A DNA stretch of 53,790 nt from an uncultured Colwellia sp. (GTDB taxonomy: Bacteria; Pseudomonadota; Gammaproteobacteria; Enterobacterales; Alteromonadaceae): assembly GCA_913049915.1 (NCBI GenBank), contig CAJWZC010000015.1:1-53790 (forward strand), written 5' to 3'. The position numbers were made by a program, and so were the translations under genes. The notes under the pieces are model-generated. The model had not been told where the DNA came from and made no database searches. It saw only the letters and a list, made by a program, of their open reading frames with translations. Within the stretch, counting starts at the first letter, position 1; every line of letters starts with the position of its first letter. Below are positions 1 to 53,790 of this stretch, piece by piece.

Positions 1-360
1 TTTATAATTACAAGCGCCGAGACTCAAGTATTGAGCATATCACGCGCATCAGAAATATAATAAATTGAAAAACGTGGCTTAAGATCTTTCCAGTTTTAGT
101 TGACTATTACAGGATGTCTATACTCGTCCTACTCGAATATGTTCGTTGGAGGAAAACAGAGCGACGTATAATCAAGTTATGGCTCAATGTGATTCCATCA
201 CCCTCATGTAGAGTACTATAACAGTTTTTTTATAAAAACTAGCTAACTCACCTTAAAAGTTAAAAGTTAAAAGTTAAAAGTTATCAGACGAGTGCGGTAC
301 CACTTTGTTTTATCTGTTACTCTACAAGCTTTATCCTTAACGATTAGGTTTTAAAAGTAT
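1..360. other. Gene-free left edge with a short tandem repeat
   Basis: No convincing reading frame is visible. The only structured element is a tandem run of the heptamer TTAAAAG at 253-280 (four perfect copies plus a TTA remainder), about 80 bases before the next start codon. The stretch could hold the end of an upstream transcript or a promoter for the small membrane protein, but nothing decides this. Confidence 0.5.
253..283. repeat. Heptanucleotide tandem repeat (TTAAAAG)x4.4
   Basis: Four perfect head-to-tail copies of TTAAAAG followed by TTA. The 7-base unit is not a multiple of three, so in a promoter such a run could vary by slipped-strand mispairing. It lies about 80 bp upstream of the 361 start codon. 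A functional role is inference only. Confidence 0.7.
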
Positions 361-627
361 ATGAAGCGCACGTTATTTCCAACACTCATCGGTGTTTTTA
401 CCAGTTTATTGGCCATTTGGTCTCTACATACCTTTTTAGTGGTTGATGATTGCTTAGATCAGGGCGGCTCTTTTGATTATACTACAGCCAAGTGTTTACT
501 TGAAAATGGTCAGGTTTATGATTCGAATATAGCAACCTTGGTTCTAGTACTCTACTTTGTCGTAGGCTTTAGCGTTTCGTTTATAGTTTCAAGCGTTATT
601 AGAAAATTTTTTAAGATTAAAAAATAA
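361..627 (+). CDS. Small two-helix membrane protein, unknown function
   Basis: 88-residue protein I do not recognise. A hydrophobic segment at about residues 7-28 and another at about 58-80 suggest two membrane passes, with a short extracytoplasmic loop carrying two cysteines (in VDDCLDQ and AKCLLE) that could form a disulfide. The C-terminus is lysine-rich (RKFFKIKK), favouring a cytoplasmic tail. The ATG at 361 has no strong ribosome binding site. It stands alone, with a gene-free stretch before it and a decayed frame after it. The membrane pattern and paired cysteines support it being real; the function is open. Confidence 0.55.
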   Translation: MKRTLFPTLIGVFTSLLAIWSLHTFLVVDDCLDQGGSFDYTTAKCLLENGQVYDSNIATLVLVLYFVVGFSVSFIVSSVIRKFFKIKK

Positions 628-653
628 CTACTTTTATAATCGATATAAATTAA

Positions 654-1331
654 ATAGCTGCTCTTGTAGGTGGGTTAATTCATCATAACAAAGTAGCTAT
701 TACGGAGTATGTATTTACCAAACTGAAGTGGCATAGTTAATTTACAAGGTCATATATAGTATCCGATGACGATCTTAGTATCGTGAAGAATGAATTAGTA
801 GACCATATTGAATTAACACAACCTGAGTAAGGTTGTGTAGTGTTTAAGGTTATAGTTGCTCCACTAAACCCTAATAAATTTGATGTATATGAGGAGTTTC
901 TCAATCAACCATCTTTTAATAAATACCAAAAAAGAGTAAAAATTTCGACTTGGGGCCAAGTCACCCATAATGTTGAAAGGTATTATAAAATTAGTCATTA
1001 GTATCGAAATGAAATGTCTTGTCGTTATTAGTTCCTCTTGCAGTTAAGCGGTTAAGTTGACTTTTAAATAGACAAATATCATGAATGTAAAGGTTAATGA
1101 AAAATTTGAGGGTCGACCATCTTACATAAAAGTACTATTACAGTAAATGCGTGATTTGGTTCTAGTGTCACTAAGAAAGAAGGTATTAATACGTCATAAA
1201 TAACCCTAAAGCCGGAGGAGCCTAGTTATATCGTAAGTAGAGATAGTACTATTCGCTTCGATGACAAACAAAACATACCAAAGGAATTTTATCGGTATTT
1301 CAATGGTAAAATATCACTAATTGAGATATAA
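654..1331 (+). pseudogene. Decayed coding frame with multiple in-frame stops
   Basis: One reading frame runs from 654 to 1331 with protein-like content broken by stops. 654-737 reads AALVGGLIHHNKVAITEY...; after TAA at 738-740 it continues SYIVSDDDLSIVKNELVDHI; after TAA at 828-830 it continues for 56 more codons, including PLNPNKFDVYEEFLNQPSF, to TAG at 999-1001. The middle (1002-1136) is stop-rich. From 1137 the frame is again protein-like, with TGA at 1152-1154 and TAA at 1197-1199, then KPEEPSYIVSRDSTIRFDD and so on to TAA at 1329-1331. Most stops are one transition from CAA, CAG or TGG. I do not recognise the family. An old pseudogene of about 225 codons is the simplest reading; it could instead be two remnants that share a frame by chance. 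Confidence 0.4.
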
Positions 1332-1476
1332 AAGAACTAGTTAAAAAAAATTAAATAGCTGAATTTACTTGCGATATATTAATAGTCGATATCAATAAGG
1401 TAATCTTTTACAAAATATAATCGGTAGTTGTCAGGTCTACTAAGCTAGACACTCTTATTTATACTAGGAATCTCCC

Positions 1477-1986
1477 TTGTTACGTAGTTTTTCTATTCAA
1501 GCCATAATCTTTCTTGTCGCTTTTCAACTACTCTCTTTTTTACGTGAAACGAATATGTTGTCGACTGATATCCCATTGAATAACATTGTTACAGCAACGC
1601 AAGCTGTTGTTATCGATGAAGTCCCCACCTTAATGGGTGAAACTATTTCATTAAACGCTCAGGGTAAAACCACTATTTTGTATTTCTTTGCACCTTGGTG
1701 CCAGGTTTGTCACGCCAGTATTGGTAATTTACAAGCCTTGTTCCAAAAAAATGAACAACTTGATGTTATTGCCATTGCTATGGACTTTACCAGTAGCGAA
1801 GAGGTGATGAAATTTACTAGCCAACACCAATTAACTTTTCCCATTGCGCTCGGTAATGAAGAAATTAAACAAACTTTTAAAATCAGTGGATATCCCAGTT
1901 ATTACGTTTTAAATGAAGAAAATATGATTATTAGTAAATCTATGGGATATTCTTCAGAGTTAGGCCTATATTTACGGTCATTATAA
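1477..1986 (+). CDS. Membrane-anchored thioredoxin-fold protein (TlpA/ResA-like)
   Basis: Probable periplasmic thiol-disulfide oxidoreductase of the TlpA/ResA/redoxin group, 169 residues. A hydrophobic N-terminal helix (about 5-22) should anchor it in the inner membrane. The thioredoxin fold starts near residue 48, with the active site WCQVC (Cys75, Cys78) and the cis-proline loop as GYPSYYV (Pro140). The start is a TTG at 1477 with AGGA nine bases upstream; the first ATG (residue 27) would remove the anchor, so TTG is preferred. Such proteins usually keep periplasmic cysteines reduced, for example in cytochrome c maturation, but no partner gene is adjacent. The substrate is unknown. Confidence 0.8.
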   Translation: MLRSFSIQAIIFLVAFQLLSFLRETNMLSTDIPLNNIVTATQAVVIDEVPTLMGETISLNAQGKTTILYFFAPWCQVCHASIGNLQALFQKNEQLDVIAIAMDFTSSEEVMKFTSQHQLTFPIALGNEEIKQTFKISGYPSYYVLNEENMIISKSMGYSSELGLYLRSL

Positions 1987-2098
1987 AAGTTTTTTAGTTC
2001 GAACTATATAGTGATCTGCCAGTTGTTTGTGTACACTGTGTTCTTCAATTCTTCATTGGCGCTATGCTAAGTAGATAGACCAAACAAGCAAAGAAATA

Positions 2099-3250
2099 AT
2101 GACTATGCAAATTACTGACAATTTTGACAGCGGTAACATCCGCGTTATTGATGCAACTGATGCAAGCAATATTCAATTAGTGATAAAGAAAGATAACCAA
2201 TCTGATTTTTATCAATGGTTTCACTTTAAATTGCAAACTGACTTAAACGCTAATGGCGATCGTCAAGAGTACGTAATGCATTTAAACAATGCTGGTAAAG
2301 CTGCCTACGTTGAAGGCTGGGAAGATTACCAAGCGGTTGCTTCTTATGACCGTGAACATTGGTTCCGTGTCCCTACACAATATGATGGTGAAAAACTAAC
2401 TATCACGTTAACGCCAGAATATGATTCAGTCTATTTTGCTTACTTTGCACCATATAGTTATGAGCGTCATCAAGATCTAGTGCATAATGCACAAATGCAC
2501 CTTGAATGTCAGGTCCAGGTTTTAGGCCAAACACTTGACGGTCGTGATATGACGTTACTAAAAATTGGTGAAGAGGGTGAGGGCAAGCGTAAAGTTTGGA
2601 TCACTGCTCGTCAACATCCTGGTGAATCGATGGCTGAATGGTTTGTAGAAGGTATGTTAGATCGCCTGCTTGATGAAGATGATGGCGTCGCCCGTGCTTT
2701 ATTAAATAAGACTGTTTTTTATGTTGTGCCTAATATGAATCCTGATGGCAGTGTGCGTGGTCATCTACGGACCAATGCTTGTGGTGCTAACTTAAACCGT
2801 GAGTGGCTAGAGCCAACCATGGAACGTAGTCCAGAAGTTTTCCTTGTTCGTCAACAAATGTTAGCTATTGGCGTTGATATGTTCCTTGACGTTCACGGCG
2901 ATGAAGCATTACCAGTAAACTTTGTTGCCGGTTGTGAAGGTGTTATAAATTATAATACTAAACATAAAACATTAGAAGACAAGTTTAAAAAAATAATGAT
3001 CGCTATTACACCAGAGTTTCAAGATGAGCGTGGTTATGATAAAGATGAACCAGGTAAGGCTAACCCTACGGTTGGTACTAACTGGGTTGGCAACCAATTT
3101 AAGTGTTTAGCTTATACTATTGAAATGCCATTTAAAGATAATGACTTACTGCCTGATTTCAGTGTAGGCTGGTCTGATGAGCGAAGTAGTTTATTAGGAC
3201 GTGACTTTTTAACGGGTATTTACCATATAGTAGATGACTTACGTAAATAA
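2099..3250 (+). CDS. M14 family zinc carboxypeptidase, cytosolic CCP-like
   Basis: 383-residue metallocarboxypeptidase of the M14 cytosolic group, related to eukaryotic deglutamylases of the CCP/AGTPBP1 type. An N-terminal beta domain (about 1-125) typical of that group precedes the catalytic domain. Zinc ligands are His173 and Glu176 in RQHPGES and His266 in DVHGDE. The substrate-binding signature NMNPDGS...GANLNREW and the catalytic Glu342 in TIEMPFKDN are intact. No signal peptide is present, so it should act in the cytoplasm, trimming C-terminal residues from peptides or proteins; the substrate is not known. Met3 is a possible alternative start. A strong terminator follows, so it is monocistronic. 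Confidence 0.88.
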   Translation: MTMQITDNFDSGNIRVIDATDASNIQLVIKKDNQSDFYQWFHFKLQTDLNANGDRQEYVMHLNNAGKAAYVEGWEDYQAVASYDREHWFRVPTQYDGEKLTITLTPEYDSVYFAYFAPYSYERHQDLVHNAQMHLECQVQVLGQTLDGRDMTLLKIGEEGEGKRKVWITARQHPGESMAEWFVEGMLDRLLDEDDGVARALLNKTVFYVVPNMNPDGSVRGHLRTNACGANLNREWLEPTMERSPEVFLVRQQMLAIGVDMFLDVHGDEALPVNFVAGCEGVINYNTKHKTLEDKFKKIMIAITPEFQDERGYDKDEPGKANPTVGTNWVGNQFKCLAYTIEMPFKDNDLLPDFSVGWSDERSSLLGRDFLTGIYHIVDDLRK

Positions 3251-3263
3251 GTGGCAAGCGATT

Positions 3264-3302
3264 AAAGAAAAGGCGAATTTCTTAGAAATTCGCCTTTTCT
3301 TT
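3264..3302 (+). terminator. Intrinsic terminator after the carboxypeptidase
   Basis: Perfect 18-bp stem (arms 3264-3281 and 3285-3302) around a three-base loop, GC-rich in the centre and ending in TTTTCTTT. It begins 13 bp after the carboxypeptidase stop codon. Confidence 0.9.
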
Positions 3303-3305
3303 ATC

Positions 3306-3353
3306 TAATATCAAATGGATTAATTAAGTCACCTATTAATCCATTTGATATTA
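3306..3353. repeat. 19-bp perfect inverted repeat, possible mobile palindrome
   Basis: Arms 3306-3324 and 3335-3353 are exact reverse complements around a ten-base loop. The arm is AT-rich and starts TAATATCAAATGGATTAAT. It follows a separate terminator, so it is not needed for termination. A half copy (TAATATCAAACGAATTAATT) lies at 6429-6448, which suggests a dispersed intergenic repeat family of REP or MITE-remnant type. Confidence 0.6.
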
Positions 3354-3466
3354 AGACAAATATAATAGCTTGGGGGTCTAGCCATTATATTTAATCAATA
3401 AAAGATAACTAGAAAAATAATGAATAACATTATTTAATAAAATAATAACAATCAGAGGAGTTAACC

Positions 3467-4987
3467 GTGCAAGATTTAGTCAATACGATCAACGGTATCA
3501 TTTGGAGCCCAGCGCTTATTTATTTATGTTTAGGCGCAGGTTTATTTTTCACGATATTAACACGTGGTGTGCAAGTACGTCATTTAGCTGAGATGTGGCG
3601 TTTATTATTGTCAGGTAAAAGTTCAGAGAAAGGTTTATCGTCATTCCAATCGCTTTCTGTTTCATTATCTGGTCGTGTTGGTACCGGTAATATTGCTGGT
3701 GTTGCTACTGCGATCGGTTTTGGTGGCCCAGGTGCAGTATTTTGGATGTGGGTTGTTGCTTTTTTTGGTGCTGCAACGGCCTATATTGAATCAACTAACG
3801 CGCAAATTTATAAAGAAGAAGATGATGGTTTCTACCGTGGTGGCCCAGCTTATTACATAGAAAAAGCCATGGGACAAAAATGGTATGCATGGATATTTGC
3901 CATCGCAACGATTATAGCCTGTGGTTTAATGCTGCCTATGGTTCAATCTAATGGTATTGGTGAGGCTATTACTATGGTCTTTGGCCAAGGTGATACTATT
4001 GAAACTGCGCTTGGTACATTAAGTATGGTTAAAGTGTATACCGCCACAGGTATTATATTGTTGTTAGGTTTCATCATCTTTGGTGGTGTTAAACGTATTG
4101 CTAACTTTACTCAAGTGGTTGTACCTTTTATGGCCTTTGCTTATATTTTAGTATCACTAGTCATTATTGGTTTAAGTATCGATAGATTACCAGAAGTATT
4201 TATGATGATTATTAATGATGCCTTTAGCCCTATGGCGGGTGTTGGTGCTGCTATTGGTTGGGGTGTTAAACGTGGTGTTTACTCAAACGAAGCAGGCCAG
4301 GGTACAGGTCCTCATGCAGCTGCTGCTGCAGAAGTTGAACATCCTGCACAGCAAGGTTTAGTACAAGCATTCTCAGTGTATATCGATACATTATTTGTTT
4401 GTTCTGCTACCGCGTTTATGATTTTAATTACGGGTGCATACAACGTACATGGCGCTGGCGAAATATTCTTGATTCAAAACGTTGCTGCTGAAGTTGCTGC
4501 TAATAGTCCAGCTTATACACAGCTTGCTGTTGAAAGTGTCTTTAGTGGGGTAGGTAAGCCTTTTGTCGCGATTGCGTTATTCTTCTTTGCCTTTACTACC
4601 ATTTTAGCTTACTACTTTATTGCTGAAAACAATGTATATTATATTCGCCGTACTTTAAAAATACCTGCGTTAAACTTAGCATTAAAAATAATGTTAATTA
4701 GTGCTACATTTTACGGTACGGTGAAAGCTGCTGACTTAGCATGGGGTATGGGTGATATTGGCGTAGGTATGATGGCATGGCTTAACATCATCGGTATTAT
4801 TATTATCTTCTTTATGTCCAAGCCAGCTATTAAAGCACTTAAAGATTATGAAGCCCAAAAAAAAGCAGGTGTAAAAAAATTCACCTTCGATCCTAAGACT
4901 TTAGGTATAGAGAATGCTGATTTTTGGGAAGAGCGTTATGCTAAAGACAACTCTGTGGAAGATAACGTGACAAGCAAAGAAGATTAA
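3467..4987 (+). CDS. Sodium:alanine symporter, AGCS family
   Basis: 506-residue inner-membrane carrier of the alanine/glycine:cation symporter family (AlsT/DagA), importing alanine or glycine with sodium. Hydrophobic segments span almost the whole protein (about ten to eleven helices). Family motifs are visible: SLSGRVGTGNIAGVA near residue 70, a GGPAYYIEKAMG segment, and GVKRGVYSNEAGQGTGPHAAAAA in the second half. The last 40 residues are charged and cytoplasmic. The start is GTG at 3467, preceded by AGAGGAG at an ideal distance. Sodium coupling fits a marine habitat. The gene is flanked by terminators and stands alone. Confidence 0.92.
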   Translation: MQDLVNTINGIIWSPALIYLCLGAGLFFTILTRGVQVRHLAEMWRLLLSGKSSEKGLSSFQSLSVSLSGRVGTGNIAGVATAIGFGGPGAVFWMWVVAFFGAATAYIESTNAQIYKEEDDGFYRGGPAYYIEKAMGQKWYAWIFAIATIIACGLMLPMVQSNGIGEAITMVFGQGDTIETALGTLSMVKVYTATGIILLLGFIIFGGVKRIANFTQVVVPFMAFAYILVSLVIIGLSIDRLPEVFMMIINDAFSPMAGVGAAIGWGVKRGVYSNEAGQGTGPHAAAAAEVEHPAQQGLVQAFSVYIDTLFVCSATAFMILITGAYNVHGAGEIFLIQNVAAEVAANSPAYTQLAVESVFSGVGKPFVAIALFFFAFTTILAYYFIAENNVYYIRRTLKIPALNLALKIMLISATFYGTVKAADLAWGMGDIGVGMMAWLNIIGIIIIFFMSKPAIKALKDYEAQKKAGVKKFTFDPKTLGIENADFWEERYAKDNSVEDNVTSKED

Positions 4988-5034
4988 TTAACCCTCTTAA
5001 TTTTAACTAAATTTCACCAATAATTTTTAATTAT

Positions 5035-5064
5035 AAATAAGTCGTTATTAAGAACGGCTTATTT
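5035..5064 (+). terminator. Terminator after the alanine symporter
   Basis: Twelve-base arms 5035-5046 and 5053-5064 pair with one G-T wobble around a six-base loop, 47 bp after the symporter stop. The downstream side is T-rich (TTTATT) but lacks a long T tract, so strength is uncertain. Confidence 0.6.
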
Positions 5065-5116
5065 ATTAGCATCTTTTAGATTCTGTATGTTTTTAGAGTA
5101 TCTATAACTATATTAA

Positions 5117-5432
5117 CTTACTATCTTGTTAGTTGGTTTCTATACTCTAACCAAGATAGCTGAGCCTTTTGGAATAGAATGGCTTTATGACCATAAATAG
5201 GATAATACAAGAATCCTTGCAGTTATAAGTACTAAATATTTTGATAATATAATCGCTAACACTAGTGAAGATAATATGGCATTGGTTAAATAATCACTAG
5301 ATATATCAAGTGAAAATTCATTGAATGTTTATTTGTGATGAAGCTGAATCGTCTTTTAAAATTTTTCATAACCTTTGTGATGATGAGTTTACTAACATTT
5401 TCACAAAATCTGAACAGGTCATTATTATATAA
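5117..5432 (+). pseudogene. Remnant of a small protein gene with stops and a frameshift
   Basis: Within the 640-bp gap after the symporter one frame reads as protein from 5117: a hydrophobic start (LTILLVGFYTLTKIAEPFGI), then EWLYDHK, a stop, DNTRILAVISTKYFDNII..., another TAA, then SLDISSENSLNV. At about 5325 the frame changes and continues FICDEAESSFKIFHNLCDDE to TAA at 5430-5432. Composition changes from intergenic-like to protein-like across these joins. I do not recognise the family. This suggests a broken gene of roughly 105 codons; chance open frames in AT-rich DNA remain possible. I see nothing else in 5065-5707. Confidence 0.35.
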
Positions 5433-5707
5433 GAGTCACGACCATTAAGCATATTAACGCTGCAACCCTAGCTATTAGGCAAGTATTACAATCTACTACT
5501 ATCGTTGATCTGCTATTGTTTTCTTTTAAAAACCTAGTAAAACCTCTGAGCAAATAACTTACCTATTTTCACATACTATCACTAGTGAAATAGTAAAATA
5601 GGTCAGGTATACTAAGCGCAATTAAAGTAAGTGCTCTCATTTAAAACTTTATTAACAAAGATACAGTACCTACTTCAACGTTTATATATTATTACATGAG
5701 TAACTAA

Positions 5708-6037
5708 ATGGCCGTTATTAATTGTCCAGGTTGTAAGAAAAAAATTTCCGATAAAGTCAAAACCTGTAATCACTGTACTCTAGATTTATCTGAGCTCGAT
5801 TCAGATCAACTTGCTAGTCTTAACCGTGTTAGTTTAATTAATAAAACCCAACGTTTAATGAATTTTTCTTTTGTTGCTATGCTCTTATTCTGTGGAGGTT
5901 TTTTATTTATGTTTAGAGATAATATTCAGCCAGATACTTGGCAACATAATCTAGCTATGGGCAGTGCCATTCTCGGTTTTTTTATGTACATAATCATTCG
6001 TGTAATGCTGCTCTTTACCAAACGAAAAGCGAGTTAA
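5708..6037 (+). CDS. Zinc-ribbon membrane protein, unknown function
   Basis: 109 residues. The N-terminus carries two CxxC knuckles (CPGC at 6-9 and CNHC at 20-23), the zinc-ribbon pattern seen at the start of many small membrane proteins. A linker of about 25 residues follows, then two hydrophobic segments (about 52-70 and 79-103), and the C-terminus is basic (TKRKAS). The ribbon should face the cytoplasm. Nothing nearby indicates a partner. The protein type is clear, the role is not. Confidence 0.7.
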   Translation: MAVINCPGCKKKISDKVKTCNHCTLDLSELDSDQLASLNRVSLINKTQRLMNFSFVAMLLFCGGFLFMFRDNIQPDTWQHNLAMGSAILGFFMYIIIRVMLLFTKRKAS

Positions 6038-6107
6038 CTTTTCTGATACATAGTTAAGTTTCAAGAACACAACTAACACTTAATATTACTTATACCTCGG
6101 AATTCTA

Positions 6108-6431
6108 ATGGATGTAATTAAAACCATAGACACCATGTCAAATGACATGTACTTACGCTTAAAGTGTGCAGCAGAAACAGGAAGATGGCCTGAAGGTACA
6201 GTTGTTGATAAACCTCAACGTGCCACTGCTTTACAATTAAGTATGGCATATCAAGCTAGGCACTTAGACAATGATGAGATGCTTACCATTGGCCCGGATG
6301 GTCGTGTTGTCGAAAAGAATAAACGTCAGTTAAAAGCTGCATTTTCTGGCAACAAGCTGGAAGAGCCACTTAAAAGCTGTACTAAAACAACACAAGTGGA
6401 CATCGCTTATTTCAGCAACAATGAGCTTTAA
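6108..6431 (+). CDS. DUF1315 (YeaC-like) family protein
   Basis: 107-residue soluble protein resembling E. coli YeaC (DUF1315), function unknown. The N-terminal helical part (MDVIKTIDTMSNDMYLRLKCA) and the segment ETGRWPEGTVVDKPQRATAL are characteristic, with the small domain ending near residue 75. The last 30 residues look poorly conserved. Its stop codon lies inside the half copy of the inverted repeat found at 3306, so that repeat may have replaced the original tail or terminator. Confidence 0.75.
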   Translation: MDVIKTIDTMSNDMYLRLKCAAETGRWPEGTVVDKPQRATALQLSMAYQARHLDNDEMLTIGPDGRVVEKNKRQLKAAFSGNKLEEPLKSCTKTTQVDIAYFSNNEL

Positions 6432-6448
6432 TATCAAACGAATTAATT
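6429..6448. repeat. Half copy of the 3306 inverted repeat
   Basis: TAATATCAAACGAATTAATT matches the left arm of the 3306-3353 palindrome at 18 of 20 positions. The matching right arm is not found nearby. It overlaps the stop codon of the YeaC-like gene. Confidence 0.5.
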
Positions 6449-6750
6449 TATTGACTGACTTAGAACTTCAATAGCGAGCTTAGAATAAGCAAAATGTAGT
6501 AATCATAGTTATTCTATATTAAGTATATTTTGTGCAGTTATCAGATTGCTATTAAGCTCCCATAGGGTGAGTTGGAAAGGTTTATATGCGGCGTTATTGA
6601 TTTTGACAAGAGAATAACTATTCCTTGCAATCAATGCCTTGTCTCTTAGACTTTTAATTCTCGCTAAATGACCAATAAATTAGTACGATTGGTATAAGTT
6701 TGAACTTAAACCACTCTCGTTATTCTCCAACTGAATGAATTAAATTAACT
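6449..6750. other. Gap before the DUF349 gene, with a promoter candidate
   Basis: No reading frame is visible. TAGTACGATTGGTATAAG at 6681-6698 contains an extended -10-like TGGTATAA about 55 bp before the 6751 ATG and would suit the DUF349 gene. The same longer motif recurs in other gaps of the window (45731, 45864, 47960), so it may instead be a dispersed repeat. Confidence 0.35.
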
Positions 6751-9621
6751 ATGATTTTCTCCAAATTTTTTAAAACAAAAATTAACTGGCAACATAAAGA
6801 CGCTACTGTGCGTATTACCGCTATTAATGATGAATTATCTGCTGATAACAGTGAGCAATTCGCCATATTAAGTGAACTTATTAATCAAGATGTTAGTGAT
6901 TTAGTGCGCCGGGCTGCGCTTATCAAAGTAGCAAGTTTTGAATGTTACCTTGAAGCAAGTAAAGATAATGACCAAGTAAAAGTAAAACAATTTGCCGCCA
7001 AACAAGTACATGATATTTTAGCCACTGATCACAAGATAACGATCAGTACTGAACAAAAGCAAACGCTATTAGCTCAACAAGTGACAACACCCGTGTTGTC
7101 GACTGCTTTATTAGAAGCATGGTTAGCTCATGAACAAGATAGCGCTATTATGATATGCATTTACCAGCAAATAAGTGCTCGTAAAACGACAATGCATTTA
7201 TTAACGCATAGTTTTAACCAAAAACAATATCCTGATTTTCAGACTTATTTACTCAATCAAGTTGATGACAGTAGAGTATTAGAAAAGCTAAGTAAAAAAG
7301 CATGTAATGAAGTATTATCGCGACAAATTGAAGATAAAATCACAGCAATACAGACCGCGATTGAGAAACCAAAAAAATTAGCTAAGAAAATTCAACTGAC
7401 CTTAGCAAAACTGCAAGCATTAAAAGATGTTGCTGATTACGGTGTTTACAAAAAGCGTAGAACACTATTAATTAATGATTGGCAGGTACTTGAAGTAGAA
7501 TTTGAAGTTTTTACTGCTGAAGAACTCACTATTTTTAATGATAAATATCACAGTATAATAACTCAGCTGGAAAAGTTGTTCATTGCCAAGGCAGAAAACT
7601 ATCAGCAGCAAATAATAAGCGATAAGTTAGCTCACGATAAACAGCAAGACAAAAAAGAGTTTACTCAACAGCTTAATCAAATCAGCCAAGGTATTACCAC
7701 AGCGGTTTTTTCAAGTAATAATTTTGATGAAGAGCAATTCAAAGACTTGTTACGTAAATTAAGTACTGATATCAAGACATCAGTACTTAATAAAGAAGAG
7801 CAAGATGTTTTTATTATGCAAGTAATAAAATTAACAAAACGTTTAGGTGAAATACCTGAAATAGCAGAGTCAGTTAGTGAAGCTACCAATTTAATTTCGA
7901 AAATATCACAATTAACCTTACCCAAGACATTAGATGAGTTAAACGATCGTCAAGAAACCTATAATAATTGGTTAAAAGCATGGCGCGTCATTGAACAAAA
8001 GACAGCGGGTATTTTACCGGAATCAATTGTTCAAGCTCAAAAAGAAATCGTAAGTAACTGGCAGGGTGGATTAAAATCACTACAAAGTAAGCAAAAAGAA
8101 CTGTTTATTCAACATAAAAAAAGATTAGTTGATATAAAACGCTTACTTAGTAATGGTAAATTCAAGGTTTGTTTTGGTTTGTTTAAAGGCGTGAAAGAAA
8201 GCATTCACCAATTGTCCGCTCAGCAACAGCACCAATTACAACGTGATTTTGACGAAGTTAGTGAAAAAATGGTCGAGCTTAGCGATTGGGAACACTATAT
8301 CGCCACACCACGTAAACAAAAGTTGTTGGTAGCCATGCAAACATTGGTTGAAACACCTCTTGATAATCCGAATGAACAATCTAGCAAAGTTAAAGAGTAC
8401 CGTAATACCTGGAATTCTTTAGGTCACGCCGATGCAGATGTTGATAAACAGCTAAATGAGCAGTTCAATCAACTTTGTGAACAAGCGTTTGCCCCATGTC
8501 GTTTGTTTTATGCTGAGCAAGATAAAATACGTCTACAGCATCTAGAACAGCGTCAAAAACTATTAGAAAAAGTAGAACAGTTGGTTGTAAACTTTAATCA
8601 GTCGCAAGAAGCACAAACGATAGATTTCAAAAAACTGGACGGTAAACTCAATAATTTACAACAACAGTGGAATAACGCTGGTGAAGTTGATCGTAACCAA
8701 TATAAAAAATTACAGCTTAAATTTAAAAACACTATTACCCCGATTAAAAATGCCATTAGCCAGTTTCACTTAAGTAATAGCGTAGAAAAACAAATTTTAA
8801 TCACTAAAGCAGAAGAGTTATTGGCTAGTGAAGATGTTTTAGTTGCTATTGAATCGGCGAAACAGTTACAGCAAAAATGGCGTGAAGTAGGCTTTGCTGG
8901 TAATCATCAAGAGAATCAATTATGGCAAAAATTTCGTGAAATTAATGATGCGTTATTTTCTAAAAGACAACAGTTTAAGTCTGATCAACAAGCGGCGTTA
9001 TCGACTCAACAACAAGTATTTGTTGATCAAATCGTTATTATTGAAGAGTCCCTTAATCGCTTAACGACCAAAGATGATAAGCCAGCATTGCAATCAATCA
9101 CACAACAAGCAGAAACGTTACTTAAAGAAGTTATTGCTAATAGACCTGTTATTAAAACTGTAGTAGTTCGTCTTGAAAAAGTAATCAAAAATATTGAACA
9201 GCTTATTGAAAGTAACAACCAGGTTAAGGCATCACAAAGTTGGTTGAGTTTGTTTGAGTTAATGTCCTTGCAAGCTGAAAGTAATCAAATATTAACAGCA
9301 ATACAAGTCTCATCTGTTTTCAATAACTTAACAAGTTTTTGGCAAAAACGTTTCCAAGAGCATGTTAAGTTAACGAAACCAGTTCAACCAAGTTCTCGCT
9401 CTGATAAAACCTTAGAAATTGAAATACTTGGGAAAAGTGATTCACCAGCAGAGTTAGCTGCCCAGCGCATGAAAGTGCAAGTACAGTTAATGCAGGAGCA
9501 AATGATTTCAGGTACTGAGATTGATTTAAATAAACTACTTGTTGATTGGTTAATGTTAGGTGCACTTGCTGAAAGTGATTTACCATTAATTGAGCGGTTA
9601 AAAGGTATTTATTGCCTATAG
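6751..9621 (+). CDS. Large DUF349-repeat protein
   Basis: 956-residue, highly helical cytoplasmic protein with several DUF349 units, recognised by repeated tryptophan-centred segments such as YRNTWNSLGHAD, LQQQWNNAGEVD and LQQKWREVGFAG, each starting a long charged helix with an RLxYxxQ/K-like continuation. The first about 170 residues are a separate helical domain that includes LINQDVSDLVRRAALIKV, reminiscent of HEAT-like repeats. Glutamine and lysine are abundant and coiled coils are likely through 330-900. The function of DUF349 proteins is not established. No signal peptide is present. The gene is followed by a strong terminator and looks monocistronic. The ATG at 6751 has a weak ribosome binding site. 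Confidence 0.8.
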   Translation: MIFSKFFKTKINWQHKDATVRITAINDELSADNSEQFAILSELINQDVSDLVRRAALIKVASFECYLEASKDNDQVKVKQFAAKQVHDILATDHKITISTEQKQTLLAQQVTTPVLSTALLEAWLAHEQDSAIMICIYQQISARKTTMHLLTHSFNQKQYPDFQTYLLNQVDDSRVLEKLSKKACNEVLSRQIEDKITAIQTAIEKPKKLAKKIQLTLAKLQALKDVADYGVYKKRRTLLINDWQVLEVEFEVFTAEELTIFNDKYHSIITQLEKLFIAKAENYQQQIISDKLAHDKQQDKKEFTQQLNQISQGITTAVFSSNNFDEEQFKDLLRKLSTDIKTSVLNKEEQDVFIMQVIKLTKRLGEIPEIAESVSEATNLISKISQLTLPKTLDELNDRQETYNNWLKAWRVIEQKTAGILPESIVQAQKEIVSNWQGGLKSLQSKQKELFIQHKKRLVDIKRLLSNGKFKVCFGLFKGVKESIHQLSAQQQHQLQRDFDEVSEKMVELSDWEHYIATPRKQKLLVAMQTLVETPLDNPNEQSSKVKEYRNTWNSLGHADADVDKQLNEQFNQLCEQAFAPCRLFYAEQDKIRLQHLEQRQKLLEKVEQLVVNFNQSQEAQTIDFKKLDGKLNNLQQQWNNAGEVDRNQYKKLQLKFKNTITPIKNAISQFHLSNSVEKQILITKAEELLASEDVLVAIESAKQLQQKWREVGFAGNHQENQLWQKFREINDALFSKRQQFKSDQQAALSTQQQVFVDQIVIIEESLNRLTTKDDKPALQSITQQAETLLKEVIANRPVIKTVVVRLEKVIKNIEQLIESNNQVKASQSWLSLFELMSLQAESNQILTAIQVSSVFNNLTSFWQKRFQEHVKLTKPVQPSSRSDKTLEIEILGKSDSPAELAAQRMKVQVQLMQEQMISGTEIDLNKLLVDWLMLGALAESDLPLIERLKGIYCL

Positions 9622-9693
9622 AAGAATTATTAACCTTAATGCTATCAGGTAAATTCAGTTAAATGTAACGAACAGAAACAACTATAATAACTC

Positions 9694-9737
9694 AAAGTCA
9701 GTTTGCTTCTTAATTTGAAGCAAACTGACTTTTTTAT
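9694..9737 (+). terminator. Intrinsic terminator after the DUF349 gene
   Basis: Perfect 16-bp stem (9694-9709 with 9717-9732) and seven-base loop, followed by a run of Ts. It lies 73 bp after the DUF349 stop codon. Confidence 0.9.
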
Positions 9738-10193
9738 AAAACTTGTACTAAAAAATCGATAAAACATCAACCAACAACTACATCTCTATTTTTTATTGGT
9801 GATTATGATCAAAAATTTACTATTAAATACTATGTTCTTTACGAAAATCTCGTTTTAAGAGTTCTGTTAAGTTCAGTAATTACTGTGGAAGCAAGTAGTT
9901 GTTAACTCTCCATAGATGATGCCTGATTAGCTAATACTCACAGGCGAATAATATGCTCTACTTAGTTAAAACAAGTATATTTCCTTTCCTTATGTATTGC
10001 TAACACGTAATCTGACTATAATTTTTGTATAAAAAATAGTCAGGAAAACTACTGTGTATTGATACCATCAGTTGGTAAATACTTAATTTATAGCTAAAAA
10101 TTGCGTTTAATTAATTGATATGAATGTTGAGCCAAATAGTTGGGGTATAGGTGAACAATCAGTCTTAAATAATTTATGTGTTAAGGAAGTTAT
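9738..10193. other. Gap with one hairpin
   Basis: No gene is visible. A hairpin with arms CTGACTAT (10012-10019) and ATAGTCAG (10036-10043) has complementary A and T runs inside it, so the stem is longer than the arms. It could be a terminator of an unseen transcript or a processed leader. The acetyltransferase ribosome binding site AAGGAAG sits at the right end. Confidence 0.4.
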
Positions 10194-10682
10194 ATGATAC
10201 GAGTAATACAAGATAAAGACGCAGAGGCTATTTGTGATATTTATAACCATTACATTACCGATACTATTATTACTTTTGAAGAGCAAACAATAACCTCTGC
10301 TGATATGTTAAGTAGGATCACAAATGTACTTAACAGTGAATTACCTTGGCTAGTTGTTGAAGATGAGAAAGGAAAGGTTGTTGGTTATGCTTATGCAGCC
10401 AAGTGGCGTGAACGTTTTTCTTTTCGATTCTCAGTAGAAGTTACTGTGTATTTATCATCAAAGCATGGCGGAAAAGGTTTAGGTAGTCAGCTATATCAAG
10501 CTTTATTTGAAAAATTAAAAGCGTCGGGTATTCATAGTGTTATTGGTGGTATTACCTTACCCAATATTGCCAGTGTAGCTGTGCATGAGAAATTTGGCAT
10601 GGTTAAAGTAGCCCATTTTACAGAAGTTGGCTTAAAGTTTGGCCGCTGGTTAGATGTTGGTTATTGGCAAGCGACGCTTTAG
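10194..10682 (+). CDS. GNAT acetyltransferase, PAT/MnaT-like
   Basis: 162-residue GCN5-related N-acetyltransferase of the phosphinothricin/methionine-sulfone group (YncA/MnaT/Pat). It begins with the typical DAEAICDIYNHYI segment and a TITFEEQ strand. The acetyl-CoA pyrophosphate loop is HGGKGLGSQL (residues 91-100), and the C-terminal PNIASVAVHEKFGM plus DVGYWQ segments match the group. Relatives acetylate amino acid analogues such as methionine sulfone or phosphinothricin; the native substrate here cannot be told. The ribosome binding site AAGGAAG fits the ATG at 10194. It is a single-gene unit. Confidence 0.85.
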   Translation: MIRVIQDKDAEAICDIYNHYITDTIITFEEQTITSADMLSRITNVLNSELPWLVVEDEKGKVVGYAYAAKWRERFSFRFSVEVTVYLSSKHGGKGLGSQLYQALFEKLKASGIHSVIGGITLPNIASVAVHEKFGMVKVAHFTEVGLKFGRWLDVGYWQATL

Positions 10683-10916
10683 TCTTTAAATCTTAGTCGT
10701 AAACGCTAGGTCACCGTTATTTTACTATGTTATTTATCCTATTATCAGTCGTGGCAGCAAAGGCGTACAATATTATGCTTTTTTACCGTGGTAATGTATC
10801 TTAAAATTATGGCTAACCATCGTAACTCACTTACATTTATTTAGCGTATGTGATTAAGTACTTATAATTAAAAAGATAGTAAATTCAATCGATACAAACG
10901 TATAAGGTAGCCATCT

Positions 10917-13900
10917 ATGCCATCGAAAAAAATGTTGTATAAAAAATCTCTACTCTCAGGTATTGCTCTCAGTGTTTTGTTGGCTTTGCCAACTACTTTT
11001 GCACAGACATCGACTAAATCATCTATAAAGACTAGCGAAGAAAGCGTAAAAGAAACAACTGAGAAATGGTCTGTAAATGATCCTCAAGGACAATTTTCTA
11101 CTGCAAATATTGATGTTCGTTCAGGTACTTGGATGAATGTTGATTTAAGTCCAGATGGTAAAACCATTGCCTTTGATTTATTGGGTGATATCTACACCAT
11201 GCCAGCTTCAGGTGGTGAAGCCAAAGCATTAATGACTGATGTTGCATGGCAAATGCAACCCCGTTTTAGCCCTGATGGTAAGTATATTGCCTTTACTTCT
11301 GATGAAGAGGGTGGTGATAATTTATGGATAATGAAAGTCGATGGCAGTGAGTCAAAAGCAGTAACAACCGAAACTTTCCGTTTATTAAATAGCCCAGCAT
11401 GGTCTCCGGATGGTAATTATATTGTTGGCCGTAAACACTTTACTGGTTCCCGCTCTTTAGGTGCTGGTGAAGTGTGGATGTATCATAAGTCTGGTGGCAA
11501 TGGCGTTATGTTAACTAAACGTCCAAATGAACAAAAAGATTTAGGCGAACCAGCATTCTCTCATGACGGTAAATATGTTTATTTTTCACAAGATGCTACG
11601 CCAGGTAAAAGCTTTCACTATTCAAAAGACTCTGAAAAGGGCATTTATAAAATTAAACGTCTTGAGCTTGAAACCGGTGAAATTAAAGTGGTTGTATCAG
11701 GTAAAGGGGGTGCAATAAGACCAACACTTTCACCTGATGGTAAATACTTAGCCTTTATCAGTCGTGATGATTTCCAATCAAACTTATATTTATACAATTT
11801 GAGAAGTGGTGAGGAAACTAAAGTTTATGATGGTTTAGACCGTGATATGCAGGAAACTTGGGCTATCCATGGGGTTTATCCTACCATGGCTTGGGCACCT
11901 GACAGTGATGGTTTAGTTTTCTGGTCAGGGGGGAAAATTAATAAGTTATCACTTGAATCTAAAAAATCTACCGTAATTGAATTTCATGTTAAAACACAAA
12001 AGAAAATTCAAACAGCGGTACGTTTTACGCAAGACTTAGATCAAAAAACTTTCGATACTAAGATGTTACGTGACGTTAAAGTATCTCCTAATGGTAAAGT
12101 TGCGGTATTTGAATCAATGGGGCTGCTTTACACCAAAAGCTTACCTAACGGCAAATCGAAGCGCTTAACCAAACAAAAAGGTCAGTTTGAACTTAATCCA
12201 AGTTTCTCACGTGATGGTAAAAAAATTGTTTACGTAAGTTGGGACGATAAAACGTTAGGTCAAGTACGTGTTGTTTCTAGCCGCGGTGGTAAAGGTAAAA
12301 AAATCACCCGTGAACCGGGTAAATACGTAGAACCAAGCTTTTCGCCTAATGGTAAAGTTGTTGTTTATCGTAAAGTCAGTGGCGGTTATATTACCGATCC
12401 TACCTGGGGTTTAAACCCCGGTGTTTATTCCGTATCAGCTAAAGGTGGTAAGGCCACATTGGTTACTGAAAAGGGTGTACAACCACACTTTGGTGCGCGA
12501 AATGATCGTGTTTATTTAATACGTGATGGAAAAGTACCTCATATTTCACGGGTTGATCTAGACGGTCAACACGACACTAAGTTATATCAAGGCAAGTTTG
12601 CTTCAGAATATCGTGTATCTCCAGATGGTCAATACCTTGCTTTTGCCGAACGCTTCAAAGTTTTCGTTACACCGCTTGTAGAACGTGGTGATGTGATTGA
12701 TATTGGTCCTAAAGCGAAAAATTTACCAGTAGAGCAATTATCAGTACGTGCTGGTGAAGGTGTTAATTGGAATGGTAAATCTAACGAGCTTTATTGGAGT
12801 CTAGGAGCTGATTTATACCAAGCCTCTGTAAAAGGCTTATTTGAGGTTAGCAGTAAAAGTAGTGACACAACGTCTGATGATAACGCTGATAACTCAGTGG
12901 TTGAAGCTAAGGTAAAGAATCCAACTAATCCAGTAAAAGTAGTTAACTTAAGCTATAAACAAAAAGTTGATGTTCCATCAGGTCATGTTGCTTTCGTTGG
13001 TGGTAACGTTATCACCATGGAAGGAGAACAAGTTATTGAAAATGGCGTTGTGCTTGTTGAAGGTAACAAAATCAAAGCAGTTGGTACTAAAGGGCAAGTT
13101 AACATCCCAAGTGATGCAATAATCATTGATATTACCGATAAGACTGTAATGCCAGGGTTGATTGATGCTCATGCACATGGCTCACAAGGCAGTAATGAAA
13201 TTATTCCACAGCAAAACTGGATAAATTATGCTGGTTTAGCGCTAGGTGTTACCACTATTCACGATCCTTCAAACGATACCACAGAATTTTTTGCTGCCAG
13301 TGAAATGCAAAAAGCCGGTAAGATAGTTGCCGCACGTTTATTCTCAACCGGTACTATTTTATATGGTGCGACTATCCCAGGGTATACTTCACATGTAGAT
13401 AGTTTAGATGATGCTAAATTTCACGTTGAACGTTTAAAAGCGGCAGGGGCCTTTAGTGTTAAAAGCTATAACCAACCACGCCGTAACCAACGCCAGCAGT
13501 TTATCCAAGCCGCGCGTGAATTAGAAATGATGGTAGTACCAGAAGGTGGTTCATTACTACAACATAACTTAACCATGGTTGTTGATGGGCATACAACGTT
13601 AGAACACTCAATTTCTACCGCTAAAATTTATGATGATATCAAGCAATTATGGTCTCAATCTGATATGGCTTACACACCAACAATGGGTGTTGCTTATGGC
13701 GGTATATCAGGTGAAAACTATTGGTATGATACAACCAATGTTTGGGAACACCCACGCTTAAGTAAATATGTACCAAGCGAGTTTTTAGATCCACGTTCTA
13801 TGCGTAGACCAAAAGCACCGCTTCATCATTACAACCACTTTAACGTAGCTAAAGTCGCTAAAGAAATGCAAGACTTAGGTGTTGAAGTCAATGCTGGTGG

Positions 13901-14219
13901 CCATGGCCAACGTGAAGGGTTAGCAATGCACTGGGAAATGTGGATGATGGCACAAGGTGGTATGACGCCACTACAAGCTATTCGTACTGCGACTATTTCA
14001 CCAGCAATATCCCTTGGCTTAGATAAAGATCTAGGCTCAATAACCGTCGGTAAACTGGCTGATATGATTGTTATTGATGGTGACGTCAGTAAAGATATAC
14101 GTTTAAGCGATAAGGTAACTCATACTATGGTTAACGGCCGTTTGTACAACGCCGATACCATGAATGAGATTGGTAACTATGATAACAAACGTGAAAAATT
14201 CTATTTCGAAAATCAGTAG
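10917..14219 (+). CDS. Exported beta-propeller/amidohydrolase fusion protein
   Basis: 1100 residues. A signal peptide (charged MPSKKMLYKKS, hydrophobic core, LPTTFAQ cleavage region) points to export. Residues about 50-660 are TolB/PD40-type propeller blades with repeated SPDGKxIAF-like motifs. Residues about 690-1090 form an amidohydrolase of the imidazolonepropionase-like group: GLIDAHAHG with metal ligands His752 and His754, later histidines in TTLEHS and GGHGQ, and the C-terminal VGKLADMIVIDGD strand. The combination is known in marine Gammaproteobacteria and is thought to act on peptides or cyclic amides outside the cytoplasm, but the substrate is not established. A terminator follows. 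Confidence 0.88.
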   Translation: MPSKKMLYKKSLLSGIALSVLLALPTTFAQTSTKSSIKTSEESVKETTEKWSVNDPQGQFSTANIDVRSGTWMNVDLSPDGKTIAFDLLGDIYTMPASGGEAKALMTDVAWQMQPRFSPDGKYIAFTSDEEGGDNLWIMKVDGSESKAVTTETFRLLNSPAWSPDGNYIVGRKHFTGSRSLGAGEVWMYHKSGGNGVMLTKRPNEQKDLGEPAFSHDGKYVYFSQDATPGKSFHYSKDSEKGIYKIKRLELETGEIKVVVSGKGGAIRPTLSPDGKYLAFISRDDFQSNLYLYNLRSGEETKVYDGLDRDMQETWAIHGVYPTMAWAPDSDGLVFWSGGKINKLSLESKKSTVIEFHVKTQKKIQTAVRFTQDLDQKTFDTKMLRDVKVSPNGKVAVFESMGLLYTKSLPNGKSKRLTKQKGQFELNPSFSRDGKKIVYVSWDDKTLGQVRVVSSRGGKGKKITREPGKYVEPSFSPNGKVVVYRKVSGGYITDPTWGLNPGVYSVSAKGGKATLVTEKGVQPHFGARNDRVYLIRDGKVPHISRVDLDGQHDTKLYQGKFASEYRVSPDGQYLAFAERFKVFVTPLVERGDVIDIGPKAKNLPVEQLSVRAGEGVNWNGKSNELYWSLGADLYQASVKGLFEVSSKSSDTTSDDNADNSVVEAKVKNPTNPVKVVNLSYKQKVDVPSGHVAFVGGNVITMEGEQVIENGVVLVEGNKIKAVGTKGQVNIPSDAIIIDITDKTVMPGLIDAHAHGSQGSNEIIPQQNWINYAGLALGVTTIHDPSNDTTEFFAASEMQKAGKIVAARLFSTGTILYGATIPGYTSHVDSLDDAKFHVERLKAAGAFSVKSYNQPRRNQRQQFIQAARELEMMVVPEGGSLLQHNLTMVVDGHTTLEHSISTAKIYDDIKQLWSQSDMAYTPTMGVAYGGISGENYWYDTTNVWEHPRLSKYVPSEFLDPRSMRRPKAPLHHYNHFNVAKVAKEMQDLGVEVNAGGHGQREGLAMHWEMWMMAQGGMTPLQAIRTATISPAISLGLDKDLGSITVGKLADMIVIDGDVSKDIRLSDKVTHTMVNGRLYNADTMNEIGNYDNKREKFYFENQ

Positions 14220-14251
14220 TCTTTATTGTTAAACTAACCTTTGTTGAATAG

Positions 14252-14290
14252 ATGGTCAATATCGTCTAAAACATGGTCAATATCGTCTAA
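14252..14290. repeat. 18-bp direct duplication
   Basis: ATGGTCAATATCGTCTAA occurs at 14252-14269 and again at 14273-14290, a 21-bp period, between the amidohydrolase stop and its terminator. It is probably a local slippage duplication. Confidence 0.8.
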
Positions 14291-14293
14291 TAT

Positions 14294-14326
14294 AAAAGCC
14301 AGCAACTATACTTGCTGGCTTTTTTC
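14294..14326 (+). terminator. Intrinsic terminator after the amidohydrolase
   Basis: Perfect 12-bp stem (14294-14305 with 14312-14323), six-base loop and T tract. Confidence 0.92.
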
Positions 14327-14369
14327 TTAACTAAAAATAAGCATAACGACATTAAAAGGAAATTAACGC

Positions 14370-14549
14370 GTGATAAAAAGTTTACAAGATAAAATAATAG
14401 CAGTTTGTGATAAAAAAGTGACTCAAAAGGGCAACAATGTCGGGTTATCATTTTATGCATTTTTTGCTAACAAAAATGATGACCCTGAGTTATTAATGGA
14501 AGCGGCAACGTGGTGGATCATTACCCATAAACTTGACCATTTTGAATAA
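14370..14549 (+). CDS. Small protein, possibly truncated by a nonsense mutation
   Basis: 59-codon frame starting at GTG 14370 with AAAGGA ten bases upstream. The product begins VIKSLQDKIIAVCDKKV and contains FFANKNDDPELLMEAA and WWIITHKLDHFE, which looks like genuine soluble protein. I do not recognise the family. After the TAA at 14547-14549 the same frame continues ALKIKALVMAEQ to TAG at 14586-14588, a plausible helical C-terminus, so the ancestral protein may have been 72 residues with a Lys or Gln codon at the stop. It could still be functional at 59 residues. It stands between the amidohydrolase terminator and the MYG1 gene. Confidence 0.5.
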   Translation: MIKSLQDKIIAVCDKKVTQKGNNVGLSFYAFFANKNDDPELLMEAATWWIITHKLDHFE

Positions 14550-14763
14550 GCATTGAAAATTAAAGCGCTAGTAATGGCTGAACAGTAGCATCTTCAAGTG
14601 TAATGGGTATAGCTCTACATAATCAGCTGTTTTTGTTTGCTGTCTTCGTATAGAATTCGACATATAATTTTTACTGATTATACTTTTCAAGAATAGAAGA
14701 GTCCAATCAGTAAATTTTACACTAGCGATACCTTTTTTCTCTTTCTAAAATGATCCCAAACAA

Positions 14764-15648
14764 ATGAATGATATAACGATAGCTACTCACAACGGTAATT
14801 TTCATGCAGATGATGTTTTCAGTATCGCTGCACTTAAAAACATATTCCCTTCTATAAAACTGATACGTACACGTAATTTAGAACTTATCGCTAAAGCACA
14901 TATCGTGATTGATGTAGGTGGTGAGTATGATCCAGATGCGGGTCGTTTTGATCATCATCAACGAGGTGGTGCTGGTGAGCGTGAAAATGGTATTCCCTAT
15001 TCTTCGTTTGGTTTGATTTGGCAGAAATATGGTGTAAAAATATGTCAGGGTAATCAAGAAGTAGCAAATTCTGTTGATGCGGGTTTAGTCTCAACAATTG
15101 ATGCCATTGATTGTGGGTATGCTGAGGGTGTTACTAAAGGTATAACCCAAGGCATTAGCCTTAGCCAAACTATTTCAATGTTTAACCCTACGTGGCAAGA
15201 AGAAAGTCACTTTGATACTTGTTTTGATGAAGCGGTTGAGTTTGCATCACGCGTGTTAACTCGATTCATTGCCTCTGCTAATGGTGGCATTAGTGCCAAA
15301 GATATCGTCGCTAAAGCTATCGAGAATGCTAAAGATCCTCGAGTGATCGTTTTAGAGCAATATACCCCATGGAAAAAAACCGTTCACGCTTTGTCTGAAG
15401 TTGCTTTATATATGGTTTATCCATCAAATTCTGGCCAATGGCGTATTCAAACAGTACCTGTAGAGCCGGGTTCATTCGAAGATAGAAAACCACTACCTAA
15501 TGCATGGGCTGGTTTATCTGATCAAGCGCTTAAAGACGCAACGGGTATTGATGACGCAATGTTTTGTCATAATGGTTTATTTATTGCGGGCGCAGAATCC
15601 TTTGAAAGTACTATGAAAATGGCATCTATGGCACTTGAAGCCGAATAG
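14764..15648 (+). CDS. MYG1 family protein (putative exonuclease)
   Basis: 294-residue protein of the MYG1/UPF0160 family, related to DHH phosphoesterases. The N-terminal metal motif is ATHNGNFHADDVFS (His9, His14, Asp16, Asp17), followed by VIDVGGEYDP and the FDHHQRGG signature. The C-terminal region has WRIQTVPVEPGSFEDRKPLP and FCHNGLFIAGA, also typical. The eukaryotic homologue is a 3'-5' RNA exonuclease; bacterial members are less studied, so RNA processing is inferred from the family. No signal peptide, so it should be cytoplasmic. The next gene encodes a CPXCG protein, but a 110-bp spacer leaves an operon uncertain. Confidence 0.9.
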   Translation: MNDITIATHNGNFHADDVFSIAALKNIFPSIKLIRTRNLELIAKAHIVIDVGGEYDPDAGRFDHHQRGGAGERENGIPYSSFGLIWQKYGVKICQGNQEVANSVDAGLVSTIDAIDCGYAEGVTKGITQGISLSQTISMFNPTWQEESHFDTCFDEAVEFASRVLTRFIASANGGISAKDIVAKAIENAKDPRVIVLEQYTPWKKTVHALSEVALYMVYPSNSGQWRIQTVPVEPGSFEDRKPLPNAWAGLSDQALKDATGIDDAMFCHNGLFIAGAESFESTMKMASMALEAE

Positions 15649-15758
15649 AAGTCAATTATAAACTATAAAATGTTAAATAATTAACACATAATCATCTCAA
15701 TGCTCAGTTCTTTGAGTTGTTATGTTTTTTATGATTTGTAAAGTAGAGAGAAGAAAAA

Positions 15759-15956
15759 TTGAATCAATTAACTAAGAAGTCTATAGGTTGTCCCTACTGT
15801 GGTGAAACGATTAAAGTACTCATTGACTCAACCGATGTGGCACAACAGTATATTGAAGATTGCCAAGTATGTTGTAAGCCAATAAATTTCTTAGTGTTTG
15901 AAAGTGATGATGGTGAAATTACCGTCAGTGTTTTCAGTGAAGATGAAGCGTTTTAA
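15759..15956 (+). CDS. CPXCG-motif zinc-ribbon protein
   Basis: 65-residue protein of the CPXCG cysteine-rich family. The zinc ribbon is formed by CPYCGE (13-18) and CQVCCKP (38-44), followed by an acidic tail with the family-typical FESDDGEITVSVFSEDEAF. The start is a TTG at 15759 preceded by AGAGAGAAG; no ATG is available in this frame. Function unknown, cytoplasmic. Confidence 0.82.
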   Translation: MNQLTKKSIGCPYCGETIKVLIDSTDVAQQYIEDCQVCCKPINFLVFESDDGEITVSVFSEDEAF

Positions 15957-16199
15957 TAAAACCAAAAGTAACTGAGTATACATTGATAAAAGCAGGGATT
16001 AAGTTACTGTATTGCCTTAGCATACAAAAACCTAATCCCTATTTTTTCATCTATGAAATTAGTGTCTGCTCTTTCGATATTTTTTTGTAGCTATTTATTA
16101 GGTATTTATACAAGGTAGGGCCTTTATAATGTAGTTATTCCACATAAAAAGGCGATAACGCTGTAAAATGGCCAATAAATACTGTCCAAATGATTTGGC

Positions 16200-16304
16200 T
16201 AAAAGCGTTTTACTTTTTGTTGAGTAGTATGTGCTTAGAGTGACTATGCTTCATACTACTCGTCGCGATTAAAACGCTTTTATCTGGAACAAAATTTAAT
16301 CGCG
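16200..16304. repeat. Nested inverted repeats between convergent genes
   Basis: Two inverted repeats share one axis: TAAAAGCGTTTTA (16200-16212) with TAAAACGCTTTTA (16270-16282), and GAGTAGTATG (16222-16231) with CATACTACTC (16252-16261). A competing pair, CGCGATTAAA (16264-16273) with TTTAATCGCG (16295-16304), overlaps the right arm. Lying just past the end of the TonB receptor gene, this may be a bidirectional terminator, though its size and two alternative folds are unusual. I see no gene in the rest of 15957-16332. Confidence 0.5.
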
Positions 16305-16332
16305 AAAGATCAATAGTCCCTAGTTAAGTTAA

Positions 16333-18684
16333 CTAAAAATTATAATCTACTTGTATGCCATAAGTCGCTGGTCGGTCGACAAAACCATAAAAAGTATCGG
16401 TACCAAAAGTACTACCAGATAATGGATTATTACCCACATAGGTTAATACTTCTGCATTAGTCATATTTTTACCAAACACCGCAATATTCCAATTTTCGCT
16501 TTCAAGAGCAATACGCATATCAACTTTGTTGTAAGCATCTTCTTCATAAAGCGGGTTTAAGTTAACATCAACATTTTGTTTTGCTGAATGATATAGGCCT
16601 AGTGTAGTTCTGAAGTATTCAAAACCTAAAAATGAAATGTCAGCGAAGTAATCAAAACTAATACTTGCGGTAAACTTAGGGGTATATTGCCCAGATTTTC
16701 CGGTATAATCACAAAGTTGGTTGCCATCAGCACCTATGTCACCATCAGGAACTTGTCTGCTGTGACAGTTACCATTAGTGAAGTCTTTATATTCATGGTC
16801 TAAATAAGCCATACCATATTGCATTGATAAACCATCAAGTATTATCCAGCGACCATCAACTTCAACACCTTGTACGACTGTTTCTTTAGCATTACCCACA
16901 TTAAAACCGAGTACACCATCAAACTGACTTACCTGCAAGTTATCATATTCAGTACGATAAAAAGATAAATTTACTTCTAAAGTATCATCGAGTAATAAAG
17001 ACTTTATCCCCATTTCATAGGCGGTTACTTCTTCTTCCTCAAATTCCCACGAATTAACATTATTTGCTCGCGCATCAAAACCACCAGCTTTAAAGCCGGT
17101 AGTGGCAGAGACATAAGCCATAACATTTTGATCAATTTTATAACTTACGTTAATCAGTGGCGTAAAAGAGGTTTCATTACGTTCACCTTTCAGGTTATGG
17201 CCTTCTGGTGAATAAGGGCTCTGTTCATTTTGAATACCAAATACAGCATCAAATAAGGCAGGTGACATTGGGTTAGTAGTAATGTCGCCTGTACTTACAT
17301 CAGTAATATTCATGACACGTGATGACGTTTTATCTTCACTGGTATAACGTGCACCTAAGGTGAGTGTTAACGCCTCAGTGAAGTGATATCTACCTTGAAA
17401 AAAAGCTGAAAATATATCAGTGTCTGTTTGATAATGACGACCTGCAGCTTGGCCGTTAAGTGAGGCTAACGCGCCACCTGAGATTAAACCTAACACACTA
17501 TTTGTTGGTATTATGATGTTGTCATCAAAGGCAAGCTCACTGGTTTGGTAAAACAAGCCACCTAACCAATCAAATTTTTCGCCTACTGGTGAGACGATTC
17601 TAATTTCTTGACTAAACTGCTCATACTCTTCATCAATAAAAACTGAAAAAATAGGCGCTGCGGTATAATCACAATCACAGGTTTCAACAAAGTTGTATGA
17701 AACTAAACCTGATACAGTGGTAAGGGTGTAATCACCGAATTTAAAGTTAGCCGTTAACGTGGCGTTATTTAAGCTGTTATTATTACTTTCCTCAGCGTTA
17801 GCTTGACGCTCATAATTCAATTCACTTTCAGTGATTGCACCAGGATGGCCTAAAGCTCCTAATATTTGACTAAATGTTGCGCCAGGCATAGGAGAGCCAG
17901 TAAGTGCTGGTTCGTCTTTAATTACTTCTATTTGTCGGCCAGTACCATCAAAATCATCTTTTTCAATTTTAAATAATAAGTTTATTGTATCGCTTGGCTC
18001 CCACAATAAACTCAAACGGACGGCACTTTCATCACGGATTGTTTCATCACGATCTTTAAAGGTATTTTCAATATAACCGTCTTCTGAATAGTCTCTAACC
18101 GCTAATCTAGCCGATAAGGTATCAGTTAATGTGCCAGATACCATACCAGTAAATTCAGTGGCACCATTGGTTGGTTGATACTGTACACCCAAGTGTATTT
18201 CAGTATCTTGTGTCGGCTTAGCTGAGGATAGATTCAACGCACCTGCGACCGAGTTTTTACCAAACATAATTGATTGTGGCCCTTTTAAGACTTCAATCCT
18301 TTCTAAATCTAGAAATGGCATACGCAGTAATTGTTGGCGCCCATAATGTACACCATCGATGTACTGACCAACAGACTGTTCAAAACCTTGGTTATTACCC
18401 GTACCTATTCCACGGATAAATAGTTGAGTACTAATACCCGTTTCTGTCATATGTAAGTTGGGCACTGAATATTGTAAGTCATCAACTTTTTCAATACTTT
18501 TCTCTTTTAAGTCATCGGCACTAAGTACGTTCATTGATATCGGCGTTTCTTGTACATTTTCTGATCTTTTTTGTGCCGTTACTTCAATAATTTCTAAAGT
18601 TACTGATTCTTGCGCTGTTGCAGCATTAATTGCTAAAGCACAGGCACTCAGGGTGAATATGCTTTTTATTGTCTTATTTTTCAT
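16333..18684 (-). CDS. TonB-dependent outer-membrane receptor
   Basis: 783-residue outer-membrane gated transporter. A signal peptide (KSIFTLSACALAINAATAQ) is followed by the TonB box region LEIIEVTAQKR, the plug domain (about 45-165, with QETPISMNVLSADDLKEK, QLFIRGIGTGNNQG and RIEVLKGPQSIMFGKNSVAG), and a 22-strand barrel ending in the aromatic C-terminal residue (VDYNF). It belongs to the large marine TonB receptor group with EVTAQKR plugs. The ligand is not evident; iron chelates or organic compounds are both possible. It is divergent from an AraC-type regulator 126-156 bp away that probably controls it. Confidence 0.92.
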   Translation of the reverse strand: MKNKTIKSIFTLSACALAINAATAQESVTLEIIEVTAQKRSENVQETPISMNVLSADDLKEKSIEKVDDLQYSVPNLHMTETGISTQLFIRGIGTGNNQGFEQSVGQYIDGVHYGRQQLLRMPFLDLERIEVLKGPQSIMFGKNSVAGALNLSSAKPTQDTEIHLGVQYQPTNGATEFTGMVSGTLTDTLSARLAVRDYSEDGYIENTFKDRDETIRDESAVRLSLLWEPSDTINLLFKIEKDDFDGTGRQIEVIKDEPALTGSPMPGATFSQILGALGHPGAITESELNYERQANAEESNNNSLNNATLTANFKFGDYTLTTVSGLVSYNFVETCDCDYTAAPIFSVFIDEEYEQFSQEIRIVSPVGEKFDWLGGLFYQTSELAFDDNIIIPTNSVLGLISGGALASLNGQAAGRHYQTDTDIFSAFFQGRYHFTEALTLTLGARYTSEDKTSSRVMNITDVSTGDITTNPMSPALFDAVFGIQNEQSPYSPEGHNLKGERNETSFTPLINVSYKIDQNVMAYVSATTGFKAGGFDARANNVNSWEFEEEEVTAYEMGIKSLLLDDTLEVNLSFYRTEYDNLQVSQFDGVLGFNVGNAKETVVQGVEVDGRWIILDGLSMQYGMAYLDHEYKDFTNGNCHSRQVPDGDIGADGNQLCDYTGKSGQYTPKFTASISFDYFADISFLGFEYFRTTLGLYHSAKQNVDVNLNPLYEEDAYNKVDMRIALESENWNIAVFGKNMTNAEVLTYVGNNPLSGSTFGTDTFYGFVDRPATYGIQVDYNF

Positions 18685-18768
18685 GTTATCTGACTCTCTT
18701 ATTATAATTATAATTTTTGGTAACCTTAATAATATAAAGATGAGTGATAGTGAAGATAAGGTGATAAA

Positions 18769-18799
18769 CGGTCAACTTTAAGTGAAAAGCGGTCAATTT
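18769..18799. promoter_or_regulatory. Direct repeats, possible AraC-regulator operator
   Basis: CGGTCAACTTT (from 18769) and CGGTCAATTTG (from 18790) are direct repeats 21 bp apart, i.e. two helical turns, in the divergent region between the TonB receptor and the AraC regulator. This geometry is the usual one for AraC-type binding sites. Binding by the adjacent regulator is inferred. Confidence 0.5.
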
Positions 18800-18840
18800 G
18801 TGGTTAACTGGTGTTAAATAATAAAAAGAGAAGTAATGGT

Positions 18841-19875
18841 ATGGTTCAAAAAAATAGTTTATCCACTAATTTTACCGGCCAAGTATTTGCCCATAAGCTT
18901 AACTTTATGTCGAATACCTTATCTAATCGCGGCATTGATTTATCGTGTTTATTAAAGGGTACAGGTATTAAATCGAACGGATTAAATGACCGTGAATATA
19001 AAATTAATAAGGAACAAATAGTGATCTTTTACCGTAATGTTTTAGCCTTAGAAATTCCTGATGTGAGTTTACTGTTAGGCGCCTCCATAAGGCCAAAAGA
19101 TTACGGCTTATATGGTTGTACGTTATTATGCTGCAAAGACTTACGCTCATTACTAGAATTTTCTCTCCAATATCATAATTTGGTTACCAAAACGGTTAAT
19201 ATGTCACTGCATGTGGAAGATGAATTAGAACAATCATGTATTCGTTTTGAAGATTTATTGTTTGCCAGTGACTTAGCCGAATTTAATATAGAGCTACAGT
19301 GCGTTATTGTTTTGTCTTTAGTTAGAGATTTTTTAGACAGAGATGATTTCGCTTTTGATGCTTTACGGTTTAGCTTTGATAAACCACAACACAATGAAGG
19401 TTATGAAGACTTTTTTGGTTGCCCAATTAGTTATGGTAATCCATATAGTGAATTTGTCTTTAGTGACGATAAATGGTCATTAAACACCCTAAAAAGTAAT
19501 CCTTTCGCAATGCCCTTATTACTTAGTCAATGTGATTCGGTATTAAATTCAGTACGATCAAAAAATGAGTTCTTGATCACTATAAATCAATGGGTAGCAG
19601 CGAATATGCATAAGGAACTTTGTGCAGAAAATTTAGCGAGTGACTTATATCTAACCCCAAGAACGTTACGTAGAAAGCTATCTGAACAGGGTACTAGTTT
19701 TAGTGGGATAGTGAAAGAATTACGCTGTAGTGCGGCTAAAAAATTAATAACAGAGACACAGTTAACTATTGAAGACATTGGTTGCTCTATTGGATTTAAT
19801 GATACATCTAACTTCAGAGCCGCTTTTAAAAAATGGACAGGACAAACACCCTCGAACTTGAGACAAATTAATTAA
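18841..19875 (+). CDS. AraC family transcriptional regulator
   Basis: About 344 residues from the ATG at 18841, which has AGAGAAG upstream; an in-frame GTG at 18811 would add ten residues but has no ribosome binding site and would crowd the repeats at 18769. The N-terminal about 200 residues match the arabinose-binding-like sensor domain of the OruR/ArgR type (GVSLLLGA-like DVSLLLGASIRPKDYGLYG, then LEFSLQYHNLVTKT). The C-terminal about 100 residues are a double helix-turn-helix with LYLTPRTLRRKLSEQGTSF and the hallmark IGFNDTSNFRAAFKKWTGQTP. It likely activates the divergent TonB receptor in response to an imported compound; the inducer is unknown. Confidence 0.88.
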   Translation: MVQKNSLSTNFTGQVFAHKLNFMSNTLSNRGIDLSCLLKGTGIKSNGLNDREYKINKEQIVIFYRNVLALEIPDVSLLLGASIRPKDYGLYGCTLLCCKDLRSLLEFSLQYHNLVTKTVNMSLHVEDELEQSCIRFEDLLFASDLAEFNIELQCVIVLSLVRDFLDRDDFAFDALRFSFDKPQHNEGYEDFFGCPISYGNPYSEFVFSDDKWSLNTLKSNPFAMPLLLSQCDSVLNSVRSKNEFLITINQWVAANMHKELCAENLASDLYLTPRTLRRKLSEQGTSFSGIVKELRCSAAKKLITETQLTIEDIGCSIGFNDTSNFRAAFKKWTGQTPSNLRQIN

Positions 19876-20108
19876 AATATATACCGTCCTTTTATTATCA
19901 CTATAACGCTAGCTAAGTACTATATAGTTACTAATGATTATATTAATCAATTGTTTTTTATCGATATTTAAGGAAATTAGCACTATGTAAAGAGTTTATT
20001 TAATTATTACTACCCATCTGATGTTGTAGGAATAATAGACATTTAATAAGTACTATCGCTTGAGTTATTTCAAATGTACCGGTCATATATTGTTAGGAGT
20101 ATTTAACC

Positions 20109-20413
20109 ATGAAGATGTTTTATACTAACGAAGTTATTTACTTGTGAACAACATAAAAAATATTATTGAGACACAAGAAATACAGATATTTATTAAAAAT
20201 GAATTCGCGCAAGGTGCCATAGGAGATTTTTCTGCCCTCGATACTTGGCCAGAACTGTGGGTATTTGACAATGCTGATTTAGACCGCGCAGTAGCTATAG
20301 TGAAATCGTCGTATAGCAGTAAACAAGCGGTTGATTGGATCTGTAAAAATTATGATGAAACAAACACCCCTTCTTTTAAAATATGCTGGAATTGTCAGAG
20401 TGAAAATGCATAA
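20109..20413 (+). pseudogene. DUF2007 protein gene split by a single-base frameshift
   Basis: The frame from the ATG at 20109 (AGGAG upstream) encodes MKMFYTNEVIYL and stops at a TGA at 20145-20147. Moving one base at 20143/20144 continues VNNIKNIIETQEIQIFIKNE...DTWPELWVFDNADLDRA to 20413, ending KICWNCQSENA. Joined, these give a normal DUF2007 protein of about 101 residues: a start like MKKVYSNE, the ETWPELWV-like segment and a C-terminal CWxC. The larger part alone would start at GTG 20144, lacks a good ribosome binding site and loses the first beta strand. One missing base in a TTG/GTG junction explains it. Sequencing error, true pseudogene or translational recoupling (the TGA overlaps the GTG) are all possible. 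Confidence 0.7.
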
Positions 20414-20459
20414 TAACAATATTATCAACCGATAAGTATACACAACTAAGGAGTTGGTG

Positions 20460-20717
20460 ATGCCGACAAATAAGCATAAAAGAAAAGTCTCTTAACATGT
20501 TAAATCTACATTAGCAAAAACTGTACCTTCATCTGGGTAGATAATACCTTATCCAAAAGCCTTTGCTGTAGTCGGTTTTAGCTTTATTGTCTTAGGCATT
20601 TATCTTTTAGTGTTCGAAACTCAAAATAACGCTATGTTTGGTGCTGCTATGCTGTCTCTTATTGACGGGATAGAGATAACCATTTATGCGAACTTTGCGG
20701 TACCTAAAAAGAAATAA
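20460..20717 (+). pseudogene. Small membrane protein gene with two nonsense codons
   Basis: A frame with a good AAGGAG site (20448-20453) starts at ATG 20460 and reads MPTNKHKRKVS, TAA (20493-20495), HVKSTLAKTVPSSG, TAG (20538-20540), then FAVVGFSFIVLGIYLLVF and more, ending FAVPKKK at TAA 20715-20717. Without the stops it is an 85-residue protein with a basic N-terminus and two hydrophobic segments. Both stops are one base from CAA, CAG or TGG. The family is not recognised. Confidence 0.55.
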
Positions 20718-20739
20718 CTTAAAATAGAAGGATGTCCAC

Positions 20740-20950
20740 ATGGATAGTGCTTCAATTATGGTTTGGGGTATTTTATTTGGTGGTATAGGCATGGGCTATT
20801 TTGTCTATGGAAGAAAACAAAAAGCCATCATACCTTTTTGTATTCCCCTATTTTATGCCTAGCGTAATAATGTTAATTTTTGTTGGTGTTATTTTAGTAG
20901 TAATACCGTGTTTCATTAAGATTCAACCGATCTTACGATATTTGTCATAA
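20740..20950 (+). pseudogene. Small membrane protein gene broken by a deletion/frameshift
   Basis: ATG 20740, with GAAGGA upstream, encodes MDSASIMVWGILFGGIGMGY and FVYGRKQKAIIPF, then runs to TAG at 20860-20862 in an implausible sequence. One base over, the frame reads VFPYFMPSVIMLIFVGVILV and VIPCFIKI, ending at 20948-20950. The join resembles small two-helix proteins of the pattern WGxxFGxIGxGYFxYGKKQ...PxxxGxxLMxFPYF...LPxFI, with the middle residues lost. A small deletion that also shifts the frame is the likely cause. It is the third damaged small gene in a row. Confidence 0.55.
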
Positions 20951-21150
20951 TCTAACTTTACTAAAATGGACAATTACAATTGATTAATTTTTAACATAAA
21001 AGTATATTTTTTGAACTTTATTGTCCAATCATTTTCGTCGTTGCTAATTGTTACATAAATTACTACGATAATTTTACTAAATAGTAGTATTCTGTTTCAC
21101 TTTAGATTAAATTTGCGCCTTAATTTTACTACAGTTAACAAGAGCGCCTT

Positions 21151-21381
21151 ATGTTAGAAAATACTCTCCCTCAACTCGAACAACTGATTGAAAATATTAT
21201 TGCGAAAAATAACCAGCTTAAAAGTCAAGTTGTAGAACTTGAGCAACAAAAATCATTACTGATTGATGAGAATGAAACGTTGCAACTTGAAGCACTTGAC
21301 GGTGAAGAAAAGCAAAAACAAACCAACACTGTATTAACCAGCCTATTAGGTAAATTACAAAGTGTAGAAGAGGTTAATTAA
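21151..21381 (+). CDS. TIGR02449 family coiled-coil protein (ZapB-like)
   Basis: 76-residue coiled-coil protein, almost entirely heptad-patterned leucine/glutamate/glutamine sequence from residue 5 to 70 (LPQLEQLIENIIAKNNQLKS and onward). It matches the TIGR02449 group encoded directly before zapA in many Gammaproteobacteria and resembles the Z-ring factor ZapB in size and character. Its TAA overlaps the zapA start (TAATG), so the two are translationally coupled. A role with ZapA at the division septum is inferred from context. Confidence 0.8.
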   Translation: MLENTLPQLEQLIENIIAKNNQLKSQVVELEQQKSLLIDENETLQLEALDGEEKQKQTNTVLTSLLGKLQSVEEVN

Positions 21382-21677
21382 TGATTGCTGAAGACTCTAA
21401 AGGTATCAGCATTGAAATAATGGGTAAGCAACATCAGTTTTCTTGCTCAGCTGAACAAGCAGAGGATTTAAATCAAGCTGCTCATAGCTTAGCTGTTATG
21501 TGTGCTGACATTAAGAAACAAAAAGGTACCGCTAACAGCGAACGTGCCTTATTGGTTGCATCAATTAATTTGAGTTATTCACTATTAATGGCAAACAATA
21601 AACTTAAGTACTTTCAGCACGGGCAAAATGCTTTGATTTCGACATTAAAAAGTGCTCTATACCATACTGAACAATAA
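21381..21677 (+). CDS. zapA: Cell division protein ZapA
   Basis: 98-residue ZapA, which bundles FtsZ filaments and links them to the septal protein network. The N-terminal beta part ISIEIMGKQHQFSCSAEQAE matches the VDIxILGxxYxxxCPxxE pattern, followed by the long C-terminal coiled-coil helix (from about residue 60: LLVASINLSYSLLMANNKLK) that mediates tetramerisation. It overlaps the ZapB-like gene by one base. zapA sits just upstream of the Min genes here, so division-site control genes are grouped. Confidence 0.9.
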   Translation: MIAEDSKGISIEIMGKQHQFSCSAEQAEDLNQAAHSLAVMCADIKKQKGTANSERALLVASINLSYSLLMANNKLKYFQHGQNALISTLKSALYHTEQ

Positions 21678-21805
21678 AATTTTTCGTTTGGATTTATAGC
21701 TATTTTACGTAATGATTAAAAATTCAGCCAGGGTAGGTATATAAACGTATTTATTTTTTCGTATTATTATTATTAGTTAATAAGATATGAGTAATACTGG
21801 AAGTT

Positions 21806-21860
21806 TTATGTCTAAGTACATTATTTTTAGGTATATTATGTTTAAGTACATTATTTTTAG
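21806..21860. repeat. Imperfect 30-bp tandem duplication before minC
   Basis: TCTAAGTACATTATTTTTAG (21811-21830) is repeated as TTTAAGTACATTATTTTTAG (21841-21860), one mismatch, period 30, and the flanking TTATG/TATTATG is also repeated. It lies between zapA and minC and could affect the minC promoter region; no function is evident. Confidence 0.7.
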
Positions 21861-21926
21861 TTAGATTAGCTTTAGATAAATTATAGCTAGATACATTGCG
21901 TTGTCTCACTTAGGAAAATCTTCATT

Positions 21927-22646
21927 ATGGCTGTTGCCAGCATTGAATTTAAAGGTACAAGTTTTACTCTATCTGTTTTACATTTAAAAACATCAAATTT
22001 AGCAGCTATCCGTGCCGATCTAGTAAGCAAAGTAGCGCAAGCTCCCGATTTTTTTTACCTTGTTCCTATTCTGGTTAATATTGAAAAACTCGATGTTTCA
22101 ATTGATTATCAAGCGGTAAAAACATTAATTGAAGAACTTAACTTCACCTTCGTTGGTTTTACTGGTTCGGTAACTAATGAACAACGTAAGCTTATTCGTA
22201 AATTTGGCTTTTCTTTTGTTAATACAACGAAAGTTAATACCTCACAAAAAGTAACCACATTAGAAAAGGTCGTAACAGCAAAGACTGACATAATAGTCGA
22301 AGTACCTCAACGTCCCTTATACACAGATAAAGTCCACCGAGGACAAATTCGCTCTGGTCAGCAGGTTTATGCGAAAGATCAAAATTTAGTAGTAATAGGA
22401 TCAGTTTCAGCAGGTGCTGAAGTAATTGCTGATGGAAATATTCATGTCTATGGCTCATTACGTGGTAGAGCGATAGCAGGCGCACAAGGTCATCATAAAG
22501 CACAAATATATTGTCAAAAACTCGAGGCTGAATTGGTCTCTATCAATGGTAATTATTGGCTAAGTGAGTCAATGGAGCAACACTGGGGTTTACCGGTATA
22601 CATTCATTTGACTGACAGTGAACTAACGTCATCAAAACTCATTTAA
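21927..22646 (+). CDS. minC: Septum site-determining protein MinC
   Basis: 239 residues, normal length. MinC inhibits FtsZ polymerisation away from midcell and is recruited to the membrane by MinD. The N-terminal FtsZ-inhibiting domain is about 1-110 ([20 protein letters not shown] onward), then a linker, and the C-terminal beta-helix domain (about 130-230) carries [20 protein letters not shown] and [19 protein letters not shown], the conserved MinD-binding and dimer surface. It leads a minC-minD-minE operon with a 28-bp spacer to minD. TAGGA precedes the ATG. Confidence 0.95.
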
Positions 22647-22674
22647 TTATTAACATATAAAGGATATTCGGTCT

Positions 22675-23484
22675 ATGGCACGGATAATAGTGGTTACATC
22701 AGGCAAGGGTGGTGTTGGTAAAACGACATCAAGTGCTGCGATTGGTCTTGGTTTGGCGTTGAAGGGTAATAAAGTTGTATTAATTGACTTTGATATAGGC
22801 CTGCGTAATCTTGATTTAATTATGGGTTGTGAACGACGCGTTGTTTATGATTTCGTTAATGTTATCAATGGTGAAGCAACCTTGAACCAAGCGCTTATTA
22901 AAGACAAGCGTGTTAGCAGTTTATCTATTTTACCTGCTTCTCAAACACGAGATAAAGATGCGTTAAATAAAGAGAATGTTGGTAAAGTGCTAGAAGATCT
23001 TGGTAAACTTTATGACTATATTATTTGTGATTCTCCTGCAGGTATTGAAGCAGGGGCAATGATGGCACTTTATTATGCTGATGAAGCGATAGTAACGACC
23101 AATCCTGAAGTATCATCAGTACGGGATTCTGATCGAATTTTAGGTATGTTAGCAAGTCGCTCACGAAGAGCTGAACTTGGTCTCGAACCAATAAAAGAAC
23201 ATTTGCTATTAACCCGTTATTCACCAAAGCGTGTTGAAGAAGGTGAAATGCTAAGTGTTGAAGATGTTGAAGATATTCTCTCTATACCTTTATTAGGTGT
23301 TATACCTGAATCACAAGCAGTGCTTAAAGCATCTAATGCCGGTGAGCCCGTTATTTTAGATACTGAAAGTGATGCAGGTAAAGCCTACCAAGATGTGGTG
23401 GATCGCCTGCTAGGTGAAACGGTTGATTTTAGATTCTTAGTTGCCGAGAAAAAAGGCATTTTTAGTCGTATTTTTGGAGGATAA
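22675..23484 (+). CDS. minD: Septum site-determining ATPase MinD
   Basis: 269 residues, normal length. MinD is a membrane-binding ParA-type ATPase that carries MinC and oscillates with MinE. The deviant Walker A motif SGKGGVGKTT is at residues 9-18, switch I includes IDFDIGLRNLDLIMG, and Walker B is YIICDSPAGIE. The C-terminal amphipathic membrane-targeting helix (EKKGIFSRIFGG) is intact. AAGGAT precedes the ATG, and minE starts one base after its stop codon. Confidence 0.97.
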   Translation: MARIIVVTSGKGGVGKTTSSAAIGLGLALKGNKVVLIDFDIGLRNLDLIMGCERRVVYDFVNVINGEATLNQALIKDKRVSSLSILPASQTRDKDALNKENVGKVLEDLGKLYDYIICDSPAGIEAGAMMALYYADEAIVTTNPEVSSVRDSDRILGMLASRSRRAELGLEPIKEHLLLTRYSPKRVEEGEMLSVEDVEDILSIPLLGVIPESQAVLKASNAGEPVILDTESDAGKAYQDVVDRLLGETVDFRFLVAEKKGIFSRIFGG

Positions 23485-23485
23485 C

Positions 23486-23764
23486 ATGGCACTATTAGAT
23501 TATTTTACCCGTAAAAAAGAAAAGCAAGTAACCACAGCATCCAAGGCTAAAGAGCGTCTACAAATTATTGTTGCCCATGAGCGTAACAGTAGAAATAAAC
23601 AACCTGATTATTTACCACAACTTACTGAAGATATTCTTCAGGTATTACGTAAATATATTAAAGTCTCGGATGAAAGTTTTTCAATAAACCTTGATAAAAA
23701 AGATGGCAACTTAAACGTGTTAGAGCTTAATATTGAGTTGCATGAAGAGCAGAGCATTGACTAG
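23486..23764 (+). CDS. minE: Cell division topological specificity factor MinE
   Basis: 92 residues from the ATG at 23486, which has GGAGG seven bases upstream; a longer in-frame start at 23441 lies inside minD and gives a non-MinE extension. MinE stimulates MinD ATPase and confines division inhibition to the poles. Visible parts are the membrane-binding start MALLDYF, the anti-MinCD helix region KAKERLQIIVAHER, and the C-terminal dimer domain (about 35-90). The operon ends at the hairpin 23811-23850. Confidence 0.95.
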   Translation: MALLDYFTRKKEKQVTTASKAKERLQIIVAHERNSRNKQPDYLPQLTEDILQVLRKYIKVSDESFSINLDKKDGNLNVLELNIELHEEQSID

Positions 23765-23810
23765 GGTTTAAGTCTATCAATGGCTTAAAATACTAGAAAG
23801 TAAATTGAAA

Positions 23811-23850
23811 AAAACGAAGTATATAAACAGCAGTTTTCATACTTCGTTTT
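23811..23850. terminator. Bidirectional terminator between minE and ansA
   Basis: AAAACGAAGTAT (23811-23822) pairs perfectly with ATACTTCGTTTT (23839-23850). A runs and T runs on both sides let it serve convergent minE and ansA. Confidence 0.85.
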
Positions 23851-23881
23851 GTTATTTATTTAGTTAAAATAAAATGAATGT

Positions 23882-24895
23882 TTAGGTAAGTTCGCCGCGA
23901 AGGCTTATATCCATCTGTTGGCACATTTCATCATAGCTTAAGTTTTTACTTAACAAGTAATGCAGCTTTGTTAATGTCGCTTCTAAGGTCATATCATGGC
24001 CACTGATCACGCCCGTTTCACTTAGGGCATTACCTGTTGCATAACCCGACATGTTAACGGTACCTTTAATACATTGACTACAGTTGACCACCACAATACC
24101 TTGCTCTTTTGCTTTTCGTAAACAAGAGAGTAATGCCTCATCTTGTGGCGCATTACCTACACCATAGCTGCGGAGAATCAGTGCTTTCACTGGTTGTTTG
24201 ATGACATTTTCAATAACATCACTGCTGATACCCGGGTAAAGGTGAACAACACCAATGGGCTGTGGGGTAATCGTTGACAGTTTTAATGGTTCAATATCAT
24301 CTACTGAGTTTATCAGTGTACCTGCTACCAGCTGAATATTGATACCTGCTTCAAGTAATACCGGCATATTGGGTGAGTCAAAAGCATTAAAACCATCGGC
24401 ATAAGCTTTAATACAACGGTTACCACGATAAAGTTTGTTATTGAAAAATAAGCTTACTTCACTTATTGGGTAATTTGCCGCAATGTATAAAGCATTTAAG
24501 ACATTCACTTGGCCATCAGAGCGCAGTTGACTCAATGGAATTTGTGAGCCGGTAACTATGACAGGTTTACTTAAATTTTCGAACATAAAGGATAAGGCTG
24601 AACTGGTATACGCCATAGTATCTGTACCATGTAAAACGACAAAACCATCATAGTCATCATAATTAGCTTTAATATCATCAGCGATACGCTGCCAATCACT
24701 GGGAGTCATGTTTGATGAATCTATTAATGGCTGATATTCACTGATGGTAAATTCAGGCATTTCACTACGATGAAATTCAGGTAGAGCATTTATAGACTCA
24801 GTCAGATGACCTTTAGTGGGAACAAAGCCTTGAGTACTTTGCATCATACCAATGGTACCGCCAGTGTAAGCAACGTAAATTCTTTTCTTCAACAT
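23882..24895 (-). CDS. ansA: Type I L-asparaginase (AnsA)
   Basis: 337 residues, the usual length for the cytoplasmic type I enzyme that hydrolyses asparagine to aspartate and ammonia. The first catalytic threonine is in YTGGTIGM near the N-terminus (Thr14), the second in VLHGTDTMAYTSSALSF. No signal peptide, which separates it from periplasmic type II. The C-terminal domain includes LRSYGVGNAP and NCSQCIKGTVNMSGYA. It is convergent with minE. Its N-terminal asparagine-handling role is not linked to asnS at 30205 by any operon. Confidence 0.93.
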   Translation of the reverse strand: MLKKRIYVAYTGGTIGMMQSTQGFVPTKGHLTESINALPEFHRSEMPEFTISEYQPLIDSSNMTPSDWQRIADDIKANYDDYDGFVVLHGTDTMAYTSSALSFMFENLSKPVIVTGSQIPLSQLRSDGQVNVLNALYIAANYPISEVSLFFNNKLYRGNRCIKAYADGFNAFDSPNMPVLLEAGINIQLVAGTLINSVDDIEPLKLSTITPQPIGVVHLYPGISSDVIENVIKQPVKALILRSYGVGNAPQDEALLSCLRKAKEQGIVVVNCSQCIKGTVNMSGYATGNALSETGVISGHDMTLEATLTKLHYLLSKNLSYDEMCQQMDISLRGELT

Positions 24896-25208
24896 AACTT
24901 TGACTACTTATTTTATTTAAACGTTATTTCAACCATCACCCTAACAGTTAATTTGCTGGCGATTAGATTTTATTATAGAGAATATTATATCTCAGCAAAC
25001 AGGATAGTTGCTATAGCAGGGCGTAGATGAATTAGTTAAAGCATGATAAATTTTATTGATGAGGTTAGGGCGAATAGAACCAATATTTGTCTTTGCTCTA
25101 TTGATTTAAGTCAATTGTTAGATAAATAAAAAGAGGTAGTTAATTGCTTAACTACCTCTTTAAGATAACGCGACTCTATAGCGTTTTTTAACTTGAACTT
25201 ATGTTGTT
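24896..25208. other. Gap between ansA and sppA
   Basis: Contains the ansA promoter region at the left and the sppA terminator at 25130-25161. No further gene or repeat is seen. Confidence 0.5.
25125..25161 (-). terminator. Terminator of sppA
   Basis: Perfect 14-bp stem (25130-25143 with 25148-25161) and four-base loop. On the minus strand it is followed by TTTTTATTTA, the direction expected for sppA. Confidence 0.88.
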
Positions 25209-27113
25209 TTAGTTACCGCAAGCAACACATAATGTATAATGACCTTGTGGATCATTAAACTGGTTCATTTGATTTAACTCAGCTTTAATCATGGAAAGGA
25301 ATTGCGATAATGGTCTGTTATTTAACGCATTAGTAGCCAAGTCGATAGCTATATTCTCTTGGGTAGCAGTAAATAAGCTGACTAATGACGATGATTTACC
25401 AAGTAATTGCTGCATTATTTTATTACGTGAAGACTGTTCTTTTTCAATTAATAACGTGTCGTATTGATCTAATTTTGCAAGTTCTGCTGCCGCTACTATA
25501 GCATCACTTAAGTTACCCAGCTCATCAACTAAACCAAGCTCTTTTGCTTTTTTACCTGACCAAACACGTCCTTGAGCTATCGCATCAACTTGTTCAAGGG
25601 TCATACTACGATTGCTAGCAACTAGTTGAATAAACTCTTGATATCCTCTATTTATCGATAATTGGAACAAATTTGCCATGCCAGGGGTAAGCGCTTGTGT
25701 TGGATCAAAACCAGCAATATCGGTAGTACCAACACCATCAGTATGTACACCCATTTTGCTTAATGAGTCTTCAAAAGTCATTATCATACCAAAAATACCA
25801 ATTGAACCTGTGATAGTAGAAGGAGCTGCGTATATTTTATCTGCAGGAGCTGAAATCCAATACCCGCCTGATGCCGCATAAGTGCCCATCGAAGCAACAA
25901 CTGGTTTACCCATTTGTTTTAACAACTCAACTTCTTGACGAATAATTTCTGAAGCGTAAGCACTACCACCTGGGCTATCAACACGTAATACCACTGCTTT
26001 TACGTTATCATTATCTCGCGCTTTACGAAGTAAATTAGCGGTACTGTCACCACCTATAGTACCAGGCTTCTGTGTACCATCTAAAATAGTACCTTTAGCA
26101 ATAATAATGGCAACTTTATCACTAGCGCGTCCAGAAAGTTCTAAATTTTCATCTAAAGACGACCTGGTTGCTGAGAAGTAATCTTGGTAACCAATATGAC
26201 TATAGCTATTACCTTTTTTATTCTTTCCAACTAAATGAATCAATTCGGTACGCATTTCTTGACGTGATTTCAATTGATCAACCCAGTTATTGTTAAGCGC
26301 ATATTTAGCATAACTACTTTCAGCCGCGCTAAATTTACTAATTAAAACATCAATGTTCTCATCAAAGTTTTCTATACCAAAACCACGACGTTGAGCCACA
26401 TCTTCTTTATATTGCATCCATAAATCAGCTAACCACAGTGTATTTGCTTCTTTAGCAGCGTCGGACATGTTATCACGAATAAACGGTTCGACAGCAGACT
26501 TAAAAGTACCAACACGAAAAATATGCTGATTAATCGCTAACTTTTCTAATGCCGACTTGAAGTACATATTATAACGGCCATAACCATCAAGTAACATATA
26601 ACCTTTTGGGTTTAACCAAATATTGTTAGCTGTACTGGCTAAGTAGTATTGGTCTTGGGAATATTGGTCACCAAGGGCAATAACCTGTTTTCCTGAATCT
26701 TTAAAGTCTTCTATCGCTGTGGCAATATCTTGTAACTTAGTTAAGCCTGTTTTGTTTAAGCCTTGAAGTTGTAAAACTAATATTTCTACTCGGTCATCTT
26801 TTTTTGCTTGTCTAATAACATCAACAATATCGGTGAGTAAAACTTCAGGTTTATCATCTTTTTGCTCCATCGCTTCAGATAAAAAGGCTTCCATAGGGTC
26901 AACTTCACGCTTTTGTTCTACTACATCACCTACAATATTCAAGACTAAGGCCGTTTTCTCGGGAATTTGTAATTGCTCTTCACTACTTGAGAATACGCCA
27001 ATGAATGCGAATAACAGTATAAAAAACACTAGGTTTATCACTAATGAGCGGGTAAAACTTAAGACGCGCCAAAGTGAGGAAAAGAAACGTTTTATAATGC
27101 TTGGATTATTCAT
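25209..27113 (-). CDS. sppA: Signal peptide peptidase SppA (protease IV)
   Basis: 634 residues, the long tandem-domain form found in E. coli. SppA is an inner-membrane serine protease that degrades cleaved signal peptides. A single N-terminal membrane helix (about 16-40) is followed by two S49 domains. The catalytic lysine lies in GTFKSAVEPF of the first domain and the catalytic serine in YAASGGYWIS of the second, with DSPGGSAYASE preceding it. The last 15 residues, ending CVACGN, contain two cysteines beyond the usual end. It stands alone and is terminated before ansA. Confidence 0.95.
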   Translation of the reverse strand: MNNPSIIKRFFSSLWRVLSFTRSLVINLVFFILLFAFIGVFSSSEEQLQIPEKTALVLNIVGDVVEQKREVDPMEAFLSEAMEQKDDKPEVLLTDIVDVIRQAKKDDRVEILVLQLQGLNKTGLTKLQDIATAIEDFKDSGKQVIALGDQYSQDQYYLASTANNIWLNPKGYMLLDGYGRYNMYFKSALEKLAINQHIFRVGTFKSAVEPFIRDNMSDAAKEANTLWLADLWMQYKEDVAQRRGFGIENFDENIDVLISKFSAAESSYAKYALNNNWVDQLKSRQEMRTELIHLVGKNKKGNSYSHIGYQDYFSATRSSLDENLELSGRASDKVAIIIAKGTILDGTQKPGTIGGDSTANLLRKARDNDNVKAVVLRVDSPGGSAYASEIIRQEVELLKQMGKPVVASMGTYAASGGYWISAPADKIYAAPSTITGSIGIFGMIMTFEDSLSKMGVHTDGVGTTDIAGFDPTQALTPGMANLFQLSINRGYQEFIQLVASNRSMTLEQVDAIAQGRVWSGKKAKELGLVDELGNLSDAIVAAAELAKLDQYDTLLIEKEQSSRNKIMQQLLGKSSSLVSLFTATQENIAIDLATNALNNRPLSQFLSMIKAELNQMNQFNDPQGHYTLCVACGN

Positions 27114-27337
27114 AGTTTGATCTTAGGTAGCTTTAATTAAAAAATTCAGTTCTATACTACCTTAATGTTTACCAAAACTTAACATCCGGAACAAGCTAGA
27201 TTGTAACTATTTATGGCAATGAGATGTTTGATGACTGTTTTTAATAATTTCGATACTTTTTTCATAACTTTGAAAGACTTTATAGGGTTAGCCGTTCTTA
27301 TTATTAACAGTGTTATTTATTTCATAAGATAATCATC

Positions 27338-28036
27338 ATGCAAACGTTACAACATTACTACCAGTGTTTTATAGTACAGCTTAAAAACTATGACGGAATT
27401 CCCGCCTTATTATTAAGACTATACCTTGCACCAGTATTTATTATTGCTGGCTTCAGTAAAACCCAATTACTCAATGAAGACGTTACAGGGTTTAGTTCCA
27501 TAATGGCGGATCCTAATATTATTACTTGGTTTGGTAATAGTGATTGGGGTTTAGGTTTACCATTTCCAGCCTTACTTGCTAACTTAGTTATTCTGATTGA
27601 ATTCTTTGGTGGTTGGTTATTATTAGTTGGCGCACTTACACGCTTAATAAGTATTCCACTTATGTTTACTATGATAATAGCCGCCACCTCTGTACATGCT
27701 GAAAATGGCTGGTTTGCGATCACGCCAACGAATAGTGATATTAGTGCAGCAAAAGTAGTTACTTGGCTAGGTATTGATAGTGCCCAAGCTAGTTTAGATA
27801 ACAGCAAAGTAACCGCAATACGGCTTGAAAAAATGCGTGAAATATTAGCAGAAAATGGTAATACCGAATGGCTTTATGAAACGGGCAATATAGTGGTATT
27901 AAATAATGGTATAGAATTTTCAACAACCTACTTTATAATGTTACTCGCGTTATTCTTTATTGGTGCAGGACGATTTACCAGTGTCGACTATTTTATAGCA
28001 AGACGATTTTTAATCGTAAAAAATCGATTTAGTTAA
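27338..28036 (+). CDS. DoxX family membrane protein
   Basis: 232-residue inner-membrane protein of the DoxX/HvfX-like group. Four to five hydrophobic segments are visible, beginning ALLLRLYLAPVFIIAGFSKT, with the characteristic IEFFGGWLLLVGALTRL in the middle. A polar loop of about 70 residues (from HAENGWFAITP to NIVVLNNGIE) precedes the last helix pair. HvfX-like relatives accompany copper-binding peptide biosynthesis genes, but none is adjacent here, so only the fold family is claimed. A terminator follows. Confidence 0.8.
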   Translation: MQTLQHYYQCFIVQLKNYDGIPALLLRLYLAPVFIIAGFSKTQLLNEDVTGFSSIMADPNIITWFGNSDWGLGLPFPALLANLVILIEFFGGWLLLVGALTRLISIPLMFTMIIAATSVHAENGWFAITPTNSDISAAKVVTWLGIDSAQASLDNSKVTAIRLEKMREILAENGNTEWLYETGNIVVLNNGIEFSTTYFIMLLALFFIGAGRFTSVDYFIARRFLIVKNRFS

Positions 28037-28065
28037 CGCTATATTTTATTTTTAGTATTAACATC

Positions 28066-28104
28066 AAAAAAGCTGACCAGATATTTACTCTGTTTAGCTT
28101 TTTT
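28066..28104. terminator. Bidirectional terminator between doxX-like and DMT genes
   Basis: AAAAAAGCT (28066-28074) pairs with AGCTTTTTT (28096-28104), with CAGA/TCTG pairing inside the loop. The two flanking genes converge here. Confidence 0.75.
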
Positions 28105-28119
28105 AATGCCATTAACTTG

Positions 28120-29007
28120 TCATACTTTTTTTTTAAATAGCGGAAATAAATGACCAAAATGATAAATACTTAGACCGAGTAGCACCATAAACGCACCTAT
28201 TATCAGCTTGTTATTAATTACTTCACCATTTAACACTGCACCTAACGTTAGAGCTACCACCGGAGTAATCAAGGTTATCAAAGTAACATTACTAGCGGAT
28301 AATTTTTGCAATACGGTAAAGTAGGCATAAAAACCAATCAAAGAACCAAAAACACCTAAATAGAGTGTGGCCCAGAGCGACTTTGCTTGCCAGGTATCAA
28401 TAGGTAAGCTGCCATCTAGTAATAACCAGCTCATTAGAAATAATGGTGTAGCAACTGTTAAAGCACCTACGGTAGTCGCTAATGGGTGAATAGCTAATGA
28501 AACACTTTTGACCAATACGCCACTCAGGCTAAAGAAAAATACTGCTAACAATATAAATATTACGCCATAAATATTATCATCCGCTAGATTGAAATTATCG
28601 GAACACACTATAGCTAGGCCAACCAGTGATATAGCCATAGAAATCTTACGAATTCTACTGATATTAGGCTCCGCTAATATTTTCTTTGCTAACAGCGCTG
28701 AAATCACTGGTGACAAACCAAATACTAGTGAAATGATGCCAGAGGACAAGTAAGTCGAAGCTAGATAAGAGCAAAGCATGCCACCAAAAATTCCTAAAGC
28801 TGAATAGGTGTATAAAGTTAATGCTTGTTTGTGCCATGGAATATTAATATTTCGCACTTTAATCACCAGTGCACCTAAAAGTAGGGCAACAAGCATTCTA
28901 AGTAATACCGCTAAACTTGGATTAATTGATTCGCTACTCCATACTATGCCCAATGGGGTGGTAGACCATATTATTAGTACCGCCAAATAGGCAATTGACA
29001 CTGACAT
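28120..29007 (-). CDS. DMT-superfamily (EamA) transporter
   Basis: 295-residue inner-membrane transporter with ten predicted helices in two EamA halves. The first starts at the N-terminus (AYLAVLIIWSTTPLGIVWSS); the second starts around residue 150 (VIFILLAVFFFSLSGVLVKS) and contains the usual FTVLQKLSASNVTLITLITP. Family members mostly export amino acids or other small metabolites; the substrate is unknown. AGGAG lies before the ATG. It is convergent with the DoxX gene. Confidence 0.88.
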   Translation of the reverse strand: MSVSIAYLAVLIIWSTTPLGIVWSSESINPSLAVLLRMLVALLLGALVIKVRNINIPWHKQALTLYTYSALGIFGGMLCSYLASTYLSSGIISLVFGLSPVISALLAKKILAEPNISRIRKISMAISLVGLAIVCSDNFNLADDNIYGVIFILLAVFFFSLSGVLVKSVSLAIHPLATTVGALTVATPLFLMSWLLLDGSLPIDTWQAKSLWATLYLGVFGSLIGFYAYFTVLQKLSASNVTLITLITPVVALTLGAVLNGEVINNKLIIGAFMVLLGLSIYHFGHLFPLFKKKV

Positions 29008-29113
29008 TTTATACTCCTTGTTTACGTTTAAAATTTAAGTATGTTTTCAGTTTTAACCTTATTTTAAAGTAAGATAGATAGTTACGGTTTTTTGTTAGGT
29101 AATGATAGGAATA

Positions 29114-29320
29114 AAAAAGCCGCAAGAGATGAATTCTGCGGCTTTAAAATTTAACTAATTAACGATTAGATTAATATAATCTTTTCAATGCACCGCATAG
29201 GCTTGCCAATTTAACTGGCGTTTTGATAACGACAGTTGATTGACCATAACTTGATAGCTATTAGCTACCGCGTTGAGGGTTTTAATATTAATTATGGATG
29301 GTAAAATTTTGTGTATTGTT
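29114..29320 (-). pseudogene. Minus-strand terminator with a possible gene remnant
   Basis: Between divergent genes a hairpin (29116-29124 with 29137-29145) has a T run on its minus-strand side. Just upstream in that direction, the minus frame ending at 29185 reads LPSIINIKTLNAVANSYQVM and VNQLSLSKRQLNWQAYAVH, protein-like but open for only about 45 codons. Together this suggests the 3' end of a deleted minus-strand gene with its terminator left behind; an unrecognised small RNA is an alternative. The rest of 29008-29513 shows nothing but promoter space. Confidence 0.35.
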
Positions 29321-29513
29321 TATATATTCTCTATCGTTTTATAAATAGGCTGTATAGTTTAGTAACGTTTTATATTGGCGCTTGATCAAAATGAAGTCAA
29401 GCAGTAATAAGTTTTCTCCTCAAACAAAAGATTTTAAGTTTTTATTGAGATAAACGTGTACAAAAGTTACCTTAACGATAAAGGTTAGTGAACACACATG
29501 TTAGGAATATTTT

Positions 29514-30110
29514 ATGGACGCTATTGAATTATTATTACAACGACAGTCAACACCAGTTTTAACAGAGCCCGCACCTAGTTCAGCAGACCTTAGCACTTTA
29601 TTATCAGCAGGTATGCGAGTACCTGACCATGGTGGATTAAAGCCTTGGCATTTCCATGTCATTACAGGCGATGGTTTACAGCGTTTAAGTGATCTCTTTG
29701 TTGAGGCATCAACCAAAGATTTATCTAGCATGACCGGGTCAATAGGAGGTATTAGCATAGATGAACATGCCTTAAATGAAAAAATTACTAAAGTTGCTAA
29801 AATGCCATTTAGAGCGCCGATGATTATTATTATTTCGACCAAGTATGTGGAGCATAATAAAGTACCACGGCAAGAGCAATTAGTTGCTGCAGCTTGTTGC
29901 GCACAAGCAATGCAAATGGCAGCATATTCACTAGGCTATGGCGCTATGTGGCGTACAGGTACCTTGGCATATAATGAAACTGTTAAGCAGGGCTTAGATA
30001 TAGCGGAACAGAATGATATCACTGGATTTTTGTATGTAGGCACACCCACTAAAGTTATCAATAATAAACCAGCGAAAGATTATCAGGATAAGGTAACTTT
30101 TTGGAAATAA
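29514..30110 (+). CDS. Nitroreductase family protein, YdjA-like
   Basis: 198-residue FMN-dependent oxidoreductase resembling E. coli YdjA, one of the smallest nitroreductases. It begins with the family pattern MDAIELLLQRQSTPVLTEPA and continues AGMRVPDHGGLKPWHFHVI, which binds FMN phosphate and ribityl groups. The C-terminal GYGAMWRTG and FLYVGTP segments are also typical. Such enzymes reduce nitro compounds or quinones with NAD(P)H in vitro; the natural substrate is unclear. TAGGA precedes the ATG. Confidence 0.9.
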   Translation: MDAIELLLQRQSTPVLTEPAPSSADLSTLLSAGMRVPDHGGLKPWHFHVITGDGLQRLSDLFVEASTKDLSSMTGSIGGISIDEHALNEKITKVAKMPFRAPMIIIISTKYVEHNKVPRQEQLVAAACCAQAMQMAAYSLGYGAMWRTGTLAYNETVKQGLDIAEQNDITGFLYVGTPTKVINNKPAKDYQDKVTFWK

Positions 30111-30145
30111 TAATATCCTAGTGTAAGTGTTAAATCACAGGCAAT

Positions 30146-30174
30146 AAAAAAGGCGATATAATATCGCCTTTTTT
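30146..30174. terminator. Bidirectional terminator between nitroreductase and asnS
   Basis: AAAAAAGGCGATAT (30146-30159) and ATATCGCCTTTTTT (30161-30174) form a perfect stem with A and T runs at both ends, serving two convergent genes. Confidence 0.93.
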
Positions 30175-30204
30175 GTCTCTAACCTTTTAGCATTAAATGC
30201 TTAA

Positions 30205-31605
30205 TTAGAACGCTGCGTTATTTGGTGTTCTTGGGAATGGAATTACGTCACGTACGTTTTGCATACCTGTTGCATATGCTACTAAACGTTCAAAACCTAA
30301 ACCAAATCCAGAATGTGGTACTGTACCGTAACGACGTAGGTCTCTGTACCAACTGTAATCAGCTATGTCTAAGCCCATTTCTTCTAAACGACTATCAAGT
30401 ACGTCAAGACGTTCTTCACGCTGGCTTCCACCAATAATCTCACCAATACCTGGTGCTAAAATATCCATAGCTGCAACGGTTTTTCCATCATCATTTAAGC
30501 GCATGTAGAAAGATTTAATATCTTTTGGATAGTTTTGTAAAACAACTGGACCATTAAAGTGCTCTTCAGCTAAATAACGTTCATGCTCAGAGTTTAAATC
30601 TACGCCCCAAGAGACTTGGTTTTCAAATTTCTTTCCACAGTTTTCTAGAATAGTAATCGCGTCAGTGTAATCAAGGCGAACGAAGTCAGTTTCAATGACT
30701 GAGTTTAAACGGTCGATTACTGTTTTATCTACACGTTGTTGGAAGAATGCCATATCATCAGCACGTTCTTCAAGTACTGCTTTAAAGACATATTTAAGCA
30801 TCTCTTCTGCTAAGTCAGCAGCATCTGATAAATCAGCGAAAGCTATTTCAGGTTCAACCATCCAAAATTCAGCTAAGTGACGAGTAGTATTAGAGTTTTC
30901 TGCTCTAAATGTAGGTCCAAAAGTATAAACTTTAGATAACGCGTTACAATAAGTCTCTACGTTTAACTGTCCCGATACGGTTAAGAATGTCTCTTTACCA
31001 AAGAAGTCTTTGTTGTAGTCAACCTTACCTTGATCATTACGAGGTAAATTTTCCATATCTAACGTACTAACGCGGAACATTTCGCCAGCACCTTCACAAT
31101 CACTACCTGTGATAAGTGGCGTGCTAATCCAGAAGTAACCTTTACTGTGAAGAAATCTGTGTACTGCTTGCGCCAAACAGTTACGAACACGAGTTACTGC
31201 TCCACCAATATTAGTACGTGGACGTAAATGTGCTTGCTCGCGTAAAAATTCAATACTGTGACGCTTAGCAGCCATTGGATAAGTATCAGGGTCTTCAACA
31301 AAACCTAACACTTCTACCTCAGTAGCTTGCACTTCAAATGCTTGTCCTTTACCAGGAGATTCAACCAAAACACCAGTTACTTTTACTGAACAGCCAGTGG
31401 TCAGTTTAAGAACATCGCTTTCATAATTGTCTAGTTCACTAGGCACAATGGCTTGAATAGCATCAAAACATGAACCATCATGTAATGCTAAAAATGAAAT
31501 GCCAGCTTTCGAATCACGACGTGTTCTGATCCAACCGTGGATGGTAATGCTCTCATTAACAGGGAAGTTACCTGCTAATACATCAGTAATTGATATAACT
31601 GACAT
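30205..31605 (-). CDS. asnS: Asparaginyl-tRNA synthetase
   Basis: 466 residues, the standard length. It charges tRNA-Asn with asparagine in the cytoplasm. The N-terminal OB-fold anticodon-binding domain (about 15-105) includes [20 protein letters not shown]. The class II catalytic domain has motif 1 around [20 protein letters not shown], motif 2 as [20 protein letters not shown], and motif 3 as [22 protein letters not shown] sits before the ATG. Its presence shows direct charging of tRNA-Asn. Confidence 0.97.
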
Positions 31606-31821
31606 TTAATGACCTCTAATTTTTATGTAATTGATTGAAATTGCGTTTTACCAAGCTAATTAAGTTATTACCATTCACACGAAGTGGTAGATAAATTTAA
31701 ATGAATTGGGAATATGCTAAAAATGGGGTGATATGTTACCGTGACAAGGCGTAAATGCAATGCTTAATTGCACTGAACAATAACAAATAGTGGCCAATAG
31801 TAATAAATTAGCCTGAAATGG

Positions 31822-32226
31822 ATGAAAATGATGGTAATAAAGCAACACAGTGCTCGACATAACAAATTAGAACAAAGGACTAAACGCAGGCAAACTACCG
31901 ATGTTTGGAGTAATATCCAATCGAGCTTAGCTGTGGCAAGTTGGTTGATTTTTTTAATCGCACTAGTGATGTCTTATTATGCAGCGCCTGATAAAGATTA
32001 TGGGTTGTTACGTTATTATAACGTTGAAATTCGCCAATTTTGGTTAACCCCATTAACAGGGTACCTTTATATTCTCTTATGGCTAAGTGCATTGGGTAGT
32101 TATTTAGCACTCATAACAGATAAATACCGAAGCCGTCGTCGTAATGACAATCCTCATTATCATTTGATATTGTTGCTGGCCATTAACCTTTTTTGGTTAG
32201 TCTATATTTTAGTAAAAACACTGTAA
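31822..32226 (+). CDS. Three-helix membrane protein, unknown function
   Basis: 134 residues. A basic, glutamine-rich cytoplasmic N-terminus of about 35 residues is followed by three hydrophobic segments (about 36-50, 75-95, 112-132), with a basic loop KYRSRRRND between the second and third. By the positive-inside rule the N-terminus and that loop are cytoplasmic. I do not recognise the family. It lies alone between asnS and bioA and has clear coding character. Confidence 0.65.
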   Translation: MKMMVIKQHSARHNKLEQRTKRRQTTDVWSNIQSSLAVASWLIFLIALVMSYYAAPDKDYGLLRYYNVEIRQFWLTPLTGYLYILLWLSALGSYLALITDKYRSRRRNDNPHYHLILLLAINLFWLVYILVKTL

Positions 32227-32301
32227 CTTTAGTTATAGTCGCATACTTAATTTATAGTTTAAATAATGCCATTAATTATCTTAAGTAATCATCAAGCACA
32301 G

Positions 32302-33639
32302 TTAACTAAAGCATTCGTCTTCATCTAAAACCGTTGCGATGGCATTAACTAATGTTGATAATTGCTCAGATGTAATAATCAGTGGTGGGATAATATAGAT
32401 TAGTTGACCAAAGGGTCTTATCCAAACACCTAATTCAACGAAACGTTTTTGTATCTGCGCTACGTTGACGCTTTGCGTACACTCAACTGCACCAATACTC
32501 CCCAGAACACGAGTATCCTTTACCCTTGCATGTGTTGTTAAAGGTTTAAGTAGTGTATTAAGAGTACTCTCAATGCCTTGTACTTGGTTTTGCCAATCAT
32601 TTTCAAATAATAAATCAATGCTAGCATTAGCGACAGCGCAGGCTAGGGCATTACCCATAAACGTAGGACCATGCATGAAACAGCCGGCAGCACCATCACT
32701 AATGGTTTGTGCGATGTGTGTGGTACACAAGGTTGCTGCTAGTGTGATATAGCCACCTGTTAGAGTTTTGCCTAAACACATAATATCGGGAGTAATCTCG
32801 GCCCATTCACAGGCAAATAATTTACCGGTTCTACCAAAACCTGTCGCAATTTCATCGACTATCATAATGACATCATATTTATCACAGAGTAAGCGACAGG
32901 CTTTTAAATACTCTGGGTGATAAAAGCGCATACCACCTGTACCCTGAACTATCGGCTCAATGATAAACGCAGCTATTTCATTATGATGCGCTGAAAATAA
33001 AGCGGATAACTTGGTAACATCATCCGTTGACCAATTTTCGCCAAACTTAATTGAAGGCGCTGGAGCAAAATAGTGCTTCATTAATACTTGTTCAAAAATT
33101 TGATGCATACCCGTAATTGGGTCGCACACAGACATCGCTGCAAATGTATCACCGTGATAACCATTTTTAACTGTCAGCAGCTTAGTTTTAGTTAACATCA
33201 CCTGTTTTTTTTCAGCAATGGCATGTTGGTATTGCAATGCCATTTTTATTGCTACTTCTACACTGACGGAACCAGAGTCAGACAGGAATACTTTGGTTAA
33301 ACCTTCAGGCGTTAAAAGAACCAATTTTTCACACAAGGTAATTGCACTTCGATGCGTTAAACCACCGAACATCACATGGGACATTTTTGCAGCTTGCTCT
33401 TGCAGTGCCGCATTTAGTTTAGGATGATTATAACCATGCAAAACAGACCACCATGAAGACATACCATCAATGAGTCGTTCACCGCTGGCTAAATTGATTG
33501 TTACCCCCTGAGCACTATCAACTAAATAGCTTGGAAGGGGCTCCGACATTGAAGTATAAGGGTGCCAAACGTTTTCTTTATCAGAACGAAGGAGTGAATG
33601 TTGTTCAGACTGGGTTATATTTGTATGTTTATCGTTCAT
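32302..33639 (-). CDS. bioA: Adenosylmethionine-8-amino-7-oxononanoate aminotransferase
   Basis: 445-residue class III PLP aminotransferase. BioA converts KAPA to DAPA with S-adenosylmethionine as amino donor. The N-terminal ENVWHPYTSM and SSWWSVLHGYNHP segments are specific for BioA. MIVDEIATGFGRTGKLFACE precedes the PLP-binding lysine in CLGKTLTGGYITLAAT. It is transcribed away from bioB across a 72-bp shared regulatory region, the classic layout. Confidence 0.96.
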   Translation of the reverse strand: MNDKHTNITQSEQHSLLRSDKENVWHPYTSMSEPLPSYLVDSAQGVTINLASGERLIDGMSSWWSVLHGYNHPKLNAALQEQAAKMSHVMFGGLTHRSAITLCEKLVLLTPEGLTKVFLSDSGSVSVEVAIKMALQYQHAIAEKKQVMLTKTKLLTVKNGYHGDTFAAMSVCDPITGMHQIFEQVLMKHYFAPAPSIKFGENWSTDDVTKLSALFSAHHNEIAAFIIEPIVQGTGGMRFYHPEYLKACRLLCDKYDVIMIVDEIATGFGRTGKLFACEWAEITPDIMCLGKTLTGGYITLAATLCTTHIAQTISDGAAGCFMHGPTFMGNALACAVANASIDLLFENDWQNQVQGIESTLNTLLKPLTTHARVKDTRVLGSIGAVECTQSVNVAQIQKRFVELGVWIRPFGQLIYIIPPLIITSEQLSTLVNAIATVLDEDECFS

Positions 33640-33711
33640 TTGTTAACTAAAGTACTCATTAATCGTTGACATCATGGTTAGTCTGGCTAGACTACTCGTT
33701 AAGTTAACTAG
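33640..33711. promoter_or_regulatory. Divergent bioA/bioB promoter region, possible BirA control
   Basis: The 72-bp spacer has TTGTTAACT (33640-33648) directly before bioA and AGTTAACTA (33702-33710) directly before bioB, inverted to each other. A bioB-directed promoter candidate is TTGACA (33666) with TAGACT (33688), 16-bp spacing. A small palindrome TAGTCT/AGACTA overlaps that -10. The outer pair resembles BirA half sites but they are much further apart than a normal operator, so BirA binding is only a possibility. Confidence 0.4.
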
Positions 33712-34815
33712 ATGCAATTGGGTTTTATGTCAGATTTAAGTAGTACCGCAGCCAAACAGTCACAGGCACAATCGTTAAACTCTATCCTTCGCCACAATTG
33801 GAATTTGCAAGAAGTCAATGCACTATTTGCTATGCCTTTTAGTGATCTAATGTTTAAAGCACAGACAATCCATAGAGAAAACTTTAATCCTAATGAAGTA
33901 CAAGTCAGTACCTTATTATCGATTAAAACGGGTGCTTGTCCAGAAGATTGTAAATACTGTTCACAAAGTGCACGTAATAAAACTGACTTAGAAAAAGAAA
34001 GTTTATTAGCTGTTGAAAAAGTACTTGAAGCCGCACAAAGAGCCAAAGAAATGGGTTCAACCCGTTTTTGTATGGGTGCTGCTTGGCGTAATCCTAAAGA
34101 ACGCGATATGCCTTATGTTCTTGATATGGTGAAAAGTGTTAAAGCACTTGGCATGGAAACATGCATGACCTTAGGTATGTTATCGGAAGAACAAGCCGAC
34201 AGATTAAATGGCGCTGGCCTAGATTATTACAACCATAATCTAGACACGTCTCCTGAGCATTATAATCAAATAATCACCACTCGTACCTTTCAAGATAGAC
34301 TTGATACCTTGACCAATGTTCGTAGTTCTGGCATGAAAGTTTGTAGTGGTGGTATCGTAGGTTTAGGTGAAAAAGCTGTTGATCGGGCATCATTATTAAT
34401 ACAACTTGCTAATTTAAGCCCACAACCTGAAAGTGTACCAATTAATATGTTAGTTAAAGTTGAAGGTACACCTTTAGCCAATATTGATGATTTAGAGAGT
34501 TTTGACTTTATCCGCTGTATTGCTGTAGCTCGAATTATGATGCCACATAGTCATGTAAGACTATCAGCAGGTCGTACTGCGATGAACGAGCAGATGCAAG
34601 CTATGTGTTTTCTTGCAGGCGCGAACTCAATATTCTATGGTTGTAAATTACTTACTGCTGAAAATCCTGAAACAAATCAAGATATTGCTTTGTTTGAAAA
34701 GCTTGGGATAAATACTGAAACGGTAGTTGACGATACTGAACGCTCAGATAATATGGTTAAAGCAGCCATTGTTGATCAACAACACAGTGACTTGTTTTAC
34801 AACGCATCAGCATAA
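33712..34815 (+). CDS. bioB: Biotin synthase
   Basis: About 367 residues from 33712, or 362 from the ATG at 33727; the latter (MSDLSST) would give the more usual length, and neither has a strong ribosome binding site. BioB is the radical-SAM enzyme that inserts sulfur into dethiobiotin. The cluster motif [12 protein letters not shown] has Cys76, Cys80 and Cys83 in the longer numbering. Ligands of the second cluster lie in [11 protein letters not shown] and [13 protein letters not shown], and Arg in HVRLSAGR is present. It heads bioB-bioF-bioC. Confidence 0.96.
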
Positions 34816-34895
34816 ATTATTATAAATTTAGACTAGTTTCTAGCGACTCAAATGACTAGAAGATAGTACTTAAATATTAAGGTAGTACTTCATTT

Positions 34896-36044
34896 ATGAG
34901 CTTTGATTTTATTCGACATGATGTCAAAGAACAAAAAGCTAATTATCGATACCGTCAGTTGGTTTGTAATAGTACAACAAGCCAAGGTAAAGAAATTGTT
35001 TTCAATGGTAAGTCCTACCTGAATTTTTCTTCGAATGACTATTTAGGTTTAAATAATCATGTCGAAATTAATAAAGCGTTACAAGAAGGTGCTGATAAGT
35101 TTGGTGTTTGTGCCAGTAGCTCTAGTTTAGTCACTGGTTATCATTATGCTCACCAAGCATTAGAAGAAGATATTTGTCAGTGGCTGAACAAAGCTAAATG
35201 CTTACTTTTTTCTAGTGGTTTTACGGCTAACCTTGCACTATTTCAAGCGCTAGGTAAAAATGAAGAAAGTCATTTTTACCTAGATAAATTGAGTCACGCA
35301 TCAATGATTGATGGTGCATATCATAGTAAAGCAAAAGTTAAACGCTTTAATCATAATAATATTGAACACTTAACAAAATTACTGAATAGTAAAACTAACT
35401 TTCCAAATAAACTGATAGCCTCTGAAGGTATCTTTAGTATGGATGGTTGCCAAGCTAAAGTACTAGAGCTGGCGCAAGTGGCAAAATCTAATCAAGCCTG
35501 GCTTTATCTAGATGATGCACACTGTATTGGTGTTATTGGTAATGAAGGACAGGGCAGTAATTACTTTGCAGACATAGATATTACCATGGCGACAATGGGA
35601 AAAGCGATTGGTACCAGTGGTGCATTTTTAACATGTGATGAAGACCTTCATGAATATTTGGTCAACTTTTCTCGTCATTACATTTATTCTACCGCAATAT
35701 CTCCTGCAATTGCTTGGGCGACTAGAAAAAGTATAAGTATTATTCAAAAAGAACATTGGCGCCGAGATAAAATAAGTGAATTAAGCGCATTGTTTAGTGA
35801 GTTACTCAGCTCTGAAGTTGAGTTAGTTGTCACGCAATCTTCAATTCATGCCATAATAATAGGCGATGAGAAAAAAGCACTTAGCATAAGTGAATACCTT
35901 AAAAAACAAGGTATTTGGTTAACCGCAATAAGACCACCAACGGTTGCAATTAATAGCTCTAGGTTACGCGTTACCATTTGCGCGAGCCATAATGCTAAAG
36001 ATATTAAATACTTAGCGGAATGTATCAATAAGGCTATAGCTTAA
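34896..36044 (+). CDS. bioF: 8-amino-7-oxononanoate synthase
   Basis: 382-residue PLP enzyme that condenses pimeloyl-ACP (or CoA) and alanine to KAPA. Typical segments are YLNFSSNDYLGLNNH, CASSSSLVTGYHYAHQALE, DDAHCIGVIG, and the PLP lysine Lys236 in TMGKAIGTSGAF. AAGGTAG precedes the ATG. Its stop overlaps the bioC start by one base (TAATG), so the two are coupled. Confidence 0.95.
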   Translation: MSFDFIRHDVKEQKANYRYRQLVCNSTTSQGKEIVFNGKSYLNFSSNDYLGLNNHVEINKALQEGADKFGVCASSSSLVTGYHYAHQALEEDICQWLNKAKCLLFSSGFTANLALFQALGKNEESHFYLDKLSHASMIDGAYHSKAKVKRFNHNNIEHLTKLLNSKTNFPNKLIASEGIFSMDGCQAKVLELAQVAKSNQAWLYLDDAHCIGVIGNEGQGSNYFADIDITMATMGKAIGTSGAFLTCDEDLHEYLVNFSRHYIYSTAISPAIAWATRKSISIIQKEHWRRDKISELSALFSELLSSEVELVVTQSSIHAIIIGDEKKALSISEYLKKQGIWLTAIRPPTVAINSSRLRVTICASHNAKDIKYLAECINKAIA

Positions 36045-36841
36045 TGCTTCGAACAGAACAAGAAAATACAAATAGAGTAAATATTGCTAAAAGTTTTGGT
36101 TCGGCCACGACTTCTTATGATGTATCAGCAAGATTACAACGTTTTTCTGGTAAACATTTAATGCCTTGGTTACCCAACCGTAATGATCTTACCGTGTTAG
36201 ATTTAGGCTCAGGTACAGGTTTTTTTACCGATTTATTAGCGGGTACTTATAGCCAAGTTATTGGTTTAGATATTTCACATGAGATGCTTCACTTTGCCAA
36301 AGAACACCGTAATGACAAAATATTATGGCTAGAAGGCGATGCCCATAAAATACCACTTCAAGATAATAGTATTGACTTTATTTATTCTAATTTGGTCATT
36401 CAATGGTTCGAGCCACTCGATGTTGCAATCCATGAAATATTAAGGGTTTTAAAGCCTGGTGGATTACTTATGTTTACCACGTTAGTCGATGGGACATTGC
36501 ACGAGTTGAAGTCATCTTGGAAACAAGTAGATGATGATCAACATGTGATTGACTTTAAAACAGTGACTGAACTCAATACATTATTCAATAATGAAAAGGG
36601 GAAGATGGTCGAACAAAAGTGCCAAGATATTGTTTTGGAATATCAAAATGTCATTCATTTAGCGCGCGAGTTAAAAGGATTGGGTGCTAATCATTTGGCA
36701 CAGAAAAAGAATAGAGGCCTGTCAGGAAAAGATAAGTGGTTTAAGATGACAGAGCATTACCAAGATTTTTTAGAGCCTAATGGTATTTATCCTGCAACTT
36801 ATCGTTTATTTTCCGGGTTAGTAGTTAAGTTAAATAGTTAA
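36044..36841 (+). CDS. bioC: Malonyl-ACP O-methyltransferase BioC
   Basis: 265 residues. BioC methylates malonyl-ACP to disguise it for chain elongation toward pimelate. The SAM-binding motif VLDLGSGTGFFTDLL is near residue 50, followed by GLDISHEMLHFAKEH, GDAHKIPLQDNSIDFIYSNL and LKPGGLLMFTTL. The start SFGSATTSYDVSARLQRF is typical of BioC. No bioH is seen in the window, so the esterase that ends this branch must lie elsewhere. Confidence 0.93.
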   Translation: MLRTEQENTNRVNIAKSFGSATTSYDVSARLQRFSGKHLMPWLPNRNDLTVLDLGSGTGFFTDLLAGTYSQVIGLDISHEMLHFAKEHRNDKILWLEGDAHKIPLQDNSIDFIYSNLVIQWFEPLDVAIHEILRVLKPGGLLMFTTLVDGTLHELKSSWKQVDDDQHVIDFKTVTELNTLFNNEKGKMVEQKCQDIVLEYQNVIHLARELKGLGANHLAQKKNRGLSGKDKWFKMTEHYQDFLEPNGIYPATYRLFSGLVVKLNS

Positions 36842-36994
36842 TCAATAAACATAAGTGAAATATATCCCCATACTATTTTTATTACACTTAATTAATACTA
36901 AGGTTTTTATATCCGCACTGTGATATTAAAAACTAATATCCCACATAATATTTTAAAATGTTTTACTTAATATCCCTCTAACGAAGAAATAAAT

Positions 36995-37780
36995 ATGAAA
37001 TTTTTTTTTATCACTGCCACAGATACCGATGCAGGTAAAACATTTGTCAGTTGTGCCTTAATTAAAGCGTTAACTCAGCACAACAATACTTCAAAAAATA
37101 AGAAGTTAAAAGTTGCAGCGTTTAAACCTATTTCTGCGGGCTGCGATTTAGTCGATGGACAGCTTATTAATGAAGATGCAAAACTACTCAGTGAATTTGC
37201 TAACTGTGCTCAAAGTATTACTCATATCAATCCAATTGCCTTTGCAGATCCAATTGCACCTCACATTGCTGCTAAAAAATTAAAGCAACAGATCACGGTT
37301 GGAGAAATAAATAATCATTACCAACAAGTGAAATTACTTAACGCGGATATTACTTTAGTGGAAGGTGCCGGTGGATGGCGATTACCATTAGGTCCTATAA
37401 CTATTGAATCAAGCTTAACTGCTAGCATCGATAATAAAAAATCGACTTATCAATTTCTATCCGACTTTGTTAAAGATACGGATCTCGACGTTATATTAAT
37501 TGTAAATATGAAGTTAGGTTGTTTGAATCATGCGTTGTTAACGTATGAAACAATTAAAGCTGATGGTGTAAAGTGTATTGCTTGGATTGCCAATTGTGCA
37601 TCGAGTGATGCTATGAATAACCTGTCTGAAAATATTGCTGAACTAGAGCAACTTTTACCTATCCCTAAAATTGCACAATTTGATTTTATTGCAGACATCG
37701 ATGATAAGGGTAATAATATTTCTTTTTATGAAAAAATTAATTCTGCGTCAAAAAAAATCAATCTATCTGTGCTGATATAA
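36995..37780 (+). CDS. bioD: Dethiobiotin synthetase
   Basis: 261 residues, somewhat longer than the about 225 of E. coli BioD. It closes the ureido ring of dethiobiotin with ATP and CO2. Visible motifs are the P-loop ITATDTDAGKTFVS (about 7-20), FKPISAGCD, and LVEGAGGWRLPL. Insertions such as NNTSKNKKLK near 30-39 and SIDNKKS near 145 account for the extra length. A 153-bp gap after bioC means it may have its own promoter. It converges with the hicB gene. Confidence 0.93.
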   Translation: MKFFFITATDTDAGKTFVSCALIKALTQHNNTSKNKKLKVAAFKPISAGCDLVDGQLINEDAKLLSEFANCAQSITHINPIAFADPIAPHIAAKKLKQQITVGEINNHYQQVKLLNADITLVEGAGGWRLPLGPITIESSLTASIDNKKSTYQFLSDFVKDTDLDVILIVNMKLGCLNHALLTYETIKADGVKCIAWIANCASSDAMNNLSENIAELEQLLPIPKIAQFDFIADIDDKGNNISFYEKINSASKKINLSVLI

Positions 37781-37864
37781 AAAATAATACTAAAATTTAA
37801 CGTACAGATAAAATACAAATTAAAACACCTACCTAAATTTTTATAATACTTTTATAAAATCAAA

Positions 37865-38287
37865 TTACTTTTCTAATTCAGCAAAGCAAGCGCTCGCGAT
37901 AAACCCTGAGCGGGTTTTGTAATCTGAAGATTTATTTACCTTGTCATCAATTTGAGTAATAAGTAACTCGGGTAAAGTCACATTTATTTTATGGCTCTTG
38001 CCTAAGTAGGGCGTAATATCAATGCTTACTATTGCCCAGAAAGCTTGAGAAAAAGTATGTGGGTTTTCTAATATATAATTCTTTCGATGGTTATCGAGTC
38101 CCTTTGAATTAGGGACTTTTTCACCATATTCTGCCAAAATTGTAAGATGCGATTTAATGGCCTTAGTGATTTCTTCTATACCAAGATCTATTGTTTTCTC
38201 GCTAATTGCACAGCCAGGAAGATCAGGTACGTACACTTGATAGTCACTGGTTTTTTCGCTTTGAGTAAACACTACAGCGTATTTCAT
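37865..38287 (-). CDS. HicB-family antitoxin, apparently without HicA
   Basis: 140-residue HicB-like protein. The N-terminal HicB fold (YAVVFTQSEKTSDYQVYVPD, LPGCAISEKTIDLGIEEITK) is intact, and the C-terminal part (VTLPELLITQIDDKV...RSGFIASACFAELEK) has ribbon-helix-helix character for DNA binding. HicB normally neutralises the mRNA-cleaving toxin HicA and represses their operon. No hicA-sized frame is visible on either side, so this looks like a solitary antitoxin or regulator. AGGAG precedes the ATG. Four direct repeats lie immediately upstream and are likely operator sites. Convergent with bioD. Confidence 0.82.
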   Translation of the reverse strand: MKYAVVFTQSEKTSDYQVYVPDLPGCAISEKTIDLGIEEITKAIKSHLTILAEYGEKVPNSKGLDNHRKNYILENPHTFSQAFWAIVSIDITPYLGKSHKINVTLPELLITQIDDKVNKSSDYKTRSGFIASACFAELEK

Positions 38288-38323
38288 TTTTAACTCCTAA
38301 CATCACTAAAAACCTATTTAACT

Positions 38324-38439
38324 ATAGTAACCCCAATAACTCGAAATGACAATATAGTAACAACCCTGATAACTCCTTTTAATTTTATAGTACAACTCTG
38401 ATAACCCCAGCCACACTAAAATAACAACCCTGATAACTC
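38324..38439. repeat. Four direct repeats at about 32-bp period upstream of hicB
   Basis: Copies of ATAGTAACAACCCTGATAACTC lie at about 38324-38342, 38354-38375, 38387-38407 and 38418-38439. Copy 2 matches best; copy 1 lacks three internal bases, copy 3 lacks one, and copy 4 differs at the left end. The right ends are 33, 32 and 32 bp apart, three helical turns, so all sites face one side of the helix. They begin 37 bp upstream of the hicB start (minus strand). An operator array is the favoured role. Confidence 0.75.
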
Positions 38440-38765
38440 TTTATTTTATTTGTTTGTGAGCGTTCACTCTTTTTTATAGGTATTTATATATAGTGTAGAG
38501 ATATAAATATGAAAAATAGCTATTATAATTAAGTTATCTTCGAGGCTATTCGTTGTTTAGTTAGAGATTATTAAACTATGTGGTTAGAGTTATATTTTGG
38601 TGTGGATCATCAACAATTAGATCTCTATAATAAATAATAAATATTGTAGAATTCGTCAGAAATACGATCTAATACTAGCCATAAACTCTTTGGCTATTCC
38701 TCCAGGAGATGTGCTAACTAGGGAGCATATTAGGCTATTATTTTATTGATTGAATAAGGAATACT
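38440..38765. other. Gap before the FtsZ paralogue
   Basis: No gene of normal size. A 19-codon frame at about 38578-38637 (MWLELYFGVDHQQLDLYNK) looks protein-like and could be a remnant. The FtsZ-paralogue ribosome binding site AAGGA is at the right end. Confidence 0.4.
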
Positions 38766-39905
38766 ATGAAAGAACTTCTTAACAGAAACCCGGAATTATT
38801 GATCTCCGTTGTAGGCATAGGAGGATGTGGTTGCAATACAGTTAACATGCTTCACGAAAATAATTTATCAGGGCAAGTTAACCTTGTTGCGATTAATACA
38901 GATCTTGCTGCGTTAAATAGCATTAATGTTGAAAAAAAAATCCTCATAGGTGAAAACTTAACAAATGGCTATGGTGCAGGTGCCGATCCTATTATTGGTT
39001 ATCAAGCAGCTCAAGAAAGCGAACAGTTACTTCGTAGTGCCATAATGGACAGTGACATTGTAATCATTACCGCGGGTTTTGGTGGTGGCACGGGAACAGG
39101 TGCAAGTCCTTTAGTCGCTAAAATAGCACGTGAACTCAATATCAACTGTTTAGCTATCGTAACCTTACCGTTTGAGTCAGAAGGGAAAATACGAATGGAT
39201 TATGCCCTGCAGGGTATAGATGATATTAAAGAACCTATACATGCTTATATTACCCTTTCCAACGACCTATTACTTGCAGGCTTGGGTGAAAGCGTTGGCT
39301 TATTCTCGGCCTTTAACCAAAGTAATGAGGTCCTTAAAAATCTCTTGATCGCTTTAGTGCAGATGCTTAATGAAACAGGTTATGTTAATGTCGATAAAAA
39401 TGATTTCTCAACTATTTTATCATTTGAAGGTGAGTCTATTTTAGGTGTTGGCAAAGCCGACTCTGAAGAAGGAGCGTTCGACGCTCTCGACCAAGCGCTA
39501 AATAATCCACTAGTTTCTATCGCTAACATAGATACAGCCAAAGGTATTATCTTTCAATTGTTCTGTAAATCAGAGCCTAAATTATCGACTTATAATGGTT
39601 TAATTGATCATATCCGCACCAAGGTAACTAATCGCTCTGTACTTATTGTTCCAGGTGTAAGTCTTGATCCTAATTTGTCTTCAGAAATAGAAATACTGAT
39701 AATAGGCTCGGGTATCGTTAGTGATGCAGCAAAGTCTATTAAACAATCCATTGTCATTAACGAAAAGTGCGAAACGGTTGAGCAATCGTTAGAGTTATCA
39801 GAACCGGTATATATTGATGACGAGCTTAGTTTTATCAATCAAGGTGAGAGTATGAGTGATATACCGGCAATAACGCGTAAATTAATGGCAATCAAACGCA
39901 ATTAG
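38766..39905 (+). CDS. Divergent FtsZ paralogue
   Basis: 379-residue tubulin/FtsZ GTPase, clearly not the cell's main FtsZ: it is remote from any division/cell-wall cluster and very divergent. The N-terminal nucleotide fold has VVGIGGCGCNTVNML and the tubulin signature GFGGGTGTGASP (104-115). The T7 synergy loop is NVDKND (208-213): both aspartates needed for hydrolysis remain, but the usual Phe is Lys. The end, SDIPAITRKLMAIKRN, resembles the FtsZ C-terminal peptide (DIPAFLRKQAD) that binds FtsA/ZipA, with changes. It should bind GTP and may polymerise, alone or with the main FtsZ. An EAL protein follows 100 bp downstream. Its role is unknown. Confidence 0.88.
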   Translation: MKELLNRNPELLISVVGIGGCGCNTVNMLHENNLSGQVNLVAINTDLAALNSINVEKKILIGENLTNGYGAGADPIIGYQAAQESEQLLRSAIMDSDIVIITAGFGGGTGTGASPLVAKIARELNINCLAIVTLPFESEGKIRMDYALQGIDDIKEPIHAYITLSNDLLLAGLGESVGLFSAFNQSNEVLKNLLIALVQMLNETGYVNVDKNDFSTILSFEGESILGVGKADSEEGAFDALDQALNNPLVSIANIDTAKGIIFQLFCKSEPKLSTYNGLIDHIRTKVTNRSVLIVPGVSLDPNLSSEIEILIIGSGIVSDAAKSIKQSIVINEKCETVEQSLELSEPVYIDDELSFINQGESMSDIPAITRKLMAIKRN

Positions 39906-40005
39906 CGAAACAAGACTTTACATGATAATCATTCTTGTTTACATTCATCATTCCATTAATCTATGTATTAGGAACGGTCGGCTAAAAAATTGTCGGCTGA
40001 AGTCA

Positions 40006-40740
40006 ATGAAAGATAAGAAATTACTCAGCCCTAAATGTTTAATCGATCTCATCGAAAATAAGCGCTTTGCTGTAGAATATCAGCCTATAATTAGTACTGA
40101 CAGCCAAGAGATTTTTGCCTATGAATCTTTGGCCAGATTCTATTCTAGCGATAATGAACTCATCCGACCAGACTTGGTTTATGAGTCACTGCACAATAGC
40201 CCATTAACCTTGTTTCAAGTTGAATATCAACAAAAGCAATTACAGTTATCTTATGCTATTAATGATTATGATATTTTTGTGAATTTAGACCAAGACTCTT
40301 ACTTTGCCAGTGGGGTTATTGATCAAAGTAATCCTTTCCTAAAGTTGTTCAAATCACATACAAAGTCGAATGTTGTGGTTGAGCTAATTGAAAACTCAGA
40401 AATAAATGATGCCATAATGAGTCTTGCCATGATTGATAATCTCGCTAAAAGTAATATTCAAACCGCGATAGACGATGTTTGTAATCCTCAATCAATGATT
40501 TCTACCTCTGTGATACAATTAGTTAATTATATCAAGCTTGATAAGTACGTAATAAAAAATAAAAACAATCGTAACTTTATGCTACTCGTGAAATCTATTA
40601 TCGATTATGCGCGCAGTACTGATAAAAAAGTGATCCTCGAAGGTGTAGAAACGTATGATGACCTAAACTTAGCAAAACAGCTTAGTTGTGATTTTGTACA
40701 AGGCTTCTATTATCGTGATCGTTTCAAGAACGTTAGTTAA
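40006..40740 (+). CDS. Stand-alone EAL domain protein
   Basis: 244 residues from the ATG at 40006; an in-frame ATG at 39922 would add a hydrophobic, unconserved stretch without a ribosome binding site, so the shorter form is preferred. It is a single EAL domain, the c-di-GMP phosphodiesterase fold, with no sensor domain. Catalytic positions are mostly kept: Glu in YESLARF, Asn in IFVNLD, Glu in VVELIE, Asp-Asp in AIDDVC, Lys in YIKLDKY, Glu in LEGVET and Gln in VQGFYYRD. The usual DDFG loop is changed to DDVC, so activity is uncertain. It follows the FtsZ paralogue on the same strand. Confidence 0.82.
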   Translation: MKDKKLLSPKCLIDLIENKRFAVEYQPIISTDSQEIFAYESLARFYSSDNELIRPDLVYESLHNSPLTLFQVEYQQKQLQLSYAINDYDIFVNLDQDSYFASGVIDQSNPFLKLFKSHTKSNVVVELIENSEINDAIMSLAMIDNLAKSNIQTAIDDVCNPQSMISTSVIQLVNYIKLDKYVIKNKNNRNFMLLVKSIIDYARSTDKKVILEGVETYDDLNLAKQLSCDFVQGFYYRDRFKNVS

Positions 40741-40820
40741 TAAATTTTAATCAACTAACTAACTAACACCATACACTGTAATTACTCCTCCTATCAGGCA
40801 AATTAAATAAAGAGATCCAT

Positions 40821-41381
40821 ATGAACGTTAACATGACACCTAAGATTAGCAGTAGCTTTAAAAAATCGATAAAAATTGTTTGTAGTTTGGTAAGCCTTGT
40901 TGGTTTCTCAGCTTTTGCAACAGATCTTAAAGTAGGAGATGTCGCACCTAACTTTAAATTACAAGCAACCACGGGTGATTATTATCAGCTGAGTGACTAC
41001 AAAGGTAAAAAAGCCGTGGTATTAGCTTGGTTTCCAATGGCTAATACACGTGGTTGTACTATTGAATGTAAGTCGTTGACCGAGCAGGGGCATCTAATTA
41101 GAGAATATGACGTTAGTTACGTTATGGCTAGTGTTGACCCACTTGACGACAACCGAGACTTTGTAGAAAAAACAGGTGCTGATTTCCCAATGTTAAGTGA
41201 CCCAACAAAATCAGCAGCAAAAGCGTATCAAGTACTCAATACGTTTAAAGTTGCCAGCCGTGTAACTTTCTACATATCAAAACAAGGAAAAATAGTTAAA
41301 ATTGATAATGATATTTCTCCAAAGTCTGCCGCTCAAGATATGGCAAATAATCTAGCTGCTTTAGGGATTACTAAGATATAA
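40821..41381 (+). CDS. Exported BCP/PrxQ-type peroxiredoxin
   Basis: 186-residue thiol peroxidase with a signal peptide (KKSIKIVCSLVSLVGFSAFA) that should place it in the periplasm. The redox fold starts at VGDVAPNFKLQATTGDYYQL. The active site is TRGCTIECKS: the peroxidatic cysteine is followed five positions later by the resolving cysteine, the arrangement of bacterioferritin comigratory protein. FPMANTRGC replaces the usual YPKDxTPGC. It reduces hydroperoxides using a thiol donor. It starts 80 bp after the EAL gene and seven bases before a Cys-rich gene, with which it is likely co-transcribed. Confidence 0.88.
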   Translation: MNVNMTPKISSSFKKSIKIVCSLVSLVGFSAFATDLKVGDVAPNFKLQATTGDYYQLSDYKGKKAVVLAWFPMANTRGCTIECKSLTEQGHLIREYDVSYVMASVDPLDDNRDFVEKTGADFPMLSDPTKSAAKAYQVLNTFKVASRVTFYISKQGKIVKIDNDISPKSAAQDMANNLAALGITKI

Positions 41382-41388
41382 CAACACA

Positions 41389-41640
41389 ATGTCAAAACCG
41401 AATAAAAAAGGCCCAAGCAAGACTGTTGATATATGTTGCAAGGGCTGTAATTTCTTACTGTTCAAATACCGTAAAGGAGGTAAGGGTGCTTTACTTAAAT
41501 GTTTCAAAGAGCGTATTAGTAAAGACTTTACCCAAACCCCTTGTACATGCCCTGAATGCGATAAGGTTTTTGCCCGTGACTGCTTAATTAGAGGCACACC
41601 AGCTTTTAAAATGATCGGTGGTAAAGTTTTTTGTAAATAG
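41389..41640 (+). CDS. Cysteine-rich zinc-ribbon-like protein
   Basis: 83 residues with nine cysteines in two groups: DICCKGC near 15-20 with a later CF at 38, and CTCPECDKVFARDC near 52-65, ending in VFCK. This suggests two zinc-binding knuckles. The first 12 residues are basic and disordered-looking. No signal peptide, so it should be cytoplasmic although the preceding peroxiredoxin is exported. The tight seven-base spacing indicates an operon. I do not recognise a named function. Confidence 0.72.
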   Translation: MSKPNKKGPSKTVDICCKGCNFLLFKYRKGGKGALLKCFKERISKDFTQTPCTCPECDKVFARDCLIRGTPAFKMIGGKVFCK

Positions 41641-41776
41641 TCTATTATATTGTTGTTACCAATATAATTACTCTTATTCATCAAAACAATTAAACACATA
41701 CTTAGTATAACTTAGAGCAGTTATAAATTTCTGGTAGTTATTATACGCCTCAATAACCTCCCTTAGGATCTGAGCG

Positions 41777-41953
41777 TTGGATATCGAGCAAGCAAAAATA
41801 AAAGCCCTATGTCATCACACAACTACCATTAGTATTGATAACAAACCTTTTGTGGCTTTAATTAAGTTAAAACGCAGCGATGTATTGTTAGCGGAAAATA
41901 TTAGAGTGATGTTATCGAAAAGACGTTCTAATCGTATTTATTATTTTTTGTAG
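41777..41953 (+). CDS. Possible small protein in the gene-poor stretch
   Basis: 58-codon frame from TTG 41777 with TTAGGAT upstream. The product contains IEQAKIKALCHHTTTISIDN and LKRSDVLLAENIRVMLSKRR and ends IYYFL, with a balanced, protein-like composition. No family recognised. It may be a small gene or the remains of a larger one. Confidence 0.4.
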   Translation: MDIEQAKIKALCHHTTTISIDNKPFVALIKLKRSDVLLAENIRVMLSKRRSNRIYYFL

Positions 41954-43435
41954 AGCTATTCTAATAAAATAACCATAGTTAATGCCGATTAACAGTAGCA
42001 AACCTTACCTACTAGAAGTATATAAATATTCCCGTGGTTTATTACAGACGACGGTTTTTTTTAGTATTACTTTTATCACAAACGACTACTTATTCGTTAT
42101 CAGCTCGGAGATTGTATCTTAACTAATGATGCTCACTGTTAGCTATTCCAGTAAAATTTATTATTCTGAACATTTTTTATGTCAATAAACTGATGAAATA
42201 TATTTTAATTATTAGAATAGTATTTTATTAGTAGATAATATAAATAGTCAGAATAAATAGCGCCGTTATTATAAGTAAATGAAAATATAATGATTTATTT
42301 AGTGCCGCGTTACGTATTTTGGGTTGTTTACCTATTATATTAGTAATTAAATATCAGCCAAAACCTTTTTAGAAAAGACTTATCATTGTTTTGAGTGTCC
42401 CGCCGATAGAATCTATCACAAAAGAACACCAGATTAATTCCCTACGATAGTCTTTATATTTTAATCTTTTTTATTAATTAGAATCTTAGTTTATAGACGT
42501 TGGATAAATCTAGAAATACAAAAGTACACGTTCTATTACTTAATTATATTCAACAAGGGTTTATCAAATATAGAAGTTTCATTCAATTTCTACATTTGAC
42601 TACACTGTGTAGGAAGTCAAATTAATGAAAAAACCAGTAAAAATTAACGACTATTATATAAAAATGATTACCCTTTTTTATGGCTGTATCGATTTGCTGT
42701 GGATTTCAAGCATGATTAGTCGCCTCAGAGAAAGGTGCAAAGTATTTACAAATTATTTATAAGTTTTTGTATTAAAACTAATGAAAGAGTATTTTATGCT
42801 TGGAGTTACCATCGTCATCATTAAGTTACAGAAATGGTTTATAAAGTAGGGTATGGCTATTCGAATCTAGCCCTGTACAAAGTGGTCCATAAAAATATGG
42901 GGTTGCAATATTAATTACCTTTAAAAAACCGTTACTGCCTAAGATTTTATTCGTCTTGTTAACAACATAAGTTATCTTTACATGCGCCAGTTGATAAATA
43001 CATAACACGTTGCATTCATTAGAAAGCAAATTTTATACCATATGCGTACCTAAATTTTAACACCTTTAAGTACGTATATAACAGCTTATTATCACGCCTG
43101 AAATATTATTAGTATCACCTTTGTGTTTTAACCGTTAGGGCTAAATAACGCCTACCCTATGTTTACAGCCTTGTTTGCACGAAGGCCTACATACTATTAT
43201 GAGTAAACACTTGACCTTTATTTATCTCTAAAACGACTGCCAATATGTACTCCTTATTTTTAATACTTAATTTATACTTCTTTGTCGCTTTAAAGACAAA
43301 GAAGTATAAATATTTATCAATACTTTTTCTAATACGTTATTATCTACCTATTAAAAATATAAGATTACAAGTGGGTTATCCTTGCTTTGTCAACGTCAAA
43401 AATCACTTAATTATCTAGAGTTATAAACTAATATC
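41954..43435. other. Gene-poor 1.5 kb stretch
   Basis: Very AT-rich and stop-dense. A 45-codon frame at 42625-42762 has AGGAAG eight bases upstream and starts MKKPVKINDYYIKMITLFYG with a weak hydrophobic segment; it may be a small gene (low confidence). A perfect 17-bp palindrome lies at 43270-43311. I see no RNA gene and no recognisable insertion sequence. Confidence 0.45.
43270..43311. repeat. Perfect 17-bp inverted repeat upstream of the Rho paralogue
   Basis: ATTTATACTTCTTTGTC (43270-43286) and its exact complement (43295-43311) surround an eight-base loop. It lies 125 bp before the Rho-paralogue start. There is no T tract, so an operator or an RNA hairpin in the leader is as likely as a terminator. 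Confidence 0.7.
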
Positions 43436-44380
43436 ATGACAAGAAAAATATTAACATTGAACATGAAAAGAAAAATTGTACCCAAAGCCGTTGAAAAAGT
43501 GGTTAAGGATGTATTTCATCAAGACCCACAAAAGCGTTTTTTAAATGGTGTAGCCATTAATCCCGACCAGCTTATTCAGCTTGAGTTAGGCTCTAAACAA
43601 CTATCCATGCGAGCTATGGATTTGTTAACGCCAATAGGTATGGGGCAAAGAGGTTTGATTGTTGCTCCACCAGGCTCTGGTAAAACGACCATTTTAAAAC
43701 ATATTTGTCAGTCTGTAGGCGAAGCTTATCCCGAGATAAAACTTTATGCCTTACTCATTGATGAGCGTCCTGAAGAAGTGACAGATTTTAAGCGCAACGT
43801 GCCGGCACAGGTATTCGCCTCATCCACAGATGAAAATTATGATCATCACCTACGTGTTACTAATGACCTTCTTAAAATCGCACGTAAAGAAGCTGGCGAA
43901 GGTCACAATGTAATGATTGTCATTGACTCCCTGACAAGACTGACACGAGTACATAATGCCAATCAAAAAAGTAGTGGTCGTACCATGTCAGGCGGAATTG
44001 ACGCTAGAGCAATGGAAATACCGCGAAAACTATTTGGTACCGCTAGAAACATTGAAAATGGTGGCTCTATTACCATCCTAGCAACCATACTTGTTGATAC
44101 TGGAAGCCGAATGGATCAGGTGATATGTGAGGAATTCAAAGGCACAGGTAATATGGAAATCGTTTTATCACGTGATGCTGCTAATCTTCGAGTTTTCCCC
44201 GCGTTTGATATTGCTAAAAGTAGCACGCGCCGTGAAGAGCTTCTTCTCAATTCAAAGGATATCGACAAAGTACGGCTGATACGAAGAGGTCTTACCAGTC
44301 TAAAGCCTGTTGATGGCGCTAGGAAACTTGTCGAATTACTCGATAAATACCCAACCAATATTGAGCTATTAAATCAATAG
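43436..44380 (+). CDS. Rho paralogue lacking the N-terminal RNA-binding domain
   Basis: 314 residues against about 419 for Rho. The ATPase ring domain is nearly complete: PIGMGQRGLIVAPPGSGKTT (Walker A), LLIDERPEEVTDF, Walker B in MIVIDSLTRLTR, the secondary RNA-binding Q-loop region MSGGIDARAM, the R-loop region EEFKGTGNMEIVLSR and the arginine finger in SSTRREELLL. The cold-shock-like primary RNA-binding domain is absent; residues 1-50 are basic and new. Walker A reads PPGSGKT where Rho has PPKAGKT. It may form hexamers alone or with Rho and alter termination. ATG 43463 is an alternative start. Confidence 0.88.
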   Translation: MTRKILTLNMKRKIVPKAVEKVVKDVFHQDPQKRFLNGVAINPDQLIQLELGSKQLSMRAMDLLTPIGMGQRGLIVAPPGSGKTTILKHICQSVGEAYPEIKLYALLIDERPEEVTDFKRNVPAQVFASSTDENYDHHLRVTNDLLKIARKEAGEGHNVMIVIDSLTRLTRVHNANQKSSGRTMSGGIDARAMEIPRKLFGTARNIENGGSITILATILVDTGSRMDQVICEEFKGTGNMEIVLSRDAANLRVFPAFDIAKSSTRREELLLNSKDIDKVRLIRRGLTSLKPVDGARKLVELLDKYPTNIELLNQ

Positions 44381-44405
44381 TTGCCTGTTAACACTTTTTT
44401 CTATT

Positions 44406-44431
44406 ACTAGCGATTTAATATCGTCGCTAGT
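44406..44431. terminator. Hairpin after the Rho paralogue
   Basis: ACTAGCGA (44406-44413) pairs with TCGCTAGT (44424-44431), 26 bp after the stop codon. There is no T tract. A second stem follows at 44545-44557 with 44566-44578. Either could end the transcript or protect its 3' end. I see no gene in the rest of 44381-44745. Confidence 0.4.
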
Positions 44432-44745
44432 TGCATATGACAATATGCAGGGGATTCGGAACGATGCGTTGTACTGATGTCTCCGACGATAAAGTAAAGA
44501 ATTAGCAGGTATCGATATTGTTTGATTTTTATTCAAGACTTTAAAACAAGCTTTTATTATAAGTCATAAAAGCTTGTTAGATGTATTATGGGTATGAAGT
44601 TGTTACATGCATCAAACACACTATGACTAGTGAACATTACCTTTAATGCTAGTTGATATGAGTTAGGATCAAAAAAGCTGTCAGTTTTAAGGCTTTGTTA
44701 TTCTTTTATCGCAAAAATAATATACTAATACTGCATCAAATAGTT

Positions 44746-45479
44746 TTACCAAATACTACCCGCTTTGTATCGACTCATCACTACATCATTCTCACTTTTA
44801 TGTAAGCGAGTAATCTTCTTAGTTCTAGCATACTCCCAAGCGCCTACCGAGTACATTCTATCTCAAGCATTCATCAGTTTGTTTTGTGATTTACTCATGC
44901 TATATAGCGCATAAACATCATTCATATAAAGATATGTCCGCGCTATTTTATTTAGGAGGCTTCACTTTTCGACTGTATATTTTCATCGCGCAACTACCAA
45001 AATTACTTTTCATAGTCGGTAACAGGGTAAAGGTGTAATTACTTCTTAGGGCATTAACGGCACCTACTGCAGGATAAAGATTAAACATGTCAGATTGCAT
45101 ATAGCGATACTCAGGGTTTACTTTCTCTGCACATCTTCGTCCTTTAAACGATTTACCTTTACTATTAACACATTGTTCATGGCCATTACGCCACTCACTA
45201 AAGGTTCGTCCAAAACTTTCTGCGGGCATAACATGCTCGCATTCAATCCTTTTAGCTCGTTTAATATATTTAGTGGTAGTAAAACCTTGCGGGTTGATTA
45301 CTTGTTTTTTCGCATCAAAGCTGGCACCACAATAAAGAGTGGTACGATGCTTGTTATAAACATGTTTTTCTAAGATCTTTTTAGCTTTTCTAAAAGATTG
45401 TATTTCTTAATTGCCGGCTAGGACAGGAGTAGCGATTAAAATTGTTATTAATAGCGTTATTTTAATTGGTATGTTCATT
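44746..45479 (-). pseudogene. Decayed endonuclease I gene (endA/dns-like)
   Basis: On the minus strand a signal peptide begins at ATG 45479 (MNIPIKITLLITILIATPVL), then the frame shifts by one base near 45407. The mature protein follows: FRKAKKILEKHVYNKHRT, TLYCG, RAKRIECEHVMPAESFG with the catalytic His region, then MQSDMFNLYPAVGAVNALRS and NYTFTLLP, the endonuclease I signature. A one-base insertion near 44949 ends that frame. One frame over it resumes KIARTYLYMNDVYALYSMSK, then LMNA-TGA-DRMYSV (TGA at 44865-44863 where relatives have Trp) and AWEYARTKKI. Two frameshifts and one nonsense codon make it a pseudogene of a secreted or periplasmic DNase. Confidence 0.88.
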
Positions 45480-45572
45480 AATATATTAATTATCGTAGTT
45501 GAGGCTTAATCGTTGTGTAGGGCATTATATTAACTACCTTGGAAAGGAGCTACGTATTCATTTAAAAGACAT

Positions 45573-45614
45573 AAAAAAACCACTTAAGCGTCATTTTATA
45601 TAACAATTAAGTGG
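45573..45614 (-). terminator. Terminator of the proline tRNA
   Basis: CCACTTAA (45580-45587) pairs with TTAAGTGG (45607-45614). On the minus strand the stem is followed by TTTTTTTA, 21 bp after the tRNA 3' end. Confidence 0.8.
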
Positions 45615-45634
45615 CTAATTTATTTTACTTTATA

Positions 45635-45711
45635 TGGTCGGAGTAGCAAGATTCGAACTTGCGACCTCACGCCCCCCAGGCGCGCGCGCTACCAAGCTGC
45701 GCTATACCCCG
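45635..45711 (-). tRNA. tRNA-Pro (GGG)
   Basis: 77-nt cloverleaf on the minus strand: acceptor CGGGGTA pairs with TACTCCG (one G-T), D stem GCGC/GCGC, anticodon stem CGCGC/GCGTG with loop CTGGGGG giving anticodon GGG, T arm GCAAG-TTCGAAT-CTTGC, discriminator A, and encoded CCA at 45637-45635. It reads CCC and CCU. The 5' end is at 45711; TGGTATGTT about 20 bp upstream followed by CCCC may be the -10 and a GC-rich discriminator. Confidence 0.96.
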
Positions 45712-46009
45712 ACAAGATAAACTTTAGGGGAACATACCAGTTATACTAAATAAGTTATCATTTTAAATGTCCAATAACATCGTTGCTTTCAATCCCAATA
45801 CCCATCTATTAATCAATCAAGGGTCTTGTTTTTGAATATTTACTTTAATTATGCAACCTTAATTAATACAATTGGTATATCAAGTCTACCTTTTGTATCT
45901 TAATGATTTATCAAGGTAATGCAATGACAATTAAGAGAATAGTTAGCCTAGAGGTACTAAGCGGCTAACAATCATCCAATATTACCCTCAAATACATAAA
46001 TCACGGTAT
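45712..46009. other. Spacer between tRNA-Pro and yejM
   Basis: Holds the tRNA promoter region (minus-strand TAGTATAACTGGTATGTT, 45748-45731) and a similar motif on the plus strand at about 45864-45881. No gene is visible. Confidence 0.5.
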
Positions 46010-47776
46010 TTATTGCTTTTCTTCTTGGGTAAACTGCTTAATAAAGTGCACACCATCAATCATTAGTGGAAAATCAGCATTAACTGTTATTGGCGAAGAG
46101 AATTGACGTGAGTAACTTTGAAAGTTGCCATTTTGGTCGACAAAAATAGATTTATCTTTATCAAAGATAATAATTCCTTTATCAGTAGTATTAGCAATGA
46201 CCCTATCTTTATTCAAATTTGGTAAATCACTACCATTACTATAGCTAGTAACTTTACATGCTAGCCATTGACTCATTAAGGTTGGCTGCAAGTCCATATT
46301 ACTGGTATTAAATGTAATATCCTTATGGATTGACTTAGTAGATGCTGGGTATATGAATAACGCAGGTTTAGTATTTAATCGCGTATCATTACTTTGATTA
46401 CCAATAGAGCTAATCCAAATAATATCCTTTTTAGCTTTTTGTTTCTGAGCAAGCAGTAGCGCATCAACAAATAGCTCAAATTGATATTGGTTACTATTTT
46501 GTATTGCTTTATTCGCATCAATAGCATGACTATTTTTAAAGTAGATTATATGTAAACCAAGGGGTTTATTATTTAACTTATGGGCAAATAATAAACTTGA
46601 AACATTAGCTAGTTCAGTTTTTTTACTAAATAACGCTTCGAACCAGCGAGGTTCAGCAATATTCTCTTCTAAAGGGGCCTTACTAATATCTTCTAACACA
46701 GACGTCGCCGTAAACTCATCAGAGATAATAGTTAAGCTCGTGGCAAGGGCTTGTTGGTCTATACGCTGAAACAGAAGTGGTTTAACACCTTGCTTTAAAA
46801 TATCTTGTTGATAAATACTCGGTAAAGAATAAAGCAGGTTAAACCAAGCATCGTCATTAAGGCCGGTATCAATATTATTAGTTAAATGTAAGCTGGTAGT
46901 ACTGGCTCGACGAATGAACTGATCAAGCTGAGTTGTTGATATTTGCTGTTCAGTTAGAATCAAAAATGTCGAGTTAGTCGGTGCTTTAACCGCTGAATCA
47001 TCTGGACAAAGTCCTGAATCAATCGTTGGATAAGTTGGAATAGCTTGACTAAAAGAGAGAGGACTATTTTTACGTTCTATATAATCTTCAATATTAAAAA
47101 GACCATATTTGGTTAATAGTGTTTTTGCTGTTGCGGGATAAGACAATGGTAAGGCGGTGTCTTGACGCAAAATATCATAATCAAGGTTAGCATCTGCCCA
47201 GATATGACTGACATGACTGAAGAAAAAGGATAAAACCAAAGCAAAAATAACAAAACGAGCAAAGACTGTTTTTTGTAATTGCTTTAAATGTTTCCATGCG
47301 TAATTACTGACAATGAACTCGAAGCCTAAAATGAGGATAATCAATGAGGCACTGATAGTATAAAATAGACTGTTATCTTTTGCGATGTCTTGTAGCAAAC
47401 TTATAATTTGTCCACTAGAAGACGCGTTTAAGTGATAGCCCAAACGACTATAAATAAAGCCATCTAATATCAGTAATAATAAACCAATGGCAAAAATGAT
47501 AGAGCCACTCGTTCTAATAAACTTTGTGTGCGGTAAAATTAGTGTTAATGGAAATAACACCAAAACAAAACTCATAAAGGTTAGAAAAGCAATATGACTC
47601 ACCCAGGTAGTTATTAAGTAAACCTGGCCAAAGAGTGTTGTTGGTGCCGCTTCACTAAATAAATAGTAAGACGACAGCGCAATTGCTGCTAAAATATTGA
47701 AAAATGTGAACCAATGGCTCCAACTGATCAAATGTAATAGTTTTTTGCTGTAACTTTTTGTATCAAATGAAACCAT
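46010..47776 (-). CDS. yejM: YejM/PbgA-like inner-membrane protein
   Basis: 588 residues, matching the length of E. coli YejM/PbgA (LapC), an inner-membrane protein that senses lipopolysaccharide and tunes LpxC stability through LapB. The N-terminal DUF3413 domain has about five helices (from SWSHWFTFFNILAAIALSSY to VFARFVIFALVLSFFFSHVS), then a periplasmic sulfatase-like domain. The sulfatase metal site is not recognisable (FLILTEQQISTTQ where active enzymes have a DxxR-type motif), in keeping with YejM being non-enzymatic. It lies after yejL on the minus strand and opposite yejK, the conserved arrangement. Confidence 0.85.
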   Translation of the reverse strand: MVSFDTKSYSKKLLHLISWSHWFTFFNILAAIALSSYYLFSEAAPTTLFGQVYLITTWVSHIAFLTFMSFVLVLFPLTLILPHTKFIRTSGSIIFAIGLLLLILDGFIYSRLGYHLNASSSGQIISLLQDIAKDNSLFYTISASLIILILGFEFIVSNYAWKHLKQLQKTVFARFVIFALVLSFFFSHVSHIWADANLDYDILRQDTALPLSYPATAKTLLTKYGLFNIEDYIERKNSPLSFSQAIPTYPTIDSGLCPDDSAVKAPTNSTFLILTEQQISTTQLDQFIRRASTTSLHLTNNIDTGLNDDAWFNLLYSLPSIYQQDILKQGVKPLLFQRIDQQALATSLTIISDEFTATSVLEDISKAPLEENIAEPRWFEALFSKKTELANVSSLLFAHKLNNKPLGLHIIYFKNSHAIDANKAIQNSNQYQFELFVDALLLAQKQKAKKDIIWISSIGNQSNDTRLNTKPALFIYPASTKSIHKDITFNTSNMDLQPTLMSQWLACKVTSYSNGSDLPNLNKDRVIANTTDKGIIIFDKDKSIFVDQNGNFQSYSRQFSSPITVNADFPLMIDGVHFIKQFTQEEKQ

Positions 47777-47979
47777 TGATAATAATTCTTCTTTTTGCGG
47801 ATAATACTATATTAATACTATTTGCATTAATTAAGGAAACAGCTTTCAATAAGAATAAATTATCAAGAACAAGGTGCTTAATTAAGCAATAGCTGGCTAT
47901 TGGCATTGAAAGCAACAAAGTTATTAGATATTTAGGCCATTTGAAAAGGGTCACTTACTTAGTACAACTGGTATAATGG

Positions 47980-48186
47980 TTAAATAGACTGTTTTAATGC
48001 TTTGGTGAAGTTATCTGTAACAGCAACTCGTTTGCTTGCAGGTACTTGGGCGATAATGTTAGTAACAGCGTTACCTAAACACATTAAGGCTAGATCTGGC
48101 GTTACTTCTTCTTTTACAAGAACATCTAATAAGTCTTGGATAATTTTTTCTACACGTTCGTTCGAATATTTAGATACAATAGGCAT
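47980..48186 (-). CDS. yejL: YejL family protein (UPF0352)
   Basis: 68-residue helical protein matching E. coli Yej[21 protein letters not shown], then [20 protein letters not shown] and TNIIAQVP. Function unknown; crystal structures of relatives show small helical oligomers. It sits upstream of yejM on the minus strand, separated by 203 bp, and is divergent from yejK. Confidence 0.93.
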
Positions 48187-48339
48187 AATAATTTCTTAAA
48201 TAAAAAGTTTTCGTTAATGATAAATTTAATTTACCTAGTTTATCAAATGCCTGCACACTTTAATATATACCTGATATAAAAAGTACGTAATACATAACAC
48301 CAACATTAATTAACATCAGCAACTGAGCATAAGAGTCAT

Positions 48340-49395
48340 ATGAGCTTAATAATTAAAAACATTGCACTACATTTTTTGTCTAAAAAAGAAGATACCGGCG
48401 AAGTTGTTTTACGCCTTGGGCCAGAAAATGCTGATTTCGCGCAAGAAAATGCTAAAACAACCAACTTTGTTGATGGTTTACATGCCATTTATAATACTAA
48501 GGGTAATAAGGCCTACGGCAGCTTTTCATCTATGCCGAGTGAAGGTGATTCTGCGCGTTTTGTTGATTTAATGGAAAGCTACTTAACAGAGCAACAAAAT
48601 TTCTATGATTTTAGTACGCAAGCAGGCAATGTACTTAAAAATGAAATCGAAAAGTATGATATTGAAGAGACAGGCTATTTTGTTATCTGTCATTATGAAT
48701 ACATGGGCGGTCGTTACTTGTTTGTCGCTGTTATCCCAGTATCAGAGCATTACAGTGTTGACGGAGAATTAAATATCTCAGCAGCGCAGCATTTAGATAC
48801 GTCTAAAATGCAACTGGCTGCACGTATTGATTTATTCGATTATAAAGAGAATTCTAATGGCAATCGTTATATCTCTTTTATCAAAGGTAGAGCGGGTCGT
48901 AAAGTGTCAGACTTCTTTTTAGACTTTTTAGGTTGTGAAGAAGGTTTAAACGCCAAAGAGCAAACACAAACATTAGTACAAGCGGTTGAAGATTATGTTT
49001 CAGTTAATCAATTAGACCCTGCTGAAAAACAAAAAACACGTAAAGATTTACTCAGCTACTGCAAAGAACAAAAAGCGAGTTCTCAAGATGTGTCATTGCA
49101 AGAAGTCGGTAACGTTATAGAGAGTGCAGGGGCAGAACAAGACTTCTATCAGTTCTGCCAAACACAATCTTACCCTATTGAAGAATCATTTCCGCACGAG
49201 CAAGCAGTGGTTAACAAAATCACTAAATACTCAGGTTATGGTAATGGCATAAGCTTAAGTTTCGAACGTAGCCATTTCGGTGAAGACGTCGTTTATAACC
49301 CACATAATGACTCGTTAGTTATCTATAAAGTGCCTCCAAATTTAAAAGAACAATTAATGGCGCTGCTTGATACTGAAAAAAGTCCGGAAGAGTAA
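48340..49395 (+). CDS. yejK: Nucleoid-associated protein YejK (NdpA)
   Basis: 351 residues, close to the 335 of E. coli. YejK binds the nucleoid and interacts with topoisomerases. Characteristic parts are HAIYNTKGNKAYGSF in the first domain, HYEYMGGRYLFVAVIP in the middle and YISFIKGRAGRKVSDFFLDF followed by LGCEEGLNAKEQT. No signal peptide. Transcribed away from yejL and followed by a hairpin terminator. Confidence 0.94.
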   Translation: MSLIIKNIALHFLSKKEDTGEVVLRLGPENADFAQENAKTTNFVDGLHAIYNTKGNKAYGSFSSMPSEGDSARFVDLMESYLTEQQNFYDFSTQAGNVLKNEIEKYDIEETGYFVICHYEYMGGRYLFVAVIPVSEHYSVDGELNISAAQHLDTSKMQLAARIDLFDYKENSNGNRYISFIKGRAGRKVSDFFLDFLGCEEGLNAKEQTQTLVQAVEDYVSVNQLDPAEKQKTRKDLLSYCKEQKASSQDVSLQEVGNVIESAGAEQDFYQFCQTQSYPIEESFPHEQAVVNKITKYSGYGNGISLSFERSHFGEDVVYNPHNDSLVIYKVPPNLKEQLMALLDTEKSPEE

Positions 49396-49412
49396 TGATA
49401 CGGAAAAAGACA

Positions 49413-49448
49413 AAGGTAACACGTTGCTTTAATGTATCGCGTTACCTT
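49413..49448 (+). terminator. Terminator after yejK
   Basis: AAGGTAAC (49413-49420) pairs with GTTACCTT (49441-49448), with ACG/CGC extending the stem inward imperfectly. It is followed by CTTGTTATTT rather than a clean T run. Confidence 0.6.
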
Positions 49449-49549
49449 CTTGTTATTTGAAGTAATCATCTATTAAGCTAGTTAAAACAGCAATGTAGAC
49501 TGAATAAATAGTCAGTTAGCTGTAATCATACAAAATTGGAAATACGAAC

Positions 49550-50617
49550 ATGACAAATGAAAGTAATACCTTAAATGACACCTCAAATGATACATTAATT
49601 ATCGCTCGACCTGACGATTGGCACGTACATTTACGTGATGGTGCGGTATTAAAAAATACGGTCGCTGATAGTAGTCGTTATTTTGGCAGGGCTATTGTGA
49701 TGCCAAATTTAGTCCCTCCGGTAACGAATGCTGCCTTAGCAAAAAGTTACTATGAGCGAATTATGGCAGCAGCACCTAGTGCCCATTTTAAGCCTTTAAT
49801 GGTGTTATATTTAACAGATAAAACCAGCGCACAAGATATTATTGAAGCGAATGAATCTGGTTTAGTTTATGCGGCAAAATTATATCCGGCTGGTGCAACG
49901 ACCAACTCATCATCAGGTGTAACCGATGTTGCCAATTTAGTAGAAGTGTTTTCTGCAATGCAATCCGTTGGTATGCCGCTATTAATTCACGGTGAAGTAA
50001 CCGCTGCTGATATTGATATTTTCGATAGAGAACAAGTCTTCATTGATACCATTCTACAGCCGTTAGTTGCTAATTACCCTAACCTTAGAATTGTGTTAGA
50101 ACATATCACCACTAAAAATGCGGTAGATTTTGTTAAAGCTGCCGGTGACAATGTTGGCGCTACTATTACTGTGCATCACTTATTGTATAACCGTAACCAC
50201 ATGTTAGTTGGCGGTATTCGTCCACATTACTTCTGCTTACCTATTTTAAAACGCAATACACATCAACAAGCGTTAATAGCAGCAGCAACAAGTGGCGATA
50301 AAAAATTCTTCTTAGGTACAGATTCTGCGCCACATGCACAACACGCAAAAGAGTCAGCCTGTGGTTGTGCAGGTGTGTATTCTTCCCACGCAGCGGTTGA
50401 ATTGTATGCAGAAGTGTTTGAGCAAGAGAATGCCCTTGATAAATTAGAAGCGTTTGCCAGTATTAATGGTCCAACATTCTACCAATTGCCGATAAATACA
50501 GATAAAATCACCTTAGTTAAAAAAGCATGGCAAGTACCAGCAACAATGACATTTGGTGATGATGTTGTTGTACCTGTTCGTGCCAATGAAGATATTTTGT
50601 GGCAAGTTCAAGACTAG
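49550..50617 (+). CDS. pyrC: Dihydroorotase
   Basis: 355-residue type II dihydroorotase, which interconverts carbamoyl-aspartate and dihydroorotate in pyrimidine synthesis. Metal ligands are in [10 protein letters not shown]; the carboxylated lysine is in [12 protein letters not shown]; further ligands are in LIHGEV, VLEHITT and LGTDSAPH. The first 12 residues ([12 protein letters not shown]) are an extra, probably disordered extension. TTGGAAA precedes the ATG. Confidence 0.96.
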
Positions 50618-50630
50618 CGCTTTTTCCCTG

Positions 50631-50664
50631 AGCGATAATTATCTATAAAAGGCTAATTATCGCT
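50631..50664. repeat. 11-bp inverted repeat after pyrC
   Basis: AGCGATAATTA (50631-50641) pairs perfectly with TAATTATCGCT (50654-50664), 14 bp after the pyrC stop. There is no T tract; it may be a weak terminator or an RNA-stabilising hairpin before the next gene. Confidence 0.55.
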
Positions 50665-50726
50665 AAAGCCGAGTGCATGAATAAATACTGTTTAAATTGA
50701 GAGCCAAAAGTAAATTAAGGAAAAAA

Positions 50727-51617
50727 ATGCAATTATTTGTAGATGATCTTACCGTTATTGATTTTTCATACCTGTGTACACAGCGCGGAATTGTGGGTGA
50801 GAGTTGGATTGTTGATGTATTACTCGATGGTTCGTTAAACGAAATGAGCATGGTGCTTGATTTTGCCGTGGTAAAAAAGCAAATCAAAGCCATTATAGAT
50901 GATGCCGTTGACCATAAACTGTTATTGCCGATTCAAGAAAAAGCAGTGACCCTGGCAGACTCGCCTCATAATGACGGTCATCAAACAGTCGACTTTATCA
51001 GTGATGCTGCAAGTTATTATTTACAATCTCCAGCGTGTGCTTTTGCGTCGATAGACTGTTTAACCGTTACAATTCCGGAAGTGACTAAACACCTAACGGC
51101 TATTATTTTGTCGCATTTGCCTGATAATGTAAAAGGTTTGACCTTAGTATTACGCCCTGAAAATATTCCAACTGATTATTATCATTATACCCATGGTTTG
51201 AAGTTACATGATGGCAATTGCCAACGTATCGCCCATGGCCATAGATCTAAAATTCAAATTTTAGTGGATGATAAAAGAGACGCTAAATTAGAAGCCGCTT
51301 GGTGTAAACGCTGGCAAGATATCTATATTGCTAGTGAAGCCGACAGAATTTCTGCCGACGATATTCAGCTTTCGGTTCAAGCAATAAACAATCTAACACC
51401 CGATCACCAATATTTTAGTTACCATGCACCACAAGGTCGCTTTGATATTGCTGTTGACAATAAAGTACTTGATGTTGTTGATTGTGATTCAACGGTAGAA
51501 TTATTAGCTGACTTTATTTTAAGACAAGTAAAAGCAGAACATAGCGAACTAGCCAATAACGTAGTTAAAGTCATTGCTTATGAAGGTGTCGCGAAAGGGG
51601 CAATCGTTCATGCTTAA
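50727..51617 (+). CDS. Two-module QueD/PTPS-like protein
   Basis: 296 residues from ATG 50727 (TAAGGA upstream; a TTG at 50697 is less likely). It resembles 6-carboxytetrahydropterin synthase with two tandem modules. Module 1 (about 1-125) has the dimer/active-site part MVLDFAVVKKQIKAIIDDAV and VDHKLLLP, but its HGH zinc position reads GIVGES. Module 2 (about 125-296) has the zinc ligands TH...DGNCQRIAHGH and an STVELLADFI segment like the PTxEN motif. So the catalytic elements are spread over two modules. A pterin or preQ0-pathway reaction is inferred. It overlaps the M23 gene by eight bases. Confidence 0.78.
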   Translation: MQLFVDDLTVIDFSYLCTQRGIVGESWIVDVLLDGSLNEMSMVLDFAVVKKQIKAIIDDAVDHKLLLPIQEKAVTLADSPHNDGHQTVDFISDAASYYLQSPACAFASIDCLTVTIPEVTKHLTAIILSHLPDNVKGLTLVLRPENIPTDYYHYTHGLKLHDGNCQRIAHGHRSKIQILVDDKRDAKLEAAWCKRWQDIYIASEADRISADDIQLSVQAINNLTPDHQYFSYHAPQGRFDIAVDNKVLDVVDCDSTVELLADFILRQVKAEHSELANNVVKVIAYEGVAKGAIVHA

Positions 51618-52488
51618 CTATAAAACTAAGTCTTTATCTCGTTCTGTCGATAATATCTTAAGCAAAACCCTAATAGCTTTAGCGCTGGTAATGAGTTTTA
51701 CTGCCAGTTCTGAAGTATTAGCAGCGCAAGAAAAAATAGCGTTAACCGGTGAAGTTAAGCAAGGCGGATTAATGGTAGGTAAAACACTGCCACAAAATAC
51801 CGTCACTTTAAATGGTAAGGAAATCACTGTTTCAAATAGCGGCGATTATACTTTTGGTTTTTCTCGCGATGACAAAAAAAGTTATCAACTCGTAGTCACC
51901 TCTATTAATGGTGATCGGGTAGAGAAAATATTAATACCTGAAAAGCGCAGTTATAATATCCAGCGCATTGAAGGCATTAAAAAAAGTATAATGCAGCCCA
52001 ATCCTAAAGCGGTATCTAGATCTCAAGCAGACAATAAAAAGATTAAAATAGCACGTAAAGTTTCAAGCTCACTTAATTACTTTGCTGAAGGTTTTATCGC
52101 GCCGATTAAAGGCGTAATTACCGGTGTTTATGGCAGTCAGCGTGTTTATAATGGTGTGCCAAAGCGTCCACACTTTGGTTTAGATTACGCAGGTAAAACG
52201 GGCGACCCGGTCAAAACTCCAGCATCGGGTACGGTATTACTTTGGGTACCTGATATGTTTTACTCAGGCGGAACCATGATTATTGATCATGGTCAGGGTG
52301 TCAGCTCTACCTTTTTACATCTAAGTAATTCGTATGTTAAACAAGGTGATAAAGTTAAACAAGGGCAGGTAGTTGCAGCTGTTGGTAAAAGCGGCAGGGC
52401 AACCGGACCTCATTTAGACTGGCGTATTAACTGGTTCAATGTAAAAATCGATCCAGCGCTCGTGCTAAAAATAATCCCTATTCAATAA
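51610..52488 (+). CDS. Exported M23 family peptidase
   Basis: 292 residues from ATG 51610, which has AAGGGG nine bases upstream and overlaps the preceding stop (ATGCTTAA). A long signal peptide (TLIALALVMSFTASSEVLAA) leads to a small beta domain (about 45-110) and a C-terminal LytM domain. Metal-site residues are His and Asp in RPHFGLDYAG. The usual HxH motif reads GPHLDWRIN, with Asp for the second His; this variant occurs in a subgroup and may still bind metal. It probably cleaves peptidoglycan cross-links or regulates another hydrolase in the periplasm. Confidence 0.85.
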   Translation: MLNYKTKSLSRSVDNILSKTLIALALVMSFTASSEVLAAQEKIALTGEVKQGGLMVGKTLPQNTVTLNGKEITVSNSGDYTFGFSRDDKKSYQLVVTSINGDRVEKILIPEKRSYNIQRIEGIKKSIMQPNPKAVSRSQADNKKIKIARKVSSSLNYFAEGFIAPIKGVITGVYGSQRVYNGVPKRPHFGLDYAGKTGDPVKTPASGTVLLWVPDMFYSGGTMIIDHGQGVSSTFLHLSNSYVKQGDKVKQGQVVAAVGKSGRATGPHLDWRINWFNVKIDPALVLKIIPIQ

Positions 52489-52520
52489 CGTACATCACTA
52501 CACTTTCCTAAGGTCATACT

Positions 52521-53790
52521 ATGGCAGAACATGGCTATTCGCTGCTACGCATCATTATTATCGATAGTTTTTGGCAAGGACAAGTAAACGAACTTGATTT
52601 AACTGGCCACACTCAACTTGAAGGCACAAACGGCGCAGGTAAAACCTCGCTAATGCGTTTGTTACCACTTTTTTATGGTATGCGACCTAGTGATATTGTC
52701 AGTAAGGTTGATCAGGCAAAAAACTTTGCCGACTTTTATTTACCGCGCGAATCCAGTATTTTAGTGTACGAATACGCCAGACCCTTCGGTCAAAAGTGCC
52801 AAGTATTAGCCACCAGTGATGGTAGAGGTGTGCACTTTAAATTTATTGATGCCGCTTACGACAGTCAGTATTTCATTGCCACTACTGCAGCTAGCAAAGC
52901 TAAACCTTTTACCATTAACGAAATAGAAAAAAATTATCGTAACATTGGTAAAGAAAGCTCAAAGTTTTTAGGTATCGATAAATACCGTCAAGTTATTCAA
53001 AATTTACGCAGTGGCCGTAAACACAAAGAAATAAGATTACTACAAAACCGTTTCTCGTTTAGTGAGCAAGCCTGCCCACATATTGATAAAGTAATTAACG
53101 GTACGATAGAAAAAAATCTAGATTTTGAAGCCGTTAAACGCATGTTAGTTGCTATTGCCAGCGATCATCTTGCCCGTGATACCCTTGATGAAAAAGAACA
53201 GCTCAGTTTAAATAAAGCCGATATTACTAACTGGCTTGCTGATATTCAGGCCAGTCGCGCCATTAAAAAAGTCGCAGATAAAATTTCCGTTTGGCAACAC
53301 GATTTTAGTGCTTTTGCTAGCTTAGTTAATAAGTTACAACACCTTCACGCTGAAATCATCGGACATCAAGCACGTCTTGAAATAAAACAACAAGATAGAG
53401 ATGAACTTAAAAAAAGTAGTATTGAAACAAGAAGTAAAATCGAAAGTGAATTAGCTAACTTAACGGAACAGTTTCACAAGGAAAAGTTTGATCTTATTGC
53501 TAAAATTGAAGCTGATTTAAGTAAAATCGATCTACTCGATGAAGATAAACTGAACTTTGATGATGATGATGCCAGTAGTTATCAAATTAAAGCTGAGCAA
53601 GCACCACAAATTCAAGCAGAGCTGAATGAAGTGATCGCCATTATTGATGCCTTTGAAGGTAATATCAGTAAAATAGGGCAGAAGTTCGATAAGCTTATTC
53701 AGCAAATGGAAGTAGAAAAACTTAAAGGCATCAATAGTAATAAAGAAAAATCTGCACTAATCTCTACTCAGTCTAATGAACAATTATCAC
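52521..53790 (+). CDS. SMC/MukB-like ATPase, 5' part (DUF3584-like)
   Basis: Open from ATG 52521 (AAGG upstream) to the window end, at least 423 residues, cut by the edge. The start MAEHGYSLLRIIIIDSFWQG continues to the P-loop LEGTNGAGKTSLMRLLPLFY (about residues 36-55), the pattern of the DUF3584 group of large SMC-like ATPases. From about residue 270 the sequence is a charged coiled coil (KIESELANLTEQFHKEKFDL and similar). The C-terminal Walker B and signature motif would lie outside the window. Members are thought to act on DNA; the role is unknown, and defence-related SMC relatives exist. Confidence 0.8.
   Translation, partial: MAEHGYSLLRIIIIDSFWQGQVNELDLTGHTQLEGTNGAGKTSLMRLLPLFYGMRPSDIVSKVDQAKNFADFYLPRESSILVYEYARPFGQKCQVLATSDGRGVHFKFIDAAYDSQYFIATTAASKAKPFTINEIEKNYRNIGKESSKFLGIDKYRQVIQNLRSGRKHKEIRLLQNRFSFSEQACPHIDKVINGTIEKNLDFEAVKRMLVAIASDHLARDTLDEKEQLSLNKADITNWLADIQASRAIKKVADKISVWQHDFSAFASLVNKLQHLHAEIIGHQARLEIKQQDRDELKKSSIETRSKIESELANLTEQFHKEKFDLIAKIEADLSKIDLLDEDKLNFDDDDASSYQIKAEQAPQIQAELNEVIAIIDAFEGNISKIGQKFDKLIQQMEVEKLKGINSNKEKSALISTQSNEQLS

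Follow-up and report, generated by a model that had tools for sequence, protein, structure and literature searches.

A second, divergent FtsZ in Colwellia and related genera, often encoded beside a WYL-type regulator outside Colwellia

The window analysed here, a stretch of 53,790 nucleotides from an uncultured Colwellia sp., holds a divergent ftsZ gene followed by a gene for a stand-alone EAL-domain protein. To our knowledge, Gammaproteobacteria are usually treated as one-FtsZ bacteria, and the locus raises the question of what this FtsZ is, which gene, if any, it works with, and where in the cell it may act. The genes and sites around it are given in Table 1, in which the FtsZ paralogue is called ftsZ2.

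Table 1. Features of the window around ftsZ2
Feature	Positions	Strand	Basis
ftsZ2, divergent FtsZ paralogue, 379 aa	38766..39905	+	ORF, Pfam, alignment, tree
Stand-alone EAL-domain protein, 244 aa	40006..40740	+	Pfam; start supported by orthologues
HicB-like protein (PF15919), divergent from ftsZ2	37865..38287	-	Pfam; genus comparison
Four AACYC-N4-AACYC sites, spacing about 33 bp, upstream of the HicB-like gene	38329..38439		Motif scan
Peroxiredoxin-like protein (AhpC-TSA)	40821..41381	+	Pfam; member of the neighbourhood with or without ftsZ2

The sequence-only reading of the locus described a 379-residue FtsZ with the signature GGGTGTGASP, the T7 sequence NVDKND and the C-terminal SDIPAITRKLMA, all of which agree with the open reading frame as quoted. 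The Pfam families Tubulin (PF00091) and FtsZ_C (PF12327) match the protein at 145.5 bits (cut-off 33) and 45.9 bits (cut-off 27), respectively, and its C-terminal peptide is DIPAITRK. The score against the equivalog model TIGR00065 is 268.2 bits, below the cut-off of 295.2; for three further FtsZ2 proteins it is 281.2 (L071, which fails), 363.9 (L101) and 312.1 (L099, both of which pass), so the clade straddles the cut-off. The genome (3.8 Mb in 178 contigs) contains two PF00091 matches, namely ftsZ2 and a 386-aa FtsZ on contig C29, encoded directly downstream of ftsA and 33% identical to FtsZ2. That the gene is a second FtsZ, as had been claimed, is therefore borne out: it is not the only ftsZ of the genome and, unlike the canonical one, it lies outside the ftsA-ftsZ cluster. 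The dN/dS of ftsZ2 is 0.04-0.09 in seven Colwellia pairs, and the gene is under purifying selection and looks enzymatically intact. Three copies (L012, L023 and L061) are broken, which makes ftsZ2 dispensable at least in those genomes.

The divergence of the protein is also evident from an 87-row tree, in which 45 FtsZ2 sequences are split with a support of 100/99 from 40 canonical, ftsA-linked FtsZ and two outgroups, and in which the window protein branches apart from the ftsA-linked FtsZ of related genomes. These rows remained after removal of the broken or fragmentary L023, L061 and L097 and then of 21 near-duplicate loci; L115, a partial frame interrupted by one stop, was kept. The depth of the split is unsure, because the f25 members are the FtsZ2 rows closest to the canonical side and the tree is rooted on two long-branch outgroups, for which the tool warns of long branches meeting.

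A closer inspection of the alignment, numbered as in E. coli, revealed that N207, D209 and D212, which we take to be the catalytic residues of T7, are kept in all 45 FtsZ2 rows, as are N43, D45, G105-G109, E138 and N165; position 142 is Arg in 43 rows and Lys in two. The T7 loop of the window protein is unlike the canonical one at positions 210, 211 and 213, so the alteration noticed earlier is real but does not amount to a catalytic loss. At position 21, presumably part of the nucleotide loop, all 45 FtsZ2 rows have Cys where all 40 canonical rows have Gly, and this is one of ten sites that differ between the two groups, each at least 85% uniform per group. In the C-terminal peptide, D373, I374, P375 and R379 are conserved in 37, 40, 44 and 43 of the 45 rows, respectively, while F377 and L378 are variable and both are changed in the window protein; the peptide is thus modified, as had been noted, around a D-I-P-x-x-R core that most rows keep. 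Taken together, FtsZ2 shares with canonical FtsZ (TIGR00065, PF00091 plus PF12327) the same two domains, the GTP and T7 residues and the DIPAxxR core, and is set apart by its separate clade, by Cys in place of Gly21 and by nine further group-specific sites.

Named relatives at 72-95% identity, from 23 loci, belong to Colwellia species and MAGs (including C. psychrerythraea, C. demingiae, C. piezophila, C. echini and C. maritima) and to one Litorilituus MAG. Within a genus sample of 39 genomes, FtsZ2, called at E < 1e-150, is present in 26, and the other 13 have canonical FtsZ only. Its occurrence is patchy across several families in a family draw of 295 genomes and an order draw of 394, the locus set from these draws leaving out G658. 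When class (369 genomes) and phylum (299 genomes) draws were searched with the FtsZ2 profile at 1e-113, all members recovered were of the same order; more diverged kin would escape this threshold. Three f18 matches were considered as FtsZ2 beyond the order and rejected; their scores are canonical-like, and the two checked (L144 and L145) adjoin ftsA. A phage origin was likewise rejected: tblastn of viral_contigs gave no FtsZ2 relative, and a phage collection gave only partial matches in 23 records, with less than 60% identity in the 15 of the 23 that were listed.

A further FtsZ is present in 23 of the 24 FtsZ2 carriers searched with PF00091, each time linked to ftsA. The one carrier without it, G422, is 88% complete and yielded no more than a fragment of FtsZ2. 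One genome, G021, has three FtsZ genes, namely a canonical one, a native Colwellia-type FtsZ2 with an internal stop codon and a WYL-linked FtsZ2 (L054 and L055), the latter being of a type known from other genera. An identical FtsZ2 was observed within the same gene island in two genera (L087 and L088, from G085 and G137), with no WYL gene nearby, which suggests recent transfer or shared contamination.

The neighbour that drew attention to the locus is a genuine EAL protein (Pfam EAL, 114.5 bits). A longer open reading frame starts at 39922; in 7 of 12 loci with an EAL neighbour, the Met that corresponds to 40006 is precisely where the open frame starts, so the longer form probably starts too early. 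The 244-aa protein of Table 1 is the likely product, separated from ftsZ2 by about 100 nt and not by about 17. The gene adjoins ftsZ2 in 12 of the 26 genus carriers, with one copy broken, and hence the adjacency does recur beyond the window. It is, however, equally common where FtsZ2 is absent: at E up to 1e-45, this EAL gene was found in 11 of 26 FtsZ2-bearing versus 6 of 13 FtsZ2-free genomes of the genus (Fisher p = 1). These six genomes show the order bio genes, HicB-like gene, EAL gene and peroxiredoxin gene, with a 65-aa ORF intervening in one; in four further FtsZ2-free genomes the HicB-like gene is followed by the peroxiredoxin gene and/or an 83-aa gene without this EAL gene, and in the remaining three by other genes. 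As the gene row is found without ftsZ2, the latter comes and goes at a site that is also present in its absence. The 1.5-kb flanks of loci outside native Colwellia contained no EAL match, nor was one seen within six genes of FtsZ2 in 30 wider loci parsed.

These comparisons bear directly on the proposal, made from the window sequence, that FtsZ2 and its EAL neighbour act as one unit, through which a GTPase filament would be linked to c-di-GMP. The shared strand, the short gap and the recurrent adjacency would fit such a unit, and so would the positions E, N, E, DD, K, E and Q of the EAL protein, presumably catalytic, which align with those of MucR. Against it stand the DFGTG loop of MucR, which is DVCNP in the window protein, the even co-occurrence, the occupation of the same site in genomes without FtsZ2 and the missing EAL match at the non-native loci parsed. 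We therefore reject the coupling, which we consider extremely improbable; from the gene comparisons, the EAL gene appears to be a chance neighbour of ftsZ2.

On the other side of ftsZ2, the HicB-like gene is found in every one of the 39 genus genomes, whether ftsZ2 is there or not. Exact AACYC-N4-AACYC sites number one to five at each of the 39 HicB-like loci scanned, FtsZ2 present or not, and the array looks like a putative operator of a stand-alone HicB/RHH-type regulator. An FtsZ2-specific regulator was considered and rejected here, as the gene is present throughout and all 13 FtsZ2-free genomes keep its upstream sites. Elsewhere in the window (43436-44380) we also noticed a 314-aa protein that we take to be a Rho-like ATPase lacking the N-terminal region of Rho (Pfam ATP-synt_ab, 79 bits); a 424-aa open frame on contig C4 of the genome is 45% identical to it.

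A recurrent neighbour of FtsZ2 was identified outside the native Colwellia copies. At 30 of 37 such genomic loci a WYL-type regulator gene lies beside FtsZ2, comprising 11 of 14 loci of the family draw, 18 of 22 of the order draw (including L097, where both genes are fragments) and L055, the second copy in G021. The pair is also present on both of two Pseudoalteromonas plasmids examined (five records matched). The WYL profile for the neighbour search drew on no sequences other than family-level members and L055, which makes the order-level matches independent of its training set. Of the 18 order loci, 17 have the regulator gene ahead of FtsZ2 on the same strand, as do two family loci and both plasmids; codirectional gaps are 32-81 bp at the 12 loci measured. 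In the remaining family loci the two genes are convergent, so that both gene orders exist. No WYL gene was found within 1.5 kb at seven of the 37 loci. One of the seven, G359, shows a weak match (88 bits) at a distance of two genes. In another (G202; L257, contig C21 8000-27000) the WYL gene is about 13.8 kb off on the same contig, still convergent, and an insertion seems to have split the pair. Native Colwellia carriers, mostly draft genomes, gave no strong WYL match, G008 and G018 having weak ones of 107-111 bits.

The two genes also occur together across genomes. Strong WYL matches (at least 350 bits) are present in 14 genomes of the family draw, the next score being 196 bits. Among 279 family-draw genomes, that is, leaving out 16 Colwellia-genus genomes (among the matches listed), both genes are found in 12, FtsZ2 only in two (G085 and G137) and the WYL gene only in one (G276), with a Fisher p of about 3e-18 that ignores shared ancestry and counts 22 weak FtsZ matches as canonical (six were checked and lie beside ftsA). 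There is some circularity in the test, as profile A2 took 7 of its 10 rows from genomes among its 14 strong matches; with strong matches outside the profile, 6 of 7 genomes have FtsZ2. In G276, the WYL gene is intact and the 991 bases to the contig end contain no FtsZ2 match. In G165 (L256, contig C1 1133000-1143000) a WYL gene of the type linked to FtsZ2 has decayed, scoring 196 bits and being interrupted by five stops, and no FtsZ2 match was seen in 10 kb; the gene is perhaps the remnant of a lost pair.

Other neighbours of FtsZ2 recur only between close relatives. A scan covered 99 of 103 neighbour proteins (without three longer than 1,100 aa and a fragment of FtsZ2) and did not include loci L055, L088, L091, L187 and L192; its commonest Pfam family was phage integrase with four members (among the first 25 of 121 families listed). 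A defence-island context, judged on the first 25 families of two listings (of 121 and 50 families), was inconsistent and was rejected. So was LexA control of ftsZ2, as no LexA-like site recurs upstream of it and just one-mismatch sites are present, in 3 of 26 upstream regions. A crude scan for exact 7-bp inverted repeats revealed no repeat shared by the WYL loci as a common operator.

In the regulators themselves, WCX reaches the Pfam cut-off in five of six scanned, with L107 right on the threshold and L090 slightly short of it, the WYL domain PF13280 is unrecognised by Pfam in all six, and the WYL models of PADLOC give 39-52 bits in three of three. Searched against the PDB, the regulator profile found five WYL-type sequences over positions 220-333 (E 8e-5 to 3e-4), including weak matches, confined to the WCX end, to 7tzv (E 9e-5) and 8tp8 (E 3e-4), both of which are DriD according to the accessible parts of PMC12340889 and PMC11804915. 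In Caulobacter crescentus, the damage response through which DriD activates didA, the gene of a division inhibitor, is independent of SOS (PMC4211646, PMC12340889, accessible parts). The resemblance to DriD-DidA is that of a WYL-type regulator tied to a division-acting gene, and DriD is one of the few relatives of the regulator profile with a solved structure. The two systems differ in that DidA acts through FtsN and is no FtsZ (accessible parts of the same two sources), and in that the WYL region of FtsZ2's regulators goes unrecognised by Pfam. The paired arginines that bind ssDNA in PafB have no clear counterpart in alignment A2 as judged by eye. A second precedent is provided by BrxR/CapW-type repressors, WYL regulators of which some control phage defence and which combine HTH, WYL and C-terminal domains, as the regulators described here probably do; in both cases the regulator adjoins a gene it may control (PMC9122601, accessible part); unlike there, a defence operon is not consistently beside FtsZ2.

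Because DriD, a WYL regulator, activates the division inhibitor gene didA, FtsZ2 may be conditionally expressed and act at the division ring. The explanation that we tentatively favour is that ftsZ2 encodes a GTPase-competent accessory FtsZ of this kind, orphaned from its regulator in Colwellia. Judging from its intact motifs, FtsZ2 would bind and hydrolyse GTP and polymerise, and its C-terminal peptide may reach the same membrane anchors as the main FtsZ. The WYL regulator would be the ancestral partner of ftsZ2 and would turn it on under stress, the WYL precedents pointing to DNA damage or phage-like nucleic-acid signals; once induced, FtsZ2 may enter or compete with the Z ring and thereby alter or pause division. 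In Colwellia, where ftsZ2 sits between the HicB-like and the EAL/peroxiredoxin genes with no WYL partner, control would be by other means. In favour of this explanation are the separate clade, the intact motifs, the purifying selection, the presence of a canonical ftsZ in the same genomes and the WYL gene as a neighbour. What speaks against it is the WYL domain that Pfam does not recognise in the regulators, the weak likeness to DriD, the loci and native Colwellia carriers with no strong WYL match nearby, the WYL genes seen with no FtsZ2 match, the negative scans for a LexA-like site and a shared inverted repeat, the changed F377 and L378, the broken copies and the two long-branch outgroups of the tree.

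Other readings weigh the same features differently. FtsZ2 might form a separate filament outside septation, under WYL control where the WYL gene is present, for which its long separate clade and its divergence from canonical FtsZ at T7 positions 210-211, at anchor positions 377-378 and at several other positions can be cited; the conserved D-I-P-x-x-R core argues instead for division-site anchors, and we regard this reading as unlikely. A more elaborate idea, that FtsZ2 is an anti-phage decoy or backup induced through the WYL regulator when phage proteins attack FtsZ, could draw on the phage-defence role of some WYL regulators (PMC9122601, accessible part), on the patchy distribution and on neighbours that include four integrases and single McrBC and N6-methylase genes. 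It is distinctly unlikely in view of the inconsistent defence neighbourhood, in which even the commonest family (among those listed) accounts for just four of 99 proteins. If FtsZ2 were merely a redundant spare without a special role, intact motifs and the occasional broken copy would be expected, as is the case; but the low identity to the FtsZ of the same genome, the invariant Cys21, the strong purifying selection and the recurrent regulator all point to specialisation, and a mere spare is improbable.

The accessory FtsZ at the division ring could also be framed more boldly. The WYL-FtsZ2 pair might constitute an SOS-independent two-gene division checkpoint, in which a nucleic-acid-sensing WYL protein induces FtsZ2, the Cys21 loop permits co-assembly and the ring stalls until the stress passes. 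This is speculative and, in our estimate, unlikely; if true, division would be controlled by a swap of the filament protein and not by a separate inhibitor.

FtsZ paralogues as such are already known, while the FtsZ2 clade and its regulator appear to be new. As with archaeal FtsZ1/FtsZ2 and the extra bacterial copies outside the dcw cluster, a second FtsZ is encoded here off the division cluster; no gammaproteobacterial WYL-linked clade is named in the accessible part of the source, in which the words Gammaproteobacteria and Shewanella are absent (PMC9871819). No WYL-linked FtsZ was noticed among the matches listed from the open-licence literature, and, of two papers on related ground, the accessible part of PMC2875224 does not mention one and that of PMC8496264 contains neither ftsZ nor WYL.

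In summary, the FtsZ-EAL case illustrates how an adjacency can seem meaningful until genomes without one of the genes are compared. The WYL-FtsZ2 pair is small and is found in culturable marine bacteria. A coherent second FtsZ clade in several families of one order, often accompanied by a stress-type regulator, would mean that some of these bacteria switch or mix their division filament.
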